A stretch of DNA of 64,000 nt, from contig NZ_JAFIBW010000001.1 in NCBI RefSeq assembly GCF_017833295.1, forward strand, positions 5,394,001 to 5,458,000, written 5' to 3'. Position 1 is the stretch's first letter. Each line of letters begins with the position of its first letter. The stretch comes from Methylobacterium sp. PvR107 (GTDB lineage Bacteria; Pseudomonadota; Alphaproteobacteria; Rhizobiales; Beijerinckiaceae). A program made the position numbers and the translations under genes. This document shows, one piece after another, positions 1 to 64,000 of the stretch. The notes under the pieces are model-generated. The model made no database searches, had not been told where the DNA came from, and was given only the letters and a program-made list of their open reading frames with translations.

Positions 1-53
1 TAGCCAGGGGCTTCCCGAAAGCAACGTCGAAGCGACGGGCATCGGCGGCGGCG

Positions 54-935
54 TCAGAGAAGGGCGCGCACCGCCGCCGCGAAGGCTTCGGGTGCCTCCT
101 GTGGAAAGTTGTGGCCCACCCCCGCGACGATCTCACGCCGATACGGGCCGGTGAAGTGGCGGGCATCGGTGTCGGCCGCCGAGGGCGGCGCAACGCCGTC
201 GTCGGCGCCGAGCAGCACGATCGACGGAACGGTGATCGCCGGCTGGGCGGCGAGCCGAGCCTCGATCTGGACGAGTGCCGGGTCGCTGGGCACCAGTCCG
301 AAGCGGTGGCGGTAGGAATGCACCACCACGTCGACGAAATCGGGATTGTCGAAGGACAGGGCGGTCTGCGCGTAGGTAGCCGCGTCGAAGGCCCAGCTCG
401 GCGACCAGAGCTGCCAGAGCAGGCGGCAGAACGCCTCCCGGTCGCCCGTGAGGCCAGCGCGACCGCGTTCGCCGTGCAGGTAGTACTGATACCAGAGCCG
501 ATGCTCCGCCTCGGGCGCGACAGGCCGCGAGGCGGCCGGGATATTCTGGATGTTGTAGCCGACGCCGCAACTCACCAGCCCCTGGGCCCGGTCCGGCCAG
601 AGCGCCGAGACCACGCAGGCGGCCCGGCCGCCCCAATCGTAGCCGGCCAGCACGGCGCGCGCGATGCCGAGGGCGTCCAGGAAGGCCAGCAGGTCGGCTC
701 CGAGCGCCGCCTGCTCGCCTGAGCGTGGCGTCGCCGCATCCAGGAACCGCGTCGGCCCGTAGCCGCGCAGGTAGGGCACGAGGCAGCGGATTCCGGTGGC
801 GGCGAGCCGCTCGGCAGCTGCGGTGCAGGCGCGGGCGTCGTACGGGAAACCGTGGAGCAGCACGGTGGGCGGCCCGTCGGGCGGCCCGAATTCCAGATAG
901 GCGACGTCGAGGATACCGGCCTGAACACGCTTCAT
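54..935 (-). CDS. alpha/beta hydrolase, epoxide hydrolase-like
   Basis: Predicted cytoplasmic alpha/beta-fold hydrolase of 293 residues. The oxyanion motif HGFP starts at residue 28, the nucleophile elbow reads GYDWGG, the acid probably lies in LGADDG and the base in GVGHNFPQ. Asp at the nucleophile position is the family pattern of epoxide hydrolases and haloalkane dehalogenases rather than Ser esterases, so an epoxide or haloalkane substrate is inferred. I chose the ATG at 935 because the fold begins there (MKRVQ). The frame stays open to 1166, but that extension overlaps the divergent gene starting at 1061. I assign nothing to bases 1-53. Confidence 0.88.
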   Translation of the reverse strand: MKRVQAGILDVAYLEFGPPDGPPTVLLHGFPYDARACTAAAERLAATGIRCLVPYLRGYGPTRFLDAATPRSGEQAALGADLLAFLDALGIARAVLAGYDWGGRAACVVSALWPDRAQGLVSCGVGYNIQNIPAASRPVAPEAEHRLWYQYYLHGERGRAGLTGDREAFCRLLWQLWSPSWAFDAATYAQTALSFDNPDFVDVVVHSYRHRFGLVPSDPALVQIEARLAAQPAITVPSIVLLGADDGVAPPSAADTDARHFTGPYRREIVAGVGHNFPQEAPEAFAAAVRALL

Positions 936-1060
936 GGATGGCTCCCGCAAGGCCGAGACAGGGATCCTAACCGCGTCCCGCGCAATTGCCGCACGCGCTT
1001 GCCGGCGCCGATCCGCGCCCGACTTTCCCACGCGGTTGACAAGCGCGACGGAGGACTTTG

Positions 1061-1483
1061 ATGGGCCTGCTCGACGGTGCGAAGAACTTGATCGGCGACG
1101 TTGCGGCTGCAACCGACCGGGTTCTGGAGCGGACCGGGAGCGGCAAGCTAGCCCTGACGATGGCAAAATTCTATCCCGGCGGCCTCCCCGCCTTCCTCGA
1201 CCGCCTGCGAGGGGCCGGCCACGGCGACGCCGTCGCGTCCTGGCTGGCTACAGGGACGGGGCCGGAGGCGCGCCAATCGGTGCCGGCGGCCGCCATCGCG
1301 CGCTGCCTGCCGGAGGGCGTCGCGGAGCGTCTCGCCTATGACCTGGGTGTGCCGGAGGGCCGCGTGGCCGTCGTCCTGTCGGAGTTCCTGCCGGCCGCCG
1401 TGGCGGAGCAGAGCGAGAACGGGCGGCTGAAACCGCAGCCGAATTTCAGCACCCAGGTGCGATCAGCGCCCGGCGTCCCCTAA
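1061..1483 (+). CDS. YidB/DUF937 family protein
   Basis: Small protein of 140 residues that resembles the DUF937/YidB family: an N-terminal MGLLDGAKNL stretch, a Gly-rich PGGLPAFLDRLRGAGHGDAVASW segment typical of the family, then a helical region with LGVPEGRVA. The family has no established activity. The start is the ATG at 1061, with a GGAGG-type ribosome site about six bases upstream; a TTG at 1058 is also possible. It overlaps the convergent gene ending at 1480 by four bases. A second family member lies at 1913, so the two are probably paralogues. Confidence 0.8.
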   Translation: MGLLDGAKNLIGDVAAATDRVLERTGSGKLALTMAKFYPGGLPAFLDRLRGAGHGDAVASWLATGTGPEARQSVPAAAIARCLPEGVAERLAYDLGVPEGRVAVVLSEFLPAAVAEQSENGRLKPQPNFSTQVRSAPGVP

Positions 1484-1749
1484 GGGGTCGCGCATTTCAT
1501 CAGGGGCGGAGCGGTCGCGCAGCTCAGGTAGCAGGTCTGTTTCGCGAAGCAGAACCAGGAGAGCTCACCGCTCTTGAGGCAGGCCCCGCCACAATGGCGG
1601 TACGTGCCGAAGAGCGGCCGGACAAACACCGCGTCCGTGAGGGCGCGCGCCTCCGCGAGCCGGGACGTTTCGGGAGGCGCCGCGAGGGCCGCGCCCCACC
1701 AGACCGAGAGAATCAGGGGCAGGACCAGCGATCGGACCGGAAATCTCAT
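1480..1749 (-). CDS. small secreted cysteine-rich protein
   Basis: An 89-residue protein beginning with a classic signal peptide (MRFPVRSLVLPLILS, cleavage probably after AALA at about residue 23). The mature part holds six cysteines in its last 40 residues (HCGGAC, WFCF, TCYLSC, KCA), which suggests three disulfides and a periplasmic or extracellular location. I do not recognise a family. The frame is open 12 codons further upstream, but the ATG at 1749 places the signal peptide at the N-terminus. It lies tail to tail with the DUF937 gene. Confidence 0.65.
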   Translation of the reverse strand: MRFPVRSLVLPLILSVWWGAALAAPPETSRLAEARALTDAVFVRPLFGTYRHCGGACLKSGELSWFCFAKQTCYLSCATAPPLMKCATP

Positions 1750-1912
1750 GACCGCTCGACCGTAAGACGTATTGCGGGCCGTCATTCCGGGCCACGGCCG
1801 AACTCCTGTCGACTAAATTGCGGTTCACGCCGTCCGGTCGCGCCGCAGGTCTCTCGCTCTTCGGGCGCGGTGCTCTACTATCGCCGTCAACGATTCACGA
1901 CAGGAGACCCGC

Positions 1913-2254
1913 ATGAGCCTGTTCAATTCCCTCGGGGGCTCCCTCGGGCAGATGGCGCTCAAGGCGTTGCCCGGCGTCATCCAGCAGGTGCTTCCCGGCG
2001 GGCTCAACGCACTCGTCGAGCAGCTCCGCCGTTCGGGCTACGAAAGCCAGGTCAATTCCTGGCTCGGCCGCGGACCGAACGAGCCGATCACGGCGGATGA
2101 CCTGCGCAAGGTCCTCGACAACGATCAGGTCCGCCAGATCGCGCAGAAGCTCGGCATCCCGGTGGATCAGCTGTTTCCGACCCTGGCGCAGGCGCTGCCG
2201 GAGGCGGTGGACCACCACAGCCCTGACGGCACTCTGCAGGCGCCGAAGGTCTGA
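1913..2254 (+). CDS. YidB/DUF937 family protein, second copy
   Basis: A 113-residue DUF937/YidB protein: MSLFNSLGGSL at the N-terminus, then PGGLNALVEQLRRSGY and VNSWLGRGPNEPIT, the segment typical of the family, and a C-terminal helical part with LGIPVDQLFPTLAQALP. An AGGAG sequence sits about nine bases before the ATG. Function is unknown; bacterial YidB proteins are small and abundant, and no catalytic motif is visible. It resembles the product of the gene at 1061 in the PGGL and SWL segments, which supports local duplication and divergence. Confidence 0.85.
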   Translation: MSLFNSLGGSLGQMALKALPGVIQQVLPGGLNALVEQLRRSGYESQVNSWLGRGPNEPITADDLRKVLDNDQVRQIAQKLGIPVDQLFPTLAQALPEAVDHHSPDGTLQAPKV

Positions 2255-2419
2255 GCGCGCCGCGCGGCACGTCTGTCTTCGCAGCCGGCCGGATCCGCTT
2301 CGGAGATCGCGCCTCGGCGGGGCCGTCCCAGGGCAGTCCGGAATCCCGACGCGTGGGCTGGGCGGATCTCGCGCATCGACGGGTCTGCTGCCAGTCCAGG
2401 GTGATCGCTCCGGCAGAAC

Positions 2420-2506
2420 CGTCCCTGCGAGCGGAGCAATCCGGTCGGCGCGACGACGGCTGAGGGCGCGCTGCCCTGGGTCACTTCGCTGCGGTCCTGA
2501 CGACGG
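2420..2506 (+). repeat. dispersed intergenic repeat, copy 1
   Basis: This roughly 85-bp element lies in the 341-bp gap 2255-2595, where I see no gene. It has a left block CTGCGAGCGGAGCAATCC and a right block CTGCCCTGGGTCACTTCGCT followed by a TGACGACG end. The same blocks recur at 26973-27068 (opposite strand) and 35090-35180. This pattern of GCGAGCGNAGC and CACTTCGCT ends is common in Methylobacterium and other Rhizobiales. The ends are partly self-complementary, so the RNA could fold. Confidence 0.75.
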
Positions 2507-2595
2507 AGACGTTCCCAGCCGCCCGTTCCTGGGCCGCAAACGCGAGCGGCGGCCCCTCTCGGGACCGCCGCCGGTCACGGCCGGATCCGCACCGT

Positions 2596-4053
2596 TCAGT
2601 TGCTGGCGAGCTGGGACATCGGATCCACGGGCGAGCCGCCCTTGCGGATCTCGAAGTGCAGCTGCGGCGAGGTGACGTTGCCGGAGGCGCCGGACTTCGC
2701 GATGGTCTGGCCGCGCTTGACCTTCTCACCGGGCTTCACGTCGATCTCGCCATTGTGGGCGTAGGCCGAGACGTAGCCGTTGGCATGGCGCACCAGCACG
2801 AGCTTGCCGTAGCCCTTCACGTCCGAGCCGGCATACGCGACCGTGCCTTCCTCGGCCGCCTTGACCGGCGTGCCCTCCGGCACGGCGATGTTGATGCCCT
2901 CGTTGCCGGAGCTGCCGTAGCCGGCGATCACCCGGCCCTTGGCGGGCCAGCGGAAGCTCTCCGACGGCGTCGCATCGGCGACGGAACCAGTGGCGGCGGG
3001 CTCGGATTTGGCCGGAGGCGCCGCCGCCGCAACCGGCTTCGGAACCTCCTTGGCGGCGACCTTCTCGACCTTCTCCGCGGCGGCCGCCTTCTGGGCAGCC
3101 TCCTTGGCGGCCTTGGCTTCCGCAAGCTTCTGCGCGGCTTCGGCCTTCGCGGCGGCCTTCGCCTCGGCCTTGGCCTCCGTCGCCTTAGCCTCCGCCTTCG
3201 CCTCAGCCTTGGCCTTCGCCTCGACCTTGGGGTCCGCCTTCTTCTCGTCAGCCTTGGCGACTTGTCCGGGGCGCACGTGCCGCGGCTTCTCGTCGTCCTT
3301 CGCCGCGTTGTCCTTGCGGGTCTTGGCCTCTGCGACCTTCCGGGCCGCGGCGTCGCGGGCGAGCGCCTCCTTGCGCTCCGCCTCCTTCTCGGCGGCGGCC
3401 CGCTTGGACGTCTCCTTCGCGGTCTCCTTGGCGGCCTGCTTGGTTTCCTCGCGCTTGGCGGCTTCCTTGGCCTCCTCGCGCTTCGTGGCGAGCTTGCTGT
3501 CGACCTGCTTGGCGTCCTCGCGCTTCTCCTCGGCCGCCCGGGCCGGGCGAGCGGTCATCGGGGCCGCGGCCGGGTTCATGCCGGAGGCGTTGTAGACCGG
3601 GATCACGAGCTGCCGACCCGGGGTGATCTGGCTCGCGCTGGTCAGGCCGTTGGCGGCCAGGATCGCCGAGGCGGGCACGCCGAAGCGGGTGGACATCTGG
3701 TTCAGGCTGTCGTTCTGCGACACGGTGATCTGCGTGCCACCCTGAGCGCTCCAGCCGACCGGGCCGGTGGAGGCGACGCGGGTCGCGGGCGCGGCGGCAT
3801 GTGTCTGAGCCGGCGCGGCGGCCGCGACCGGGCGCGGGGCGCCGGGCGGGCTCAGCGCCTCCGACTGGATGCGGCCGGTCCGGACCGGGGGCACGGATTT
3901 AAGGCTGCCATCCGGCAGGCTTCCCGTGGCGGCGGGCTCCGAATCGAACGGGTTCGAGAAGGGGTTGCTCAGACGCGACGCGTCCGAAGAACAGGCAGCG
4001 GCTGCACCGCCAATGATGCCGATGAGGGCGACGCGCGACAGCGTCCGCAACAT
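2596..4053 (-). CDS. NlpD-like LysM / degenerate M23 lipoprotein
   Basis: A 485-residue envelope protein. The N-terminus is a signal sequence ending at AAAC (Cys21), a near-lipobox, so it is probably a lipoprotein. A LysM domain spans about 109-153 (SLNQMSTRFGVPASAI). Residues about 165-370 are a long Ala/Lys/Glu-rich, probably helical region. The last 110 residues are an M23/LytM domain (VPEGTPVKAAEEGTVAYAG). The first zinc-binding His and Asp of active M23 enzymes are replaced (GNEGINIAVP), while the later YAH and LHFEI His residues remain. This is the pattern of NlpD/EnvC-type amidase activators rather than active endopeptidases. The start at 4053 is preferred; 4077 is possible. Confidence 0.88.
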   Translation of the reverse strand: MLRTLSRVALIGIIGGAAAACSSDASRLSNPFSNPFDSEPAATGSLPDGSLKSVPPVRTGRIQSEALSPPGAPRPVAAAAPAQTHAAAPATRVASTGPVGWSAQGGTQITVSQNDSLNQMSTRFGVPASAILAANGLTSASQITPGRQLVIPVYNASGMNPAAAPMTARPARAAEEKREDAKQVDSKLATKREEAKEAAKREETKQAAKETAKETSKRAAAEKEAERKEALARDAAARKVAEAKTRKDNAAKDDEKPRHVRPGQVAKADEKKADPKVEAKAKAEAKAEAKATEAKAEAKAAAKAEAAQKLAEAKAAKEAAQKAAAAEKVEKVAAKEVPKPVAAAAPPAKSEPAATGSVADATPSESFRWPAKGRVIAGYGSSGNEGINIAVPEGTPVKAAEEGTVAYAGSDVKGYGKLVLVRHANGYVSAYAHNGEIDVKPGEKVKRGQTIAKSGASGNVTSPQLHFEIRKGGSPVDPMSQLASN

Positions 4054-4268
4054 CTGACCCGTACCGCGCACCCGCATCGACGCACCCGTTTGCCTGAACG
4101 CAACCTGATGCGCCAATGAAGACGGATTCAGGTTAAGCAACCGTTCCCGTTCAGCATGTCTGCGACCGTGGCGCGAAGACTTCTTGAGAGGTTCGCGCAT
4201 CACGCGGGATGATCGGGGGGGCCGGCTTCGTGCCTTTTCCGTCCCGGCCGGCACCCCACATCGAGGGG

Positions 4269-4823
4269 ATGTTCACCATCCGCGCCGCCCGCGACAGCCT
4301 TGCCGATCTGCCTGCGATCGAGACCGCGCGCCTGTCGGTTGCGGCCCTCCGGCTCGAGGATGCGCAAGCCCTCCGTCGCCTTACGGACGATCCGGCAATC
4401 ACCGCGGCGGTGGACTTCCTGCCCGCCCCGTTCACCCTGCAGGATGCCGAGGATCTGATCCGTAGCGGAACCCGCGGCCAGGACCGCTTCCTCGGCGCCT
4501 GGACGCGGGAATCAGGCGGGACCGGTGCGCAGCAGTCCTCGGCGGGGCGCGACCTCGTCGGGGTGGTCGGAACCCATCTGCGCGGGGCCGGCGTGATCGA
4601 GATCGGCTACTGGATCGGCGGCGCCGCCCGCGGGCGCGGCTATGCCTTCGAAGCCGTCTCGGCGGTCATCGCATTCCTGGGCGGGCGCTTCCCGGCACGG
4701 AGCGTCGTGGCGGAGTGCCGCCCCGCCAATATCGCGTCCTGGGGTCTTCTGGAGAAACTCGGCTTCCAAGATTCCGGGGAGGAGGGGCACAGGCCGGGGC
4801 GCCGCCTGCTTCGGCGAGCGTGA
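4269..4823 (+). CDS. GNAT family N-acetyltransferase
   Basis: A predicted acetyl-CoA-dependent acyltransferase of 184 residues, of the RimJ/RimL-like GNAT type. It shows the usual ETARLSVAALRLEDA opening strand and helix, the acetyl-CoA loop (ARGRGYAFEAVSAV) and the late ANIASWGLLEKLGF motif in which Asn and the LLEKLGF helix are characteristic. The substrate cannot be told. The ATG at 4269 is used because the domain starts soon after it; an upstream start at 4209 would add 20 residues. It is divergent from the NlpD-like gene. Confidence 0.8.
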   Translation: MFTIRAARDSLADLPAIETARLSVAALRLEDAQALRRLTDDPAITAAVDFLPAPFTLQDAEDLIRSGTRGQDRFLGAWTRESGGTGAQQSSAGRDLVGVVGTHLRGAGVIEIGYWIGGAARGRGYAFEAVSAVIAFLGGRFPARSVVAECRPANIASWGLLEKLGFQDSGEEGHRPGRRLLRRA

Positions 4824-4896
4824 TCGCCGGAACCGTCCTGCCGGCCGCGGCGCATGCCCGCGCCGCTGCGGACGGGGCTTCTTCCGCCCGGAAACG

Positions 4897-4926
4897 AAAA
4901 GCCCCCGGCAGTGCGCCGAGGGCTTG
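4897..4926 (-). terminator. Rho-independent terminator of the outer-membrane gene
   Basis: Read on the minus strand this is an 11-base GC-rich stem (AAGCCCTCGGC / GCCGGGGGCTT, one mismatch) with a short loop, followed by TTTTCGTTT. It lies 37 bases after the stop of the outer-membrane gene ending at 4963, so it should end that transcript. Confidence 0.8.
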
Positions 4927-4962
4927 TCGGGAACCGGCCCGAGGACCGGCCGTCAGACCGGA

Positions 4963-6240
4963 TCAGAAGGTGATGCCGGTCTCGACCATGTAACGGTCTT
5001 GGGAGGTCCGATTGCCGGTCCGCCCGAAGCCGGTCCCGAGCGTTCCCTCCGCGAGGTTGCCGCGGGTGATGCCGCCGAGCTCCACATGGGCGTACTCCAC
5101 GCGGAAGAAGTAGCGATCGAAGGTGAAGGTCGGCGTGACAGTGACCGAGAACGCGTTGCTGCCGGCGCCGAAGCCCAGCAGGTTCGTTCCGCCCGAACCC
5201 CGGACGCCCGTCTGCTCGGTGTACTCGACGCGGCCGGCCAGCGCGAAATTGTCGGTGAACGAGTAGGCCGCCAGCAGGGCGCCGCCATAGGTCGAGGCCG
5301 TGTTGCCGATCCCGACGCGCAGGTCGCGCTCGACATTGGTGAACTGGAAGTACGGCGAGATGATCCAGGGGCCGTTCGCGTAGGTGTAGTTGATGTTGAA
5401 GATGCCGCTGTTCTGCTGCGCGTTCGGCGTGGCGAACTGGTAGCGCGGGCTCCGGTCGAGGGCGTTGGTCCGGCCGACGTTCAGGCCGCCGTTGACGCCG
5501 ATCGTGCTGTAGTCGTCCAGCTTGTAGGCGACGTTACCGGTGAACCACGTGATCTCGTTGGAGAAGAACCCGTCGGTTCCGGCGAGCGAGACCGAGAGCG
5601 GGCCGCTGCTGTAATTGACCTGAACGCCCTGGTTGATGAAGTTCTCCTGCACGAACAGAAGGCCGCGGTTGATGTTCAGGTTCTGGTAGGTGAACAGCAG
5701 CTCGGTGCCGATCAGGGTGAACAAGCGGCCGCCCTGAATCGACCATTCATCGTTGATCTGGATCTTGCCGTAGGCGACCGGCACCGGGCCGAACAGCAGG
5801 TCGGTCTGGGTGAAGGTTCCGAGGGTCGGGAAGCCGAGCTGCGGGATCGAGTAGCCACCGGCCTGGATGTAGAACTGGAACGCGCCCTCGGGCTTCTGGA
5901 TGATGCCCTGGATGTTCGAGAAATCGAATCGTGCGGACCGGTCGCGGTCGTTGGGGGCCGCCGGGGTCGAGAACGACGCGAACGGGTTTGTCTGCGTGTA
6001 GCCGTAGCCCGTGACGGCGCCGCCCACGTAGAGGTCGCCGAGCGGGCCCGCGGAGAAGCAGGTCGGGTTCGGATTGGCCTTGATCACACCGCTATAAGCC
6101 GGGCCGAGGAGTGTGGCCTTGCAGGGTTCGGCCGGGGGCGGAACAGGCGTCGGAGCCGGGGCGGCCAGATCGGCCGCGAGAATGCTGGTCGAGGACAGCA
6201 GCACGGTGGCCAGGCCGGCCAGGGTGGATCGCTTCAGCAT
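4963..6240 (-). CDS. outer-membrane beta-barrel protein, porin-like
   Basis: A 425-residue secreted protein with a clear signal peptide (MLKRSTLAGLATVLLS, cleavage near ILAADLAAP) and a Pro-rich linker (APTPVPPPAEP). The rest is alternating aromatic and small residues typical of beta-strands, and it ends in an aromatic (GITF), as outer-membrane barrels do. I place it with the putative beta-barrel porin (BBP2-like) proteins; substrate is unknown. The start at 6240 puts the signal peptide first; the open frame goes on to 6387. It is monocistronic, with its own terminator at 4897-4926. Confidence 0.8.
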   Translation of the reverse strand: MLKRSTLAGLATVLLSSTSILAADLAAPAPTPVPPPAEPCKATLLGPAYSGVIKANPNPTCFSAGPLGDLYVGGAVTGYGYTQTNPFASFSTPAAPNDRDRSARFDFSNIQGIIQKPEGAFQFYIQAGGYSIPQLGFPTLGTFTQTDLLFGPVPVAYGKIQINDEWSIQGGRLFTLIGTELLFTYQNLNINRGLLFVQENFINQGVQVNYSSGPLSVSLAGTDGFFSNEITWFTGNVAYKLDDYSTIGVNGGLNVGRTNALDRSPRYQFATPNAQQNSGIFNINYTYANGPWIISPYFQFTNVERDLRVGIGNTASTYGGALLAAYSFTDNFALAGRVEYTEQTGVRGSGGTNLLGFGAGSNAFSVTVTPTFTFDRYFFRVEYAHVELGGITRGNLAEGTLGTGFGRTGNRTSQDRYMVETGITF

Positions 6241-6367
6241 GATGTCGCAGCTCGTTCGGGTTCGCTCACGGTCAAGCTGACATCGCAGGGCGATTGACAC
6301 AAAACTAAACATCGAGCATTTGCATATTTTTTGAGCAGATCGAGATCCCGCACAACACTCGCACAGG

Positions 6368-6391
6368 AAATGTGACTTTGCAGCCACATTT
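6368..6391. promoter_or_regulatory. inverted repeat between rlmJ and the porin-like gene
   Basis: AAATGTG and CACATTT form a perfect 7-base dyad with a 10-base spacer in the AT-rich 223-bp gap upstream of the porin-like gene. It could be a regulator site for that gene or a weak hairpin after rlmJ. No matching regulator is identified, and there is no convincing T-run. Confidence 0.3.
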
Positions 6392-6463
6392 CTCCTCTCG
6401 GCCGCTCGCTTTCATTGCGGTGAGTTTCGAACAGCTTGGTGCGACCTGCGCAATGCTGTCGCG

Positions 6464-7312
6464 TCAGGCCGAAGCGCCGATCGGATCGCAGCGAAATCCT
6501 CCGAACTCATGACGCGCCAGCCGCTCGGCCAGAGCGGGAAGGAAGATCGTCGCTTCCTCGGCGAGCCGCCAGGGCGGGTTGACAACGATCAGGCCGCTGC
6601 CGGTCAGCCGTGTCGGATCGTCCGGACGGTCGATCAGCAGGTCGAGGCGCAGCGCCGGGCGGGGGAGGGCGGCGTCGAGATCCCGGACCATGCGTTCCAC
6701 GACGGCGGCATCCTTGATCGGGTACCAGGCCAGGAACAGGCCGGTCGGCCACTTCGCCACCGCGCGGGCGAGGTGGGCCCCGAGCCGCTCGATTTCGCCC
6801 GGCACCTCGTAGGGCGGGTCGATCAGCACGAAGCCGCGCCGCTCGGGCGGTGGAATCTGCGCGTTGACCGCGATCCAGCCGTCGAGGTTCAACACCTTCG
6901 TGCGCGGATCGCGTTCGTAGCGCGCCCCGAGGGTGGCGGCATCTGCCGGGTGCAGCTCGACGAACACGCCCTTGTCGCCGGGGCGGAGCGCCTCGCGGAT
7001 GATCGCGGGCGATCCCGGATACGCGGTCGCCCCGTCGCGTGCCTGGACTGCCGCCACGGCTGCCCGGTAGGGCGCAAGGAGCGCTTCGACGTCCGGCGCG
7101 AAGGGGGTGGCCATCCGGCCCCAGCCGTCCCGCCACTCGCCGGTGCGCGACGCCTCGTCGGCCTCAAGGTCGTAGACGCCGAGCCCCGCGAAGGCGTCCA
7201 GTGCCCGGAACGGCTTGTCCTTGAGACGCAGGTGATCGAGCACGCGCGCGAGCACGAGATGCTTGAGGACGTCGGCGTGGTTGCCGGCGTGGAAGGCGTG
7301 CCGATAATTCAT
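6464..7312 (-). CDS. rlmJ: 23S rRNA (adenine2030-N6)-methyltransferase RlmJ
   Basis: A 282-residue SAM-dependent methyltransferase that modifies A2030 of 23S rRNA. The N-terminus MNYRHAFHAGNHADVLKH is the RlmJ signature. It is followed by the SAM-binding DAFAGLGVYDLEA segment, an insertion carrying FVELHPADA, and the catalytic motif IV, here IDPPYE, as in N6-adenine methyltransferases. Length matches the family (about 280). The ATG at 7312 is fixed by the conserved N-terminus. It is a stand-alone gene, upstream of the outer-membrane gene but separated by 223 bp. Confidence 0.95.
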   Translation of the reverse strand: MNYRHAFHAGNHADVLKHLVLARVLDHLRLKDKPFRALDAFAGLGVYDLEADEASRTGEWRDGWGRMATPFAPDVEALLAPYRAAVAAVQARDGATAYPGSPAIIREALRPGDKGVFVELHPADAATLGARYERDPRTKVLNLDGWIAVNAQIPPPERRGFVLIDPPYEVPGEIERLGAHLARAVAKWPTGLFLAWYPIKDAAVVERMVRDLDAALPRPALRLDLLIDRPDDPTRLTGSGLIVVNPPWRLAEEATIFLPALAERLARHEFGGFRCDPIGASA

Positions 7313-7378
7313 GGAGACGGGCTCAAGCCGATCCCGCGTCTCGGGTCCAGCGCTGCGCGCCGAAACGGCCGAAATATC

Positions 7379-8041
7379 TCAGCGCGCGGCGCCGAGGGTG
7401 ATCTCCGGCGCGCGGCAATTGGTGCGGGCGACCTCCGGGCAGGGGGTGAAGCCGCGCAGGTCCCTGCCGAAGCAGACCCGCACCTCCTGCAGCTGGCCCC
7501 GCGTGCAGGTGACCGCCATCATGTCGGGCCGGAGGCCGCGGTTGGCGGCCACGAATTGCCGGGCGATCTCGATGGGCGCCAGGGTCTGTGCCGAGCCGCC
7601 GCCCTTGAGGCTCTCCGGGATCGTCACCGCGAGCCGGGCCTCCCGGGCGGCGTTGAAGTAGGCGGCCGGGTCGAGTCCCGAGCAGGTGCCGTGCTTACGC
7701 CATTCGTAGCGGGCGAGGCCCTCGCTCGGATAGACCTGCCCGGCCACCTCGATCGCCTGCCGGGTCGGCGGGCGCGCCACCGCGGAGCAATTCTCGGGAT
7801 ATCCGCGCGCGTATTGGGGCCAGAGTCCGTGCAGGACGAAACCGAGGCCTCGCCCCGGCGCGCACTGCACGTCGTCCCGGCGCTCGCCTGCCCCGGCGCA
7901 ATAGGTCGGCGACCACGACAGGGCGAGCACGTAGAAATCGAATTCGCCGGGCGCGCCCCGGCGGGCGAAGCCGCCGTAATCCTGCGCGGCGGCCGGGCCG
8001 GCGAGCAGCAGGCCGGCGAGGCAGGCGGCGAGGCCACGCAT
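7379..8041 (-). CDS. secreted ribonuclease T2
   Basis: A 220-residue RNase of the T2 family, which cleaves RNA through 2',3'-cyclic phosphates. A signal peptide (residues about 1-19, ending GPAAAQ) sends it to the periplasm or outside. Both catalytic segments are present: HGLWPQY (CAS I) and EWRKHGTC (CAS II), plus the LSWSPTYC strand. Several cysteines fit the disulfides of the family. The ATG at 8041 starts two bases after the stop of the upstream gene (8044), so the two are probably co-translated. Confidence 0.92.
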   Translation of the reverse strand: MRGLAACLAGLLLAGPAAAQDYGGFARRGAPGEFDFYVLALSWSPTYCAGAGERRDDVQCAPGRGLGFVLHGLWPQYARGYPENCSAVARPPTRQAIEVAGQVYPSEGLARYEWRKHGTCSGLDPAAYFNAAREARLAVTIPESLKGGGSAQTLAPIEIARQFVAANRGLRPDMMAVTCTRGQLQEVRVCFGRDLRGFTPCPEVARTNCRAPEITLGAAR

Positions 8042-8043
8042 GG

Positions 8044-8505
8044 TCAGGGCCGCGCCATCCGGCAGGCCGTCGCATAGGCGTAAGCCAGATCGCGATCGAG
8101 ACCATGGACGCAGAATTCCACGCCCCAGGTCGCCCCGATGATGCCGAGGCTCTCGCGCACGGAATAATCGACCTTCCGGCGCAAGCCATCCGACGTGGTC
8201 ACGGTCGCCGTGCAGAAGCGCCGGGGATAGGTGTCGAGACCCCAGGGCCGCCAAGCGGTGCGCTCGATCGTGTCGAAGGAGACAATCGTCATCGACGAGT
8301 TCCAGAACTTCGCCTCCTTCTCGGCGAAGTTGGTCGAGACCCGTTCCAGCACCGACGGGTCCTGGCAGCCGGGAATCTGCGCGTCGAACGGAAATTCCCG
8401 CTCCTCGGCGGGCTCGATATCCTCCCGCGCCGAGCGGGCGAGGGCCGGCTGCGCGAGGGAGAGGAGGGCCAGCCCGAGGGCGAGGCCGTTCAGGATCGGG
8501 CGCAT
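8044..8505 (-). CDS. secreted four-cysteine protein coupled to RNase T2
   Basis: A 153-residue exported protein of unknown family. A signal peptide (MRPILNGLALGLALLSLAQPALA) is followed by an acidic start and a compact domain with four cysteines (PGCQDP, RFCTA, EFCVHG, TACR), probably two disulfides. Its stop lies two bases before the RNase T2 start, which argues for one transcript and perhaps a shared job outside the cytoplasm, such as a chaperone, inhibitor or partner. That role is inference from position only. The start at 8505 puts the signal peptide first. Confidence 0.75.
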   Translation of the reverse strand: MRPILNGLALGLALLSLAQPALARSAREDIEPAEEREFPFDAQIPGCQDPSVLERVSTNFAEKEAKFWNSSMTIVSFDTIERTAWRPWGLDTYPRRFCTATVTTSDGLRRKVDYSVRESLGIIGATWGVEFCVHGLDRDLAYAYATACRMARP

Positions 8506-8672
8506 GGCGCGGGTCTCGGCGGGTGTGCGGTCCAGCATCCCGGAACGATGGCCCCGCGGACCCGCCAGTCAAGCGTCGGCGGCCCGACGGCTGTCGTTTG
8601 GCGAAAGGTGCGGCGCGGCCGCTACACCGGACCGCCGGATTCGATGCCGACGCCAGCCCAGCCCGCGCGCTG

Positions 8673-8969
8673 TCAGCTCGGGCGGCGGACCGCGTATCGA
8701 TAGCGGCGACCGTGCGCGTCCAGAAGCTCGCTGTCGGATCCTTCCCGCCAGACGACCTCGTCGTCGGGTCTCGCGGCATTGGTCAGGGTCGCACCGCGGA
8801 CGATGTCGAGGCTGAGGCCGAACCCATAATTGGTGGCGGCCGCCTCCGTGATCGCGGCCGTGATATCGGCCTCGTCGGGCAGGCAAGCGAAGAGGACGCC
8901 GTCGGCGATGGCGAGGGTGTAGGTTTGCACGGATGGGCTCCAGCAGTCTCGAAGTGCATGGACCAGCAT
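8673..8969 (-). CDS. small hypothetical protein
   Basis: A 98-residue predicted protein. The middle part (TYTLAIADGVLFACLPDEADITAA) and the C-terminus (DSELLDAHGRRYRYAV) look like a folded small domain rather than a shadow frame. I recognise no family and no export signal. The ATG at 8969 is the best start; the frame is open to 9050 but the extra residues are Cys/Arg-rich and unconvincing. It stands alone, 167 bp before the secreted four-cysteine gene on the same strand. Confidence 0.5.
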   Translation of the reverse strand: MLVHALRDCWSPSVQTYTLAIADGVLFACLPDEADITAAITEAAATNYGFGLSLDIVRGATLTNAARPDDEVVWREGSDSELLDAHGRRYRYAVRRPS

Positions 8970-9150
8970 GCGAGCGCCCGAACGTAGGCATCGGGACCGG
9001 GATGTGAACCCTCGGCATAGCGATGCTGCATTGCACCATTTCGTGAGCACAAGCTCGGCGCAAGCTTGCAGGCTTTCCGCGCAGGATCGGAATGGCGACA
9101 GCGCCGATGAGGGCGCAGCTTACGATCCGGTGCCCTTCCAGGGTCTGGGC

Positions 9151-10443
9151 TCAGGATCCGAGGCCCGAGAGAACGGCGGGCTTCTCAGGCTCGACCACCA
9201 CGGTCGCCGGCACGGCGCCGTCACCGGCCAACGCGTCCGCGATCGCCTCCGGTGCGATCGGGGTTTTGGCCGCGTCGCCGTCAGAGCCCGGCGGCTCCGG
9301 GGTGATCCGGGCGGTCTCCCGACGCGGCCCGGTCTCGGCGTCGGCGGCGTGCTCGTCGGCGACGCCGGCCACGGCGTCGGCCGCGATCAGGCCGAGGGAC
9401 GCGGCGTGTTCGGCCACCGCGACGCTGTCGGCCGCGAGAACGAGGCTCGAGCCTGCCCGGGCCACGGCCCCGGCGAGCCGGACGATCTCCTCGATCCGGC
9501 CGGCATCCCGCGACACGTTGCGGATATACACCGCCAGGACCCGGCCCGGATTCTCCTCGACGATCTGCGCGTAGACCTCCGGATCGTGCTGGCCGCTGTC
9601 GCCGATCAGCACGAAGGGCAGGTCGCGGTAGAGGGCGAGCATGTGCCGGATCAGCGCCTGCTTGTGGTCGGTCGCCCGGCGCGGCAGCGGGTGCGTCCAC
9701 GACAGGCCCCATTCCCGCAGGAACAGCACCGGCCCGGCCGGGATGCCATGGCGCTGAAAGAACTCGGACAGCATCTCGTAGAGGCCCCAGGGCGCGCGGG
9801 AGACGTAGAGCATGGGGTTGCCCTCGCTGCCGCCGGCGCCGGCATGCAATGCGCGGTAGAGGGCGACGACTCCTGGAAACGCCACGCGGCTCTCGGCATC
9901 CTCGACGAACAGCCGCCAGAGCATCTTCAGCTTGTTGGCGACACCGGTGCGCATGACCGTGTCGTCGATGTCGCTGACCACGACGTATCGGCAGCCACTC
10001 GGCGGGATGAACACCGCGCCCTCGGCCGGGATCGGCGGGTCCGCCTCGAGCACCAGGCTGACCCCGTGCCACGCGCCCGCGCCGGTCGGGAGGCCACTTG
10101 GATGCAGGTGCACGCGGAAATAGCCGTCGCGGTCCGTCTCGACCCGGGCGGCATCACCGCCGAACCGGGCGGTGACCGCGGCCCCCGCAACCTTCCGCCG
10201 GGCGATGCGGCGGCGCAGGTCGCGCCACTGGGCCCGCAGGGACTCGGGATCCTCCCCGTGTATGCCGGGCGACTGCCGGAAGACGCGGCCGATCAGGAAG
10301 ATCTCGTCGCGCGAGCCGTAGCCGCGGTAGGGCTCGACCACGAGCCCACCGCGGCCCTTGCCGCCATAGCCCTGCGCACGCCGGACCGGCCGGATGAGAA
10401 CCCGCAGCGCCTTGATGGCGCCCCTGCGCACGCGTGAGGCCAT
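9151..10443 (-). CDS. App1-like phosphatidate phosphatase (DUF2183)
   Basis: A 430-residue protein of the App1/DUF2183 family, whose yeast member dephosphorylates phosphatidic acid. The HAD-type catalytic motif DIDDTVMRTG appears at the start of the conserved domain, followed by FLREWGLSW, HKQALIRHML and the acidic motif GDSGQHDPEVY. The N-terminal 180 residues are a beta-rich domain common in bacterial members; the last 90 residues are low-complexity and acidic. No signal peptide is visible. It starts 16 bases after the stop of the DUF3775 gene upstream (10459), so they may be co-transcribed. Confidence 0.88.
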   Translation of the reverse strand: MASRVRRGAIKALRVLIRPVRRAQGYGGKGRGGLVVEPYRGYGSRDEIFLIGRVFRQSPGIHGEDPESLRAQWRDLRRRIARRKVAGAAVTARFGGDAARVETDRDGYFRVHLHPSGLPTGAGAWHGVSLVLEADPPIPAEGAVFIPPSGCRYVVVSDIDDTVMRTGVANKLKMLWRLFVEDAESRVAFPGVVALYRALHAGAGGSEGNPMLYVSRAPWGLYEMLSEFFQRHGIPAGPVLFLREWGLSWTHPLPRRATDHKQALIRHMLALYRDLPFVLIGDSGQHDPEVYAQIVEENPGRVLAVYIRNVSRDAGRIEEIVRLAGAVARAGSSLVLAADSVAVAEHAASLGLIAADAVAGVADEHAADAETGPRRETARITPEPPGSDGDAAKTPIAPEAIADALAGDGAVPATVVVEPEKPAVLSGLGS

Positions 10444-10458
10444 CGCATTCGCGACCGG

Positions 10459-10857
10459 TCAGGCCTGCGGCAATTCGGGGCTGAGCCCCAACGCGTCGAG
10501 CCCCTCTTCCAGCATGTCCCCCGCGATCGGCGAACCCAGGAGCGTCATCATCGTGCCTTCTCCGGCAGCCTCGCGTTCCCGGGCGAAGCGCACCGCCTCA
10601 CCCCATTCTTCCGGCTCCATGTCGCCGCGCCCGACATAAAACAGGGCCAGCAGCTCCGCGCGGGAATCGTCGTCGAGCCCGGCGATGAAGCTGCGGACCT
10701 CCGATTCCGTCGCATCGTCGGTGCCCGAAATCAGCACATCCGTGGCGCCGTCGTCGATCGGGTTCGAGCCCGAATCCGGATCGGTATTGCCTTCCTTCAC
10801 CTCGACGGCCCGCAGCCGCACGATGATTTCTGTGACGGTTTCGACGGCGATATCCAT
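10459..10857 (-). CDS. DUF3775 domain protein
   Basis: A 132-residue soluble, strongly acidic protein. The segment with FIAGLDDDSRAELLALFYVGRGD and EEWGEAVRFARER matches what I recall of DUF3775, a short rhizobial domain without a known function. The C-terminus (MLEEGLDALGLSPELP) is helical. The start at 10857 (MDIAVETVTEI) is chosen because the domain begins there; an upstream start at 10914 is less likely. The App1-like gene follows after 15 bases. Confidence 0.7.
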   Translation of the reverse strand: MDIAVETVTEIIVRLRAVEVKEGNTDPDSGSNPIDDGATDVLISGTDDATESEVRSFIAGLDDDSRAELLALFYVGRGDMEPEEWGEAVRFAREREAAGEGTMMTLLGSPIAGDMLEEGLDALGLSPELPQA

Positions 10858-11030
10858 GCGCGGGTCTCCGAACGCTGACTGGGTCGGGCCGATCGGGCCC
10901 TCAAGCCGCGACAACGGACGAGCGGGGCAACGGGTTCGCCGCCTTCCCCATCGAAGGCAGGCTGCGTGGTCCGCGCCTCTTCCCGGTTCACCGACCTTCG
11001 GCTAGAGGCTGCGAGATCTTTCCGACAACC

Positions 11031-12638
11031 GTGACACCATCGGCGAAAGACGTGAATTCCCCAAAGAGTACCGAAGCGTCACCTGCCGATACCGTCGAAC
11101 TCAGACCACGCGCCTTCCCGTCCGGGGCCGGCGCGCCGCGTGCGCTGCTGGCCGCCGGATCCGCGCTCTGCGCCTCGGTCGCGCTCGCGTCGATGTCGCC
11201 GCAGCCCGCCGCGGCCCGCCCCGCCGCCTACGAGGCCAGCGCGCCGAGCTGCTTCATCACCGGCGGCGGCGGCCTCGAGATCTGCCGCGAAGGCTCGGAG
11301 GCCGAGGGAGTCCTGATCTCGCCGGCCCCCTGCGCGTTCGCCCGCGGCGTCCAGATCCTGCGGCTCGGCCGGACCGAGGCGCCGGGCCCGCTGCAGGCGG
11401 TCTTCCAGGGCCAGACCCCGATCGCGTCCCGCCGGCGCGACGAGCCCTGCCCGGAGCGGCGTGCCACCGACAGTCGCGATGGCGGCTCGCTGCGCACCGG
11501 CCGCAACCTGGACGCACTCGCCACGACGCTGCCGCCCTCCGCCGATCGGTTCTGGGTCGACCTGCCGGAGGAGCGGGCACCGACCCGCGGCTGGTCCGAG
11601 CCGACCCCCTCGGCCGAAGGGATTGGCCCGCGCGATCCGATCGCGGTCTCCGGCCGGGACTGGGCCGGGGAAGCCTACAGTTACGTCTTCCTGCTCGGCC
11701 AGGAGCGGGTGGGTGCCGCGGCTCCGGGGAACGACGCGCCGGAGGGGCGTCGGAGGCGCGGCCGCCGACAGGCCGAGCCGGACGGTGCCGGCGCGGGCCC
11801 GGCCGATGTCCGGCGCCGCGTGCAGATCGAGGCCCGGACCCTCGACTTCCAGACCTTCGAGATCCGCACCCGCACCCCCGACGGATACGGCCTCACCTGG
11901 ACGCCGTTCGAGGCCGGCTCGGGCCGCGGACGGAGCGATCCGCCCAGCCCGGCGGCGGTGATCGACGAGACCGGCAAGCCGGTGGCCTCGGCCTGTACGG
12001 CGCCGGCCTTCGAGACCCATGGCCTCGCAGGCTCGATCAGCATCGTCGAGCGCATCTACCACTACGTCTATACCGACGTGCTCCCTGAGGATTGCGGCCT
12101 CCCGCCCGAGAAACGGCGGACCGCGCTCTACCTGCGCACGGCCCAGGACCTGGCGGGGCCAAAGGTCTGGTCCGCGGCGCGGAAGCTCGCCGGTCCGCTG
12201 CCGCCCGGGACCCTCGTGCGAATGGCGCGGGGCAAGGGCATGCAGCGCTGGGCGATCTCCTACACGTGCCAGCGCCCGGCCAACGCTCCCGGCGGCCCGG
12301 TCGCCGATATCTGCCTGCAATACACGGCCGACATGAATCTCGACGGGATCGGGGCCCTGAAGCTCTACGCCGACCCGGTGGAGGCCGGTCGCTCGCCGGC
12401 CTATCTCGGCCTGCGCTCGGGTGGCGACGGCAGCGGCCGCTACGACCGGAGCGCGCATTTCTGGATGACGGACGCGGAGGGCAACCTCGACACGCCGTTG
12501 ATCTACCCGGGCACGGCCGGGTTCCTGACCTGGCTCGACCGGCTGGCGCCGACCGCCTCGGGCCGCGACGCGTCGAGCCTCTACGGCCGTCCGGTCTATT
12601 GGGCTTCGTGGACGGTGCGCCGGATCGACGCGCAATAA
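11031..12638 (+). CDS. large exported protein of unknown function
   Basis: A 535-residue protein I do not recognise. After about 30 polar residues there is a hydrophobic segment (PRALLAAGSALCASVALAS) ending in AAARPAAYEA, so it is probably exported or membrane-anchored. Paired cysteines (SCFITGGGGLEIC, PCAF, EPC, SACTAP, EDCG, YTCQ, DICLQ) suggest disulfides. The C-terminal third has a well-formed folded pattern (ERIYHYVYTDVLP, ADMNLDGIGALKLYADP, TAGFLTWLDRLAP). The GTG at 11031 is the first start in frame. A 604-codon antisense frame is a composition shadow. Confidence 0.65.
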   Translation: MTPSAKDVNSPKSTEASPADTVELRPRAFPSGAGAPRALLAAGSALCASVALASMSPQPAAARPAAYEASAPSCFITGGGGLEICREGSEAEGVLISPAPCAFARGVQILRLGRTEAPGPLQAVFQGQTPIASRRRDEPCPERRATDSRDGGSLRTGRNLDALATTLPPSADRFWVDLPEERAPTRGWSEPTPSAEGIGPRDPIAVSGRDWAGEAYSYVFLLGQERVGAAAPGNDAPEGRRRRGRRQAEPDGAGAGPADVRRRVQIEARTLDFQTFEIRTRTPDGYGLTWTPFEAGSGRGRSDPPSPAAVIDETGKPVASACTAPAFETHGLAGSISIVERIYHYVYTDVLPEDCGLPPEKRRTALYLRTAQDLAGPKVWSAARKLAGPLPPGTLVRMARGKGMQRWAISYTCQRPANAPGGPVADICLQYTADMNLDGIGALKLYADPVEAGRSPAYLGLRSGGDGSGRYDRSAHFWMTDAEGNLDTPLIYPGTAGFLTWLDRLAPTASGRDASSLYGRPVYWASWTVRRIDAQ

Positions 12639-12699
12639 GTCGCGGGACCCGCTATATGGGCGACCGACCCGGCACGAGAGGCGCCCCCTGACGGACCCG

Positions 12700-14022
12700 A
12701 TGGAAACCCATATCGACCTGTGGTTCGCCGCGAGCATCGTGGTGATCTCACTGCTGCTCTCGGCCTTCTTCGCCGGGGCCGAGACCGCCTTCACGGCCGC
12801 CTCTCGGGCGCGGATGCACGCCCTGGAACAGGCGGGCGATCCACGGGCCGCGATCGTCAACCGCATCCTGGCGATCCGCGAGCGGTTCATCGGGGCGATG
12901 CTGATCGGCTACAACATCGTGGCGATCGGCGCCTCGGCCTTCACCACCAGCGTGCTCACCGCCCTGTTCGGCAAGAGCGGCGTGATCTACGCCACAATCG
13001 GCATGTCGGTGCTGGTCATCGTCTTCGCCGAGGTGCTGCCGAAGACGCTCGCCATCTCCAAGCCCGACAAGGCGGCGCTGCTCACCGCCCGGCCGGTGGC
13101 CTTCGCGGTCGCGCTGATGGGCCCCCTCGCCATCGCGATCGAGCATCTGGTGCGGCTGATGCTGAAGCCCTTCGGGGTCACCATCGGCGAGCACCAGTCG
13201 ATCCTCACCGCGGCCGAGGAGCTGCGCGGGCAGGTGGCGCTGATGCACCGCGAGGGCGGCGTCGCCAAGGCCGAGCGCGACATGCTGGGCGGCCTGCTCG
13301 ACCTGTCGGACCTGACGGTCTCCGACGTCATGGTCCACCGCACCAAGATGCGGGCGATCGACGCCGACCAGCCGTCCGAGGACATCGTCCGCGCGGTCCT
13401 GTCCTCGCCCTACACGCGGATGCCCCTGTGGCGCGGCACGCCGGAGAACATCGTGGGCGTGCTCCACGCCAAGGACCTGCTGCGGGCGCTCGACGCCGCC
13501 GGGGGTGACGCTTCAGGTCTCAAGGTCGAGGCGCTGGCGCTCGAGACCTGGTTCGTGCCGGGGACGACGTCGCTGCGCGCGCAGCTCAAGGCCTTCCTGA
13601 CCAAGAAGACCCACTTCGCCCTGGTGGTCGACGAGTACGGCGAGGTGATGGGGCTCGTCACCCTGGAAGACATCCTGGAGGAGATCGTCGGCGACATTGC
13701 CGACGAGCACGACGTCACCGTCTCGGGCGTGCGTCCGCAGGGCGACGGCTCGGTGAACGTCGACGGCGGCGTGCCGATCCGTGACCTCAACCGCGCCATG
13801 GATTGGAACCTGCCCGACGAGGAGGCCACCACCATCGCGGGCCTCGTCATCCACGAGGCCCGCACGATCCCCGATCAGGGGACGGCCTTCAACTTCCACG
13901 GCTTCCGGTTCCAGGTGCTGCGGAAGGCCAAGAACCGGATCACGACCTTGCGCATCACGCCGCTGACCCCGGCGGGGATCCAGGCGGCGGGTCAGCCCGA
14001 GGCACAGCGCGACGCCGTGTGA
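12700..14022 (+). CDS. CorC/HlyC-family membrane protein with CNNM and CBS domains
   Basis: A 440-residue inner-membrane protein. Residues about 1-200 form the DUF21/CNNM membrane domain (FFAGAETAF, MLIGYNIVAIG, FAEVLPKTLA). A CBS pair follows (VMVHRTKMRAID, SPYTRMPLW, FALVVDEYGEVMGLVTLEDILEEIVGD), then a C-terminal CorC/HlyC domain of about 80 residues. Homologues (CorB/CorC/YfjD type) are linked to magnesium or other divalent-cation export; the haemolysin label is historical. The start at 12700 follows the previous stop by 61 bases. Confidence 0.92.
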   Translation: METHIDLWFAASIVVISLLLSAFFAGAETAFTAASRARMHALEQAGDPRAAIVNRILAIRERFIGAMLIGYNIVAIGASAFTTSVLTALFGKSGVIYATIGMSVLVIVFAEVLPKTLAISKPDKAALLTARPVAFAVALMGPLAIAIEHLVRLMLKPFGVTIGEHQSILTAAEELRGQVALMHREGGVAKAERDMLGGLLDLSDLTVSDVMVHRTKMRAIDADQPSEDIVRAVLSSPYTRMPLWRGTPENIVGVLHAKDLLRALDAAGGDASGLKVEALALETWFVPGTTSLRAQLKAFLTKKTHFALVVDEYGEVMGLVTLEDILEEIVGDIADEHDVTVSGVRPQGDGSVNVDGGVPIRDLNRAMDWNLPDEEATTIAGLVIHEARTIPDQGTAFNFHGFRFQVLRKAKNRITTLRITPLTPAGIQAAGQPEAQRDAV

Positions 14023-14074
14023 GAGCGGCGTCCGTAGAGGCCGGCGTCATGCTGGAGCTGTCGTGCTGAACGCT

Positions 14075-14119
14075 GTCATCCCGGGGCCGCGCAGCGGAAC
14101 CCGGAATGACGATGTTTTT
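14075..14119 (+). terminator. palindromic repeat, probable terminator after the CorC gene
   Basis: GTCATCCCGGG and CCCGGAATGAC form an 11-base stem with one mismatch around a GC-rich loop, followed by GATGTTTTTC. The stem belongs to a palindromic repeat type common in Rhizobiales (see also 47083-47202) and, with the T-run, may serve as terminator for the CorC-type gene ending at 14022. Confidence 0.55.
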
Positions 14120-14153
14120 CTTCCGTCTTCACGCTGCGCGCGCGAGACGGACC

Positions 14154-15542
14154 TCAGCCCGGCATCGCCTCCAGCCCCTCGGCGCGGATCCAGTCGCGGG
14201 TGCGGTCCAGCGCCCGACCGAGCCGGTCGAACAGCGCGTCGATCTCGTCCGGCGTGATGATCAGCGGCGGGCAGACGGCGACGCGGTCGCCGGCGAGCGC
14301 CCGCACGATCAGCCCCTCGCCCTGTGCGAAGGCGACGCAGCGGGCGGCGACGCCCGCCTTCGGGTCGTATTGCCGCTTGCTGGCCTTGTCGGCCACGATC
14401 TCCAGGCCGCCGATCAACCCGATGCCGTTGGCCTCGCCCACGATGGCGTGCTCGGCGAGGGCCGACAGGCGGCCCTGGAAGAGCGGCGCCTTCTCGGCGG
14501 CCCCCTCGATCACCCGGTCGCGCCGGTAGATCTCGATCGCCTTCAACGCCACCGCGGCCGCAACCGGATGGCCCGAATAGGTCGTGCCGTGGCCGAACGT
14601 GCCGATCTTCTCGCTCTGGGCGATGAGCGCCTCGTAGAGCGGCTCGTCGATGCTCAAGCCGCCGAGCGGCATGTAGGCGGAGGTGAGCGCCTTGGCGAAG
14701 GAGATCGAGTCCGGCCGGATGCCCAGAGCCTCGCTGCCGAACCACGTGCCGAGCCGGCCGAAGCCGCAGATCACCTCGTCGGCGATCAGGCGGACGTCGT
14801 ACTTGGCGAGCACCGCCTGAATAGCTGCGAAATAGCCGCGCGGCGGCACGATCGCGCCGCCCGCCCCCATCACCGGCTCGGCGATGAACGCCGCGACGGT
14901 CTCAGGCCCCTCGCGCAGGATCGTCTCCTCCAGCTCGGCGGCGAGCCGAGCCGAATAGGCTTCCTCGCTCTCACCAGGCCCGGCACCCCGGTAATGGTGT
15001 GCGGCGGCGACGTGCAGGAAGCCCGGCAACGGCAGGTCCCAGTCGGCATGGTTCGCCGCGAGCCCGGTCATCGAGGCGCTCGCCACCGTGACCCCATGGT
15101 AGCCCTTCTGGCGGGCGATGATCTTCTTCTTCTTCGGCCGGCCCAATGCGTTGTTGTAGTACCAAGTGAGCTTGACCTGCGTGTCGTTAGCCTCTGAACC
15201 CGACGATGTGAAGAAGATCTTCGAGGTCGGGACCGGCATCAGCTCCTTGAGCGTCTCGGCGAGTTCGATCCCCGGGTCGTGGCTGCGGCCCGAGAACAGG
15301 TGCGTGAAGGGCAACCGCCCCATCTGAGCCCGAGCCGCCTCGACGAGCTCCGCATTCGAATAGCCGAGCGCCGTGCACCACAGGCCGGACATGCCCTCGA
15401 TGTAGGGGCGGCCCTCCGTGTCGTAGACGTGAACGCCTTCGCCACGCTCCAGCACCAGCGGACCGGTGTGCCGATGCGCCGACAGGTTCGTGTAAGGGTG
15501 GAGCAGGGTTTCGACGTCGCGGGTTGCGAGGTTCGACAGCAT
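14154..15542 (-). CDS. class III PLP-dependent aminotransferase
   Basis: A 462-residue omega-type aminotransferase (aspartate aminotransferase superfamily, class III), with PLP fold type I. Visible are FFTSSGSEANDTQVK (phosphate cup), YHGVTVASASMTG, the ADEVICGFGRLG motif with the PLP-binding Asp, and SFAKALTSAY with the catalytic Lys. Homologues transfer amino groups from polyamines, beta-alanine or GABA to pyruvate; the donor here is unknown. The ATG at 15542 is preferred to a GTG at 15551 because the AGAGGA ribosome site is better spaced. Confidence 0.9.
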   Translation of the reverse strand: MLSNLATRDVETLLHPYTNLSAHRHTGPLVLERGEGVHVYDTEGRPYIEGMSGLWCTALGYSNAELVEAARAQMGRLPFTHLFSGRSHDPGIELAETLKELMPVPTSKIFFTSSGSEANDTQVKLTWYYNNALGRPKKKKIIARQKGYHGVTVASASMTGLAANHADWDLPLPGFLHVAAAHHYRGAGPGESEEAYSARLAAELEETILREGPETVAAFIAEPVMGAGGAIVPPRGYFAAIQAVLAKYDVRLIADEVICGFGRLGTWFGSEALGIRPDSISFAKALTSAYMPLGGLSIDEPLYEALIAQSEKIGTFGHGTTYSGHPVAAAVALKAIEIYRRDRVIEGAAEKAPLFQGRLSALAEHAIVGEANGIGLIGGLEIVADKASKRQYDPKAGVAARCVAFAQGEGLIVRALAGDRVAVCPPLIITPDEIDALFDRLGRALDRTRDWIRAEGLEAMPG

Positions 15543-15681
15543 GGATCGCACGGTCCTCTTGAAGAGGGGAGAGCGGCCGCCACACTAGCGACCCGATGCC
15601 CGTGCAGGTAGTCCGGCGGATCCGCGGCCGGCCATTGCCGGACGCATGCCGGAAGCGACTGCCTCTCGCGACGCACGAACC

Positions 15682-16215
15682 ATGCTCAATCCCGAAGCCT
15701 TCGTCGCACAACCCGCGCCCGGCCGCACCTGCGGCGCCTGCACGCTCTGCTGCAAGGTCTACGACGTTCCGGCGGTCGAGAGCGTCGCCGGGCAATGGTG
15801 CCGCCACACCAAGGCCGGACAGGGCTGCGCGATCCACGCCACTCGGCCCGACCATTGCCGCGCGTTCCACTGCCTGTGGATGACGGAAAGCTGGCTCGGG
15901 CCGGAATGGAAGCCGGACCGCGCCAAGATGGTGCTGAGCCTTGATCCCGTGACCCGCAACATGAACGTGCAGGTCGATCCCGGGCAGGCCAACGCCTGGC
16001 GGCGTGAGCCGTATTATGGGCAGCTCAAGCGCTGGGCCGCGGCTTCGGTGCCGCTGCGGCGGCACGTGCTGGTGCACATCAACAAAAGCACCACCGTCAT
16101 CCTCCCGGACCGGGACGTCAGCCTCGGGGTGGTGGGGGCCGACGAACGCATCATATCCCGCGACAGGATGACTCCGCAGGGACCGAGCTTCGACGTGGAG
16201 AAGGTTCCTGCCTGA
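15682..16215 (+). CDS. YkgJ-like cysteine-cluster protein
   Basis: A 177-residue protein with a metal-binding Cys pattern near the N-terminus: CGACTLCC, then WCRHTKAGQGCAIHATRPDHCRAFHC. This resembles the YkgJ/CxxCxxCC family, whose members are thought to bind zinc or an iron-sulphur cluster. The rest has no clear motif. The ATG at 15682 is used; the frame opens 12 codons earlier. It is divergent from the aminotransferase and stands alone. Confidence 0.8.
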   Translation: MLNPEAFVAQPAPGRTCGACTLCCKVYDVPAVESVAGQWCRHTKAGQGCAIHATRPDHCRAFHCLWMTESWLGPEWKPDRAKMVLSLDPVTRNMNVQVDPGQANAWRREPYYGQLKRWAAASVPLRRHVLVHINKSTTVILPDRDVSLGVVGADERIISRDRMTPQGPSFDVEKVPA

Positions 16216-16239
16216 ACGCGACGTGCGGCCGGTCTCGCG

Positions 16240-16451
16240 TCACCGCGCCATCCCGCAGCTGCGCATCGACGCCCGCGATCCAGATCCGGCCCACCCCGGT
16301 GAAGGGCGGCGATCAGCGACAGGGTGATGCGGTGCGCGTCGGGCTTCAGGATATCGCCGGCGAGGCGGACGGCCTGTCAGTCCGGGGGTTCGGTGCCCTC
16401 GACATCCAGCGCGGAACAACCGTCGTGGACCTGGAAATGAAAGCGCGGCAT
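16240..16451 (-). pseudogene. remnant of a DUF6894-type small protein gene
   Basis: The minus strand from 16451 encodes MPRFHFQVHDG then DVEGTEPPD, the conserved opening of small DUF6894 proteins frequent in Methylobacterium, but a TGA at 16379-16377 ends it after 24 codons. The same frame beyond the stop continues with the family-like QAVRLAGDILK and AHRITL, after which similarity is lost. I read this as a gene broken by a short deletion or nonsense change and a decayed 3' half. It fills part of the 482-bp gap 16216-16697; nothing else is seen there. Confidence 0.5.
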
Positions 16452-16697
16452 CCACGCACCCCGGTCAGGTCTCAACAGGGGGATGCAGCCAACCTTCGCT
16501 CGCGGCCGTGCGGAGGATCGTAGCCGCGGCTGTCGAGGCTTAATGCCGAACGTGCCGCCTTGACGATAATCCAGTTGACATTTTGAAGCGTCATTCGGAT
16601 TGGACCCTCCGCCGCTCTTCGTCGGCAGTGCGGGCGCGCGGGAGCGAACTGGGCCCTGAGCCTTGCATGCGCGCTCCCGTTGGCCAAGGGATCGGGC

Positions 16698-17189
16698 ATG
16701 ACAGCAATCTACGATCTCAATGTCGCCGCCGCCGACGGCAAGCCCTATCCGCTCGCGCAGCATCGCGGCCAGGTGCTGCTCATCGTGAACACGGCCTCAC
16801 GCTGCGGCTTCACCCCACAATACGAAGGGTTGGAGGCGCTCTGGCGCCGCCACAGGGCGGCGGGCCTCACGGTCCTGGGCTTTCCGTGCAACCAGTTCGG
16901 TGCCCAGGAACCGGGCAATGCATCCGAGATCGAGCGCTTCTGCTCGCTCACCTACGATGTCACCTTCCCAGTGCTCGCCAAAGTTGCCGTCAACGGGCCC
17001 GGGGCCGATCCGCTCTATGCCCATCTCACCCGGGCCCGACCCGGCCTTCTCGGCACGCGCGCGGTGAAGTGGAACTTCACCAAGTTCCTGGTCGGTCGGG
17101 ATGGCCGGGTGCTGGCCCGTTTCGCGCCTGGAACCAAGCCTGCGGCCCTGGAGGCACGAATCGAGGCCGCCCTCGCGGCGTCCGGATAG
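16698..17189 (+). CDS. glutathione peroxidase (BtuE type)
   Basis: A 163-residue thiol peroxidase of the glutathione peroxidase family that reduces peroxides in the cytoplasm. The catalytic tetrad can be seen: Cys in NTASRCGFTPQY, Gln in FPCNQFGAQEPG, and Trp-Asn in VKWNFTKFLV. It uses Cys rather than selenocysteine, as bacterial BtuE-type enzymes do. The ATG at 16698 is preferred to a start six codons upstream because the domain begins with IYDLNV. It faces the hypothetical gene ending at 17204. Confidence 0.93.
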   Translation: MTAIYDLNVAAADGKPYPLAQHRGQVLLIVNTASRCGFTPQYEGLEALWRRHRAAGLTVLGFPCNQFGAQEPGNASEIERFCSLTYDVTFPVLAKVAVNGPGADPLYAHLTRARPGLLGTRAVKWNFTKFLVGRDGRVLARFAPGTKPAALEARIEAALAASG

Positions 17190-17203
17190 GGCTCCCGTGT
17201 CCG

Positions 17204-17527
17204 TCAGCGGCCCTCGAACTCGGCCGTCACCGAGGCCCGGGCGATTGTGCAGCCGTTCACGCGCTCGCGCACGCGAAGGATCGTCCGCAGGGACACCGCC
17301 CGGTAGGGACGCACCGCCTCCCGCAGGATCCCGCTGAGGAATCGAAGCTCTGCGATCTTACCGATGGTCCGTTCCGAGGCGCCTCCCGTCCGCGCCCGGC
17401 CCTCGAGTTCCGTGAGCGCGTCGAACAGCGCATGGCGGGCACGCTCGTCTCGGGATATGTGCTGAGGCGCGATCAGCGCCGCCAACTCATGCTCGAATCT
17501 GCATTGGATGGACTGATCTCTGCGCAT
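17204..17527 (-). CDS. hypothetical protein
   Basis: A 107-residue, basic, mostly helical protein with no export signal and no motif I know. It contains two Cys (IQCRFE, NGCTIAR) and a long amphipathic stretch with HALFDALTELEGRA. The ATG at 17527 has an AGG six bases upstream and is preferred to the one at 17569, which has no ribosome site. It is convergent with the glutathione peroxidase gene. Confidence 0.5.
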   Translation of the reverse strand: MRRDQSIQCRFEHELAALIAPQHISRDERARHALFDALTELEGRARTGGASERTIGKIAELRFLSGILREAVRPYRAVSLRTILRVRERVNGCTIARASVTAEFEGR

Positions 17528-17665
17528 GGGCGACCTGAACACAACAGATTCGGACCCTAAATCAGTCATCGCGCAGAGTCAGCCGGCAGCGCACGCCGCG
17601 CACCGCGAGTTCGGGATTGTTGCGCAATTGCACCTGCGCAATCGGCCCCGGGCGACCGGATTTCG

Positions 17666-18457
17666 TCAGCGGCGGGCACCGACGAAATCGGCCGCGGCCT
17701 CGAATTCCGAGCGCCGGGCCGCGTGACGCGCCTCGGCCTCGGCATCCCGGCCCCAGACCTCCGCCTGGTAGGTCTCGTCGACATGGGCGGCCGCCCAGGC
17801 CTGCGCCGGGGTCAAATGGCCGCGCAGCACGGCCAGCCCGATCAGCAGGGATCCGGTGAGCGTCGTCAGGGTGTGCAGGCCCGCAAGCTGGAACGGATCG
17901 GTCACGGCCGCCACCGCATCGGAGAGCGCCCGCACGGTGCCGGGCGGCTGCTCCACATGCCGGATGCCCTCGCTCAGGATCACCTGCACGCCAAGCTCGT
18001 CCCGGGCCCAGGCGAGAATCGGGTCCCAGGCGGCCCCCTGCGCCGCCACCAGCCGCTCCGGATCCCCGGCGCGATAGGCCACGAGATCGGTGGCGGCATA
18101 GGCGCAGAGATCGTCGACGACGGCCGCGTGCCGGGGCGCAACGCCGTCGATGGCCGTGTTCGCGAGCCGCGTGAGCGGCATCCGTGCCGGATCGATCTGC
18201 GTGTCCTGAGCCGCCCATTCGGCCGCGATCTTTTCGGCCAGCGCGCGGTCGGGCAGGCGCAGCGGATTGCGGGCCGGCGTGTTCGCCGGACGCCCGTCCA
18301 GGGTCAGGCGGAACCCGCCCGTCTCCTCGGAGAAGCCGGTCTCGGTGTAGAAGCGCCGGGGCAGGGCGGGCTTGGCATGGCCGCGGGCTGCCCGCATCGG
18401 ATCGGGCCGCTCATTCTCGCCCGGTCCGCCGAGCCAGTCTGTCGTCTCATCGCTCAT
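17666..18457 (-). CDS. ATP12 family F1-ATPase assembly chaperone
   Basis: A 263-residue homologue of mitochondrial ATP12, which binds the F1 alpha subunit during ATP synthase assembly. Family features seen are RRFYTETGF, LTLDGRPANTPARNPL, AEWAAQDTQIDPARMPLTRLANTAIDG, and the late LAVLRGHLTPAQAWAAAHVDETYQAE with WG shortly after. The ATG at 18457 is chosen because the longer frame (to 18676) reads into the HAD gene. In many alphaproteobacteria it lies just after a HAD hydrolase and rluC, as here. Confidence 0.92.
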   Translation of the reverse strand: MSDETTDWLGGPGENERPDPMRAARGHAKPALPRRFYTETGFSEETGGFRLTLDGRPANTPARNPLRLPDRALAEKIAAEWAAQDTQIDPARMPLTRLANTAIDGVAPRHAAVVDDLCAYAATDLVAYRAGDPERLVAAQGAAWDPILAWARDELGVQVILSEGIRHVEQPPGTVRALSDAVAAVTDPFQLAGLHTLTTLTGSLLIGLAVLRGHLTPAQAWAAAHVDETYQAEVWGRDAEAEARHAARRSEFEAAADFVGARR

Positions 18458-18533
18458 GGACACGAGATAGGCGATCGCGGCCGCACACGCGAGCCTTGGC
18501 CAGTGCTCGCGAGCCTGCGGGAGTAGTGCCGCC

Positions 18534-19199
18534 TCAGCGAATCGAATCCGTACCGTCGAGGAGCTGCGCCTCGAGGGCGTCGGCGCTCGGCACCACCGTG
18601 ACGGCGCCGGCCCCGTAGAGCGCTTCGGGCGGATGATAGCCCCAGGCCACGCCCACGGCGGCGGCGCCGGCCGCAACCCCCATGGCGATGTCGAAGGTGG
18701 TGTCGCCGACCATCACGGTCGCCTCGGGCTCGCAGCCGGCCTCGCGCATGGCCTGCCGCAGCATCGCCGGATCGGGCTTGGAGGGCGCATCGTCGGCGCT
18801 CTGCGTGGTGACAAACCAGTCCTCCCAGCCGTGATGCGCGATCAGCCGGTCGACGCCGCGCCGCGACTTGCCGGTGGCGAGGCCGAGCAGCACGTTGTCG
18901 CGGGCCTTCAGCAGGGCGAGCAGCTCGGCCATCCCGGGAAACAGCGGTTCCTCGTAGGCGGGGTCGATCCGCAGCCGGTTGTAGGCCTGCTTGTAGCTCT
19001 CCGAGAGCGCGTCGACCGGTCCGTCCTCGCCGACGAGGCGCCGGAACGCCTGCGGCAGCGAGAGACCGACCACCGACAGGGCCTCCCGCCGGCCGGGGGC
19101 CGGCAGGCCGTTCTCCGCGAAGGCGAGGCCCTGGGCCGCCACGATCAGGTGCTGGCTGTCGACGAGGGTGCCGTCGACGTCGAAGACGACGAGCTTCAT
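18534..19199 (-). CDS. HAD-IA hydrolase, phosphoglycolate phosphatase-like
   Basis: A 221-residue HAD-superfamily phosphatase. Motif I is FDVDGTLVDS (nucleophile and acid Asp), motif II is LATGKSRRG, motif III Lys is in SKPDP, and motif IV is VGDTTFDIAMG. The cap is the alpha-helical type of subfamily IA, as in Gph and PpaX. The substrate is not determined. ATP12 follows 76 bp downstream on the same strand, the usual alphaproteobacterial order. Confidence 0.9.
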   Translation of the reverse strand: MKLVVFDVDGTLVDSQHLIVAAQGLAFAENGLPAPGRREALSVVGLSLPQAFRRLVGEDGPVDALSESYKQAYNRLRIDPAYEEPLFPGMAELLALLKARDNVLLGLATGKSRRGVDRLIAHHGWEDWFVTTQSADDAPSKPDPAMLRQAMREAGCEPEATVMVGDTTFDIAMGVAAGAAAVGVAWGYHPPEALYGAGAVTVVPSADALEAQLLDGTDSIR

Positions 19200-19251
19200 C
19201 GGCGGCCGGGAATTCGCGGTCGCCCGGAGGCCGCGCGCGGATCGCCCGCCA

Positions 19252-19635
19252 TCACGGCTTGCGGGCCGGCGGCACCGGCTGGCCGGCCGGGGCGGGCTGC
19301 ACCGCCTGGGCGCGCGTGCGCTCGTACCCGAGCCGGCACCGGATCAGGAAGCGCCGACGCTTGCCGCCGCGCAGACCGCGCTGGTGCGAGGCACGATTGC
19401 AGGCCGCATAGGAGCGGCGCCGACGCTCGGCCCGGCCAGCGGAAGCCGGGCGCGGCCCGGCCTGCGCCGGTGCCGCGGCGTCTCCGGGACCCGTGGGCGG
19501 ATGCGGAGCCGCCGCCTCGGTCGGGTGAGGGGCGGTCGCCGGCAGGGCGGGTCTGGCCTGCTCGCCCGGCGCGGCGTGCGCGATCGGCCCGGTGAGGCAC
19601 AGGGCGGCGAGGCAGGCCAGCATCGCGAGCTTCAT
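19252..19635 (-). CDS. PsiF-repeat-like secreted protein
   Basis: A 127-residue exported protein with a signal peptide (MKLAMLACLAALCLTG, cleavage near AHAAP), a long Pro/Ala linker, and one short C-terminal segment (ACNRASHQRGLRGGKRR then CRLGYE). The segment resembles the PsiF repeat, in which a Cys pair brackets a basic GLxG core. PsiF is phosphate-starvation inducible in E. coli but its role is unknown. It lies upstream of the HAD gene on the same strand. Confidence 0.65.
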   Translation of the reverse strand: MKLAMLACLAALCLTGPIAHAAPGEQARPALPATAPHPTEAAAPHPPTGPGDAAAPAQAGPRPASAGRAERRRRSYAACNRASHQRGLRGGKRRRFLIRCRLGYERTRAQAVQPAPAGQPVPPARKP

Positions 19636-19837
19636 GCGTCAGGGTCTCGAACCGCGGGGAACCGGCCCCGCGACGGATCGGCGGGGCATGGCAAAGCATA
19701 TGAGGCGGGGCGACCGGTTGCCAAGGCATGCGCGGCGCGAGACTCTCGGATGATGGCGCGAACTCGAGCGCGGGTAGCGTAGCGCGGTCGATCAGTCGCG
19801 CAACGGCTGTCCAAGGGCAGGGTGTCGTGATCCGGCG

Positions 19838-20551
19838 ATGAATCTCGTTCTGCTTCCTGGCTTCATGACCGATTCCGACCTCTGGACCGACATGGCGGCC
19901 CAGCTCGCGCGAGTCGGCGCGGTCCACCACGGCGATCTGAGCCGGGACGCCGCCATCGCCGACATGGCGTCCCGGGTGGCGGCGGAGGCGCCCGAACGCT
20001 TCGCCCTGGTCGGCTTCTCGATGGGCGGCTACGTGGCCCGGGCGATCGCGCGGCGCGCGCCGGAGCGGGTGCGGGCGCTGGTGCTGATCGCCACTTCTGC
20101 GCGGGCCGATACCCGTGCCCAGGCGGCGCGGAAGGCGATCGCCGTCGCGCAGGTCCGCGAGCAGGGCTTTGCCGGCCTCAGCCGCGGGGCGATCCTCCGA
20201 TCGGTGCATCCGGAGCGGGCGGGCGACATCGACCTGATCGCGCGTATCCGGCGGATGGGAGACCGACTCGGCGGCCCGGTCTTCCTGCGTCAGGCCGGAC
20301 AGGCCCGCGCGAGCGACCTCGACCGGCTCGGCGCGATCCGCTGCCCGACCCTGGTCGTGGCGGCGGCCCGGGACGCCCTGCGCGGCCTCGACGAGGCGCG
20401 GGAGCTTCGGGACGGCATCCCGGGTGCAAGCCTGACGGTGATCGACGGGTCGGGGCACATGCTGCCGCTGGAAGCCCCCGACGCCCTCGCCGACGCGATC
20501 GTGCCGTGGCTCCTGGCTCAGGCCTCCGGCGCCTCGACGATCGGGTCGTAG
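19838..20551 (+). CDS. alpha/beta hydrolase
   Basis: A 237-residue alpha/beta-fold hydrolase. The nucleophile elbow is VGFSMGGYVA with catalytic Ser; the acid is probably the Asp in AAARDALRG, and the base is in DGSGHMLPLE. The N-terminus LVLLPGFMTDSDLW carries the oxyanion loop. Substrate is unknown; carboxylesterase or lactonase are possible. The last 34 bases overlap the 3' end of the convergent rluC gene. Confidence 0.85.
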   Translation: MNLVLLPGFMTDSDLWTDMAAQLARVGAVHHGDLSRDAAIADMASRVAAEAPERFALVGFSMGGYVARAIARRAPERVRALVLIATSARADTRAQAARKAIAVAQVREQGFAGLSRGAILRSVHPERAGDIDLIARIRRMGDRLGGPVFLRQAGQARASDLDRLGAIRCPTLVVAAARDALRGLDEARELRDGIPGASLTVIDGSGHMLPLEAPDALADAIVPWLLAQASGASTIGS

Positions 20552-21903
20552 CGGGCGGCATCGAAGCCGAGGAGGTTCCAGCTCTGGGCCATGTGGGGCG
20601 GCAGCGGCGCGCTCACGTCCACGGGCCTGCCGGTCCGCGGGTGCGGGATCACGATCCGCCGGGCCAGCAGGTGGAGCCGGTTCTGGATGCCGCCCGGCAG
20701 CTCCCAGTTCTCCACGGAAAAGTATTTCGGGTCGCCGACGATCGGGTGGCCGATATGGGCCGCGTGGGCGCGCAGCTGGTGGGTGCGCCCGGTGACCGGC
20801 TTGAACGACAGCCAGGACAGCTTCTGGGCCGCCTGATCGACCATCGCATAGTAGGTCAGCGCGTGGCTCGCGCCCTCGTCGCCGTGCTTGGCGACGCGCA
20901 TGCGTGCATCGGCGTCGGCCGCCTCCTCCTTGGCGAGGTAGGTCGAGACGCGGCCCTGCCGGACCCGGGGTACACCGGCGGTCAGCGCCCAGTAGATCTT
21001 GCGTGCGGCCCGTGAGCGGAAGCTTTTGGCCAGGGTCGCGGCGGCGAGCCGGGTCTTGGCAACGATCAGGCAGCCAGCCGTGTCCTTGTCGAGCCGATGG
21101 ACGAGGCGGGGCTTCTGCCCGTCCGGTCCGGTGAGCGCCGCGAGCAGGCCGTCGACGTGGCGGACCGTGCCGGAGCCGCCCTGGACCGCGAGGCCGAAGG
21201 GCTTGTTGAGGATCATCATGTCGGCATCCTCGTAGAGGATCAGCGACCGGATGAATTCGGCGTCGTCCTGCTCGCGCGCGGGATTGCGTGGCCGCTCGGA
21301 GGGCTGGTCGAGGCGCAGCGGCGGCACGCGCACGCTCATGCCGGGCTCCAGCCGGTCATTGGGCTTGGCGCGCTTGCCGTCGACGCGCAGCTCGCCCTTG
21401 CGGACGATGCTCTGCACCCGGGTGAAGGGCAGAAGCGGGAACCGGGCGGTGAGGAACCGGTCGATGCGCATGCCGGCCTCGTCCGCCTCCACCGTCAGGG
21501 TCTGGACGCCCGAGGCAAGGGTCGCGGAGGCGGCGGCGCGCTGCTCGCGGCGGGTGGGCCCGGCGGCAGGAGCCGGGGCAGGGGCAGGGGCATGGGCCTC
21601 CGGCCGCTTTGCCGCGGGCTTCGGCCCCGGCGCTCCCCGTCCGGCCGGCGCTGCGCGGCGGGCCTGCGGCCCCGCGGCGGCAGCACGGGATTTCGGTGCC
21701 CGGGCCGGTGCCGCGGCGGCGGGCGCCGCGCCGCCCCAGGGATCGCGCGCGCCGGCATCGTCGCCGCGGTTGCGGGCGGCGCGCTCGGCAGCGTCGCTGG
21801 CGCTGGTGCGCGGGCCGGTACGCGCCCGGCCGCCCGATTGGACCTTGCCGGCCTGTGGCTTACGCCCCTTCGGTCCGCCGCTTCTGGGAGGTCGTGTGTT
21901 CAT
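20518..21903 (-). CDS. rluC: 23S rRNA pseudouridine synthase RluC
   Basis: A 461-residue pseudouridine synthase of the RluA/RluC family. Residues about 1-150 are a low-complexity Ala/Pro/Arg-rich extension, common in Rhizobiales. An S4 RNA-binding domain follows (MRIDRFLTARFPLLPF, IVRKGELRVDGKR), then the catalytic domain with RLVHRLDKDTAGCLIVAKT (catalytic Asp) and GRTHQLRAHAAHIGHPIVGD. By analogy it modifies 23S rRNA positions 955, 2504 and 2580. Start at 21903 (MNTRPPRSGG); the longer frame upstream has no support. Confidence 0.9.
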   Translation of the reverse strand: MNTRPPRSGGPKGRKPQAGKVQSGGRARTGPRTSASDAAERAARNRGDDAGARDPWGGAAPAAAAPARAPKSRAAAAGPQARRAAPAGRGAPGPKPAAKRPEAHAPAPAPAPAAGPTRREQRAAASATLASGVQTLTVEADEAGMRIDRFLTARFPLLPFTRVQSIVRKGELRVDGKRAKPNDRLEPGMSVRVPPLRLDQPSERPRNPAREQDDAEFIRSLILYEDADMMILNKPFGLAVQGGSGTVRHVDGLLAALTGPDGQKPRLVHRLDKDTAGCLIVAKTRLAAATLAKSFRSRAARKIYWALTAGVPRVRQGRVSTYLAKEEAADADARMRVAKHGDEGASHALTYYAMVDQAAQKLSWLSFKPVTGRTHQLRAHAAHIGHPIVGDPKYFSVENWELPGGIQNRLHLLARRIVIPHPRTGRPVDVSAPLPPHMAQSWNLLGFDAARYDPIVEAPEA

Positions 21904-22061
21904 GATTCCGCCGGCACCCGTCACCGCCTCGGACGGGACGTCCGGACGCATAGGCCGCGGCGTCGCGGACGTCGGGACCGATGGGGTTGCCCGGCTGTAG
22001 CATCGCCCCGGCGCAGCGGCAAAGGCGGAGGGAGGAACCGGGGCCGGCCTGGGCGGACCGG

Positions 22062-22430
22062 TCACGTCCGTCCGCGCCGGATGATCATCGGAGGCGGGGC
22101 GCTCGCGTCCTGAGCCTCCGAAGCGGCCAGATGGAACCTCGCCTTGGCGGCGAGCTCGCTCTGGAGGTTCTGACAGCGCTTGCGCACGTTGGCGATGTCG
22201 AACTGGGTCTGCATCTCCATCAATGTCTGCATCTCGACCCCGAACACCGTCTCGATCCGCAAGGCCAATTCCGGAGACAGCGCAGCCTCCTCATTGAGGA
22301 CATCGAACAGTGTTTGACGCGGCACATCGAGCAAGCCGGCCGCGTCCATGACGGTCAAGTTGCGCGGTTCGATGATATTACGCCGCACATATCCGCCTGG
22401 ATGGCCGGGATTTTCCAGTTTGTAGCTCAT
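22062..22430 (-). CDS. HigA-like antitoxin, without a visible HigB
   Basis: A 122-residue DNA-binding protein. The first 75 residues match the HigA type of XRE helix-turn-helix antitoxin: HPGGYVRRNII, VMDAAGLLDVPRQTLFDVLNEE and SPELALRIETVFG. HigA normally pairs with the RNase HigB, encoded just upstream; no such gene is seen up to 22800. The C-terminal 45 residues are an unrelated helical tail. It may be a lone transcription regulator or a leftover antitoxin. The ATG at 22430 is used; a GTG lies one codon earlier. Confidence 0.82.
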   Translation of the reverse strand: MSYKLENPGHPGGYVRRNIIEPRNLTVMDAAGLLDVPRQTLFDVLNEEAALSPELALRIETVFGVEMQTLMEMQTQFDIANVRKRCQNLQSELAAKARFHLAASEAQDASAPPPMIIRRGRT

Positions 22431-22767
22431 CACTATGATGCTCTCCCGTATTTTGCTCCAATCAAAACATCATGGTCCTGTCCGGATACTTAACCTTTGT
22501 CCGTAAAATCGTAATCATCCCATCGTCTCACGACATACCTTACATACGCAGCAACGCACTAAAGGTTACACGACACACTCATCGATATAGATGTCATCCT
22601 TTTTGGCTTTAATATAAATAAATATCGTGTTATTACACGTATATAGGCAAAAATTGCTATGAGAACATCGAATTTACAATTCCGCGGCACCTGTCAATGC
22701 GCGCGCATGGCCGTCACCATGCGGATCACCGCCGTCTAATCCACTGCATCGAGAACCAGCGGGGTCC
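22431..22767. other. AT-rich gap with palindromes upstream of higA-like gene
   Basis: This 337-bp stretch is far richer in A+T than its surroundings, especially 22490-22680. It has no convincing gene. CATCGATATAGATG (22580-22593) and CGTGT-TATT-ACACG (22626-22639) are dyads that could be operators, for example for the HigA-like protein. The composition fits a promoter area or a piece of acquired DNA. Confidence 0.5.
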
Positions 22768-22827
22768 ATGGACCGCGTTGCGGCGTCGTACGGCTTGACG
22801 CGGACAAACCTTAAGGCCAAGCTTATC

Positions 22828-23003
22828 GTCGACGGTTCCCTTCGGGGATCAAAAGGGAACGCGGTGAGGGGCTCGCCTCGAGGCCGCGGCTGTCCCCGCA
22901 ACTGTAAGCGGCGAGCCCTTCACCACCACGTCACTGGGTCGCTGACCCGGGAAGACGGTGCGAGGGCGGCGACCCGCGAGCCAGGAGACCTGCCGTCAGC
23001 CGT
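22828..23003 (+). ncRNA. cobalamin riboswitch
   Basis: The hallmarks of the adenosylcobalamin aptamer are present in order: a GC-rich opening stem, CTGTCCCCGCAACTGTAAGC (22890-22909) forming the core, and the B12 box GAGCCAGGAGACCTGCC (22978-22994). A strong hairpin at 23041-23058 (CGGGTGTC / GACGCCCG) may belong to the expression platform. It precedes the TonB-dependent receptor at 23289, so B12 should repress that receptor. Confidence 0.93.
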
Positions 23004-23222
23004 GGTCACACGCGAAACGCGCTGGGCGGGGTTGTCCTGGCGGGTGTCGAGACGCCCGTGCATCCGCGCGGTCGGCGAGGCCTCGTTCGCGGTGACGTGC
23101 CACAGCAAGCGCGCCCGCGACACCGATCCCGATGCCCGTCCTCACCGTATCGATCGCTTCCGGGGCCGCCACGCGCACTCACGCGCCTGTGCCCGCCGAG
23201 CTTTTGATGCGGCCGAGCAATT

Positions 23223-23240
23223 GTAATGTTATTACATTGC
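23223..23240 (+). promoter_or_regulatory. Zur-like operator
   Basis: GTAATGTTATTACATTGC is a near-perfect dyad (GTAATGT / ACATTGC) and agrees at 15 of 18 positions with the alphaproteobacterial Zur box GTAATGTAATAACATTAC, as I recall it. It lies between the riboswitch and the receptor start (23289), so a zinc-dependent repressor probably acts here, either on a second promoter or as a roadblock. Confidence 0.6.
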
Positions 23241-23288
23241 CTTTAGAACGGGTTGGCCGGCCCGCGCCGCGCATGGACCTTTCCTGCC

Positions 23289-25472
23289 ATGTCACCATCG
23301 ACCATCCGCCCGAGATCCGGCGGCAGGCCCGCACCGCTCTGCGGCGTGCTCCTCGCGCTCCTCGCGAGCCCGGCCGCCGCGCAGGACACCGTCACCCTCG
23401 ACCAGCTCTCGGTTGAGGGCGAGGACGGCACGGACCGTGCCGTCCCGAACAGCCTCAACCTGCGCACCCGCGACCGGACCGCGAGCCGGATCGGCCTGAC
23501 GCCCTTGGAGACGCCGGCCAGTCTCGACATCGTGTCGGGCGAGACCGCGCGGATGCGCGGCCAGGACACGATCGCCGAAGCCGTGACCCAGGACGCCACC
23601 GGCATCACAACGATTGCCGCTCCCGGCAACGGCAACGGCGCGTTCACGTCTCGCGGCTTCGCCGGCCCGAACTCGATCCAGCAGCTCTACGACGGCACGC
23701 GCTTCTACGTGGGCGCCAACACTGTCACCTTCCCGTTCGATACCTGGAACGTCGAGCGGATCGAGGTGCTGCGCGGGCCGTCCTCGGTGCTCTATGGCGA
23801 CGGCGCCATCGGCGGCGTCATCAACGTGGTGCCCAAGAAGCCGGTCTTCGTGCCGATCAACACTGCCCGCGCGGTGGTCGGCACCGACGGCGTCGCGCGG
23901 CTTGCCTTCGATTCCGGCGGTGGGATCGGCCAAGCGGAGTTCGGCAACACCTTCGCGTACCGCCTCAACGTCAGCGGCAACCGCGCCGATGGCTGGATCC
24001 GCCCCGAGGGCGATTTTCGTAACCTCGCGGTCTCGGCCGCCCTGCTGTTCCAGCCGAGCCCGGATCTCGCGTTCACGCTGAGTCACGATCTCGGCTACCA
24101 AGAGCCGGCCCGCTACTGGGGCACACCGCTGGTCGAAGGCCGGATCCCGGACCTGATCCGGTTCAACAACTACAACGTCCGCGACGCGAAGATCACCTGG
24201 GTCGACAACTGGACCCAGCTCAAGACCGAGTGGTCGCCCTCGGCCGACATCACGATCCGCAACACCGCCTACCGGCTGACCAGCCGGCGCCACTGGCTCG
24301 ATGTCGAGCAGTACACGTACAACCGCGGCACCGGGCTGGTGGACCGGGGCGACTACCTCGAGATCTATCACAGCCAGGAACAGGTCGGGGACCGGCTCGA
24401 CGCGACGTTCCGGGGCAGCCTCTTCGGCTTTGCCAACCAGTTCGTGGTCGGATTCGACGTGAACCACATCGATTTCCGGCACACCAACAACTTCTACTTC
24501 GACCAGAATACCAGCGTGCCGCTCACCGGCTACGATCTGGGCTACTTCCCGCAGAACGGACGGGCGCGGCCGGCCTACGCCACCCAGACGAGCCAGGCCT
24601 CGGTCTTCGCCGAGGACCGGCTGATCCTGTCGGACAGGCTGGCCTTCCTTACGGGCGTGCGCCTCGACGTGCCGACGCTGAACCGGGAGGATCTGCAGTC
24701 GGGATCGCGCTTCGAGAAGACCTACCACGCCCTCGGCTACCGGTTCGGCCTCGTCTACAACCCGACGCCGGACAGCGCGCTCTACGCCCAGTACAGTTTC
24801 GCCACCGATCCGGTGAACAGCCTGATCACGCTAAATCAGTCGCTGGCCGGATTCAAGCTCGCAACCGGCGATCAGGTCGAGATCGGCGCCAAGGGGCTGG
24901 CCTTCGACGGCGCCCTGGAATGGACAATCGCGGGTTACCGGATCGTCAAGGACAACCTGATCTCGGCTGTGCCGGGCCAGCCGACGCTGTCCACGCAGGT
25001 GGGACGGCAATCCTCGCAGGGCTTCGAGCTGGCGCTCGGCTGGCTTTTCGCGCCGGGCTGGCGGCTCGACGGCAACCTCGCGCTCCTGCATGCGCAATAC
25101 GACCGGTTCGATCAGACGGTGGCGGGCGCCACCGTTTCTTATGCCGGCAACCAGCCGATCGACGTGCCGGAGCGCGTGGCCAATCTCTGGCTGACCTGGG
25201 ATTTTGCGCGCGACTGGACCGCGCGGGTCGGGCTCCAGAACGTCGGGCAGGTCTACAGCGACTTCGGCAACATGGCGCGGCGCCCGGCCTACAACCTCGT
25301 CAACCTCGTGCTCGACCATCAGGTCTCGGCGGAGTCGCGGCTGTCGCTGCGGGTCTACAACCTGTTTGACAAGGTCTACGCGATCTCCGGCAACGCCGTG
25401 AACGGGGTCGGCACCAACTGGCTGCTCGGGCGGCCGCGCTCGGTCGAGGTCGCCTACACGGTGACGTGGTGA
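23289..25472 (+). CDS. TonB-dependent siderophore/metallophore-type receptor
   Basis: A 727-residue outer-membrane receptor of the TonB-dependent type. Signal peptide: residues about 1-34, ending ASPAAAQ. The plug domain has RIEVLRGPSSVLYGDGAIGGVINVVPKKP. The barrel ends in an aromatic (YTVTW), with RVYNLFDKVY near the end. Its plug resembles the FhuE/ferric-siderophore group more than classic BtuB. Upstream lie a cobalamin riboswitch and a Zur-like box; the PepSY gene follows with a 4-base overlap. Substrate may be B12, zinc or cobalt chelate; I cannot tell which. Start at 23289 is used rather than a TTG at 23253. Confidence 0.9.
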   Translation: MSPSTIRPRSGGRPAPLCGVLLALLASPAAAQDTVTLDQLSVEGEDGTDRAVPNSLNLRTRDRTASRIGLTPLETPASLDIVSGETARMRGQDTIAEAVTQDATGITTIAAPGNGNGAFTSRGFAGPNSIQQLYDGTRFYVGANTVTFPFDTWNVERIEVLRGPSSVLYGDGAIGGVINVVPKKPVFVPINTARAVVGTDGVARLAFDSGGGIGQAEFGNTFAYRLNVSGNRADGWIRPEGDFRNLAVSAALLFQPSPDLAFTLSHDLGYQEPARYWGTPLVEGRIPDLIRFNNYNVRDAKITWVDNWTQLKTEWSPSADITIRNTAYRLTSRRHWLDVEQYTYNRGTGLVDRGDYLEIYHSQEQVGDRLDATFRGSLFGFANQFVVGFDVNHIDFRHTNNFYFDQNTSVPLTGYDLGYFPQNGRARPAYATQTSQASVFAEDRLILSDRLAFLTGVRLDVPTLNREDLQSGSRFEKTYHALGYRFGLVYNPTPDSALYAQYSFATDPVNSLITLNQSLAGFKLATGDQVEIGAKGLAFDGALEWTIAGYRIVKDNLISAVPGQPTLSTQVGRQSSQGFELALGWLFAPGWRLDGNLALLHAQYDRFDQTVAGATVSYAGNQPIDVPERVANLWLTWDFARDWTARVGLQNVGQVYSDFGNMARRPAYNLVNLVLDHQVSAESRLSLRVYNLFDKVYAISGNAVNGVGTNWLLGRPRSVEVAYTVTW

Positions 25473-26926
25473 GGCGATCGCGGCGGCTCGGCAAGGCGGG
25501 CCGGCGCTTCCTGCTCCTGTTCCATCGCTGGTCCGGGATCACCGCCGGGTTGCTCTTTGCCTCATGGATCGGCTCCGGGCTGGTGATGCTCTACGTGCCG
25601 TTCCCGACGCTCACCGAGGCGGAGCGTCTGGCGCGGCTTCCGCCTGTCGCTTGGGAGCAGGTCGTGTTCGCGCCGGACGAGGCGCTCCGCGCCGGCGGCC
25701 TCGTGGGCGTCCCGGCAGCCTTCGACCTTGAGATGCAGGGCGTCGAGCCCGTCTACCGGATCGCCGGCCGCGATGGGCGGCAGGTGACGGTCTCGGCGCG
25801 CACCGGTTCGCGGCTCGGCCCGGTGACCCCCGACGCGGCCTTGAACCTCGCGGCCTCGGGGTTTCCGAACGCCCGCGTCGCACTGGTCGAGCGCGACCAG
25901 TGGACCGTCACAGCCCGGTACAACCCCCTGCGGCCCTTCCTGAAGGTCGCCCTCGGCGACACGGCCGGGACCGAACTCTACGTGTCGCAGGTCACCGGCG
26001 CGATCACCCTCGATACGACCCGGTTCGAGCGGGCCTGGAACTGGGTGGGCGCGGTGGCGCACTGGATCTACCTCACGCCGCTCCGCGCCCGTGCGGAGCT
26101 GTGGCGGACACTCCTGCTGTGGCTGTCGGGCTTCGCCGCCCTGGGGGCGGTGAGCGGGTTCGCGATCGGCCTCTGGCGCCTGCGACTCCGGCGCCGTTAT
26201 GCGGGGGGAGCCGTGACGCCCTATCGGGGGCTCGCCCGCTGGCACCACCTGTTCGGCCTCGCGGGCGGGATCGGGCTCAGCACCTTCATCCTCAGCGGCT
26301 GGATCTCGATGAACCCGAACCGCTGGTTCGCGTCGACCGCCGCACCCGACGAGATACGCACCGCCTATGCCGGCTCACCGCCCGCCCTCGGCCTCGACGC
26401 CGGAGCCTTGCGCGGTTTCGCCGACCCGGGGACCCAGGCGCTGCGCTTTGCCGCCATCGGCGGGTTCTGGTGGATCGTCGCCGACGCGCCGGACGGGGCG
26501 CGGACCCGCCGCGCGGACGATGGCGCTGCGCTGGCGTCCGACGCCATCGCAGCGGCCGCCGGCCGGGCCGTGCCCGGCGGTGTCGTGCGCGACGTGGGGC
26601 GCCTCACGGCGTTCGACACCTATTGGTACCCGCACGGAAGCGATCCGCGCCCGCTGCCGGTCCTGCGCGTCCGGTTCGACGACCCCGCCGCCACCTGGCT
26701 CCACATCGATCCGCGGGACGGGGCCATCCTCCAACGCCTGGACCGGTCCGGCCGGATCAACCGCTGGCTGTTCGACGCCGCTCACCGTCTCGACCTGCCG
26801 GGGCTGAGCAGCAGCCGCCCCCTGCACGACGCCGCCCAATGGATCCTGAACCTTCTGGCGGCGGGGATCGTGGGAACGGGCATTGTCGCGGGCTGGCGCA
26901 GAGTACGCCGGACCCTGTCGGCCTAG
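25469..26926 (+). CDS. PepSY-domain inner-membrane protein
   Basis: A 485-residue PepSY-associated membrane protein. Four membrane segments are seen near residues 20-40, 210-235, 265-285 and 455-475; two periplasmic parts carry PepSY-like folds (AALNLAASGFPNARVALVE, LYVSQVTGAITLDTTRF, TWLHIDPRDGAIL). His residues at segment edges (LLFHRWSG, VAHWIYL, RWHHLFGLAGG, AAHRLDLPG) fit a haem-binding or reductase role, as in the FpvG-type reductases of siderophore uptake. It starts at a GTG that overlaps the receptor stop (GTGA), so translation is coupled. Confidence 0.85.
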   Translation: MRRSRRLGKAGRRFLLLFHRWSGITAGLLFASWIGSGLVMLYVPFPTLTEAERLARLPPVAWEQVVFAPDEALRAGGLVGVPAAFDLEMQGVEPVYRIAGRDGRQVTVSARTGSRLGPVTPDAALNLAASGFPNARVALVERDQWTVTARYNPLRPFLKVALGDTAGTELYVSQVTGAITLDTTRFERAWNWVGAVAHWIYLTPLRARAELWRTLLLWLSGFAALGAVSGFAIGLWRLRLRRRYAGGAVTPYRGLARWHHLFGLAGGIGLSTFILSGWISMNPNRWFASTAAPDEIRTAYAGSPPALGLDAGALRGFADPGTQALRFAAIGGFWWIVADAPDGARTRRADDGAALASDAIAAAAGRAVPGGVVRDVGRLTAFDTYWYPHGSDPRPLPVLRVRFDDPAATWLHIDPRDGAILQRLDRSGRINRWLFDAAHRLDLPGLSSSRPLHDAAQWILNLLAAGIVGTGIVAGWRRVRRTLSA

Positions 26927-26972
26927 GGGCCGGCATAGGGATATCGTTTGCCGACGGGGCAGATCCCATCCT

Positions 26973-27068
26973 CGTCGTCATCACGCGCGCAGCGAAGTGA
27001 CCCAGGGCAGCGCGGCATCTCCGAGGACGGCGCCATGCCCGATTGCTTCGCCGCGCTCGCCAGGACGG
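26973..27068 (-). repeat. dispersed intergenic repeat, copy 2
   Basis: The reverse complement contains GCGAGCGCGGCGAAGCAAT at one end and CTGCCCTGGGTCACTTCGCT at the other, matching copies at 2420-2506 and 35090-35180. It lies between the convergent PepSY and ZnuD-like genes and may help end their transcripts by folding. Confidence 0.75.
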
Positions 27069-27092
27069 TGGTGCGTGGTAGAGCGCGGCCCA

Positions 27093-29237
27093 TCAGAACC
27101 GCGCCGTCAGGAACAGCCGGACGTTCCGCCCGGGCAGCAGGATCTCGTCCTTCTTGAACGAGGTCGAATTGCGGATGTCGTCGTTCAGCAGGTTGCGGCC
27201 CTGGAGCCCGAGGGTGATCTCGCTCGCGCCGTAGACCGCCGGATCGACGGCCTTGGTGTAGCTGACCTCGGCGCGTAGGTCGTTGTAGCCGGGTGTCGGC
27301 GTCTCGAACACCGCAGTCGCGTCGTGGCTGAAGGCGTGGAGCAGGTTCACGCGGGCGAACCACCCGTCGGCCTGCAGGTAGAGGCCGCCGCCGAGGCGGT
27401 AGGGCGGGATCCGCGGCACGTTGGTGCCGTCGTCGAACTTGGCGCGGACGAAGTCGAACTGCGCCTCGATGCCGGCGAAGCCGTTGCCCACCGGGATGAG
27501 ATCGTACTGGCCGATGATCTCGGCGCCGTAAAAGGTGGCGTTCTGCTGCTGGTAGACGATCTGGCGGTTGTCGGTCCCGGTGCCGCAGGAGGCGAAGTCG
27601 TCGTCGCAGGTCAGTCCCGTGTAGTTGCGGTAGATGAAGCCGGTGTAGCGCGTGTAGTAGCCGGTGGCGTCGAGGCGCAGCGGTCCCTCCGCGCGCCGGA
27701 TGCTGGCCTCCACCGTGCGGGCGCGCTCCTTTTTCAGATCCGGATTGCCGATCTCGAAGGTCGCGGTGGCGTCGTGGGGCCCCTGCGAGAACAGCTCGTA
27801 GCCGGTCGGCCCGCGCTCGACATAGGAGCCGGTGAGGCTCGCCACGAAGCCGTAGGGCAGGTCCTGCAGGGCGCCGATGCTGGCACTCTTCGGGGCGAAG
27901 CGCCGGGTCCGGGCGTACTGGAACGGCTCCTGACCGTCGACCGGCACGTAATCGGCCGGAAACTGCGCGGCCGTGCTCGACAGCCGGTCGACCTCGTAGC
28001 GCCCGGCGGCCTGCAGCCGCGTGCCGGGGCGCAGCTCCAGCTCCTCGAACAGGTAGACCGCGTTGGCGCGGGACTCGGTCTTCGGCAGGAACGATTCGAG
28101 CTGCGTGTTGATCACGCGCCGGGCCGACTGGAAGCCGAGCGCGCCGGAGAGTTTTCCGAGTTCCGTGAAGACCGGGACGTGCTGGAGTTCCAGACGGCCT
28201 TCCGCCTCGCGGTTCTTGAAGATCGCCTGGACGCCCTCGATCCCGTCCTCCCCGATGCCGACCTCGTTGTGGCGGTAGACCGAGTAGCCCGCCCAGTAGC
28301 GGATCACCTCGAAGGGTCCGTCGAGCGGGCGGTACTCGCCCCGCGACAGGACACGGTCCTGGTTGGGGGTCAGACGGGTCCGGTCCTGCTCGGCCACGCC
28401 GCCGGGGATCGCGTAGACCGCGTCGTAGTGGCTGAAGGAAATGCCCACGAAGCCGCGGTCGCCGATCGCCGAGATGCCGACCGCGCCGCCCTGCGATTCG
28501 TTGTACGAGTTGCGCTGGATCCCACCGGGAATCGCGTAGCTGTCGTTGGCGGTCTTGAAGCCGTCGGCATGGACCGCGATGCCGTCGCCGCCGGCATCCA
28601 CCGTGGCGGCGCCGAGCCGGCCATTATCCACACTGGAGAAGCCGCTGGTGACTTGGCCCTGCACCCCGTTCGCCGGGATGAAGGTCGGCACCCGGTTGTT
28701 GTCGGCCGAGACGACGCCGCCGATGGCTCCCGAGCCGTAGCGCAGGGTCGCGGGACCGCGGATCACCTCGATCCGATCGGCGACCAGCGGATTGATCGGG
28801 ACGGCGTGGTCCTCGCCGAGATCCGACACGCCGCCATTGACGATGCCGTTCTCCTGGATCCGCACACGGGCATTGTCGAGGCCGCGAATGATCGGCCGGG
28901 ACGCCGCGCCCGGCGCGTAAGTCGTGCCGGAGATGCCGGGTCGGTCGAACAGGGCATCACCCAGTGTCCGGGGCTGATCGCGCGCGATCTGCTCCTGCGT
29001 CACCACTGTGATCGGCGAGAACGAGTTGGTCGCCACCGGCAGGATCCCGATCGGTACCGAGAGATCCGGAACCGAGGCGGTGCGTGGTGCCTGGATCGGG
29101 CTCGGGCTGGTGACGCTGATCTCGTCGAGCGCGACGGCTTGCTGAGCGCGCGCATGGGACGGCGCCATGAGGCCAAAGCCGACGGTCGAGGACAGGACCG
29201 TCCCGGCCAGGAAGCCGAAGGGGCGTGCGAGGGGCAT
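27093..29237 (-). CDS. ZnuD-like TonB-dependent zinc receptor
   Basis: A 714-residue TonB-dependent receptor. The signal peptide ends at about residue 31 (PSHARAQQ). The plug shows features of the ZnuD group: SRPIIRGLDNARVRIQENG, VSDLGEDHAVPINPL and RIEVIRGPATLRYGSGAIGGVV. The barrel carries YELFSQGPHDATATFEIGN and ends with NSTSFKKDEILLPGRN and a terminal Phe. ZnuD proteins import zinc or haem and are usually repressed by Zur; a Zur-like box is found 10-28 bases before this start. No His-rich loop is seen, so binding would differ from Neisseria ZnuD. Confidence 0.88.
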   Translation of the reverse strand: MPLARPFGFLAGTVLSSTVGFGLMAPSHARAQQAVALDEISVTSPSPIQAPRTASVPDLSVPIGILPVATNSFSPITVVTQEQIARDQPRTLGDALFDRPGISGTTYAPGAASRPIIRGLDNARVRIQENGIVNGGVSDLGEDHAVPINPLVADRIEVIRGPATLRYGSGAIGGVVSADNNRVPTFIPANGVQGQVTSGFSSVDNGRLGAATVDAGGDGIAVHADGFKTANDSYAIPGGIQRNSYNESQGGAVGISAIGDRGFVGISFSHYDAVYAIPGGVAEQDRTRLTPNQDRVLSRGEYRPLDGPFEVIRYWAGYSVYRHNEVGIGEDGIEGVQAIFKNREAEGRLELQHVPVFTELGKLSGALGFQSARRVINTQLESFLPKTESRANAVYLFEELELRPGTRLQAAGRYEVDRLSSTAAQFPADYVPVDGQEPFQYARTRRFAPKSASIGALQDLPYGFVASLTGSYVERGPTGYELFSQGPHDATATFEIGNPDLKKERARTVEASIRRAEGPLRLDATGYYTRYTGFIYRNYTGLTCDDDFASCGTGTDNRQIVYQQQNATFYGAEIIGQYDLIPVGNGFAGIEAQFDFVRAKFDDGTNVPRIPPYRLGGGLYLQADGWFARVNLLHAFSHDATAVFETPTPGYNDLRAEVSYTKAVDPAVYGASEITLGLQGRNLLNDDIRNSTSFKKDEILLPGRNVRLFLTARF

Positions 29238-29247
29238 CGAGACTCAC

Positions 29248-29265
29248 ATATTGTTATATCGTTTC
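29248..29265 (-). promoter_or_regulatory. weak Zur-like box upstream of the ZnuD-like gene
   Basis: On the minus strand GAAACGATATAACAATAT agrees at about 12 of 18 positions with the recalled alphaproteobacterial Zur box. It sits 10 bases upstream of the ATG. A second imperfect dyad, GTTACATCGTTGCAAC, lies near 29330-29345. The match alone is weak; the ZnuD-type gene makes it more credible. Confidence 0.4.
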
Positions 29266-29450
29266 ATTGTTGCGGTGCTACCGTCCGACGCAAGGGATAA
29301 TCCAGCCGGAAACCGACAGCCGAGAGAAACGTTACATCGTTGCAACAGGCGGTCGATGCGCGGTGAGTTGGACCGGCGACGAGCGCGATCAGGCAGCGGG
29401 ACGTGTGAGCCAGACAGAGGCGACGTCAGATCGGAGGATCATCCGGCTTG

Positions 29451-29602
29451 ACGTCGTCTCGTCATCCTCGGCGGCAGAGCGGAGCCTTGGATACAGACCC
29501 ACCGACGTGGCAAGCCTCCGCCCCGACGGTGGGCCCGGATCGCCCGCCTCCGGCATGCCAATTCGGGCCGGAGCCATCCTGCGGGGTCTCGGAATGAAGA
29601 CG
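29451..29602. repeat. degenerate palindromic intergenic repeat
   Basis: The 582-bp gap 29238-29819 holds no convincing gene. Within it CGTCATCCTCGG near 29460 and CTCGGAATGAAGACG near 29588 look like the decayed ends of the GTCATTCCGG-type palindromic repeat seen at 14075 and 47083. Besides this and the Zur-like site, I see nothing definite in the gap. Confidence 0.4.
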
Positions 29603-29819
29603 TGGAACGCCGATCCCGCATCCGCCCCGGTCTGACACCAAGTCCGACGTGACTCACACGGGACATATCGGTTCTGGCATGACCCGAGCTGCGCTCTCCG
29701 CCGCGGCGTGTGCCGGCCTCATCGTGACCGAGCCGTCCGGATACCGTTCGATCCTGCGTTCGACCGGTTTCTGCCGGACACGTGTCCGGCGTGCCGCCGC
29801 GTCACCGGAGGGCCACCGG

Positions 29820-30446
29820 TCAGACCGGCAAACCCTCCGTCTCGTCTTCGGCCTCGATCTCGGCGTCGGCCTCGGTCGCCTGACCGGATGCACCTGCCGC
29901 CTCGGCCAGACCGCGGGCGGCCTTGCGCAGGAGCTTGCGCAGGCGGCGGCGGTCGGTCTTGTCGAGGTGGTCGAGCAGCTCGGCCTCGACCTCCTCCTGA
30001 ATTTGCTCGATCGCCTCGGCCTTGGCCAAGCCCGCCTCGGTGAGCTGGACCCGCACCACGCGGCCGTCGCCCGATTCGGCCCGGCGCTCAACGATGCCGA
30101 GGGCCGCGAGCCGGGTCACGGTTTTCGAGGCGGTCGGGGGCCGCACGCGAAGCAGCGCCGCGAGGTCGCCCATGGTCATCGTGTCGGCCGCGGCCAGGGC
30201 CTGAACCACCTGCTCCTGCCCGGCGAACAGCCCGAGCTTGGCCAAACGGTCGCCGGTGCGGGCCCGATGCAGGCGCGCCGCCTGCACGAGCGCCCAGCCG
30301 ACGGACCGGACACCCGGCGGCCGCATCCTCTTGGAGGACAGATTCGGGGTCGCCCCATCCCCATCCTGACGATCGCGTTTATGCTTGTCGCCCACCGGTG
30401 CGCCCGAGTTCGTGCCGGCGGCCGCCGGATGATCCTGAATCTGCAC
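29820..30446 (-). CDS. MarR family transcriptional regulator
   Basis: A 208-residue winged-helix regulator. The MarR core runs about residues 50-150: VVQALAAADTMTMGDLAALLRVRPPTASKTVTRLAALGIVERR gives the recognition helix, and SGDGRVVRVQLTEAG the wing. The C-terminal 50 residues are acidic low complexity. The GTG at 30446 gives a 40-residue polar N-terminal tail; the internal ATG at 30323 is a shorter choice. No target is evident: both neighbours are unrelated and no operator is recognised. Confidence 0.85.
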   Translation of the reverse strand: MQIQDHPAAAGTNSGAPVGDKHKRDRQDGDGATPNLSSKRMRPPGVRSVGWALVQAARLHRARTGDRLAKLGLFAGQEQVVQALAAADTMTMGDLAALLRVRPPTASKTVTRLAALGIVERRAESGDGRVVRVQLTEAGLAKAEAIEQIQEEVEAELLDHLDKTDRRRLRKLLRKAARGLAEAAGASGQATEADAEIEAEDETEGLPV

Positions 30447-30529
30447 CGTCCGCCCCCATCACCGGCCGCCCCGGACCCTGTGGCGACGACCGGTGACGCT
30501 GCGATGACGGGACCGGACCAGCCGGCCGT

Positions 30530-30919
30530 TCAGCAGTGCATGAGGCGCTGGAGCCGGTCCAGGATATCCTCGCCCGTGCAGGGCCGAGCGATGAAATCGG
30601 CATGCTCGGGCATGCGCGCCGGATCCGGCGCCGCCCGCCCCGAGACAATCAGGATCGGCAGCTGCGGGCGCGCTTCCGCCACCGAGCTGGCGAGGTCGAA
30701 GCCATCCGTCTTGCCCGAGAGCTGCACGTCGGTGACCAGCCCGCAGATATCCGGGCGCGCCTGCAGGATGCTGAGCGCCCGCTCGGCGGAGGCGCACTGA
30801 ACGGTGTCGTAGCCGCCTTCCTCCAAAACGTCCCCGAGGTCCATGATGGTCAGCGCCTCGTCCTCGACGAGGAGGATGACCGGCCGATCGCCGCTTGAAC
30901 CCGTCTGCTCGCTCGCCAC
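30530..30919 (-). CDS. single-domain response regulator (receiver)
   Basis: A 129-residue receiver domain with no output domain. It has the acidic pair in VEDEALT, the phosphoacceptor Asp in LVTDVQLSG and a Ser at the usual Thr/Ser switch position (LIVSGRA). The usual Lys-Pro motif reads ARPC, so the conserved Lys is replaced by Arg, which is unusual and may weaken phosphorylation. No kinase gene is nearby. The GTG at 30919 is chosen because GGAG lies six bases before it; the longer frame to 31033 has none. Confidence 0.82.
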   Translation of the reverse strand: MASEQTGSSGDRPVILLVEDEALTIMDLGDVLEEGGYDTVQCASAERALSILQARPDICGLVTDVQLSGKTDGFDLASSVAEARPQLPILIVSGRAAPDPARMPEHADFIARPCTGEDILDRLQRLMHC

Positions 30920-31051
30920 TGTGTACTCCCTCTGGCAGCGTCCGGCCGCGCGGGCCGCCGCACGCGTCTTCAGCGTAGGCCCAACGGCAGAAACGGTCCC
31001 GGGTTGCAGCCGAGCGCGGCGCCCGCACCCCACCCATGGAACAATCCGCCG

Positions 31052-32317
31052 TCACACCGTCGCGGAACCCTGCTCGGTCACAACGGCCGCGATTGCGTCG
31101 ATCAGCCGGTCGAGGTCGGCGCGCGCGATGGTGAGCGCCGGCGTGAGATAGACGATATCACCGAACGGCCGCACCCAGACGCCCCTGTCGATGAGCTTCG
31201 CCTTCAGGACCGCGAGATCGGGCGCGCGCGCGAACTGCACCGCCGCGATCGCCCCCAGAACCCGGACCTCGGCCACGCCGGGCACCTGCCGCAACGGCGA
31301 CAGCCCGTCCCGCAGCCGGGCCTCGATGGCGCGGGCCTGATCCAGGCGCGGCTCGGTCTCGAACAGGTCGAGGCTGGCATTGGCAGCCGCGCAGGCGAGG
31401 GGATTGGCCATGAAGGTCGGCCCGTGCATGAGCGCGGCCGCCGGATCGTCGGACCAGAATGCCTCGAACACCTCCGTGCGGGCCACCGTCGCGGCGAGGG
31501 CCATCGTGCCGCCGGTAAGCGCCTTCGACAGGCACAGGATGTCGGGCACGATCCCGGCCTGCGCGCAGGCGAACAGGCTGCCGGTGCGCCCGAAGCCGGT
31601 GAAGATCTCGTCGGCGATGAGCGGCAGCCCGTGGCGCCGCGCGAGCCGGGCCACGGTGGCGAGCACCTCCGGCGGATGCGTGCGCATCCCGCCCGCGCCC
31701 TGGACCAGCGGCTCGATGATCACAGCCGCCAGGGTCTCGCGATGCGCCGCCAGCGTCGCGTCGAGCGCCTCGGTCTCCGCCCGACTCCGCGGCAGATCGC
31801 AGAACAGTTGCGTCGGCAGGAAGGTGCCGAACCGGCGATGCATGCCCTCCTCGGGATCGCAGACCGACATCGCCCCCATCGTGTCGCCGTGATAGCCCCC
31901 GCGGAAGCCGAGGACTTTCGTCCGGCCGCTCACCCCGCGGTTGAGCCACATCTGCGCGGCCATCTTCAGGGCGACCTCCACGGCCACCGAGCCCGAATCG
32001 CTGAGGAAGACGTGGTCGAGGTCACCGGGCAGAAGCGCGGCCAGCCGCGCCGCCAGCCGCTCGGCCGGCGCATGGGTCAGGCCGCCGAACATCACGTGGG
32101 GCATGCGCGCGAGTTGATCGGCCACCGCGCGGGCTATGTGCGGGTGGTTGTAGCCGTGAACGGCGGTCCACCAGGAGGCGATGCCATCGACGAGTTCGCG
32201 GCCGTCGGCGAGCACGATGCGGGTACCGTGCGTGGCCACCGCCTCCAGGGGCGGGGCGGCCACACGCATCTGCGTGTAGGGCCGCCAGAGGTGACGCGCG
32301 GGCGTATCGGAGGTCAT
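31052..32317 (-). CDS. bioA: adenosylmethionine-8-amino-7-oxononanoate aminotransferase
   Basis: A 421-residue class III PLP aminotransferase that converts 7-keto-8-aminopelargonate to 7,8-diaminopelargonate in biotin synthesis, using S-adenosylmethionine as donor. BioA signatures: HLWRPYTQM, DGIASWWTAVHGYNHP, FLSDSGSVAVEVALKMA, GYHGDTMGAMSV, ADEIFTGFGRTG and LCLSKALTGG with the PLP-binding Lys, plus HGPTFMANPLACAAA. The start is at 32317. It is divergent from bioF with a 91-base gap. Confidence 0.95.
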   Translation of the reverse strand: MTSDTPARHLWRPYTQMRVAAPPLEAVATHGTRIVLADGRELVDGIASWWTAVHGYNHPHIARAVADQLARMPHVMFGGLTHAPAERLAARLAALLPGDLDHVFLSDSGSVAVEVALKMAAQMWLNRGVSGRTKVLGFRGGYHGDTMGAMSVCDPEEGMHRRFGTFLPTQLFCDLPRSRAETEALDATLAAHRETLAAVIIEPLVQGAGGMRTHPPEVLATVARLARRHGLPLIADEIFTGFGRTGSLFACAQAGIVPDILCLSKALTGGTMALAATVARTEVFEAFWSDDPAAALMHGPTFMANPLACAAANASLDLFETEPRLDQARAIEARLRDGLSPLRQVPGVAEVRVLGAIAAVQFARAPDLAVLKAKLIDRGVWVRPFGDIVYLTPALTIARADLDRLIDAIAAVVTEQGSATV

Positions 32318-32347
32318 GCGTCCGGCATGGTCGGGGCTCGGACAGGG

Positions 32348-32375
32348 GTCAAGTGTCGGGCGACGGCCGCTTGAC
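32348..32375. promoter_or_regulatory. inverted repeat between bioA and bioF
   Basis: GTCAAG (32348-32353) and CTTGAC (32370-32375) form a dyad with a 16-base spacer in the 91-base divergent gap. Each half resembles a TTGAC -35 element pointing toward one of the two genes. No BioR or BirA consensus is recognised. Confidence 0.35.
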
Positions 32376-32408
32376 TTTGCCGCCGGGGCGGCTCCCAACC
32401 GCCGCGTG

Positions 32409-33533
32409 ATGGACAGTCTCGACGCCTTCGCCCGCGGGAAACTCGACGCGCTTGAAGCCGGCAGCCTGCGGCGTCGCCTGACGCCGACCGAGCGCGGCCC
32501 CGGCGCCGCGGCGGCACGGGGCGGGCGCACGCTCGTGTCGTTCTCCTGCAACGACTATCTCGGCCTCTCGCACCATCCCCGCGTGATCGCCGCCGCCCAG
32601 GCGGCGGTCGCGGCGCACGGCGCGGGCGCCGGCGGGTCACGGCTCGTGACCGGCGACCATCCGTATCTCGGCGCGCTTGAGGCGGGGCTCGCGCGCCACA
32701 AGGGCGCCGAGGCCGCCCTGGTCTTCGGCAGCGGCTACCTCGCCAATCTCGGCATCACCCCGGCGCTCGCCGGCCGGGGCGACCTCGTCCTGCTGGACGA
32801 ACTCTCCCACGCCTGCATGTGGGCCGGGGCACGGCTCTCCGGCGCCCGGGTGCTGACCTTCCGCCATAACGATCCTGGCGATCTCGCCGCGCAATTCGCG
32901 GAGCACCGGTCCCGGCATGGACGCGCCCTCGTGCTCACCGAGCGGGTGTTCAGCATGGACGGTGACCGGGCGCCGCTCGGCGACATCCTGGGCGTCGCGC
33001 AGGATTTCGATGCCTGGACGCTGGTCGACGACGCCCACGGGATCGGCGTGGTCGAGGACGGACCGCGGGCGCCGCTCGAGATGGGGACCCTCTCGAAGGC
33101 GCTGGGCTCCTACGGCGGCTACCTCTGCGCCTCGCGCCCGGTGATCGACCTCCTGACGAGCCGCGCCCGCAGCTTCGTCTACACCACGGGCCTGCCGCCG
33201 GCCTCGGCCGCAGCCGCCCTGGAGGCGCTGACGGTCCTGGAGGCGGAGCCCGAGCGGCGTGCCCGGCCCCTGACGCTGGCCCGGCGCTTCACCGCCCGGC
33301 TGGGCCTGCCCGAGGCCGAGAGCGCGGTCGTGCCGGTCCTGATCGGCGAAGCCCAAGCCGCGCTCGAGATCTCGGCAGCTTTGGAGGCCGCCGGCTTCCT
33401 CGTGGTGGCGATCCGCCCGCCGACCGTGCCGGCGGGGACTGCGCGGCTGCGGGTCGCCTTCTCGGCGGCCCATGACGAGACGCAGGTCGATGCCCTCGCG
33501 GCGGCGGTGGCCGCCCTCACCGGGCGCGCCTGA
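32409..33533 (+). CDS. bioF: 8-amino-7-oxononanoate synthase
   Basis: A 374-residue alpha-oxoamine synthase that joins pimeloyl thioester and alanine in biotin synthesis. Seen: SFSCNDYLGLSHHP, GAGAGGSRLVTGDHPYLGALE, LDELSHACMWAG, LTERVFSMDGDRAPL, VDDAHGIGVV and TLSKALGSYGGYLC, which contains the PLP Lys. Length is as expected. The ATG at 32409 matches the family start. It pairs with divergent bioA; no bioB or bioD is in the window. Confidence 0.95.
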   Translation: MDSLDAFARGKLDALEAGSLRRRLTPTERGPGAAAARGGRTLVSFSCNDYLGLSHHPRVIAAAQAAVAAHGAGAGGSRLVTGDHPYLGALEAGLARHKGAEAALVFGSGYLANLGITPALAGRGDLVLLDELSHACMWAGARLSGARVLTFRHNDPGDLAAQFAEHRSRHGRALVLTERVFSMDGDRAPLGDILGVAQDFDAWTLVDDAHGIGVVEDGPRAPLEMGTLSKALGSYGGYLCASRPVIDLLTSRARSFVYTTGLPPASAAAALEALTVLEAEPERRARPLTLARRFTARLGLPEAESAVVPVLIGEAQAALEISAALEAAGFLVVAIRPPTVPAGTARLRVAFSAAHDETQVDALAAAVAALTGRA

Positions 33534-33646
33534 CGGCCGCTTCCCGTCCGCCCCGCCGGCACCTATACCGGGTCCGAACGGAGCGCGCGGCGTTCCGCAA
33601 CACCCGTCACCGACGAACGGGCGAGCAGGATCGAGAGGACGACGCT

Positions 33647-34156
33647 ATGGATGCCAGCGCGCTGCGGGCCCTTCAGGCTCCCATCAAGGACCAGTACCGC
33701 ACCGCGCCGGATTCCGCGGTCATCACGCTGAAAGCCAAGGGCACGCTCGACGACACCAAGATCGCCTGCAAGGTCGAGACCGGCCGCGCCATCGCGGAGG
33801 CGGGCCTGCACCCGGCCACCGGCGGATCGGGTGCGGAACTGTGCTCCGGCGACATGCTGCTCGAGGCGCTGGTCGCCTGCGCGGGCGTGACGCTCAAGGC
33901 GGTGGCGACCGCCCTGGAGATCCCGCTGCGCGCCGGCACGGTCAGTGCCGAGGGCGACCTCGATTTCCGCGGCACCCTCGGGGTCGACAAGGAGGCGCCG
34001 GTGGGCTTCCGCAGCATCCGCCTGTTCTTCGAACTCGACACGGACGCACCGCAGGACAAGCTCGCGCAGCTCCTCAAGCTCACCGAGCGCTACTGCGTGG
34101 TGTTCCAAACCCTGAACCACAAGCCCGAGCTGTCGGTGGCCACGACCACGGTCTGA
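33647..34156 (+). CDS. OsmC family peroxide-reductase-like protein
   Basis: A 169-residue OsmC/Ohr-fold protein. The two conserved Cys are present: CSGDMLLEALVACAGVTLK and LTERYCVVFQTLNH. Such proteins reduce organic hydroperoxides or act on small thiols. It ends 14 bases before the next gene, probably one operon. An AGGAT-type ribosome site (GAGGACG) precedes the ATG. Confidence 0.9.
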   Translation: MDASALRALQAPIKDQYRTAPDSAVITLKAKGTLDDTKIACKVETGRAIAEAGLHPATGGSGAELCSGDMLLEALVACAGVTLKAVATALEIPLRAGTVSAEGDLDFRGTLGVDKEAPVGFRSIRLFFELDTDAPQDKLAQLLKLTERYCVVFQTLNHKPELSVATTTV

Positions 34157-34170
34157 GGGAGGCGGGCATC

Positions 34171-35028
34171 ATGGCGGGCGGCATCACCCAGGCCGAGTAC
34201 TGGAACGGCGAGGTCGGCACCCGCTGGGCGCGCAACCAGGCGGTGCTCGACGCGATGTTCGTCCCGCTCACCGAGGCCCTGTTCGCGCCGCTGGCGCTCC
34301 GCGAAGGCGAGGCCGTCCTCGACATCGGCTGCGGCGCGGGGGCGACGACCCTCGAAGTCGCGCGCCGGGTCGGTCCCGGCGGCCGTGCGACCGGCGCCGA
34401 CATCTCGGCGCCCCTGCTGGCCGTGGCGCGGGATCGCGCGGCAGACGAGGCCCTCGGAGGCGCTTCGATCCAGTTCATCGAGGCCGATGTCGAGACCGTC
34501 GATCTCGGCCGCTTCGATCATATTCTTTCGCGCTTCGGCGTCATGTTCTTCCCGGATTCCGCCCGCGCCTTCGCGAACGTTCGCCGGATGCTCAAGCCGG
34601 GTGGCCGGCTCACCTTCCTGTGCTGGCGCACTTTGCCCGAGAACCTGTGGGTGAGCGTGCCGCGCGACGCGGTGCTTCCGCTCCTGGCGGAGATCCCACC
34701 ACCGGCGCAGCCCGACATTCCGGGCCCGTTCCGCTTCGCCGATCCCGAACCGCTGGTCGCCCTGCTGCGCGGCACCGGTTTCGACAACGTGACCTGCGAT
34801 GCGGTCGATCGGGACATCGTCCTCGGACAGGGCGAGACCGACGCGGCGGCGATTGCGGCCGCCACCCATGTCTCCCTGAACCTCGGCCCGAACTCGCACC
34901 TTGTCCGCGAGGCCGCGCCGGATCTGCGGGCGCGGGCCGAAGCGGCGGTGACCGAGGCCTTGGGCCGGCATGCGAAGCACGGTTCGGTGCGCCTGCGCGC
35001 CGCCTGCTGGCTCGTTCAGGCGGGATAG
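34171..35028 (+). CDS. class I SAM-dependent methyltransferase
   Basis: A 285-residue methyltransferase with the class I SAM fold. Motif I is VLDIGCGAGATTLEVARRVG, the acidic residue after strand 2 is in GADISAPLL, and VRRMLKPGGRLTFL gives the usual post-motif strand. The N-terminus (EYWNGEVGTRWARNQ) is frequent in small-molecule methyltransferases. Substrate is unknown. It starts 14 bases after the OsmC gene, at ATG 34171; a longer frame upstream shadows bioF. Confidence 0.88.
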   Translation: MAGGITQAEYWNGEVGTRWARNQAVLDAMFVPLTEALFAPLALREGEAVLDIGCGAGATTLEVARRVGPGGRATGADISAPLLAVARDRAADEALGGASIQFIEADVETVDLGRFDHILSRFGVMFFPDSARAFANVRRMLKPGGRLTFLCWRTLPENLWVSVPRDAVLPLLAEIPPPAQPDIPGPFRFADPEPLVALLRGTGFDNVTCDAVDRDIVLGQGETDAAAIAAATHVSLNLGPNSHLVREAAPDLRARAEAAVTEALGRHAKHGSVRLRAACWLVQAG

Positions 35029-35089
35029 GTACTGCGCTGCTGTTGCAGCGAGCACCGCTCTCGGCCGCTGGCCGCTGCTTCGATCCCGC

Positions 35090-35180
35090 CGTCTTTGCGA
35101 GCGGAGCGAAGCAGCCCAGTCAACGCGACAATCCCGGACGTCCCGCTGCCCTGGGTCACTTCGCTTCGCTCGTGATGAAG
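35090..35180 (+). repeat. dispersed intergenic repeat, copy 3
   Basis: TTTGCGAGCGGAGCGAAGCA and CTGCCCTGGGTCACTTCGCT flank a variable middle, as at 2420-2506 and 26973-27068. It lies between convergent genes. This copy has the most complete ends (GCTTCGCTCGTGATGAAG), which pair with the left end. Confidence 0.75.
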
Positions 35181-35220
35181 CAGGCGTGACAGCCGCCGAC
35201 GACGTCGACCGGAAACGGAA

Positions 35221-36819
35221 TCAGAGCCCCAGGGCGCCGCCGTCCGAGCGCGGGTCGTGGGTCGCCTCGATCCGCCCGTTGCGGGCGTGGCGGACCAGCA
35301 TGCCCGCATGGCCGAGCGAGTCGATATAGGATCCGCCCAGCTCCTCGATGTCATGGCCGAGACGGCCGAGCGCCGCGATGCAGGCCGGATCGAACCGGTC
35401 CTCCACTTTCACGCTGAGCGAGGGCGCGCCCCAGGTCCGACCATAGAGCAGGCGGGGGGCATCGACGGCGTCGGCCACCGACATCCCGTAATCGGCATAG
35501 CGGGTGAAGATCTGCGCCTGGAATTGCGGCTGCCCGTCGCCGCCCATGCTGCCATAGCTCATCACCCGGCCGTCATCGAACGCCGCCAGCGCCGGGATCA
35601 GGGTGTGGAACGGCCGGCGGCCCGGCTCCAGCGGGTTCACGGCCTTCGGGTCGAGGGAGAACGACATGCCGCGGTTCTGCCAGCAGATGCCGGTGGCCGG
35701 CAGCACCGTGCCGGAGCCGTACTCCCAGTAGACCGACTGGATGTAGGAGACGGCGAGGCCGTCCTGATCGATCGCCCCCATCCAGACCGTGTCGCCATGG
35801 CCCGGGTCGGGCAGGGGCACCCGGGCGGCGCGGTTCATCGCGATCAGCGCCGCCTCGCGGGCGAGCCGCTCCGGCGTCAGGAAGGCGGCGGGGTCATGCC
35901 GCAGGCGGCCGAAATCGGTGACCACCCGGTCGCGGATCGCGAAAGCCCGCTTCGTCGCCTCGATCAGGCCGTGGTAATGGGCCGTGCCCTCGGGCTCGGC
36001 CACATTCAGCCGGTCGAAGATCCCGAGGATCAGGAGCGCCGCGAGCCCCTGGGTCGGCGGCGGGAAGTTGTAGAGGGTCGCGTCGCGCCGCCGGATCGAC
36101 AGCGGCGCCCGCTCGACCGCCGCGAAGGCCTCGAGATCAGCCCGGGTCACCGGCGCGCCGAGGCGCTCGAGGTCGGCGGCGATCTCGCGGCCAAGATCGC
36201 CGCGATAGAAGTCGCCGAGGCCGGCATGGGCGAGCTGCTCCAGGGTGGCGGCCAGCTGCGGCAGGGCCCGGGTCTCACCGGCCGGATAAGGTTTGCCGTC
36301 CTTCAGGAAGGTCTTCGAAAAGTTCGGGGCCTCGTGGAGCGTGTCGAGTTCCTGGGGCACGTAGCGCGCCTCAGAAGGTGAGACCGGCACGCCGCTGTGT
36401 GCCTGCTTGATCGCGTCGGCGAGCAGCGTCTCCAGCGGCAAACGGCCGCCCAGGGCCCGCGAGAGCTCCAGGGCCAGCCGCCAACCGCCGATAGCGCCGG
36501 CAACCGTCACCATGGCGTCCGGTCCCCGGGACGGGATCGCGTCGTAGCCGTTCTCGCGGTAGCGCGGGATCGTGGCGAGGCGCCCGGCCGGGCCGCAGGC
36601 CTCGATCCCGCGCACCCGACCGCCGCGCTCGCGCACCAGCCAGAAGCCGTCGCCGCCGATGCCGTTCATGTGCGGGTAGACCACCGCGATCGAGGCGGCC
36701 ATCGCCACCATCGCCTCGATGGCGTTGCCGCCCTGGGCCAGCACCGTCTGGCCGGCCTGGGCGGCAAGGCTGTGCGGCGCGGCGACGGCGGCGGTGGAGA
36801 AGACGGGGGTCTCGGGCAT
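35221..36819 (-). CDS. gamma-glutamyltransferase family protein
   Basis: A 532-residue Ntn-hydrolase of the gamma-glutamyltransferase family, which cleaves gamma-glutamyl bonds of glutathione or related compounds. The self-processing Thr is expected in PGHGDTVWMGAID; other landmarks are AAPHSLAAQAGQTVLAQGGNA, GIGGDGFWLV and GSMGGDGQPQ. No signal peptide is seen, unlike periplasmic Ggt, so it could be cytoplasmic. The ATG at 36819 is used. It is monocistronic. Cephalosporin acylase-like activity is the alternative within the family. Confidence 0.9.
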   Translation of the reverse strand: MPETPVFSTAAVAAPHSLAAQAGQTVLAQGGNAIEAMVAMAASIAVVYPHMNGIGGDGFWLVRERGGRVRGIEACGPAGRLATIPRYRENGYDAIPSRGPDAMVTVAGAIGGWRLALELSRALGGRLPLETLLADAIKQAHSGVPVSPSEARYVPQELDTLHEAPNFSKTFLKDGKPYPAGETRALPQLAATLEQLAHAGLGDFYRGDLGREIAADLERLGAPVTRADLEAFAAVERAPLSIRRRDATLYNFPPPTQGLAALLILGIFDRLNVAEPEGTAHYHGLIEATKRAFAIRDRVVTDFGRLRHDPAAFLTPERLAREAALIAMNRAARVPLPDPGHGDTVWMGAIDQDGLAVSYIQSVYWEYGSGTVLPATGICWQNRGMSFSLDPKAVNPLEPGRRPFHTLIPALAAFDDGRVMSYGSMGGDGQPQFQAQIFTRYADYGMSVADAVDAPRLLYGRTWGAPSLSVKVEDRFDPACIAALGRLGHDIEELGGSYIDSLGHAGMLVRHARNGRIEATHDPRSDGGALGL

Positions 36820-36976
36820 CGGCGGTCCTGTGGTGTACCGGCCGCAGGGTTAGGCGAGCTTGTGCATCCTGCAAAGTCCGGACGTATCCCGACTGTGCAC
36901 CGTGTTATGCTGTGCCCGTATCGGGACCGATTGTCGAAGCGGCGGAGCGTGAAGTGTCGATCCGTCCAACACGCTC

Positions 36977-37083
36977 CCTGAGGTGCCGCACAGCGGCCTC
37001 GAAGGCGGGCTCCAGGGATCGCTCCGCCCTCTGGACGCCTCCTTCGCGGCCTCCGATGCGCTGGGGCTCCTCAGGATGAGGCT
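36977..37083 (-). repeat. palindromic dispersed repeat spanning the porin start
   Basis: CCTGAGGTGCCGCACAGCGG and the reversed end CTGAGGAGCCCCAGCGCAT frame an imperfect inverted repeat of about 105 bp with internal GGCGGGCTCCAGGG / CCTCTGGACGCC arms. This CTGAGG...GAAGGAGGC pattern is a known type of Rhizobiales intergenic repeat. It overlaps the predicted start codon of the OprB-type porin gene at 37076. Confidence 0.65.
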
Positions 37084-38605
37084 GTGGACTGGACCCGCCG
37101 GTTCCATCACCGGCGCAGCTCGCATCGCGGATCGCAGCGATGCGCACCGGAACAGAAGCTTCAGGCTGCCGGCTCGGCTCGCGGTCGGCCTCGGCCTTCT
37201 GATCACGCCGGCCACGGCCCAGCAGCAGGTCCGGACCGCGTTCGAGGGCGCGGGCGCCGATCCGCGCGTCTCGGTCTCCCAGCCGGAGACCACCAGCCAG
37301 GCCTCCGGCGGCTATGTCCGCTCGATCGAGCCTTATCTCGGGCCGCTCGGCGATCCGCTGGGGATCCGCCCCGTTCTGAAGGAGCGCGGCATCGAGTACA
37401 GCCTGACCTACATCGCCGACGTGCTCGGCAACCCGGTCGGCGGCCTGAGACAGGGTGCGATCGTCGAGGATCGCCTCAACCTGCGGCTCAACCTCGACCT
37501 CGACCGGCTCGCGGGCTGGCAGGGCGCCACGATCCACGCCAACGCCTACTTCATCCACGGCACCGGCCTGTCGCGCTACTATGTCGGCAACCTGCTCACC
37601 ACGAGCGTCATCGAGGCGCTGCCGTCGAGCCGGCTTTATGTGCTCTGGCTCGACCAGAGCCTGATGGACGGCCAGCTCGGCCTCCGGATCGGCCAGCAGG
37701 CCGCCGATACCGAGTTCTTCGTCAGCCAGACCGCGACCCTGTTCGTGAACTCCACCTTCGGTTGGCCGGCCATCACTGGGCTTAACCTACCGAGCGGCGG
37801 CCCGGCCTATCCGCTCGCGGCGCCGGCGATCCGCGCCAAGTACGCGCCCGGCAACGGCTTCTCGCTGCAGGTCGGGCTCTACGACGGCGATCCGGCGGGC
37901 GCCAACCGGCCGGGCGATGATCCAGAGGCGCAGCGCCTCGACCGGACGGGCACGAATTTCCGCCTCCACGACCCGGCCCTGCTGATCGCCGAGGCGACCT
38001 ACGCGTACAACATCGCCCCCGGGTCCAAGGGCCTGCCGGGCGACATCACCCTGGGCGGCTGGCAGCATTTCGGCCGGTTCGACAGCCTGCGCTTCGACGT
38101 CACCGGCGTGCCGCTCGCTGACCCGAACGCCACCGGGATCGGGCGGCCGGTGCGCGGCAATGCCGGCCTCTATGCGATCTACGACCAGACGCTCTATCGG
38201 GAATCGGGCAAGGACGACGAGGGCCTGGGCTTCTTCGTGCGAGCCGCGTGGTCACCGACCCGCTCCAGCCTGATCGACGCCTACCTGGATACCGGCCTCG
38301 CCTACAAGGGCCTGTTCGACGGCCGCGACGACGACACCCTTGGCGTCAGCGTCGCCTACGCCCGCATCGGCGACGAGGCCCAGCGGGCCGACCGGGACAC
38401 GATCCTCTACACGGGCCTGCCGATGCCCCGGCGCCGCGCCGAAGCGGTGATCGAAGCGACCTATCAGGCCGTCGTGGTCCCGGGCTTCACGGTGCAGCCG
38501 GATGCCCAATACGTCGTCCGCCCGGGCGCCGGCATTGCCGGTCCGGACGGCCGGCGGCTGCGCAACGCGGCGGTGCTCGGCCTGCGCGCGACCGTTCAGT
38601 ACTGA
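37076..38605 (+). CDS. OprB-family carbohydrate-selective porin
   Basis: A porin of about 509 residues. After a 30-residue N-terminal tail comes a signal-like segment (LPARLAVGLGLLITPATAQ). The mature part starts with a region typical of OprB (GDPLGIRPVLKERGIEYSL, ADVLGNPVGG) and ends in VQY, an aromatic C-terminus for outer-membrane assembly. It probably passes sugars across the outer membrane. The start is uncertain: ATG 37076 lies in a dispersed repeat, and the frame is open to 36983. An alternative non-ATG start nearer the signal is possible. The antiporter gene follows after 57 bp. Confidence 0.8.
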   Translation: MRLWTGPAGSITGAARIADRSDAHRNRSFRLPARLAVGLGLLITPATAQQQVRTAFEGAGADPRVSVSQPETTSQASGGYVRSIEPYLGPLGDPLGIRPVLKERGIEYSLTYIADVLGNPVGGLRQGAIVEDRLNLRLNLDLDRLAGWQGATIHANAYFIHGTGLSRYYVGNLLTTSVIEALPSSRLYVLWLDQSLMDGQLGLRIGQQAADTEFFVSQTATLFVNSTFGWPAITGLNLPSGGPAYPLAAPAIRAKYAPGNGFSLQVGLYDGDPAGANRPGDDPEAQRLDRTGTNFRLHDPALLIAEATYAYNIAPGSKGLPGDITLGGWQHFGRFDSLRFDVTGVPLADPNATGIGRPVRGNAGLYAIYDQTLYRESGKDDEGLGFFVRAAWSPTRSSLIDAYLDTGLAYKGLFDGRDDDTLGVSVAYARIGDEAQRADRDTILYTGLPMPRRRAEAVIEATYQAVVVPGFTVQPDAQYVVRPGAGIAGPDGRRLRNAAVLGLRATVQY

Positions 38606-38662
38606 ACCGGCCTGCGACGGCTCGATCGGGAACGCTCGCTGGACCCGTCCTCTTTCAAAGGC

Positions 38663-40198
38663 ATGTTGATCTTCGAATGGGTCGTCGGCGTGCTGTTCGG
38701 CGCGGTCCTGCTGGCCGGGCTGGCGCGGCGGCTGGGCGCGCCCTATCCGGCCTTCCTGGCGCTCGGGGGCGTCGCCCTCGCCTTCGTCCCCGGCGTGCCC
38801 AATCTGAGGCTCGATCCTGAGCTGGCGCTGGCGCTGTTCCTGGCGCCGGTGCTGCTCGATGCCGGGTTCGACGCCTCCGTACGGGACATGAAGGAAAACT
38901 GGCGGGCGGTGCTCGGGCTCGCGGTCGGCGCCGTGGTGGTGACGACACTCGCCGTGGCACTCGTGGCGCGGCTCATCGTGCCGGACATGCCGCTCTCCGC
39001 CTGCATCGTGCTCGGGGCCGTGGTCGCCCCGCCCGACGCGGTGGCGGCCCTGGCCGTGCTCAAGCATGCGCCGATGCCCCACCGCCTCGCCACGATCCTA
39101 CGGGGCGAAAGCCTGCTCAACGACGCGGCCTCCCTGCTGATCTACCGGCTCGGCGTCGCGGCGGCGATGGCCGGCAGCTTCCACCCGGCCGAGGTAGCGC
39201 CGACCTTCTTGCTGGGCGTGGTGGCGAGTCTCATCGTCGGACCCTGTCTCGGCCTCCTGTTCGTGGCCGTCACACGGCGCGTCACGGACCCGGCGAGCGC
39301 GATCGTGCTGCAGTTCGTGGTCGCGTTCGGGATCTGGCTCGCCGCGGAGCGGCTGGAACTGTCCGGGGTGCTGACCATGGTCAGCTTCGCGGTCACGGTC
39401 GCGCGCCGCGCGCCGGGCACCACGGCGCCGCGCGCCCGGGTGATCTCCTACGCGGTCTGGGACACGGCGGTCTTCGTGCTCAACGTCCTGGCCTTCGTGC
39501 TGATCGGCATCCAGATCGACCCGATCCGGGAGCGACTAGCCGGCGGCGATGCGTGGCAGGCCGTGATCCTCGCCGCCGCGACCTTCGCCACGGTTGTGGT
39601 GACGCGCCTCGCCTGGGTGCTGCCGACCACCCGGATGCGCGGCCTCGGCATTCGCCAGGCGGGAGCTCCGCCGCGCCTCGGGCCCGGGCTCGCGATGTCC
39701 TGGGCGGGCATGCGCGGCATCGTCACCGTCGCGGCCGCGCTGGCGCTGCCCGCGGAGTTCCCGCACCGGGACCTCGTCGTGTTCACCGCCTTCTCCACCG
39801 TGCTCGGCACCCTGATCGTCCAGGGCCTGACCCTGCGGCCGCTGCTGGCCCATCTACGGCTGGAGGACGACGATCCGGTGGGCCGCGAGACCGGCCGCGC
39901 CCGGGCCGCTGCCTACAAGGCCGCCCTGGACAGTCTCGCGGACGCCGAGGACGAGCCGGCGATCGATGCGCTGCGCGCCGAGTTCCGGGCGGCGCTTGCC
40001 GAGGCCGAGGAGCACGAGGAGGGCGTGGCGCCCGAAAGCCTGCCGGCGGACGCCGCCCGGCGGACGGCTGTCGAGGCCGCCCGCGACGCGGTCCTGGCCC
40101 TACGCCGGAAGGGCCGGATCGGCGACGATGCCTATTTCCTGCTGGAAGAGGAGTTCGACTGGGCCGAGCTCAGCGCGACGCCGCGCGCGGAGACGTGA
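38663..40198 (+). CDS. CPA1 family cation:proton antiporter
   Basis: A 511-residue inner-membrane Na+(K+)/H+ antiporter of the CPA1 type. About twelve hydrophobic segments fill the first 400 residues. Visible motifs are APPDAVAAL, the core LRGESLLNDAASLLIY, and SWAGMRGIVTVAAALALP. The last 110 residues are hydrophilic, acidic and helical, probably a cytoplasmic regulatory tail. The ATG at 38663 begins the first membrane segment. It lies just after the porin and may share its transcript. Confidence 0.92.
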   Translation: MLIFEWVVGVLFGAVLLAGLARRLGAPYPAFLALGGVALAFVPGVPNLRLDPELALALFLAPVLLDAGFDASVRDMKENWRAVLGLAVGAVVVTTLAVALVARLIVPDMPLSACIVLGAVVAPPDAVAALAVLKHAPMPHRLATILRGESLLNDAASLLIYRLGVAAAMAGSFHPAEVAPTFLLGVVASLIVGPCLGLLFVAVTRRVTDPASAIVLQFVVAFGIWLAAERLELSGVLTMVSFAVTVARRAPGTTAPRARVISYAVWDTAVFVLNVLAFVLIGIQIDPIRERLAGGDAWQAVILAAATFATVVVTRLAWVLPTTRMRGLGIRQAGAPPRLGPGLAMSWAGMRGIVTVAAALALPAEFPHRDLVVFTAFSTVLGTLIVQGLTLRPLLAHLRLEDDDPVGRETGRARAAAYKAALDSLADAEDEPAIDALRAEFRAALAEAEEHEEGVAPESLPADAARRTAVEAARDAVLALRRKGRIGDDAYFLLEEEFDWAELSATPRAET

Positions 40199-40296
40199 GG
40201 GCGGCACCATGCCAGGACGGCCCTGGCCCGGGAGCAAGCAATCCGGTGGCGCCCCGCGGTGATGACCGCACGGATCGATCGCGCCGCGCAAGGCGA

Positions 40297-41253
40297 TCAA
40301 ACGCCCTTTCGGGCCGCGACCCGCGCCTCGATCGCATCCCACACCGCCGCCGACAGGTCCGGCCCACCGAGCCGCTGAATCGCCCGGATGCCGGTGGGGG
40401 AGGTGACGTTGATCTCGGTGAGGTGGCCGTCGATGACGTCGATCCCCACCAGGATCAGGCCGCGGCGCGCTAGCTCCGGGCCGATCGTCGCGCAGATCTC
40501 GCGCTCGCGCTCGGTCAGGTCCGACGCCGATGCGGCGCCGCCCCGGACCATGTTCGAGCGAATGTCGTTGGCGGCCGGGACGCGATTGACCGCGCCCATG
40601 GGAACGCCGTCGACGAGGATGATGCGCTTGTCGCCCTCGGTGACCCGGTCGAGGTAGCGCTGCACCACCCAGGCCTCTCGGAAGGTCGTGGCGAAGAGGT
40701 CGAACATCGAGCCGAAGTTCGGGTCCTTCTCGGTCACCTTGAACACGGCTGCGCCGCCATGCCCGTGGAGCGGCTTCATCGCCACAGTGCCGTGCTCCAG
40801 CCGGAAGGCCTCGATCTCCGCCTTGTCGCGGCTGATCAGGGTCGGCGGCATCAGCTCGGGGAAATCGAGGACGAACAGCTTCTCGGGGGCGTTGCGGACC
40901 TCGAAGGGGTCGTTCACGACCAGCGTCTCCGGATGGATCCGCTCCAGCATGTGGGTGGCCGTGATGTAGGCCATGTCGAAGGGCGGATCCTGGCGCATCA
41001 GCACCACGTCCGTCTCCGCGAGGTCGATCCGCTCCGGCGGCGTCAGGGTGAAATGCGCACCCTCGACGTCCTGGACGGTCAGCCGCTCGACCCGTGCCGT
41101 CACGCGCCGACCCTGCATCGAGAGCCGGTCTGGCGTGTAATAGACGAGGGAATGGCCCCGCCGCTGGGCTTCCAGCAGCAGGGCGAAGGTGGTGTCACCC
41201 GCGATCCGTATATTCTGGATCGGGTCCATCTGAACGGCGACGGTCAGGCTCAT
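40297..41253 (-). CDS. gshB: glutathione synthetase
   Basis: A 318-residue ATP-grasp ligase making glutathione from gamma-glutamylcysteine and glycine. Landmarks: [11 protein letters not shown] at the N-terminus, [45 protein letters not shown] (ATP-binding lid), [17 protein letters not shown] and INVTSPTGI. The ATG at 41253 agrees with the family start. It works with the glutathione peroxidase at 16698 in thiol defence. No gshA is in the window. Confidence 0.95.
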
Positions 41254-41299
41254 CCAATACGCCCCTTGCCGGCGGCGGGATCCTCGACCGCGCGCCGCC

Positions 41300-41593
41300 T
41301 CAATCGTCGGACAGCGACTTGCTGCCCGTGCGCTTGTCGTAGTCACCGATCGCAGCGCGGCACTCGGGCGAGAGGCGCTTCCGGTTGCGCGTCATGCAGC
41401 GGTCCGCGTCCTGGCTGTTCGGGTCGACGCCGGCGCAGAGGCGGAAGTAGTCATTCGCACAGCCAAGCTGCAAGCCCTGGTCCTCGCGTTGGGCGTAGGC
41501 GGGGCCGGCGGTGAGCGCGAGCAGCGCCAGCGCCGCCGTGGCGAGCCCGCGGCGGCGGGAGAAGCGCAGGGATCGTTCCGGAACCAGTCGCAT
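41300..41593 (-). CDS. secreted cysteine-repeat protein
   Basis: A 97-residue exported protein. An Arg-rich start leads into a signal peptide ([14 protein letters not shown], cleavage near AYAQ). The mature part has four Cys in the order [27 protein letters not shown], similar to the GLG1-type Cys-rich repeat found in small periplasmic proteins of Rhizobiales. Function unknown. It lies 46 bases upstream of gshB on the same strand and may be co-transcribed. Confidence 0.7.
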
Positions 41594-41785
41594 CCAGCGG
41601 TGTCCTCAAATTTCGATCGGGCGGAGAACCGACGTGGCGGTCCCCCCTCCACCCGCGTCCGGCATATCGGTCGCGACAGGCGCTAGGCAAGCACCGGAGG
41701 TCCGCAGGGGTTCCGCACAACGCCATCACGGCCTGGGCTCGCCCGGGTGTGCCCTCCTGGCCGCACGATCGTTCAGGCCGGTGAG

Positions 41786-41817
41786 AAAAAGGCCCCGCCC
41801 GGGATCGGGCAGGGCCT
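41786..41817 (-). terminator. Rho-independent terminator
   Basis: On the minus strand AGGCCCTGCCCG / CGGGCGGGGCCT is a 12-base stem (one mismatch) with a 4-base loop, followed by TTTTTC. It should end a leftward transcript that begins to the right of 41820. The only candidate gene there is the short frame at 41855-41944, and the promoter must lie before 42033. Confidence 0.8.
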
Positions 41818-41854
41818 TGAAGTCGAAGGGAGGAAACGCCCGCCATGGGCACAT

Positions 41855-41944
41855 TCACGTCTGCAAGTCGCGCGCCAATTCGTTTTCGCGGCCTGAAAGG
41901 CCATGGCCCGGACGGTGATGGGCCGGAAAGACTCCGTTAACCAT
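41855..41944 (-). CDS. candidate small protein of 29 residues
   Basis: A 30-codon frame starting ATG GTT AAC and ending 37 bases before a strong terminator. The peptide (VFPAHHRPGHGLSGRENE near its middle) is hydrophilic and His-rich. The main support is the terminator, which needs a leftward transcript here. There is no clear ribosome site and I do not know homologues. The alternative is a non-coding RNA in the same place. Confidence 0.35.
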   Translation of the reverse strand: MVNGVFPAHHRPGHGLSGRENELARDLQT

Positions 41945-42032
41945 GGCGTGCTGGATTGTTTCCGTAGCCCTTGCCGACGCCCTCCGCAGGGCCCGGGCCG
42001 GATGCTCGGACCGCCGACAGGAGCCGGAGACC

Positions 42033-42245
42033 ATGACGCTTTTCAAACCGCAGGAGATCGGCCGCCCCCCTCTGCTGGCACAGGCGGTCGCAACGATGCG
42101 CGAATCGACCGCAGCCGCATCAGCGGTCCTCATCCCGTTTCCCGGCCCGGAGGCACGGCGGACATGCCGCATCCCGCGCTCCGGCGAGCGGCGCGGGGAG
42201 ATCCTGCTGTTTCTCGGCGTGCGCTACGAGCGCCTCGCTTCCTGA
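42033..42245 (+). CDS. small hypothetical protein
   Basis: A 70-residue protein with start ATG 42033 and GGAG nearby upstream. It holds a mixed middle and a C-terminus EILLFLGVRYERL that looks like a folded strand and resembles small Methylobacterium proteins as I recall them. No export signal or motif. It is 47 bases upstream of the lipoprotein gene and may be co-transcribed with it. Confidence 0.5.
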   Translation: MTLFKPQEIGRPPLLAQAVATMRESTAAASAVLIPFPGPEARRTCRIPRSGERRGEILLFLGVRYERLAS

Positions 42246-42292
42246 GCGGGCGAATACCCGGACGGCCGCGCGACGTCTCCCACGGTTTTCTC

Positions 42293-43105
42293 ATGCCAGT
42301 CCCGGACAGAAGGCGCATCACCCGCCTCCGCACCGCCGCCTGCCTCTTGCCCACGGGCATAGCGCTGGCCCTGCTCGCGGCCTGCACGCAGAGCGGCGAT
42401 TTCGGGCGGCCGCGGACTGGCGTCTGGAACGGCCTCATCGACACCACAGGCAGCTTCAGCACCCATGACCGCGGGCGCCTCCTGCTGGACTCGGGCCTGA
42501 CCGACGACGAGCAGGCGTTGCGCGACCGCGCCTGGCGGTTCGTACAGCCCGCCAGCACCTTCTCGGCCTTCCAGGACGCCGTGCTCGGCCTCGCGAGTGC
42601 CCATGCGACGCCGGCCACGTGGCGCGTCGAGGAGATCGGCGCCTACTACGAGACGCTGACCGCCGCGCCGTCCCGCTCGCCCGTCTCCCGCTACCGCCAG
42701 CTCGGCGACGACGCCACCGCCGATGCCCGCCTGATCCCGATCTTGGCAGCGCTCGCGGCCCGAGTGATCGACGCGGATGCCGCCCGGCTGCGCAGCTTGC
42801 CCTTCGCCAAGACCTTGAACGATGCCGACATCCGGCTGGCCGCGCAGCGCGTCGCCGAGAACCGCTGCCTGATCGCCTGGGTGCGGCTCGAGGCCCGCCT
42901 TCGGCTCGCCCGCTACCGGTTCGCCCTGGAGCACCTGTTCGCCGAGGCGCCGGTCCCCGAATCGGTGGGGGCGGAGCGGTCGCTGACGATGCTGGCGGCC
43001 CGTCGCAACCTGCTCGATCCGCTCCTGCCGCCCGATGCGGCGGCGCGGTGCGGCCTGGAAGCTGTCCCGGTCGCACAGGCCGGGCCGCTCGTCGTGAAGG
43101 ACTGA
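42293..43105 (+). CDS. predicted lipoprotein of unknown function
   Basis: A 270-residue protein with an ideal lipoprotein signal: basic MPVPDRRRITRLR, hydrophobic LLPTGIALALL and lipobox LAAC at about residue 30. The mature part is helix-rich (DDEQALRDRAWRFVQP, IPILAALAARVIDADAARL, LAAQRVAENRCLIAWVRLEARL) and soluble. I do not recognise a family. The start at 42293 is set by the signal. Confidence 0.75.
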   Translation: MPVPDRRRITRLRTAACLLPTGIALALLAACTQSGDFGRPRTGVWNGLIDTTGSFSTHDRGRLLLDSGLTDDEQALRDRAWRFVQPASTFSAFQDAVLGLASAHATPATWRVEEIGAYYETLTAAPSRSPVSRYRQLGDDATADARLIPILAALAARVIDADAARLRSLPFAKTLNDADIRLAAQRVAENRCLIAWVRLEARLRLARYRFALEHLFAEAPVPESVGAERSLTMLAARRNLLDPLLPPDAAARCGLEAVPVAQAGPLVVKD

Positions 43106-43180
43106 AGCCGCCGTAAGAGCGTCTTCCGCCGAAGCCGTCACCGGTTTTGCGCAAGACGATGAAGAATCATCAATAGGTTG

Positions 43181-43216
43181 GAGCATTTCAGCGATTCAAG
43201 CGTCGCTGAAATGCTC
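43181..43216. repeat. perfect palindromic repeat at the end of the DUF1254 gene
   Basis: GAGCATTTCAGCGA and TCGCTGAAATGCTC are perfect 14-base arms around an 8-base loop. It belongs to the AGAGCATTTC type of repeat common in Rhizobiales. It lies between convergent genes and its right end overlaps the TAG stop (43218-43216) of the DUF1254 gene. It may act as a bidirectional transcript end although no T-run follows. Confidence 0.8.
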
Positions 43217-43830
43217 TAACGGCCGGTGCCCTTGCCGGATGTGTCCTTCGCCGTGTCATCCGTCGCCGTATCGGTCGAGCAGGAGACAGCCTGGACCGCG
43301 GCATTGGCGGCGGGGCGCTGGCTCGGCAGGCCGGCGATCACCCGCACCACCACGAAGCCGCGATTGTCCGGCGCGACGATGCGCACGTCGCGGCTCGGGT
43401 CGTTCTCGTCGTCGTCGGCGAGCGCTTCGTCGTACTGGGCGCGGGTGAGGATCACGAGGTCGAGGGCGCCGCGGACCGCAGCCTGATCGGTCACCGCGTA
43501 GAAGGCGCCGCGCCGTGCATGGGCGGCGAGCGACAGTGACAGCGGACCGGTCCGGGCGGAAACGCGCATGGGACCCTCGGTCAGGTCGTAGGCGCAGACG
43601 CCCACCGCCACCGCCGGATCCGGAATCGGCAGCCAGGCCTCAGGCGGGGAGGGGTCGTCGCCGGTGGCGACCGTATAGATCGGCTGCGGATGATCCAGGT
43701 TCTCGCTGGTGCGGGCGCGCGAGACGGCATCCTTGTCCGACAGGTGGGGGATGGCCAGCACTGCCGCGATGTGGACGATGCCGGCGATCACGAGGCCGAG
43801 CAGCGTAGCGTAAACGAATCGCAGGTTCAC
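43216..43830 (-). CDS. DUF1254 domain membrane protein
   Basis: A 204-residue protein with one N-terminal membrane segment (YATLLGLVIAGIVHIAAVLAI) and a periplasmic domain. HLSDKDAVSRA, YDLTEGPMRVSA and FYAVTDQAA are typical of the short DUF1254 proteins next to DUF1214 genes in Rhizobiales. The start at GTG 43830 overlaps the stop of the DUF1214 gene (GTGA), indicating coupling; a longer start at 43839 exists. The function is unknown. Confidence 0.75.
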   Translation of the reverse strand: MNLRFVYATLLGLVIAGIVHIAAVLAIPHLSDKDAVSRARTSENLDHPQPIYTVATGDDPSPPEAWLPIPDPAVAVGVCAYDLTEGPMRVSARTGPLSLSLAAHARRGAFYAVTDQAAVRGALDLVILTRAQYDEALADDDENDPSRDVRIVAPDNRGFVVVRVIAGLPSQRPAANAAVQAVSCSTDTATDDTAKDTSGKGTGR

Positions 43831-44510
43831 GAGGCGCACCCTAGGCGGGTGATGGCCGGCACCGAGGTGCGGTCGAGGGATCCGACGCTCGCGGCGGCCG
43901 GTGTGTCGTAGAGGCGCAGCGCCAACCGCACCGGGCCGCTCGCACGGGGAGACGGGAGCCAGTTCCCTGGCTGGACATCGGGTCCGAGCATCACAGTGAA
44001 CCGGCCGTCGGGCGTCCGCAGGACCTCCGTCGAAGTGAACCCCTCGCGCACCGGCGCGCGACCGGGCTCACGCGGGCCACGGCCGGCCACCGTGAGCGTC
44101 CAGGCTCGCGCGGAGGGCGTCGCGCCGCCGATCTGATAGGTGCAGGTGGCATCGAGGGCTCGGCCTGCGTCGTCCACGGCCGCCGTCATCAGCAGGCCCT
44201 CGCCGACCGCGAGCGGGATTTCGCCCCGCCGGGCATTGACCGCGCGCGTGTAGGGATCGGCGCTCGCCGCACCGGCCCGGGGCCAAGCGGTCCAGGCGCC
44301 GACCTGCACGCCACCGAACGGATAGCCCCCGCTCGTCGCCCAATCGGCTGTGGCGAGGCCCAGGGCGCCGCCGAGCGCGAGGGCGTAGACGGCAAGCCCG
44401 GCCACGGAGCTCTTGCGCCAGAGACGGGCAATGAACCGCACGGCGCCGCTGCGCCGGGCACCCGCGACCGTCGAATGGCGGCCGAGGGCTTCGGGAATTG
44501 CGAGCTTCAT
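43827..44510 (-). CDS. DUF1214 domain membrane protein
   Basis: A 227-residue protein with a single membrane segment (VAGLAVYALALGGALGLAT) and a beta-rich periplasmic domain. GALGLATADWATSGGYPFGGVQVGAW and RLALRLYDTPA fit DUF1214. It starts four bases after the stop of the penicillin-binding protein gene and overlaps the DUF1254 gene, so the three are one operon. The role is unknown; an envelope function follows from the neighbours. Confidence 0.75.
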   Translation of the reverse strand: MKLAIPEALGRHSTVAGARRSGAVRFIARLWRKSSVAGLAVYALALGGALGLATADWATSGGYPFGGVQVGAWTAWPRAGAASADPYTRAVNARRGEIPLAVGEGLLMTAAVDDAGRALDATCTYQIGGATPSARAWTLTVAGRGPREPGRAPVREGFTSTEVLRTPDGRFTVMLGPDVQPGNWLPSPRASGPVRLALRLYDTPAAASVGSLDRTSVPAITRLGCAS

Positions 44511-44514
44511 GCGC

Positions 44515-46893
44515 TCACCGCACCTCGATGAAGCCGCCGGCCGAGCGGCCACCGTCGGCCACCGCGCGCGGTTGGCCCGCCGGCCCGGCCGATGCCCGGT
44601 CGTCGGGTTTCTTTCCGGCCTTCGGATCGGCGGCGCCGGACCGGGCGGCCGGATCCACGGCGGGCGCGCGGTCGACCGTGCGGAACAGGCCGTTGAGGCC
44701 GCTGATCACCTCGAAGGAGCGGCGCGAGAGCTTGCCGTAGGCGCTGGCATTGGGGTCGGTCGGGGCCGTGGGGCCGCCGGAGGCCTGCTGCTGGGCGGCG
44801 CGCGAACTGTCCTTCAAGCCCGGCAGCCCCTTGATCTCGATGCCCTGGTGCGCCGGCTCCATCACGTCGTGCCAGGTCTGGGCCGGGAGCGAGCCGCCGG
44901 TGAGCTTGTTGGTCGAGGTGTGGTCGTCGTTCCCGAACCAGACCGCGCCGACGTAATTGCCGGTGTAGCCGACGAACCACGCGTCCCGGTAGGCGTTCGT
45001 GGTGCCGGATTTCCCCGCCACTTTGACCCCTTCGAGCTGCGCCCGCTTGCCGGTGCCTTCCTCGACGACCTTGTTGAGCATGAAGTTCATGTCGGCCACG
45101 ACCTGGGGCGCGAGCACCCGCTCGGGCGCCTCGTCGGCGTGCCGGTAGATCACCTCGCCCGAGGAGTTCTTCACCTCCATGGCCGCGTAGGGCTTGGCCC
45201 GGAAGCCGCCGTTGGCGAACACCGCGTAACCCGCGGCCTGATCGATCACCGTCACCTCGTCCGAGCCGATCGGCATCGAGACCGTGTCGATCAGGTTCGT
45301 GGTGATGCCCATCTTGTGGGCCAGTTCGGTGATCTTCGCGCGACCGGCCTTGGCGGCCCGGGCCTCGTGGCTGATGCCCATGGCCTTGCCCAGCGCGATC
45401 GAGATCTTGATCGGGATGGTGTTGATCGACTTGGCCACGGCGAGCCACATCGGCACCCGGCCGGCGTAGGAGCGCCCGTAATTCTGCGGGCACCAATTGC
45501 CGATGCAGACCGGGCTGTCCACGACCGGCGTGTCGGGCTTGAACAGGCCGGAGGCCAGGGCCGCGGAATAGACGTAGGGCTTGAACGACGAGCCGGGCTG
45601 GCGCAGCGCGTCGGTGGCCCGGTTGAACTGGCTCTCGCCGTAATCGGCGCCGCCCACCATGGCGCGCAGCGCCCCGTCGGGGTCGAGGATGACCATGGCG
45701 GCCTCGTCGACATCCATGGCGTCGCCCGACTTGCGCAGAATGTCGGCCACCACCTCGTCGGCGCGCTTCTGAATCGCGAGGTCCAGCGGCGTCTTCACCG
45801 TCAGCACGCGGTCGCTGCGCAGCTTTCCGGCATCGGCCATGCCCTTGATCTCGCCGAAGGCCCAGTCGAGGTAGTAGTCGGCGGTGATGTCGCGGGTGCG
45901 GGTCACCGGCGTCGCCGGATTACGCAGGGCCGTCTGGATCTGGCCCTCGGTGACGAAGCCGGCCTCAACCATGTTGTGCAGCACGTCGGCCGCCCGGGCG
46001 CGGGCCGCCGGCAGATTGACGTGCGGGGCGTACTTGGTCGGCGCCTTGAACAGCCCCGCCAGCATGGCGGCCTCGGCGAGGCTGATGTCCTTGAGCGGCT
46101 TGCCGAAATAATAATCCGCCGCCGCCACCGCGCCGAAGGTGCCGCCGCCCATATAGGCCCGGTCGAGGTAGAGCTTCAGGATCTCGTTCTTGGTCAGGTG
46201 GCTCTCCAGCCACAGGGCCAGGAACGCCTCGTTGACCTTGCGCTCGAGGGAGCGCTCATTCGTCAGAAAAAGGTTCTTGGCGAGCTGCTGGGTGATCGAG
46301 GAGCCGCCCTGCGTGCCGCCGCCGCCCTTCGAGTTGTTCACGAGGGCCCGGAGGGTGCCGATCGGGTCGATGCCCCAATGCTCGTAGAAGCGCCGGTCCT
46401 CCGTGGAGACCAGCGCCTTGATCATGATGTCGGGAAACTCGTCGAGCTTGAGCGAGTCGTCGTGCTTGATGCCGCGGCGCCCGACCTCGGTGCCGTAGCG
46501 ATCGAGGAAGGTGACGGCGAGGTCCTGCTGCTTCAGCCAGTTCTCGCTGGTGAGCTGGAACGCGGGCTGCGCCAGCGCCAGCATCAGCACGGCGCCGCCG
46601 GTGCCGAGGGTGACGGCCTCGCTGGTGAGGTCGAGGGCGACGCGCTTCCAGCCACGCACGGCGAAGCGGCTCATGACGCGCTGGAAGCGCTCGTAGGCCT
46701 CGCCGGTGGACTGGCCGCCGTCGTAAAGGCTGGCATTGACCCAGGCATCGAACGCGAGGGCGGCGCGTTCGAAGCGAACCTTGATCTCGGTGAGCGTCGG
46801 CAGGCGCACGATGTCGAACCCGGCTTGTCGAGCGCCTCTGCGGCGGATGGTGGCGCGGCCGCGCCGCCGGCGCGAAGCCTGCGCCCGGGCCAC
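44515..46893 (-). CDS. class A penicillin-binding protein (PBP1 type)
   Basis: A 792-residue bifunctional peptidoglycan synthase. After a basic tail and membrane segment (TLGTGGAVLMLALAQPAF) comes the glycosyltransferase 51 domain: STEDRRFYEHWGID (catalytic Glu), GGSSITQQLAKNLF, KVNEAFLALWLE. The transpeptidase domain has PGSSFKPYVY (catalytic Ser), the SIN triad member in KSINTIPIK, and KSGTT. The tail is Gly/Pro-rich. It polymerises and cross-links glycan strands in the periplasm. The start (GTG 46893) is approximate. It heads the operon with DUF1214 and DUF1254 genes. Confidence 0.93.
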   Translation of the reverse strand: MARAQASRRRRGRATIRRRGARQAGFDIVRLPTLTEIKVRFERAALAFDAWVNASLYDGGQSTGEAYERFQRVMSRFAVRGWKRVALDLTSEAVTLGTGGAVLMLALAQPAFQLTSENWLKQQDLAVTFLDRYGTEVGRRGIKHDDSLKLDEFPDIMIKALVSTEDRRFYEHWGIDPIGTLRALVNNSKGGGGTQGGSSITQQLAKNLFLTNERSLERKVNEAFLALWLESHLTKNEILKLYLDRAYMGGGTFGAVAAADYYFGKPLKDISLAEAAMLAGLFKAPTKYAPHVNLPAARARAADVLHNMVEAGFVTEGQIQTALRNPATPVTRTRDITADYYLDWAFGEIKGMADAGKLRSDRVLTVKTPLDLAIQKRADEVVADILRKSGDAMDVDEAAMVILDPDGALRAMVGGADYGESQFNRATDALRQPGSSFKPYVYSAALASGLFKPDTPVVDSPVCIGNWCPQNYGRSYAGRVPMWLAVAKSINTIPIKISIALGKAMGISHEARAAKAGRAKITELAHKMGITTNLIDTVSMPIGSDEVTVIDQAAGYAVFANGGFRAKPYAAMEVKNSSGEVIYRHADEAPERVLAPQVVADMNFMLNKVVEEGTGKRAQLEGVKVAGKSGTTNAYRDAWFVGYTGNYVGAVWFGNDDHTSTNKLTGGSLPAQTWHDVMEPAHQGIEIKGLPGLKDSSRAAQQQASGGPTAPTDPNASAYGKLSRRSFEVISGLNGLFRTVDRAPAVDPAARSGAADPKAGKKPDDRASAGPAGQPRAVADGGRSAGGFIEVR

Positions 46894-47082
46894 CGCGCGG
46901 CACGCCCGTCCATAGCAGGATCCGGAACCGTCGGCGAGGCTCTGCGCAGTCTCGCGTATCGAAGCGGACGAGCTTGGGCATAACGCGCCAGGAGGCGATC
47001 GGGTCGCATGAAGGCGCCGATCGGGCTCGCAGACCGCCTGGTGAGCCGATAATCGCGGCGTTTGGGCAGGGCGCAGCCGCCC

Positions 47083-47202
47083 CCCCGTCGTTCCGGGGCG
47101 CCGAAGGCGAGCGCGGAACCCAAAACCGCCGACGCCCGCCTCCTATGGCTCCGGCGGAGGCTCTGGGCTCCGGCCCTGCTCCGCAGCGTTGGAATGACGG
47201 GG
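47083..47202. repeat. long palindromic intergenic repeat
   Basis: CCCCGTCGTTCCGGGGCGCCG and its reversed partner ending GGAATGACGGGG frame a 120-bp imperfect palindrome with GGAACCC / GGGCTCC inner arms. It is the GTCATTCCGG type also seen at 14075. It lies in the 437-bp gap 46894-47330 between divergent genes, where I see no gene or other signal. Confidence 0.7.
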
Positions 47203-47330
47203 TTCGTTGTCCATGGCACCGGCCTGCTCTTGGGACCCGACTCTCGGGGCAGGCGTGGCCGGCGGCTACGCTTGCAGCGATCCCGCGGCTCGGGCAGAGA
47301 GACGCACCTCCCGATCGAGAGACCTGAAAG

Positions 47331-47822
47331 ATGCCCAAGCCCGAGGCGCCGCGCCGCGGGGACGTCGAGCCGTTCTGGCGGACCAAGACCCTGGAAGCGA
47401 TGAGCCCGTCCGAATGGGAGAGCCTGTGCGACGGGTGCGGCCGGTGCTGCCTGATGAAGCTCGAGGACGAGGATACCGGCGAGGTCCACCACACGGATGT
47501 CGGCTGCACGCTCCTCGACGGGCTCACCTGCCGCTGCCGCGACTATCCGCGCCGTCAGAAGCGGGTGCCCGACTGCGTCCGTTTGACACCCGAGGCGGTG
47601 CGCACGATCCCGTGGCTGCCGCCGACCTGCGCCTACCGTCTCGTCCGGGATGGCGAGCCGCTCTACCCGTGGCATCCCCTGATCTCGGGACGGGCAGCGA
47701 GCGTGCATGAGGCCGGGATCTCGGTCCGCGGCCGGCTCTCCGGCAATGAGGAGGAATTCTCCGAGGACGAGTTGCCGGACCGGATCGTGGATTGGCCGGC
47801 CCGCGACCCCTATGGGGATTGA
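47331..47822 (+). CDS. YcgN/UPF0260 cysteine-cluster protein
   Basis: A 163-residue protein of the UPF0260 (YcgN) family. [34 protein letters not shown] at the N-terminus and the later [19 protein letters not shown] and PDCVRL supply the conserved Cys pattern, thought to bind a metal. WLPPTCAYR and [11 protein letters not shown] are also typical. The cellular role is not known. It is preceded by a palindromic repeat and is convergent with the nrsF-like gene. Confidence 0.93.
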
Positions 47823-47837
47823 GGCCGGGGCAGGCGC

Positions 47838-48515
47838 TCAGCCGGTTCCGGCGTCGCGGCCGATCAGCCGGCCCCCGGCCAGCCCGTTGATGCCTATGAC
47901 GATGGCGACCGCGGCCGCGTGGATCAGGAGATCGGTCGCCGTCGCGTCATGCGGATGAACCGGCATCAGAAGGGCCGCCGCTGCGGCGGCCACCGCGAGG
48001 CCGCCCAGGGCCGCCGTGAGGTTCGGTCGAAGGGGGCAGGCGCGCCGCAGCATCACGACGATCAGCGCCGAGAGCGGCACCGACACGCAGATCAGAAAGC
48101 TGAAGCAGCCCGTCACCGTGTGGGCGCCCGGAATGTCGGCTCCCGGCGCGACCCACTCGCGCAGGCAGCCGAGACCGCTCGCCCCGATCCACAGGGCCAG
48201 CGGCGGCACGGGCAGGAACGCCCAGCCGGCCGAGCGACCCGGCACGCTGGTGGAGAAAGCCGCGAACGCGGCGGCCGCGGCGGTCAGCACGGCGCCCAGA
48301 GCCGCCAGGGCGAGATCGGGGACGCGCATCCGCAGCATGAAGCCGCCGGTGCCGCTCCAGGCCGCCAGGACCAGCCCGATCAGCAGGGCCGAGCCGAGCC
48401 ACAGGGCGGCGCGCGCACCGGGAGCCGGGAGCGGCCGCACGGGCTCGAGGCTGCCCGCGAGGTCCTCGACGAGCCGCTCGTGGCGGGACAGGCTGCAGCC
48501 GGTGCGTTCGGCCAT
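47838..48515 (-). CDS. NrsF/DUF1109-type anti-sigma factor
   Basis: A 225-residue membrane protein with about six hydrophobic segments. The N-terminal cytoplasmic part (SRHERLVEDLAGSLEPVRPLPAPG) is the typical DUF1109/NrsF start, and conserved Cys lie in SGLGCLREW and TGCFSFL. NrsF proteins hold their ECF sigma factor at the membrane until a stress, such as metals in Caulobacter, releases it. The ATG overlaps the sigma stop (ATGA), so the pair is translated in step. Confidence 0.9.
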   Translation of the reverse strand: MAERTGCSLSRHERLVEDLAGSLEPVRPLPAPGARAALWLGSALLIGLVLAAWSGTGGFMLRMRVPDLALAALGAVLTAAAAAFAAFSTSVPGRSAGWAFLPVPPLALWIGASGLGCLREWVAPGADIPGAHTVTGCFSFLICVSVPLSALIVVMLRRACPLRPNLTAALGGLAVAAAAAALLMPVHPHDATATDLLIHAAAVAIVIGINGLAGGRLIGRDAGTG

Positions 48516-49072
48516 CACTCCCTCTCCTGCGTCAGGCTGGCCCGGAGCGCCTTCAGCGCGCGGTGAAGGTTGACCTTGAGTGCCCCCTTGCTCCGGCCGG
48601 TCAGCGCCGCGGTCTCGTCGAGCGAGAGCTCGCGCAGGCCGAGATGCTCCACTGCCTGCCGCTGCCCCTCCGGGAGCGACGCCACCGCGCGCGCCAGGGC
48701 GGCGGCGCGGTCCCGCGCCTCTAGGCCGTGCCCGGGGGCCGGGCCGGGGTCGGCCTCGGCCTCGTAGGCCAGGGGATCGTTGACCTCCCGCGGTCGGCGA
48801 CCCGAACGGCGCAGCCGATCGATCACCCGCCGCTGGGTGATCGCGCGCAGCCAGGGCAGGAACGGGCGCGCCGGATCGTAGCTCGCCCGCGCCCGGTGGA
48901 CCGTCATCAGCGTATCCTGCACGACATCGTCTACCGCCTCGCCGCGCACGCCCTGGGCCCTGGCGATCGCCGACACGACCGGCAGGCAAGCCTTCAGCAG
49001 GGCGCGATAGGCGGCCGCGTCGCCGCCCTGCGCCGCGGCCATCAGAGCCGCAAGATCCTCTTCGAGCGCCAT
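48515..49072 (-). CDS. ECF RNA polymerase sigma factor
   Basis: A 185-residue ECF sigma factor. Region 2 contains AVDDVVQDTLMTVHRARASYDP and FLPWLRAITQRRVIDRLRR; region 4 contains SLPEGQRQAVEHLGLRELSLDETAALTGRSKGALKVNLHRALKALR. The ATG at 49072 has GGAG five bases upstream; another start at 49183 overlaps the preceding stop but would add a Gly-rich tail. It is paired with the NrsF-type anti-sigma gene. Confidence 0.93.
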   Translation of the reverse strand: MALEEDLAALMAAAQGGDAAAYRALLKACLPVVSAIARAQGVRGEAVDDVVQDTLMTVHRARASYDPARPFLPWLRAITQRRVIDRLRRSGRRPREVNDPLAYEAEADPGPAPGHGLEARDRAAALARAVASLPEGQRQAVEHLGLRELSLDETAALTGRSKGALKVNLHRALKALRASLTQERE

Positions 49073-49179
49073 CCGGGCTCCGCCGTTCCGTCCTCCGGCA
49101 CGGGCCGTCTTTTGCCCGCGTTCCGGTCCGGGCGCCAGCACCCAGCCGCCCCCACCGGCGCTGCCTTGGAGGGTCAGCA

Positions 49180-49911
49180 TCATCGCAGCGCCTCCCGGGC
49201 CGCCCCGATGCCAGGCCGATCCAGTCGGGCGGCCCCGAGGATGCCCCCGTCCTCCGCCTGCAGGAGCAGGGCCGCGGTCTCGCCCTCGGGCCGGGCGGCC
49301 GTGAAGGTCGCGGCGGCGCCGGACCAGGGACCGAGCTCGTGGATCGAGCGGACGATATTGGCCTGCTCGATGATGCGCCCGGCATTCTCGCCGCGCAGCA
49401 CCCGGGTGGTGTGGCTCGGATCGAAGCCGATCAGCAGGACCCGCCCGACGCCATGGCCCGACCCGACTCGCGCGGCGACGCGGTCGCCCTCGCGGGACAG
49501 CGTCGCCGGGATTGCCGGCGCAGCCTCCCGGGCCTGCGCGATTGCGCCGCGCAGGCCGGCCTCGTCGGAGCCGACGAGGCCGGTCCGGCCATCGATCACC
49601 GCCTCCGGTGTGTAGGCGCCACCACCGAGCCGGGCCGCGTAAGCCTCCTGACGCGCGGTGGCGGCGGGCAGGGCGTAGGGATCGCGCCAGTTCAGGTGGT
49701 TCCAGTAGGTGACGTGGAACGCGAGCGGCAGGACATCGGCATGCTCCCGCGCGAGTCGGCCGAGCAGCGCCTCGGCGGGCGGGCAGGAGGAGCAGCTCTG
49801 CGAGGTGAACAGCTCGACGACGACGGGACGCTCCGCCGCGGCGGTCGGGCCGGCGGCCGCGCAGATCAGGGCGGCGGCGATCAGCACGATGGGACGCTGG
49901 ATAGGACGCAT
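49180..49911 (-). CDS. DUF1223 thioredoxin-fold exported protein
   Basis: A 243-residue protein with a signal peptide (residues about 1-25, ending GPTAAAE). The mature domain is thioredoxin-like DUF1223: VVELFTSQSCSSCPPAEALLG with a CxxC pair, LAFHVTYWNHLNWRDPYA, and YTPEAVIDGRTGLVGSD. A redox role in the periplasm is likely but unproven. It sits directly upstream of the ECF sigma gene on the same strand and may be part of its operon. Confidence 0.85.
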   Translation of the reverse strand: MRPIQRPIVLIAAALICAAAGPTAAAERPVVVELFTSQSCSSCPPAEALLGRLAREHADVLPLAFHVTYWNHLNWRDPYALPAATARQEAYAARLGGGAYTPEAVIDGRTGLVGSDEAGLRGAIAQAREAAPAIPATLSREGDRVAARVGSGHGVGRVLLIGFDPSHTTRVLRGENAGRIIEQANIVRSIHELGPWSGAAATFTAARPEGETAALLLQAEDGGILGAARLDRPGIGAAREALR

Positions 49912-49978
49912 GGCCGGGGCTCCCGCGCCGGCCTTCACGCCCGGCGTACCGGCTCTTTCGGCCGCACGGCGGCGGCGG

Positions 49979-50773
49979 TTACGCCGGTGCCGGCCCGTCG
50001 AGCTCGAACGCGTCGACGTCGCGCAGGAGCGCCACGAAGGCCTGCGCCCCGTATTCGAGCGCCGCGTGGCCGGCTTCGGCCGTGCCGAGCCGCGCGTCGC
50101 CGATGGCGCCGGAGGGATGGAGATCCTCGGCTTTCCAGGCGAAGGCGGCAGGACGGCCGGCGCGCAGGTGGGTGAACTCGCGGATCATCGCGCGGGTCCG
50201 CGGCGGGAAGTCGGCGATCCGGTCGGTCCGCACGAGATCGGGGCGCAGGGCCAGCATCAGCGCGGTCTCGATGCCGCCGGCGTGGATGCCGTGGGCGATC
50301 TCCTCGGACGGGAACAGGCCCTCCGGATAGCCGAACCGCGCCCAGGAGGTCGTCACCACGACCATGCCGAAGCGCGACCGAAGCTCACCCGCCACGAGGT
50401 CGATGAGCGGGCTGTTGCCGCCATGGCTCGTGACGATCACCAGCTTGCGGCACCCGGCGCGGCTGACCGCGGCGCCGAGCCCCGTCCAGGCCGCGAGCGC
50501 CGTCCCGATCTCCAGGGACAGCGTCCCCGGGAAGGCGTCGTGCTCGTCGGACTTGCCCACGGCCTGCACGGGCAGCAGCAGCACGTCGAGATGTGCCGGC
50601 ACCAGCGGGCGCACGCGGGCGATGTAGCCCTCGGCAATGTCGCAATCGGTCGAGAGCGGCAAGTGGGGACCGTGCTGCTCGATGGCGGCCACCGGCAGCA
50701 CCGCGATGGCGCGCCGCATGTCACGATGGGCGAAGTCTTGCGTGGTGAGGTCGGACCAGAGCCGCGCCGCCAT
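49979..50773 (-). CDS. creatininase family amidohydrolase
   Basis: A 264-residue metal-dependent amidohydrolase of the creatininase family (creatinine, formamide or F420/mycofactocin precursors are known substrates). Metal ligands lie in VLPVAAIEQHGPHLPLSTD, VTSHGGNSPLI and HAGGIETALML. The substrate is not known here. The ATG at 50773 is chosen because MAARLWSDLTTQDF begins the family domain. It lies 67 bp upstream of the DUF1223 gene on the same strand. Confidence 0.9.
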   Translation of the reverse strand: MAARLWSDLTTQDFAHRDMRRAIAVLPVAAIEQHGPHLPLSTDCDIAEGYIARVRPLVPAHLDVLLLPVQAVGKSDEHDAFPGTLSLEIGTALAAWTGLGAAVSRAGCRKLVIVTSHGGNSPLIDLVAGELRSRFGMVVVTTSWARFGYPEGLFPSEEIAHGIHAGGIETALMLALRPDLVRTDRIADFPPRTRAMIREFTHLRAGRPAAFAWKAEDLHPSGAIGDARLGTAEAGHAALEYGAQAFVALLRDVDAFELDGPAPA

Positions 50774-50883
50774 TCCCTGCACAGGCCTCCTGCCGGCGCC
50801 GTGCGGCAACCGGGTACGGGCAGCGATCTAACCGGAGCGCGGCCGCCGAGTCGACGCCCGGACCGGCGATCCGGCGCGGCGCA

Positions 50884-51417
50884 TCAGGCGAAGAGCGCGT
50901 CGATGTCGTCCTGAGAGGGTGTCGCCTCGACCGCCTGGGGGCCGTTGAGCAGCAGATCTTCCGCCCGGGCGCGGCGGGCGCGCTCGGCCGGGTCCAGGGA
51001 ACCGGTGTCGCGGGCCTTCACGGCCCCGACGAACCGGGCGAGGCGCTGCTCGAACAGCCTGAGTGATTCCACCACCTTGGCGATCCGCTGCCCGGTAATG
51101 TCCTGGAACGCGCAGGCCTCGAAGATCGTGTTGATGCGCTCTTCGACCGCGTCGCGGTAGCCCGGGCCGTCCGGGAGCCCGAGCATCGCTTCTGCGGCTT
51201 CCATGATGGTGTTGGTGGCGCCCGCGGTCGCCGCGACGACGCTGCCGAGCTCCTCGTGCGCCATGGGGATCCGGTCGCGACTCATCTCGTTCGCCCGCAG
51301 CGCGCCGATCTCCTCGCGCAGGTGGGCGATATAGTCCGCGATCTCGATCAATTCGGCGATGACGGCCTGCGGCTCCCGCATCCGCAAATCGACCTGCCGC
51401 GCGACGGCTAACGACAT
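50884..51417 (-). CDS. cheZ: CheZ-family protein phosphatase
   Basis: A 177-residue, mostly helical protein of the CheZ family that dephosphorylates CheY-P. The active-site region FEACAFQDITGQRIAKVVESL contains the Gln expected for phosphatase action, and the C-terminus SQDDIDALFA is the CheY-binding tail. It lies downstream of a cheY gene on the same strand (110 bp), consistent with one signalling unit. The start at 51417 is chosen because the earlier frame is low complexity. Confidence 0.9.
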   Translation of the reverse strand: MSLAVARQVDLRMREPQAVIAELIEIADYIAHLREEIGALRANEMSRDRIPMAHEELGSVVAATAGATNTIMEAAEAMLGLPDGPGYRDAVEERINTIFEACAFQDITGQRIAKVVESLRLFEQRLARFVGAVKARDTGSLDPAERARRARAEDLLLNGPQAVEATPSQDDIDALFA

Positions 51418-51527
51418 GCTGTCCTCCTGGGATCGATGACCGTCCTGGCCGGCTGTTCCGGTCCCGCGTGCCTTGCGGCGCGTCGGCGATCCGGCTGGAC
51501 GGCGCGGGGAGCGCTGCATGGGGCCGA

Positions 51528-51911
51528 TCAGCTCCCGCAGACCGCCTCGATCTTCGACTTCAGCGTGGCGGCGTTGAAGGGCTTGACGATATAATTGTTC
51601 ACGCCAGCCTTCTTGGCCGCGATGACGTTCTCGGTCTTCGATTCGGCCGTCACCATGATGAACGGCGTCGTCCGAAGATTCTCATCCGCACGCACGTGCC
51701 GGAGCAGCTCGTACCCCGTCATCGGCTCCATGTTCCAGTCGGAGATCACGAGGCCGTACTTGCGGCCCTTGAGGCGCGCAAGAGCTTCGGTACCGTCCGA
51801 AGCATCATCGACCTCCTCGAACCCGAGCTGTTTCAGAAGATTACGAATAATGCGGACCATTGTCTGGTAATCGTCGACAACGAGGATCGGCATGCTCAAA
51901 TCGAGAGCCAT
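51528..51911 (-). CDS. cheY: chemotaxis response regulator CheY
   Basis: A 127-residue CheY-type receiver: Asp13-Asp14 in VVDDYQTM, phosphoacceptor Asp58 in VISDWNMEPMTG, Thr88 in MVTAES and Lys110 in YIVKPF. All the residues needed for phosphorylation and switching are intact. It would carry the signal from a chemoreceptor kinase to the flagellar motor. The ATG at 51911 is clear. It is followed by cheZ; no other che or flagellar gene is in the window. Confidence 0.95.
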   Translation of the reverse strand: MALDLSMPILVVDDYQTMVRIIRNLLKQLGFEEVDDASDGTEALARLKGRKYGLVISDWNMEPMTGYELLRHVRADENLRTTPFIMVTAESKTENVIAAKKAGVNNYIVKPFNAATLKSKIEAVCGS

Positions 51912-52154
51912 CGAACAACTGCTCCGTATTGCCCGGCGGGAAGCCGCGGCGGCTCCCGGATAGATTAACGCTTCGCTAACGCGGCAATTTAGCTGCGCGG
52001 CACGACATTTTAAATAGCGCACGCGCATTGCGAAGCGGTTAATCGGCGCGGCCCGCGCATGACCCGGACTCACGGCCAAGTTTCATGGCTCGGTTCCAGG
52101 GCCCCATCCCGAGGGCTCGCTTCGTGCGGCGCGCTGACAGGTGCCCTCTCGCTT

Positions 52155-52185
52155 GACCCTCCGGACGCCTTTGGGCAGGGTCCGG
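52155..52185. repeat. hairpin in the cheY-ribF gap
   Basis: Between divergent cheY and ribF (296 bp) the sequence GACCCTCCGGAC and its partner AGGGTCCGG form nested inverted repeats. No FMN riboswitch core or other recognised regulatory element is seen in this gap. It may be a small intergenic palindrome or part of the ribF leader. Confidence 0.4.
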
Positions 52186-52207
52186 CCGCGTCGGGCCCCT
52201 TGCGGAC

Positions 52208-53242
52208 ATGTCAGGCGATCCCATCCGACCCTTCCCAGCACCCGACTCCACATCGATGGCCTCAGGCGACGCAACGGCCGCGCGGCCCTTCACGATCTGC
52301 CGCGCCGATGCGCCGGTGCCGCCGGCCCTGGCGGGGGCCGTGGCGGCGATCGGCAACTTCGACGGCGTCCATCTCGGTCACCGGGTGCTCGTCGAGAGCG
52401 TGCGCCAGGCGGCGGCCGAGGCCGGTCGCCCGGCGGCGGTGCTCACCTTCGAGCCGCATCCGCGAGCCTATTTTACGCCCGACGCGCCGATGTTCCGCCT
52501 TACCGGCCCCGCCGCCAAGGAGATCGTGTTCGCCCATCTCGGCCTCGACGGATTGATCATCCGCCGCTTCGACGGCGCCCTCGCGGCCACGGGGGCGCGC
52601 GCTTTCGTGCTCGATTTCCTCAAAGCATCGCTCGGCCTGTCCGGCGTGGTCGTCGGTCACGATTTCCATTTCGGCCGTGGCCGCGAGGGCACACCCGCGA
52701 TCCTGGCCGAACTCTGCCGCGAGGCCGGGATGAGTTGCCGGATCGTCGAACCCGTCGCCCTCGGTGGCGAGACCGAGCCGGTGTCGTCGAGCGCGATCCG
52801 CGTGGCGCTTGCCGCCGGCGACGTGACCCGCGCCAACGCGTTGCTCGGCTATCGCTGGTTCGTGCTCGGCCCGGTCCAGCACGGCGACAAGCGTGGCCGT
52901 CAGCTCGGCTTTCCAACCGCCAATGTCAGGCTGCCGGATTGCGGACTGGCCCACGGGATCTACGCGGTCCGGGTCCGCCTCGGGTCCGGTCGGTTCTACG
53001 ACGGCGTGGCGAGCTACGGGCGCCGCCCGACCTTCGACGACGGCGCGCCGCTCCTGGAGATCTACCTGTTCGATTTCTCCGGCGATCTCTACGGGCAGGA
53101 GATCGCCGTCGAATTCGTCGGTTACATCCGCGGCGAGGAACGGTTCGACAGCGCCGACGCCCTGGTTGCGCGGATGCACATCGATGCGTCCGCCGCCCGC
53201 GCCGTGCTGGGGCGCGATCAAACCCGGTCGATGCTGACCTGA
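52208..53242 (+). CDS. ribF: bifunctional riboflavin kinase / FMN adenylyltransferase
   Basis: A 344-residue enzyme that makes FMN then FAD from riboflavin. The N-terminal adenylyltransferase part has AAIGNFDGVHLGHRVL, TFEPHPRAYF, VVVGHDFHFGRGREG and SSSAIRVAL. The C-terminal kinase part has LGPVQHGDKRGRQLGFPTANV and GVASYGRRPTF. The start at 52208 is the first ATG; a start at 52256 is also possible. No flavin riboswitch is seen upstream. Confidence 0.95.
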   Translation: MSGDPIRPFPAPDSTSMASGDATAARPFTICRADAPVPPALAGAVAAIGNFDGVHLGHRVLVESVRQAAAEAGRPAAVLTFEPHPRAYFTPDAPMFRLTGPAAKEIVFAHLGLDGLIIRRFDGALAATGARAFVLDFLKASLGLSGVVVGHDFHFGRGREGTPAILAELCREAGMSCRIVEPVALGGETEPVSSSAIRVALAAGDVTRANALLGYRWFVLGPVQHGDKRGRQLGFPTANVRLPDCGLAHGIYAVRVRLGSGRFYDGVASYGRRPTFDDGAPLLEIYLFDFSGDLYGQEIAVEFVGYIRGEERFDSADALVARMHIDASAARAVLGRDQTRSMLT

Positions 53243-53306
53243 CTCTTCAGAAGCAGCGCGGCCGGCGCGGATCGTGTAGAAAGCGAAGGTCGATCAGGAG
53301 GCGGAT

Positions 53307-53525
53307 GTGCTGGGTCGTTACGAACGCGCGAACAATGGCGAGGCGGTCGTCGAGTACGGCGACGGCACCATGCGGGTGGTCAAGCCGGGCAGCTTCGTGC
53401 GGTGCGCGGTGACGGGGGAGCCGATCCCGCTCGACGCCCTGCGCTACTGGAGCGCGGTCCGGCAGGAGGCCTACGTCTCCCCCGATGCGATCCTGAAGCG
53501 GCTCAAGGAAACCGGCCGTCCCTGA
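53307..53525 (+). CDS. DUF2093 small protein
   Basis: A 72-residue protein of the DUF2093 family: GDGTMRVVKPGSFVRCAVTG and PIPLDALRYWSAVRQEAYVSP are characteristic. Function unknown. Translation starts at GTG 53307 with a perfect AGGAGG five bases upstream; an ATG two bases earlier is in the wrong frame. It ends four bases before the convergent lpxK stop, the usual place for this gene in Rhizobiales. Confidence 0.9.
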   Translation: MLGRYERANNGEAVVEYGDGTMRVVKPGSFVRCAVTGEPIPLDALRYWSAVRQEAYVSPDAILKRLKETGRP

Positions 53526-53528
53526 CCG

Positions 53529-54512
53529 TCACGGCGCGCCCGCGAGAGCGCCCAAAACCTGCCGACGCACGGCCTCTCCGTCGTCGAAGGCGAGGCGCAC
53601 GCGCAGCACGCGCACCCCGGCCGCGAAGTCGGGCGGCAGCCGTGCGGCGTCCTTCTCGGTCGTGATGAGATCGGCTCCGAGCCGCTGCGCCTCGGCCGCC
53701 AGGGTGGCCAGGTCTCCGCGCCGGTAGGGATGGTGATCGGGAAACGGGCGCGTCGCCGCGATCACAGCCCCCGCGTCGGCGAGCGTCGCGAAGAACTTGT
53801 CCGGTCGGCCGATCCCCGCGAAGGCGAGGCAGCGCCGGCCCGCCAGATCGTCCGTTTCCCGGACAAGGCGCGCCCGGTGGACCGGCAGACCCCGGCCCTC
53901 GGCCGCGCGAGCGACTGCCTCGCCCGGCGCCCCGTCGCCGATCAGGATCAGCCCGGCGACGTGTCGCCATTGGCGGTCGAGCGGCGCCCGCAGCGGGCCG
54001 GCGGGAACCGGCAGACCGTTGCCGAGGCCGGCGGGACCGTCGATCACGGCAAACCCGAGATCCTTCGCGAGGGCCGGGTTCTGCAGCCCGTCATCCATCA
54101 CGATGGTGTCGGCACCGAGCGACCGGCACAGGGCGGCTCCGGCCGGCCGATCCCGGGAGACCACCGTCACGGCCCGGCGGGCCAGGAGCAGCGGCTCGTC
54201 GCCGACCGCGACCGCATCGTGCCGGTCGAGATCGACCTGCACCGGGCCTGCCGTTCGGCCGCCATAGCCGCGGGATAGAAAGGCGGGCCTGCGGCCGAGC
54301 GCGGCGAGGAGGGCGGCCAGGGCCAGGGCAGCCGGCGTCTTGCCGGCGCCGCCAAGGGTGAAGTTCCCCAGGCACAGGACCGGGCAGCCGGCCCGTGCGC
54401 CGGGCCGATCCATGCGCCGGGCTACGAGCGCCCCGTAGGCAGCTCCCAGCGGCGCGAGGCAGCGGGCGGCCGGATGGTCCGGCCCTGCCGCCCAGAAGGC
54501 CGGAGGCCGCAT
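53529..54512 (-). CDS. lpxK: tetraacyldisaccharide 4'-kinase LpxK
   Basis: A 327-residue inner-membrane-associated kinase that phosphorylates the 4' position of the lipid A precursor. The P-loop region VLCLGNFTLGGAGKTPAALA is modified as usual for LpxK. FLSRGYGG, DTIVMDDGLQNP and LITTEKDAARLP are family markers. Its ATG overlaps the waaA stop (ATGA), so translation is coupled within the waaA-lpxK operon. Confidence 0.95.
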   Translation of the reverse strand: MRPPAFWAAGPDHPAARCLAPLGAAYGALVARRMDRPGARAGCPVLCLGNFTLGGAGKTPAALALAALLAALGRRPAFLSRGYGGRTAGPVQVDLDRHDAVAVGDEPLLLARRAVTVVSRDRPAGAALCRSLGADTIVMDDGLQNPALAKDLGFAVIDGPAGLGNGLPVPAGPLRAPLDRQWRHVAGLILIGDGAPGEAVARAAEGRGLPVHRARLVRETDDLAGRRCLAFAGIGRPDKFFATLADAGAVIAATRPFPDHHPYRRGDLATLAAEAQRLGADLITTEKDAARLPPDFAAGVRVLRVRLAFDDGEAVRRQVLGALAGAP

Positions 54513-55843
54513 CAGACCCGCGCGAGCGGGCGCACGGGACCGCCTCGGTCGAGACGCTGAAGCTTCATCTGCGCGACGAACGGATCGAGCACCGCGAGCG
54601 TGCGCGCGACCGCGCCCTCGAAGGGCTGCAGGGCGCTCTGCCCGGCCTGCATCATGCCGGCGAAGCGTCCCGGATCGCTCAGGAGTTCGCCGGCGACCGT
54701 TGCCAGCTCGACGCCGTCGCGCACCGGCAGGGCGCCGCCCGCGCGGTCGAGGGCGCTGTAGATCACCGAGAAGTTCTCGGTATGCGGGCCGTGCAGGACG
54801 ACGGTGTCCAGACGCACCGGCTCGATAGGGTTCTGGCCGCCCCGCGACACCAGGGAGCCGCCGAGGAACACCAGAGCGGTGAGACGGTAGAACAGGCCGA
54901 GTTCGCCGATCGTGTCGGCGACATAGACCTCCACGGACGGGTGCGGCCGTCCCCCGGCGGAGCGCCGGGCGCTGCGCAGGCCGAGGGCGTCCGCGCACGC
55001 GACCACCTCGCCGCCCCGGGCCGGATGCCGCGGGGCGATGATGGTCAGGAGTTGCGGGAACCGGGCCTTCAGCACCGCGTGCGCATAGGCGACCATCGCC
55101 TCCTCGCCGGGATGCGTACTCGCCGCCACCCAGACCGGCCGGCCGGCGAGCATGGCGCCGAGATAGGCGAGCTGTTGCGGGTCGGCCGGCGGCACCGGCG
55201 CGTCGAACTTCAGGTTCCCCGCGATGCTCACCCGCGGCGCACCGAGCTTGGCGAAGCGCTCGCCATCCTCCTGCGTCTGGGCCAGGCAGATCGCGATCCG
55301 CGACAGAAGCGCCTTTGCGGTGCGGGGGCAGCGTTCCCAGCCATGGAAGGAGCGCTCCGACATGCGCCCATTGACCAGGATCAGCGGGATCTCGCGCTCA
55401 TCCAGGGCGAGAATCGTGTTGGGCCAGATCTCCGACTCGGCGATCACCGCCAGGTCCGGCTGCCAATGGTCGAGGAAGCGCGCCATCCAGCGCGGGGCGT
55501 CGAGGGGCATGTATTGGTGCACCGCGCCGGACGGAAGACGGGAGCCGATCAAGTCGGCGGCCGCACGCGTGCCCGTGGTCACCAGCACGGAGAAGCCGCG
55601 GGCAATCATGCCCTCGACGAGGCCGATCAGCGACAGCGCCTCGCCGACACTGGCCCCGTGCATCCAGGCCAGCGGCCCGACCGGGCGCGCCCGGCCCGGC
55701 AGACCGCGCCGCTCGGGCAGGCGCAGCGGGTCCTCCTTGCCGCGCTGCGCCCGCCACGCAAGAAGCCCGGTCAGCGCCGGCTCGCCGATCCGCAGGCCCG
55801 CCCGGTAGGCCTGGAGCGGCAGGGTCACCGAGGGGCGCCTCAC
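54512..55843 (-). CDS. waaA: 3-deoxy-D-manno-octulosonic acid transferase
   Basis: A 443-residue Kdo transferase that adds Kdo residues to lipid A. Seen: the N-terminal PLAWMHGASVGEALSLIGLV (acceptor-side Glu), DLAVIAESEIWPN, LVNGRMSERSF, and the CMP-Kdo-binding part with FLGGSLVSRGGQNPIEP and HGPHTENF. The GTG at 55843 overlaps the stop of the upstream acyltransferase gene (GTGA). It is the middle gene of the DUF374-waaA-lpxK unit. Confidence 0.95.
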   Translation of the reverse strand: MRRPSVTLPLQAYRAGLRIGEPALTGLLAWRAQRGKEDPLRLPERRGLPGRARPVGPLAWMHGASVGEALSLIGLVEGMIARGFSVLVTTGTRAAADLIGSRLPSGAVHQYMPLDAPRWMARFLDHWQPDLAVIAESEIWPNTILALDEREIPLILVNGRMSERSFHGWERCPRTAKALLSRIAICLAQTQEDGERFAKLGAPRVSIAGNLKFDAPVPPADPQQLAYLGAMLAGRPVWVAASTHPGEEAMVAYAHAVLKARFPQLLTIIAPRHPARGGEVVACADALGLRSARRSAGGRPHPSVEVYVADTIGELGLFYRLTALVFLGGSLVSRGGQNPIEPVRLDTVVLHGPHTENFSVIYSALDRAGGALPVRDGVELATVAGELLSDPGRFAGMMQAGQSALQPFEGAVARTLAVLDPFVAQMKLQRLDRGGPVRPLARV

Positions 55844-56625
55844 GCGACGTCTCCCACCGGAGCCGGCTCGGCGGTCGGGGCCGGATCCCGGTAGAGCGCC
55901 GCGCGGTCGGCGCGCCCGACCAGCGCGTAGGCGCGCGCATGCACGCGGTTCATCTCGGCCTCGACGAAGCGCCGCAGCGTCTCGAAGGCGTCGCCCTCGC
56001 TGTCGCGCGGCACGTAGATGGGATCGCCGAGCACGATCGCGCCGCGCCCGAACGGCAGGCCGAGACAGGCACGGTCCCAGGATCCGAATCGCAGGTGCCG
56101 GCTCGTGACCACGGCGGCCGGGACAATGGGACGCCCGGAAAGGCGTGCCAGCGTCAGGATCCCGGCGTCGCAGCGACGCGAGATCTTCGGCACGTCCGCG
56201 CTGAAGGCGACCGACTCCCCCGCCTTCAGGGCCCGGAGCATGCCCCGCAATCCTTCGGCCCCACCTTTGGCGCGCAGGTCCGTCGCCCGGCTCCGGCCCC
56301 GGGCGCCGGAGGCCCGCATCACCCGCACGCCGAGGTGCTCTAACGCGATGGTGTTGATGTTGCCGTCCGGATTCTTCGAGATGATCGTGGCCACCCGGTC
56401 TTTCGGCCGGCTCATGAACGGCATCATGATGTGCTGCCCGTGCCACATCCCGGCGATGAGTGGGATGTGTGCGTCCATCCACGCATCCACGCCTCCCGGA
56501 GGCGCATGTCCGGCATGGATCTCGAAGCGGTTCGTCCGCCGCACCAGCTTGAGATAGGAGGCCGCGAGGCGCCCGAGAACGCGCTGCGCGAAGGGATGTC
56601 GGATGAAACGCTTGCCGAGGCTCAT
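55840..56625 (-). CDS. DUF374 lysophospholipid acyltransferase-like protein
   Basis: A 261-residue protein of the DUF374 branch of the acyltransferase superfamily. The acyltransferase-like part has GMWHGQHIMMPFM (the family's HxxxxD-type region is modified), IISKNPDGN, GARGRSRATDLRAKGGAEGLRGM and SADVPKISRRCDAGIL. In Rhizobiales it is found before waaA and lpxK and probably acts on lipid A, perhaps on an unusual acyl chain. The ATG at 56625 is used; the open frame goes on without support. Confidence 0.85.
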   Translation of the reverse strand: MSLGKRFIRHPFAQRVLGRLAASYLKLVRRTNRFEIHAGHAPPGGVDAWMDAHIPLIAGMWHGQHIMMPFMSRPKDRVATIISKNPDGNINTIALEHLGVRVMRASGARGRSRATDLRAKGGAEGLRGMLRALKAGESVAFSADVPKISRRCDAGILTLARLSGRPIVPAAVVTSRHLRFGSWDRACLGLPFGRGAIVLGDPIYVPRDSEGDAFETLRRFVEAEMNRVHARAYALVGRADRAALYRDPAPTAEPAPVGDVA

Positions 56626-56823
56626 GTCACGCCTGGGACGACCGGAAAGCCGCCGCCCGATCGGGTCCGGATCGAAATTGTCCGCGCATGGTCTAGCCTC
56701 CGCGCCGAAGCCGAGACAACCGGCCTTCTCCACAACCAGAGGTATGTGATCGGCCTGCTCCGTCGGACGTTCCGGGACCGCGCATGCTCCCGTCGCACGG
56801 CAAAAACACGGCGCAGCGACTTG

Positions 56824-56863
56824 TTTAGAGATATTCCAAACTATAGATTGGAATTCATCTAAA
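56824..56863 (+). promoter_or_regulatory. two adjacent Irr-type iron control elements (ICE)
   Basis: TTTAGAG-ATA-TTCCAAA (56824-56840) and, on the other strand, TTTAGAT-GAA-TTCCAAT (56847-56863) each match the rhizobial ICE consensus TTTAGAA-N3-TTCTAAA at 12 and 11 of 14 positions. They cover a TTGTTT / TATAGA promoter-like pair and lie 15-54 bases before the start of the iron transporter gene. They fit repression by Irr under low iron. Confidence 0.65.
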
Positions 56864-56877
56864 CAGGGATTCGACGC

Positions 56878-57414
56878 ATGGCAGCCGTTCTCGAGAGCAC
56901 CAGTCGCACCGCCGCCGAGGCCCATCGCAGCTTCGTCCTGCGCTATGTCCAGCCTGGCCTGGCCGGCTTGATCGACGGCTCCGTGTCGACCCTGGCGCCG
57001 ATCTTCGCGGCGGCCTTCGCCACGGGTCACAATGGCGCGACCTTCCTAGTCGGCCTGGCAGCCTCGGTGGGCGCTGGAATCAGCATGGGGTTCACGGAAG
57101 CCCTGTCGGACGACGGCAGCGTCACCGGGCGGGGCGACCCGCTGATGCGCGGTCTCGTCTGCGGGGTCATGACGACACTCGGCGGCCTCGGCCACACCTT
57201 GCCCTACGCGATCCCCGACACGCTTCCCGCGGGCTGGCCGAACCCGTTTCTCCTCGCCACGACGCTCGCCGTGCTGGTGGTGGCCGTCGAGTTGATCGTC
57301 ATCGCGGCGATCCGCACGCGCTTCATGGCGACGCCGTTCTGGCGGGCCGCGATGCAGGTGATGCTTGGCGGCGCGCTGGTGCTGGCCGCCGGGATCCTCA
57401 TCGGGAGCGCTTGA
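56878..57414 (+). CDS. VIT1/CCC1-type iron transporter, stand-alone
   Basis: A 178-residue membrane protein with about five hydrophobic segments. The opening [20 protein letters not shown] and [22 protein letters not shown] match the membrane half of the VIT1/MbfA iron exporter family. MbfA proteins of Rhizobiales carry a ferritin-like domain before this; here it is absent, so the gene is a short version. Two Irr-like boxes immediately upstream support a role in iron handling, probably export or storage. An AGGGA site precedes the ATG. Confidence 0.85.
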
Positions 57415-57478
57415 CGACGGGCCCCGCGCCCGCGATGCGGAGCGCGTCCCGTAGCCGTCTCGAGGGTGACCTCCGGCG

Positions 57479-58387
57479 TTGACCTTCCGCCTTGCCCATC
57501 TCAGCGACCCGCATGTCGGCCCCCTCGGTCGCGTGCGCCTGCATCAGCTCATCGGCAAGCGCGCCACTGGCTACGCCAACTGGCGGCGCGGTCGCTCGCG
57601 CAGCCACGACATGACCATCCTGGAGGCCTTGGTTGCCGACCTGAAAGGCCAAGGGGCGGGGCACGTCGCCTGCACGGGCGACCTGTGCAACATCGGCCTG
57701 CCGAGCGAGTGGGAGACGGCGCGGACCTTCCTCGAAGCCCTGGGCCCTCCCGAAACGGTGAGCTTCGTCCCGGGCAACCACGACGCCTATGTCCGCGGCT
57801 CCCTGGAGGGGCTGCTCGCCGCCTGTGGCCGCTACACCGGCGACGACACCGGGTCTTCGGGACGGTTCCCCTATCTTCGGCGACGCGGACCGCTCGCCCT
57901 CGTCGGGCTCTCCAGCGCGATCCCGACCAAGCCCTTCGTGGCCACCGGACGGCTCGGCGCACCGCAACTCGCCGCGGCCGAGGTGCTGCTGCGGGCGCTG
58001 GCCACGGAGCCGGGCCACCCGTTCCGCGTCGTGATGATCCATCACCCGCCGCAACCGGGGGGGGCCTCGCCGGGGCGTGAGCTGAAGGACGCGGCCGCCT
58101 TCACGGCGATGATCGGGCGAGCGGGCGCGGACCTGATCCTGCACGGCCATAACCACGTCACCAGCAGCGCGATCATCCCGGGTCCGGACGGACGTGGCGT
58201 GCCGGTCGTCGGTGCGCCTTCGGCCTCGGCCCGCCCGGACGGGCACGGGGCGATCGCCTCGCGACGGGCCTCCTACCTGCTGTACGAGATCGCTCCCATC
58301 GGAAACGGCTACGCGGTCAGCGCCCGGCGACGGGGCCTCGATGCGGCGGGGGCGATGGGCGACCTCGGGCCTATCGACCTCGCTTGA
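57479..58387 (+). CDS. calcineurin-type metallophosphoesterase
   Basis: A 302-residue phosphoesterase with the full metal-binding set: HLSDPHVG, CTGDLCNIG, VPGNHDAY, MIHHPPQ and LHGHNHV. Homologues hydrolyse cyclic nucleotides or phospholipid-like substrates; the actual one is unknown. The start TTG at 57479 is the first in-frame start after a stop at 57467, and the protein begins with the conserved strand. It is 65 bp downstream of the iron transporter on the same strand. Confidence 0.88.
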   Translation: MTFRLAHLSDPHVGPLGRVRLHQLIGKRATGYANWRRGRSRSHDMTILEALVADLKGQGAGHVACTGDLCNIGLPSEWETARTFLEALGPPETVSFVPGNHDAYVRGSLEGLLAACGRYTGDDTGSSGRFPYLRRRGPLALVGLSSAIPTKPFVATGRLGAPQLAAAEVLLRALATEPGHPFRVVMIHHPPQPGGASPGRELKDAAAFTAMIGRAGADLILHGHNHVTSSAIIPGPDGRGVPVVGAPSASARPDGHGAIASRRASYLLYEIAPIGNGYAVSARRRGLDAAGAMGDLGPIDLA

Positions 58388-58459
58388 GCCGATCGGCCGG
58401 CACGGCCCCCTTCTTCGGTCGCGCCGGCCTGACAATCGTCGATGGTCATCCTTGCGCGA

Positions 58460-58621
58460 TCAGACGCCGACCGCCGCGAGATCGGCGCGCTGTTGCCGGC
58501 TGAGACTCGCTTCGTAGCGCTCGGCCTGAAGACGTGTCAGACCGCAGATCAGAGCGAGTGTGCCGCGATACACGGTGTAAGTGCCGTCATGTGTCGGCTT
58601 AACACGAATCACCTCTGCCAT
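58460..58621 (-). CDS. 53-residue hypothetical protein
   Basis: A short frame on the minus strand in the 541-bp gap between the metallophosphoesterase and amidase genes. The peptide has a believable fold pattern: VIRVKPTHDGTYTVYRG (beta strands) then LTRLQAERYEASLSRQQ (helix). An AGG six bases before the ATG could be a ribosome site. I know no homologue for sure. The rest of the gap, 58622-58928, holds only a weak hairpin (58822-58841). Confidence 0.55.
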   Translation of the reverse strand: MAEVIRVKPTHDGTYTVYRGTLALICGLTRLQAERYEASLSRQQRADLAAVGV

Positions 58622-58821
58622 GGAAGCCTGCCTTTTCTAGAGGTTGCCTGCTTTCGTCTGAGGAGATCGTCCTTTTTGCTGGATTGGCGGGTCGAACGCG
58701 CGAACAATGACGAGGTTAGCCGTCGTTTACGGGCTGGCAAGGGCTCAATCCGGACGAATGCTTAAGTAATTCTGCTGCAGTGCGGCAAACCCTTGCGGCC
58801 CCTGACGATCCCCGGCTGCAT

Positions 58822-58841
58822 AAAAAAGCGGCCGTCCGCTT
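58822..58841 (-). terminator. weak terminator-like hairpin
   Basis: On the minus strand AAGCGG / CCGCTT around a 4-base loop is followed by TTTTTTATG. It would stop a leftward transcript from the amidase promoter area. No gene feeding it is apparent, so it might insulate the small gene at 58460-58621. Confidence 0.4.
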
Positions 58842-58928
58842 GCATATTGAATTAGGTTCTTCGAGCGCCCGAGGCGCCGCGAATCGCAGGATGGATCGGC
58901 CCGTCCGGGCCAAGCGAAAGGAAACCCC

Positions 58929-60323
58929 ATGCAGCTCTGGCGTCTGACGGCGACCGATCTCGCGGCCCTGATCCGCGCCGGTCAGGTCTCGGCCCGGGAA
59001 GTCGCGCAGGATGCCCTCGCGCGGCTCGACGCGGTCAACGGTCGGATCAACGCCGTGGTCGAGCACCGTCCCGACGACGTGCTGAGGCAAGCGGATGCGG
59101 TCGACGCGGCGCGGGCGCGCGGTGAGGAATCAGGACCGCTCGCGGGCGTGCCGGTGACCGTCAAGGTGAATGTCGATCAGCGCGGCTTCGCGACGACGAA
59201 CGGGCTGCGCCTTCAGCAGGACTTGGTCGCCACGGACGACAACCCAGTGGTGGCCAATCTCCGGCGTTCCGGCGCGGTGCTGCTCGGGCGGACCAACACG
59301 CCGGCCTTCTCGTTGCGCTGGTTCACCACCAACCAATTGCACGGCGAGACCCGGAACCCGCGCGACCCGGCGCTGACGCCCGGGGGCTCATCGGGCGGGG
59401 CGGGGGCCGCGGTCGCGGCCGGTATTGGTGCGATCGCCCACGGCACCGACATCGCCGGCTCGGTGCGCTATCCTGCCTATGCCTGCGGGGTCCATGGCCT
59501 TCGGCCGAGCCTCGGCCGCATTCCGGCCTGGAACCCGTCCTCGCCCGAGCGCGGGATCGGGCCGCAGCTCATGGCCGTTTCGGGACCGCTCGCCCGCAGC
59601 ATCGCGGATATCCGCCTCGGCCTGGAGGTCATGGCGGCTCCCGATCCGCGCGACCCCTGGTGGGTGCCCGCGCCCCTCGTGGGTCCGGAATGCCCGCGGC
59701 GGGCCACACTCTGCGTCCGGCCGGGCGGTCTCGTCGTCGTCCCAGAGGTCGAGGCAGCGCTGCGGGGCGCCGCGCGTCGCCTCACCGAGGCCGGCTGGAC
59801 GGTCACGGAGATCGCCGACACGCCGCCGATCCGCGAGGCGAGCGAGGTCCAGCTCCAGCTCTGGCTGGGCGACGGCTACGCGGCCGTCCGCGCCGCCGCG
59901 GAGCGCGAGGGCGACCCGGCGGCGATCGGCCTTCTGGAGAGCTTCCGGACGCGGGCGGAGGCGATGACGCCCGACGCGATCGCCCGGTCTCTTACCCGGC
60001 GCGCGACCCTCGCCCGGGACTGGTCCCTGTTCCTCGCCGAGAACCCGGTGCTGCTGGTGCCGGTCTCCGGCGAGCTGCCGTTCCCGGATGGGCTCGACCG
60101 CACCGGCGATGCCGGCATCGCTCGAGCCTTCGAAGCGAACCTGCTGCAGGTCGGCCTGGCGCCGCTCGGCATCCCGGCGCTCACCGTCACCACGGGGCTC
60201 GTCGGGCGCACACCCGTGGGCGTGCAGCTCGTCGCCGCGCGCTACCGGGAGGATTTGTGCCTCGCGGCAGGCGCGGCGATCGAGGCCGGCGGGGTGCCGG
60301 ACATGCCGGTGGATCCCGCCTGA
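58929..60323 (+). CDS. amidase signature enzyme
   Basis: A 464-residue amidase-signature hydrolase. The Ser-cisSer-Lys triad is clear: VPVTVKVNVD (Lys), TPGGSSGGAGAAVAAG (cis-Ser) and HGTDIAGSVRYPA (nucleophile Ser). Such enzymes split amides or amino-acid amides; substrate unknown. The ATG at 58929 follows an AAGGAAA ribosome site. It converges on a cluster of three further hydrolases, which suggests use of amide or peptide compounds. Confidence 0.92.
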   Translation: MQLWRLTATDLAALIRAGQVSAREVAQDALARLDAVNGRINAVVEHRPDDVLRQADAVDAARARGEESGPLAGVPVTVKVNVDQRGFATTNGLRLQQDLVATDDNPVVANLRRSGAVLLGRTNTPAFSLRWFTTNQLHGETRNPRDPALTPGGSSGGAGAAVAAGIGAIAHGTDIAGSVRYPAYACGVHGLRPSLGRIPAWNPSSPERGIGPQLMAVSGPLARSIADIRLGLEVMAAPDPRDPWWVPAPLVGPECPRRATLCVRPGGLVVVPEVEAALRGAARRLTEAGWTVTEIADTPPIREASEVQLQLWLGDGYAAVRAAAEREGDPAAIGLLESFRTRAEAMTPDAIARSLTRRATLARDWSLFLAENPVLLVPVSGELPFPDGLDRTGDAGIARAFEANLLQVGLAPLGIPALTVTTGLVGRTPVGVQLVAARYREDLCLAAGAAIEAGGVPDMPVDPA

Positions 60324-60344
60324 CGGAAGCGGGCCGCAGCGGGC

Positions 60345-61487
60345 TCAGGCCTGAGCCTCTGCGCCCAGACTCGCCAGCAGCGCCGCGAACAGCCGAGCCC
60401 GCTGGGGCAGCGTGTCGATCAGCAGGTGCTCCTCCAGGGTGTGGTAGCCCTGGCCGAGGGGCCCGAGGCCGTCCAGCGTCGGGATGCCGTTGGCGCCGGT
60501 GAAGTTGCCGTCGGAGCCGCCGCCGGCGCTGCGGTGGGGGAGGGGGTGACCGAGCCCCTCGCTCAAGGTCCGCGCCCGCTCGTAGAGGGCCATGCCGCCG
60601 GCATCCGGTTCCCAGACCGGCCGGGTCACGCCTCGGGCCACGGTGAAGCGGACACCGTCCGCCTCGCCCGATAGGGCCAGCATCCGCGCGACACCGCGGT
60701 CGAGGTCGGCCTGGCGCTTGGCCATGCTGAGCGCCTGCCCGCGGCAGACGGTCGGGACGCAATTGACCCACTGCCCGCCGGAGACCACGCCGGTCGAGAA
60801 CGTGCAGTCGGAATCCGACATGGCGTCGATCGCGAGGATCATGCGGGCCATCGCGCGGATCGCCGAGCGGCCCTCGTGGGGCGAGGATCCGGCGTGGCTC
60901 GGCCGGCCGAGCGCCTCCAGATCGAAGCGTGCGATGGCATAGCGGCCGGTGACGACGCCGTTCTCGGGCTGACCTGGCTCCGGCACCAGCACGAAGGCGT
61001 GCCGGGCGGCCTCGGCCTCGATCAGGTCGCGGGTCGAGGGGCTGCCGACCTCCTCGTCGCCGGTGAACAGGACGGTCACCGGCAGGGGCGTCGCGACGCC
61101 GGAAGCCGCCAGGGCGCGGAGCGCCGCCAGCGCAATCACGTTGCCGCCCTTCATGTCGAGGATGCCCGGCCCGTAGGCACGGTCGCCCTCGATCCGCCAG
61201 GGCAGGCTTCCGAGCGTGCCGACCGGATGTACCGTGTCGAGATGGCCGAGCACCAGGATGCCCGGCACGTCCCGCCGGGGGTGCGGGAATCGTGCGCGGA
61301 CGCAGTCGCTCAGGCCCATCCGGCCCGGGATCGTCTCGACGGTGGCTCCCAAAAGGGCGAGGTCGCGGGCGGCCACGCCCATCATCCGGTTCACCGCCGC
61401 CGCATCGTGGGTCGGGCTCTCGCACTCGACCCAGGGGCGCAGGGTCGCAAGAATCTCGCGCGCGTCGAAGTGGAGGTCCGGGATCAT
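60345..61487 (-). CDS. M20 family metallopeptidase, carboxypeptidase G2-like
   Basis: A 380-residue zinc-dependent exopeptidase of family M20. Metal ligands: VLGHLDTVHPVGT, GPGILDMKGGN, TGDEEVGSPSTR (catalytic and ligand Glu), and a late His in GLGPLGQGYHTLEEH. The dimerisation lid lies between, with GRPSHAGSSPHEG. It is of the carboxypeptidase G2/ArgE type. Start and stop overlap the M81 gene (ATGA), so the two are coupled. Confidence 0.92.
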   Translation of the reverse strand: MIPDLHFDAREILATLRPWVECESPTHDAAAVNRMMGVAARDLALLGATVETIPGRMGLSDCVRARFPHPRRDVPGILVLGHLDTVHPVGTLGSLPWRIEGDRAYGPGILDMKGGNVIALAALRALAASGVATPLPVTVLFTGDEEVGSPSTRDLIEAEAARHAFVLVPEPGQPENGVVTGRYAIARFDLEALGRPSHAGSSPHEGRSAIRAMARMILAIDAMSDSDCTFSTGVVSGGQWVNCVPTVCRGQALSMAKRQADLDRGVARMLALSGEADGVRFTVARGVTRPVWEPDAGGMALYERARTLSEGLGHPLPHRSAGGGSDGNFTGANGIPTLDGLGPLGQGYHTLEEHLLIDTLPQRARLFAALLASLGAEAQA

Positions 61488-62956
61488 CGGGCGGTCTCCT
61501 CGGCGAAGGGATCGGCGATCCGCGGCCAGTAGGCGTCCGACCGCTTGGTATAGGGGATGGCCCCGTAATCCGGCGGCACCGCCCCGGGCGCGGCGACGTA
61601 GCGGACCTCGCTCGCGACAGGCGCGAAGGCGGCATAGAAATGCTGCATCGACTTCACCACGACGATGCGCTTGTCGTCGAGGCTGAGGCCGAGACCCGTG
61701 AAGGCGTCGGGCGCGAAGGCCTGCTGGCGCTTGTGGGTCAACACGACGTGGATCCCGTCCGCCTCCACCCAGGCCGCGGGACCGAGATGGGCCCGGCCGC
61801 CGCTCAGCCCGGTCTGGCTGTGATCCTCCGACAGGCCGCGCACGGTGACGCGCAGGTCCACGGGGTCACCCGAGGTCACACCGCACTTGCCGCCGATCCG
61901 GAGCGTGAAGGTCGCGCCGAGCCCGGCCTCGTGGCAGATGCCGACCGCGCCGGGATCCCAGATCAAGCCCAGCGCCGCGCCCGTCACGCCCCGCTCGGCG
62001 AGGCGCGCGAGGATCGCGGTGTTGTCCGAGGGCGCGCCTGCGCCGGCATTGTCGGCGAAGTCGGCGAGCACCATCGGGCGCGGGTCGTCGGAGGCGAGGG
62101 CGAGATCGATCGCCGCGTCGATCGTGTCGCAGCGGCTCGCCGCCTCCTCCCGCATGGCCCAGACCGCAGCGGCGAGGTCGTCGGCCAGCGCCTGCGCCTT
62201 GCCGGCATCGCCGTCGGCAACGACGAGCATCCGGGCGCCGACATCGGCCACGTCACCCCACGGGAAGCCGTGCCCGAAGGAGACCGACAGGATCCCGTCG
62301 CGCCCCTCGAGCGCTTCCATCCTGCGCACGAAGCCCGCGACCGGCTCGCGGCTGGTGCGCCACATGTTGATGATCCGGCAATCGGCATAGGCCATGACCG
62401 GGCGGATGTCCTTCGACACCGTCCGCACCACCAGCGGGTAGAGGTCGCGGGCGCGGTCGACGATGTCGGTGTGGGGGTATTCCTTGTAGATCACGATGAT
62501 GTCGGCGTCTCGCCGCATCGTCTCGGTGAGATGGCAGTGCAGGTCGAGCTCGACGCCGATCGTGGCCTCCGGCCCCACGATGGCGCGGACCCGCTCCAGC
62601 GTGTCGCCCTCGCAATCGTCATAGCCCTCGGCGACCATGGCGCCGTGCATGAACAGCAGCACCGCGTCGACCGGCATCGCGGCCTTCAGATCCTCCAGCA
62701 GCGCGTCGCGCAGTTCCTCGTAGACGGCCCGCAGGGTGATCCCGCCGGGCTGCGCGAAGGTCGAGAGGCTCTCGACGACAGCGTGTCCGTCCGCTTCCGC
62801 CATCGCGCGCCAAGCCTTGAGTCCGATATTGCTGAGGCTCGGCGGGTTCCGGGTGCCGTCGCGGCGGGCATAATCGGCCCGGAACGCCGATCGGCCCGTG
62901 GGCAGAGGCGCGAAGGTGTTGGTCTCGGTGGCGAGGCCCGCGATGAAGATTTTCAA
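61484..62956 (-). CDS. M81 family metallopeptidase (MlrC-like)
   Basis: A 490-residue peptidase of the MlrC/M81 family, named for microcystin breakdown but common in bacteria without it. Signatures: AGLATETNTFAP, LFMHGAMVAEGYDDCEGD, GVELDLHCHLT, YKEYPHTD, SVSFGHGFPWGDVADVGA, and LADFADNAGAGAPSDNTAIL. Metal ligands are probably the Asp/His in ELDLHCH. It lies upstream of the M20 gene with a 4-base overlap. It probably processes peptides or cyclic amides together with M20. Confidence 0.9.
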   Translation of the reverse strand: MKIFIAGLATETNTFAPLPTGRSAFRADYARRDGTRNPPSLSNIGLKAWRAMAEADGHAVVESLSTFAQPGGITLRAVYEELRDALLEDLKAAMPVDAVLLFMHGAMVAEGYDDCEGDTLERVRAIVGPEATIGVELDLHCHLTETMRRDADIIVIYKEYPHTDIVDRARDLYPLVVRTVSKDIRPVMAYADCRIINMWRTSREPVAGFVRRMEALEGRDGILSVSFGHGFPWGDVADVGARMLVVADGDAGKAQALADDLAAAVWAMREEAASRCDTIDAAIDLALASDDPRPMVLADFADNAGAGAPSDNTAILARLAERGVTGAALGLIWDPGAVGICHEAGLGATFTLRIGGKCGVTSGDPVDLRVTVRGLSEDHSQTGLSGGRAHLGPAAWVEADGIHVVLTHKRQQAFAPDAFTGLGLSLDDKRIVVVKSMQHFYAAFAPVASEVRYVAAPGAVPPDYGAIPYTKRSDAYWPRIADPFAEETAR

Positions 62957-62987
62957 GGGTCTGTCCCCATCCGTATCGGCGGCCCGG

Positions 62988-64000
62988 TCAGGCGGCGCAC
63001 GGGCTCAAGGTGATGATCGTCTCGGTCACTGCATCCACGGCCGCGCGGCCGTAGAGCATCGGCACATGGTCCTGGGCGCCCCAGACCGGGGCGAGGTCGG
63101 CATAGTGCGGGCTTCGCGGGTCTCCCGACTGGCCCGGCACGTTGATGAAGACCGACCTGTCCCAGTCCCCCACATCCACAACCATGCGGAACGAGGCGCC
63201 GTGCGTGAGCCGGAACGTGTCGATCCGGTACTCCGCGTGCATGACCGATGCCGCGGACCCGCCCACGGGCAGCGGCCCGACATCCCAGCGGGATTCCGGA
63301 GTCAGGCCGGTCAGGGGATGGGCGAACAGCGCGTGGTGCAGACGGCCCCAGGACCAGCCGACGCGGGGTTCGCGAGACGCGACCGTTTCCGTATCGCTCC
63401 CTCCCCCCTCTGCGGGGGAAGGCGGCCCCTGCGTCAGCAGGGGCCGGGAGAGGGGAGCCCGGCTTCCGGGGAGTTCGCGGCCTTCACGAAGGACAGCGCC
63501 TTCTTCCGTACCGTCGCTCCCCTCTCCCGACCCCCATTGGGGGCCACCCTCCTCCGCAGAGGGGGGAGGGAGTGGAGCTTCGGCCTCCGGTGCGAGCCTG
63601 CCCATGGGGTCCGGCCCCATCCGCTCCAGGCAGTCCCGGAACGCCGCCCCCAGGACCTCCGCCAACAGCGCATCGCGCGCCGCCGGGTCGAGACCGGTCT
63701 CCAAGCGCTCGATCAGGCTCTGCGTGTCGCCCGGCGGCAGCAGGCGGCGGGTTCCGGCATCCGGCATCAGCGCGCCGAGCAGCGCCGGGCGCAGGTGATG
63801 GACCCACAGGATTTCGATAAGGGCGGCCGCAGGGGAATCATGATGCAGCGCCCCGTCGAACGCGGCCAGCAGGGCCCGGGCGGAGGCGACATCGGGATCC
63901 GAGGGCGCCGGCAGCGCGCGGATCAGATCGGCGAGACGCCGGGCCGGCTCGGACACGACGTCGCCCTGGAGCGCCTGCGAGTCGGCGAGGCTGTGCCGGG
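62988..64000 (-). CDS. penicillin acylase family protein, C-terminal part
   Basis: The C-terminal part of a penicillin acylase-family Ntn-hydrolase; the frame stays open to the window edge so the start and catalytic Ser are outside. Markers are WGRLHHALFAHPL, GPLPVGGS, GASFRMVVDVGDWD and FINVPGQSGDPRSPHYADLAPVW. Between the conserved segments LERMGPDP and WSWGRLH there are about 80 extra residues, most of them encoded by a palindromic repeat at 63397-63572. It lies 31 bp upstream of the M81 gene on the same strand. Confidence 0.9.
   Translation of the reverse strand, partial: RHSLADSQALQGDVVSEPARRLADLIRALPAPSDPDVASARALLAAFDGALHHDSPAAALIEILWVHHLRPALLGALMPDAGTRRLLPPGDTQSLIERLETGLDPAARDALLAEVLGAAFRDCLERMGPDPMGRLAPEAEAPLPPPSAEEGGPQWGSGEGSDGTEEGAVLREGRELPGSRAPLSRPLLTQGPPSPAEGGGSDTETVASREPRVGWSWGRLHHALFAHPLTGLTPESRWDVGPLPVGGSAASVMHAEYRIDTFRLTHGASFRMVVDVGDWDRSVFINVPGQSGDPRSPHYADLAPVWGAQDHVPMLYGRAAVDAVTETIITLSPCAA
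63397..63572. repeat. palindromic repeat element inside a coding gene
   Basis: CTCCCTCCCCCCTCTGCGG at the left and its reverse complement at the right (CCGCAGAGGGGGGAGGGAG) begin arms of about 60 bases, interrupted by few differences; inner arm ends are GGGAGAGGGGAGC and GCTCCCCTCTCCC. A 57-base centre lies between. It has the look of a MITE-like Rhizobiales intergenic repeat, but it sits within the penicillin acylase frame without breaking it. Confidence 0.75.

Follow-up and report, generated by a model that had tools for sequence, protein, structure and literature searches.

The Methylobacterium receptor gene described here lies behind two predicted switches in a row, a B12-sensing RNA and then a Zur-type DNA site, within a window of 64,000 nucleotides (the whole stretch of DNA that was analysed; Table 1). 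The first-pass annotation had placed a full cobalamin aptamer at 22828-23003, a dyad at 23223-23240 and the receptor start at 23289. All three are present. The aptamer has the limits given by RF00174 in Table 1, the dyad GTAATGTTATTACATTGC aligns with the znuA boxes in a 19-bp register at 23220-23238, and the receptor gene runs from an ATG at 23289 to a stop at 25472.

Table 1. Genes and predicted control elements at the receptor locus (window positions).
Feature	Position	Strand	Basis or remark
Candidate promoter P1	22795..22823	+	TTGACG 22795-22800, 17 nt, CAAGCT 22818-22823; directly before aptamer
Cobalamin riboswitch aptamer	22816..23011	+	RF00174
Probable expression platform	23002..23103	+	GTGGTCACACGCGAA (23002-23016) can pair with TTCGCGGTGACGTGCCAC (23086-23103)
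Predicted Zur box ATTGTAATGTTATTACATT, 19-bp dyad	23220..23238	+	Motif matches
Candidate promoter P2	23221..23249	+	-35-like TTGTAA 23221-23226 inside box; two -10-like options
TonB-dependent receptor, siderophore (FhuA/FoxA) type, 727 aa	23289..25472	+	TIGR01783, Pfam
PepSY/PepSY_TM protein	25466..26926	+	Overlaps receptor stop; probable operon partner
ZnuD-like TonB receptor, convergent	27093..29237	-	NF038289
Second Zur-type box, before ZnuD-like receptor	29250..29268	-	znuA and P. denitrificans PWMs
MarR-family gene	29820-30446		Upstream of znuD-like gene

The aptamer scores 131.5 bits with the RF00174 covariance model (gathering score 31.5) and covers model positions 1-189 completely. It is thus assigned to RF00174, and cobalamin binding and repression are predicted. 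Three riboswitches are found in the genome, all before uptake-type genes: the present receptor, another TonB receptor and a CbtA-type cobalt transporter. An 18-nt core of the platform is exact in 71 of the 76 riboswitch-bearing named loci and has at most two mismatches in all 76, and alifold on 39 sequences pairs the segments 23002-23016 and 23086-23103. The minimum free energy fold of the window's own sequence lacks this stem, the stability is not unusual (z 0.77), and no intrinsic terminator is found in 22700-23300.

The earlier label 'Zur-like' for the dyad is well founded. Two independent motifs identify it as a Zur box, to which binding of Zur is predicted. A PWM learned solely from znuA promoters as a de novo motif gives the dyad 23.9 bits, the top score of the 64-kb window, and the next non-overlapping sites reach 14.0 bits (29250-29268, in the promoter of the znuD-like gene) and then 6.6 bits. 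A second PWM, built from five Zur sites published for Paracoccus denitrificans (PMC5387054), gives the dyad 25.9 bits, again first in the 64 kb, compared with 23.3-29.0 for the five sites themselves under leave-one-out. With three znuA PWMs re-trained without the own genome, the dyad is still the top window match. The pattern TGTAAYNNNRTTACA was deliberately built to fit both the receptor dyad and the znuA box; in the 6.36 Mb genome it matches perfectly at these two places and nowhere else, with about 0.04 sites expected from base composition. The box at the znuD-like gene scores 20.3 bits with the P. denitrificans PWM, and 25 of the 30 znuD-like upstream regions of the genus score at least 12 bits with the znuA PWM.

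Only two Fur-family proteins are found in the genome, Irr and a Zur-like one. The best NCBIfam match of the Fur-family protein L032 is Zur (111.3 bits, below the strict cut-off of 167). This Zur-like L032 adjoins an AztA-like ATPase. Binding of the dyad by another regulator, namely Irr, the MarR-family protein encoded at 29820-30446 or an unknown factor, would place the receptor outside the Zur regulon. The MarR-family protein weakly matches a zinc-dependent AdcR-type model (28.6 bits, cut-off 175), but this motif also precedes znuA and znuD-like genes and occurs, together with a COG0523 gene, in a zinc island of Methylobacterium sp. R2-1, and the dyad matches the five published P. denitrificans sites, which makes another regulator very improbable. 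A chance AT-rich dyad between riboswitch and gene is refuted at the sequence level and has practically no probability left. A first loose pattern had 5 window matches where 0.94 were expected, and as many turned up in 3 of 100 shuffles; however, a score of 12 bits is reached by 2 of 7600 shuffles versus 53 of 76 loci, and in the 80 receptor loci, 558 kb in all, 56 of the 58 PWM matches of at least 12 bits fall within 560 bp before the receptor.

Lack of the box in relatives that keep riboswitch and receptor had been named in the first-pass annotation as grounds against joint control by zinc and B12. Such a lack is mostly not observed: a box of at least 12 bits lies between aptamer and gene in 53 of the 76 named Methylobacteriaceae loci with the riboswitch pattern, although in 21 riboswitch-bearing loci no site reaches even 5 bits. 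Dual control is partly supported: the dyad fits the genus znuA (Zur) motif, and the order riboswitch, box, receptor is kept in these 53 loci. The arrangement also occurs in strains of M. fujisawaense and M. mesophilicum (L199 and L211). Since many related species keep both elements, their sequences suggest a role of the receptor in cobalt/B12 as well as in zinc nutrition. The box is absent from 22 of the 79 scored loci and is therefore not essential to the receptor; in Methylorubrum-named loci it is absent from 9 of 9. No box counterpart is found in the linker of riboswitch-bearing plasmid homologues (0 of 6) or of three riboswitch-bearing relatives from other genera (L187, L188, L195). In Azospirillum lipoferum, Zur-like matches of 16-17 bits are observed about 180 bp upstream of the riboswitch (L179:567-590), possibly for a divergent gene, and the class relative L191, which lacks a riboswitch, shows an 18.1-bit match 458 bp before its receptor. 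The distance from platform to gene has a median of 240 nt with the box (n=55) versus 134 nt without it (n=21, minimum 27); for these distances, as for the shuffle and platform counts, the starts of tblastn matches were taken as gene starts. In Methylobacterium sp. R2-1 the two elements are separated. Its copy L270 has the box and no RF00174 match and lies within the zinc island, among zur paralogue, znuD-like and COG0523 genes, while the sister copy L273 has the riboswitch and no box.

P1 would lie directly upstream of the riboswitch. In an alignment of 19 close species its TTGAC is invariant and the CCAAGCT-like block is mostly kept, while the upstream sequence is otherwise diverged. P2 would have the box over its -35 and spacer, with TTTAGA 23242-23247 (spacer 15 nt) or TAGAAC 23244-23249 (spacer 17 nt) as the -10-like candidates. 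Just after the box, box positions 22, 24 and 25 are T in 75%, T in 89% and A in 73% of the 56 box-bearing sequences. A scan of 22700-23300 for the sigma-70 consensus found no promoter, including at P1 and near the box. The upstream dyad CGTGTTATTACACG (22626-22639) was rejected as a conserved operator; of 30 receptor loci, only its own has such a dyad farther than 400 bp upstream.

From the aptamer, the identity of the Zur motif, their order and their conservation, all read from the sequences, we infer two promoters, Zur repression, an OR logic and a cobalt/zinc complex as ligand. P1 transcripts would be shut off by the riboswitch when B12 is plentiful. P2 would start between the platform and the start codon and would be blocked by zinc-loaded Zur on its operator. 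When zinc is short, Zur would leave and P2 would give a transcript without the riboswitch, so that the receptor would be made even with plentiful B12 and zinc shortage would bypass the B12 switch. Shortage of either B12 or zinc alone would then induce the importer, which makes an OR gate. We consider this two-promoter arrangement likely. The longer linker of box-bearing loci and the exchange of box and riboswitch between the two R2-1 copies argue for it. Against it stand the 22 loci without a box, the missing counterparts in the plasmid homologues and in L187, L188 and L195, the negative sigma-70 scan, and the divergent promoter of zur, which has a related but different dyad that is weak with the znuA PWM (-0.2 to 13.8 bits). 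Zur on P2 could also stop read-through from P1.

Alternatively, Zur at 23220-23238 would act as a roadblock that halts the P1 polymerase, without a useful P2, and both B12 and zinc would have to be short (an AND gate). A roadblock would fit the distance of about 400 nt from P1 down to the box and the absence of a consensus sigma-70 site near the box in the scan. However, the kept TnTA block just after the box, the longer linker where the box is present and the R2-1 copy with a box and no riboswitch argue against it, as do the Zur operators of repressed C. crescentus genes, which overlap the -10 or sit between -10 and -35 according to the available part of PMC4176598. We regard the roadblock as unlikely. 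The earlier picture of two switches 'in series' is to be refined: the box seems to belong to a further promoter that comes after the riboswitch, and the zinc and B12 signals may therefore act on different transcripts.

The receptor reaches 234.5 bits with TIGR01783 (siderophore-type), above the curated cut-off of 223.5, and has the Pfam plug and barrel domains. With TIGR01779 (B12 receptor) it gets 68.3 bits and does not reach the cut-off of 599.7. AlphaFold gives a model of mediocre quality, with a mean pLDDT of 61.7 and most of the plug below 50. Foldseek with this model lists PiuA and FhuA first, VIA-align gives FhuA 25.9, FoxA 25.4 and BtuB 24.0, and the comparison of the model confirms only a siderophore-type TonB receptor. 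The closest solved sequence is 9rvq/9rvx (304.6 bits), named merely 'TonB-dependent receptor'. The partner scores 19.3 bits with PF03413, below the cut-off of 24, and its close homologues have PF03929. The receptor is followed by a like N-terminus, judged by eye, in 62 of 80 named loci, and 'PepSY domain' proteins also come after the receptor in plasmid homologues from Bradyrhizobium and Comamonas. The convergent neighbour is called only ZnuD-like, as its 274.1 bits with NF038289 (ZnuD) do not reach the strict cut-off of 950.

Most likely the siderophore-type barrel and its PepSY partner would import a metal complex serving cobalt and zinc, with a cobalt/zinc complex as the probable ligand. 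Such import is consistent with the siderophore-type receptor and with the zinc-island paralogue. For sparing of cobalamin under zinc shortage, the other idea in the first-pass annotation, the sequences give no direct support. Alternatively, the receptor would carry corrinoids or cobalt only, and Zur control would offset zinc-cobalt crosstalk without zinc import. In line with this, the riboswitch is spread more widely than the box, standing before the receptor in plasmid homologues of Paracoccus (two), Bradyrhizobium and Cupriavidus, and IcuA, a TonB receptor of M. extorquens AM1, raises cobalt uptake (parts of PMC2732905 and PMC2773004). The score far below the B12-receptor cut-off and the zinc-island paralogue with a box and no riboswitch speak against such a restriction, which we think has a rather small chance of being correct.

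Zinc and cobalt compete in cells. The regulons for B12 and for zinc nutrition are commonly regarded as separate. Methylobacteria growing on methanol require B12 enzymes, so a link between zinc and B12 is physiologically relevant. We tentatively propose, as a possibility slightly short of even, that an OR gate made by promoter insertion was gained or lost several times in Methylobacteriaceae and controls one importer shared by complexes of cobalt and of zinc. If true, zinc starvation would override B12 repression through an OR gate of transcription factor and riboswitch. Comparing a receptor wired to both signals with natural relatives wired to only one would show directly whether a single outer-membrane channel serves the two metals, and how control changes when a promoter is placed behind a riboswitch.

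Several known systems resemble parts of this arrangement, as described in the available parts of the cited papers. The cobalt uptake system IcuAB of Methylorubrum extorquens AM1, a member of the same bacterial family, likewise has a TonB receptor; IcuB is a 243-aa COG5266 protein (PMC2732905, PMC2773004), whereas the present partner is PepSY-like. The icuAB cloning primers (at most 2 mismatches) gave no gene-end match in the receptor loci and one 2-mismatch forward-primer match about 155 bp inside the L268 match; orthology with IcuA is rejected on this primer and partner evidence only. A second candidate in AM1 is META2_0097 (same parts of PMC2732905 and PMC2773004). TonB receptors under cobalamin riboswitches are predicted for cobalt, for example in Novosphingobium (review PMC7689651; Rodionov 2006 via citing papers). 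There, as here, an aptamer stands before the gene of a TonB receptor that is not a classical B12 receptor, whereas at the present locus the riboswitch is followed by a predicted Zur box and probably by another promoter, and the available part of PMC7689651 mentions no Zur operator. Zur-repressed TonB receptors are ZnuK/L/M of C. crescentus (PMC4176598) and PA2911 of Pseudomonas aeruginosa (PMC4542158). For PA2911, chelated zinc or cobalamin is considered in that paper as what it may carry. The present receptor also lies behind a predicted Zur site, a likeness in arrangement, and unlike here no riboswitch is mentioned for them in the available parts of these two papers. In R2-1 the riboswitch-less paralogue L270 is followed by an ABC-2 system, whose permease is found in 3 of 385 genomes in a class-wide search, just as znuK adjoins znuGHI in C. 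crescentus (available part of PMC4176598).

The receptor gene lies in a genome of 6.36 Mb on a single contig (G000), and its surroundings are listed in the table. By profile comparison the receptor belongs to the siderophore type, with 234.5 bits against TIGR01783 (cut-off 223.5); its score against the B12-receptor model, 68.3 bits, is far under the cut-off of 599.7. Its sequence and fold are FhuA/FoxA-like. It groups within Methylobacterium, with its closest relative in M. fujisawaense at 93% identity. Among the 19 genomes whose receptors are closest to this one, the own genome counted in, 16 have the TonB receptor and a ZnuD-like receptor close together on the same contig, judged by coordinates. 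A further dyad, CGTGTTATTACACG, is found at 22626-22639, in AT-rich DNA that separates P1, the candidate promoter before the aptamer, from a HigA-type antitoxin gene (22062-22433, minus strand). It is perhaps the operator of the antitoxin, and of 30 receptor loci only the own one has such a dyad. The window also holds a suhB/mmgR sRNA match (RF00519) at 41777-41857 on the minus strand.

Features of the receptor locus and its zinc-related neighbourhood
Feature	Position	Strand	Remark
Cobalamin aptamer, complete	22816-23011	+	RF00174, 131.5 bits
19-bp dyad ATTGTAATGTTATTACATT (candidate Zur box)	23220-23238	+	sequence of the window
TonB-dependent receptor, 727 aa	23289 (ATG)-25472	+	siderophore type
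PepSY-type protein	25466-26926	+	start overlaps the receptor stop codon
ZnuD-like receptor	27093-29237	-	convergent, 3' of the PepSY-type protein
Zur-type box 5' of the ZnuD-like receptor	29250-29268	-	znuA PWM, 14.0 bits

Two Fur-family proteins are found in the genome, Irr (213 bits, over its cut-off) and a Zur-like protein, which scores 111 bits, under the strict cut-off of 167, and adjoins an AztA-like zinc ABC ATPase. Unsupervised palindromic EM on about 300 bp upstream of znuA in 30 genomes (the own plus 29 congeners, taken as the best out of the 68 that matched znuA when 69 were searched) yields AATGTAACAnTGTTACATT, a motif of 32 bits. Across the 64-kb window this znuA-only motif ranks the dyad first (23.9 bits) and the ZnuD-like gene promoter second (14.0 bits); the following non-overlapping site reaches 6.6 bits. 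Re-training without the own genome, or on 11 distant congeners alone, leaves the top two sites unchanged. With the znuA-only motif, 25/30 znuD-like upstream regions score at least 12 bits. A second, independent motif, built from the five Zur sites listed for Paracoccus denitrificans (PMC5387054, Table 7), also ranks the dyad first with 25.9 bits, where the five sites themselves score 23.3-29.0 bits when each is left out; the following independent window site is the ZnuD-like promoter (20.3 bits). The pattern TGTAAYNNNRTTACA was written to fit the dyad and the znuA box, so that it checks specificity and is no independent test. It has only these two perfect matches in the genome, with about 0.04 expected from base composition. 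Allowing one mismatch adds two sites, a number that matches the reversed-pattern control. In the zur promoter, all 30 genomes carry a related dyad, TG[AT]TACACTGTAACA or a near variant of it; the znuA PWM scores this dyad poorly (-0.2 to 13.8 bits), which argues against a single uniform motif.

Conservation was followed in the best 80 of 419 relatives from a scan of genome contigs; these 80 loci come from Methylobacteriaceae and, in two cases, from Beijerinckiaceae-labelled MAGs. In 76 of them a B12-box pattern is found ahead of the receptor; a direct Rfam comparison of five of the 76 (L222, L251, L261, L273, L277) confirms it in each, and RF00174 lies before many of the others among the matches listed in the genus search. 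The four remaining loci comprise L231 and L239, truncated by contig ends, and L270 and L278, which give no RF00174 match. The first-pass annotation had proposed to look for the order of aptamer and then box before TonB receptors in related genomes. In 53 of the 76 pattern loci the znuA motif reaches at least 12 bits between aptamer and gene (dinucleotide shuffles, 2/7600). No box is found at a 5-bit threshold in 22 of the 79 scored loci, including all nine Methylorubrum-named ones. Over the 558 kb of the 80 loci there are 58 matches of at least 12 bits, 56 of them within 560 bp 5' of the receptor. The dyad core hardly varies among 19 close species, while the linker ahead of it has diverged. 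Outside the genus, Enterovirga aerilata carries the riboswitch and a 23.1-bit box. On a quick receptor tree the box label changes 6 times versus 19.4 when shuffled (0/500 shuffles as low); judged from this phylogeny, the box distribution reflects clade-wise gain or loss rather than noise. Two riboswitches stand back to back on opposite strands 5' of the Enterovirga receptor (L277:1434-1945), and RF00519 matches occur just 5' of the riboswitch in two Methylorubrum loci (L222:954-1028, L251:2030-2105).

Methylobacterium sp. R2-1 (G066) has at least three receptor copies. L261 and L030 carry the riboswitch without the box, and L270 carries a 13.7-bit box without an RF00174 match. L270 (region L192) is located in a compact zinc island with a zur paralogue (86.9 bits, under the strict cut-off), a ZnuD-like receptor, the L270 TonB receptor itself accompanied by an ABC-2 system, a gene for a COG0523 GTPase and one gene with a sub-threshold WD40 match; motif matches of 13-26 bits precede the ZnuD-like, receptor and COG0523 genes. 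This links the receptor family to zinc without recourse to the riboswitch. The tree sister of L270, L273 of Methylorubrum thiocyanatum, has the riboswitch without the box, which makes the pair a natural swap. Another congener (G061, L193) carries a ZnuD-like gene together with a further zur-like and a further znuA-like gene, all in about 5 kb.

Directly 5' of the aptamer, TTGAC is invariant in 19/19 close species and is followed by a CCAAGCT-like block, together the candidate promoter P1. A second candidate, P2, would consist of TTG(T/C)AA within the box and a T/T/A block just 3' of it (box positions 22, 24 and 25: T 75%, T 89%, A 73% of 56 sequences). A sigma-70 scan detects neither, so both are inferred from these elements. 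In C. crescentus, Zur operators of repressed genes are described as overlapping the -10 or sitting between -10 and -35 (PMC4176598). From the sequence, we consider it fairly probable that two promoters control the receptor as an OR gate: at low B12, P1 transcripts would pass the riboswitch; at low zinc, P2 would be freed and its transcript would lack the aptamer; shortage of either would lead to receptor synthesis. The main mechanistic rival is a roadblock model, which would act as an AND gate. An inserted promoter is expected to bring extra linker, and the box tends to be accompanied by it: the distance from an 18-nt platform core 3' of the aptamer (TTCGCGGTGACGTGCCAC, 23086-23103) to the gene, taken at match starts, has a median of 240 nt with the box (n=55) versus 134 nt without (n=21, range 27-292), with overlapping ranges. 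This core is exact in 71/76 loci and within two mismatches in 76/76. In a consensus fold of 39 sequences (alifold) it pairs with the aptamer 3'-end segment; the pairing is absent from the single-sequence fold of the window. The core also occurs 3' of two other riboswitches, one before another TonB receptor of the own genome (L034) and one before a TonB receptor in an other-genus relative (L195).

Each of the three cobalamin riboswitches found in the own genome is 5' of an uptake-type gene. One stands before this receptor, one before another TonB receptor, and one before a CbtA-type cobalt transporter (242.9 bits, over cut-off) that is preceded by a short ORF, a putative CbtB. Among eight plasmid homologues, the riboswitch is directly 5' of the receptor in Paracoccus (two), Bradyrhizobium and Cupriavidus, and 5' of the adjoining ABC operon in two from Azospirillum; none was found in the Burkholderia and Comamonas homologues. 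No box was found in the linkers of the six riboswitch-bearing homologues. Of six further relatives outside the genus, L187, L188 and L195 have the riboswitch without the box, L189 and L190 show neither, and L191 has an 18.1-bit motif match without a riboswitch. Riboswitch control is thus more widespread than the box, which seems to have been added later, with the reservation that boxes in other lineages may escape the PWM.

TonB receptors under riboswitch control and TonB receptors under Zur control are each already known. No paper with a Zur site and a cobalamin riboswitch before one gene was found in the open-licence PMC literature. As ligand of the receptor, a cobalt/zinc complex is favoured. 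For PA2911 of P. aeruginosa, a receptor under Zur control, import of chelated zinc or cobalamin has been proposed (PMC4542158).
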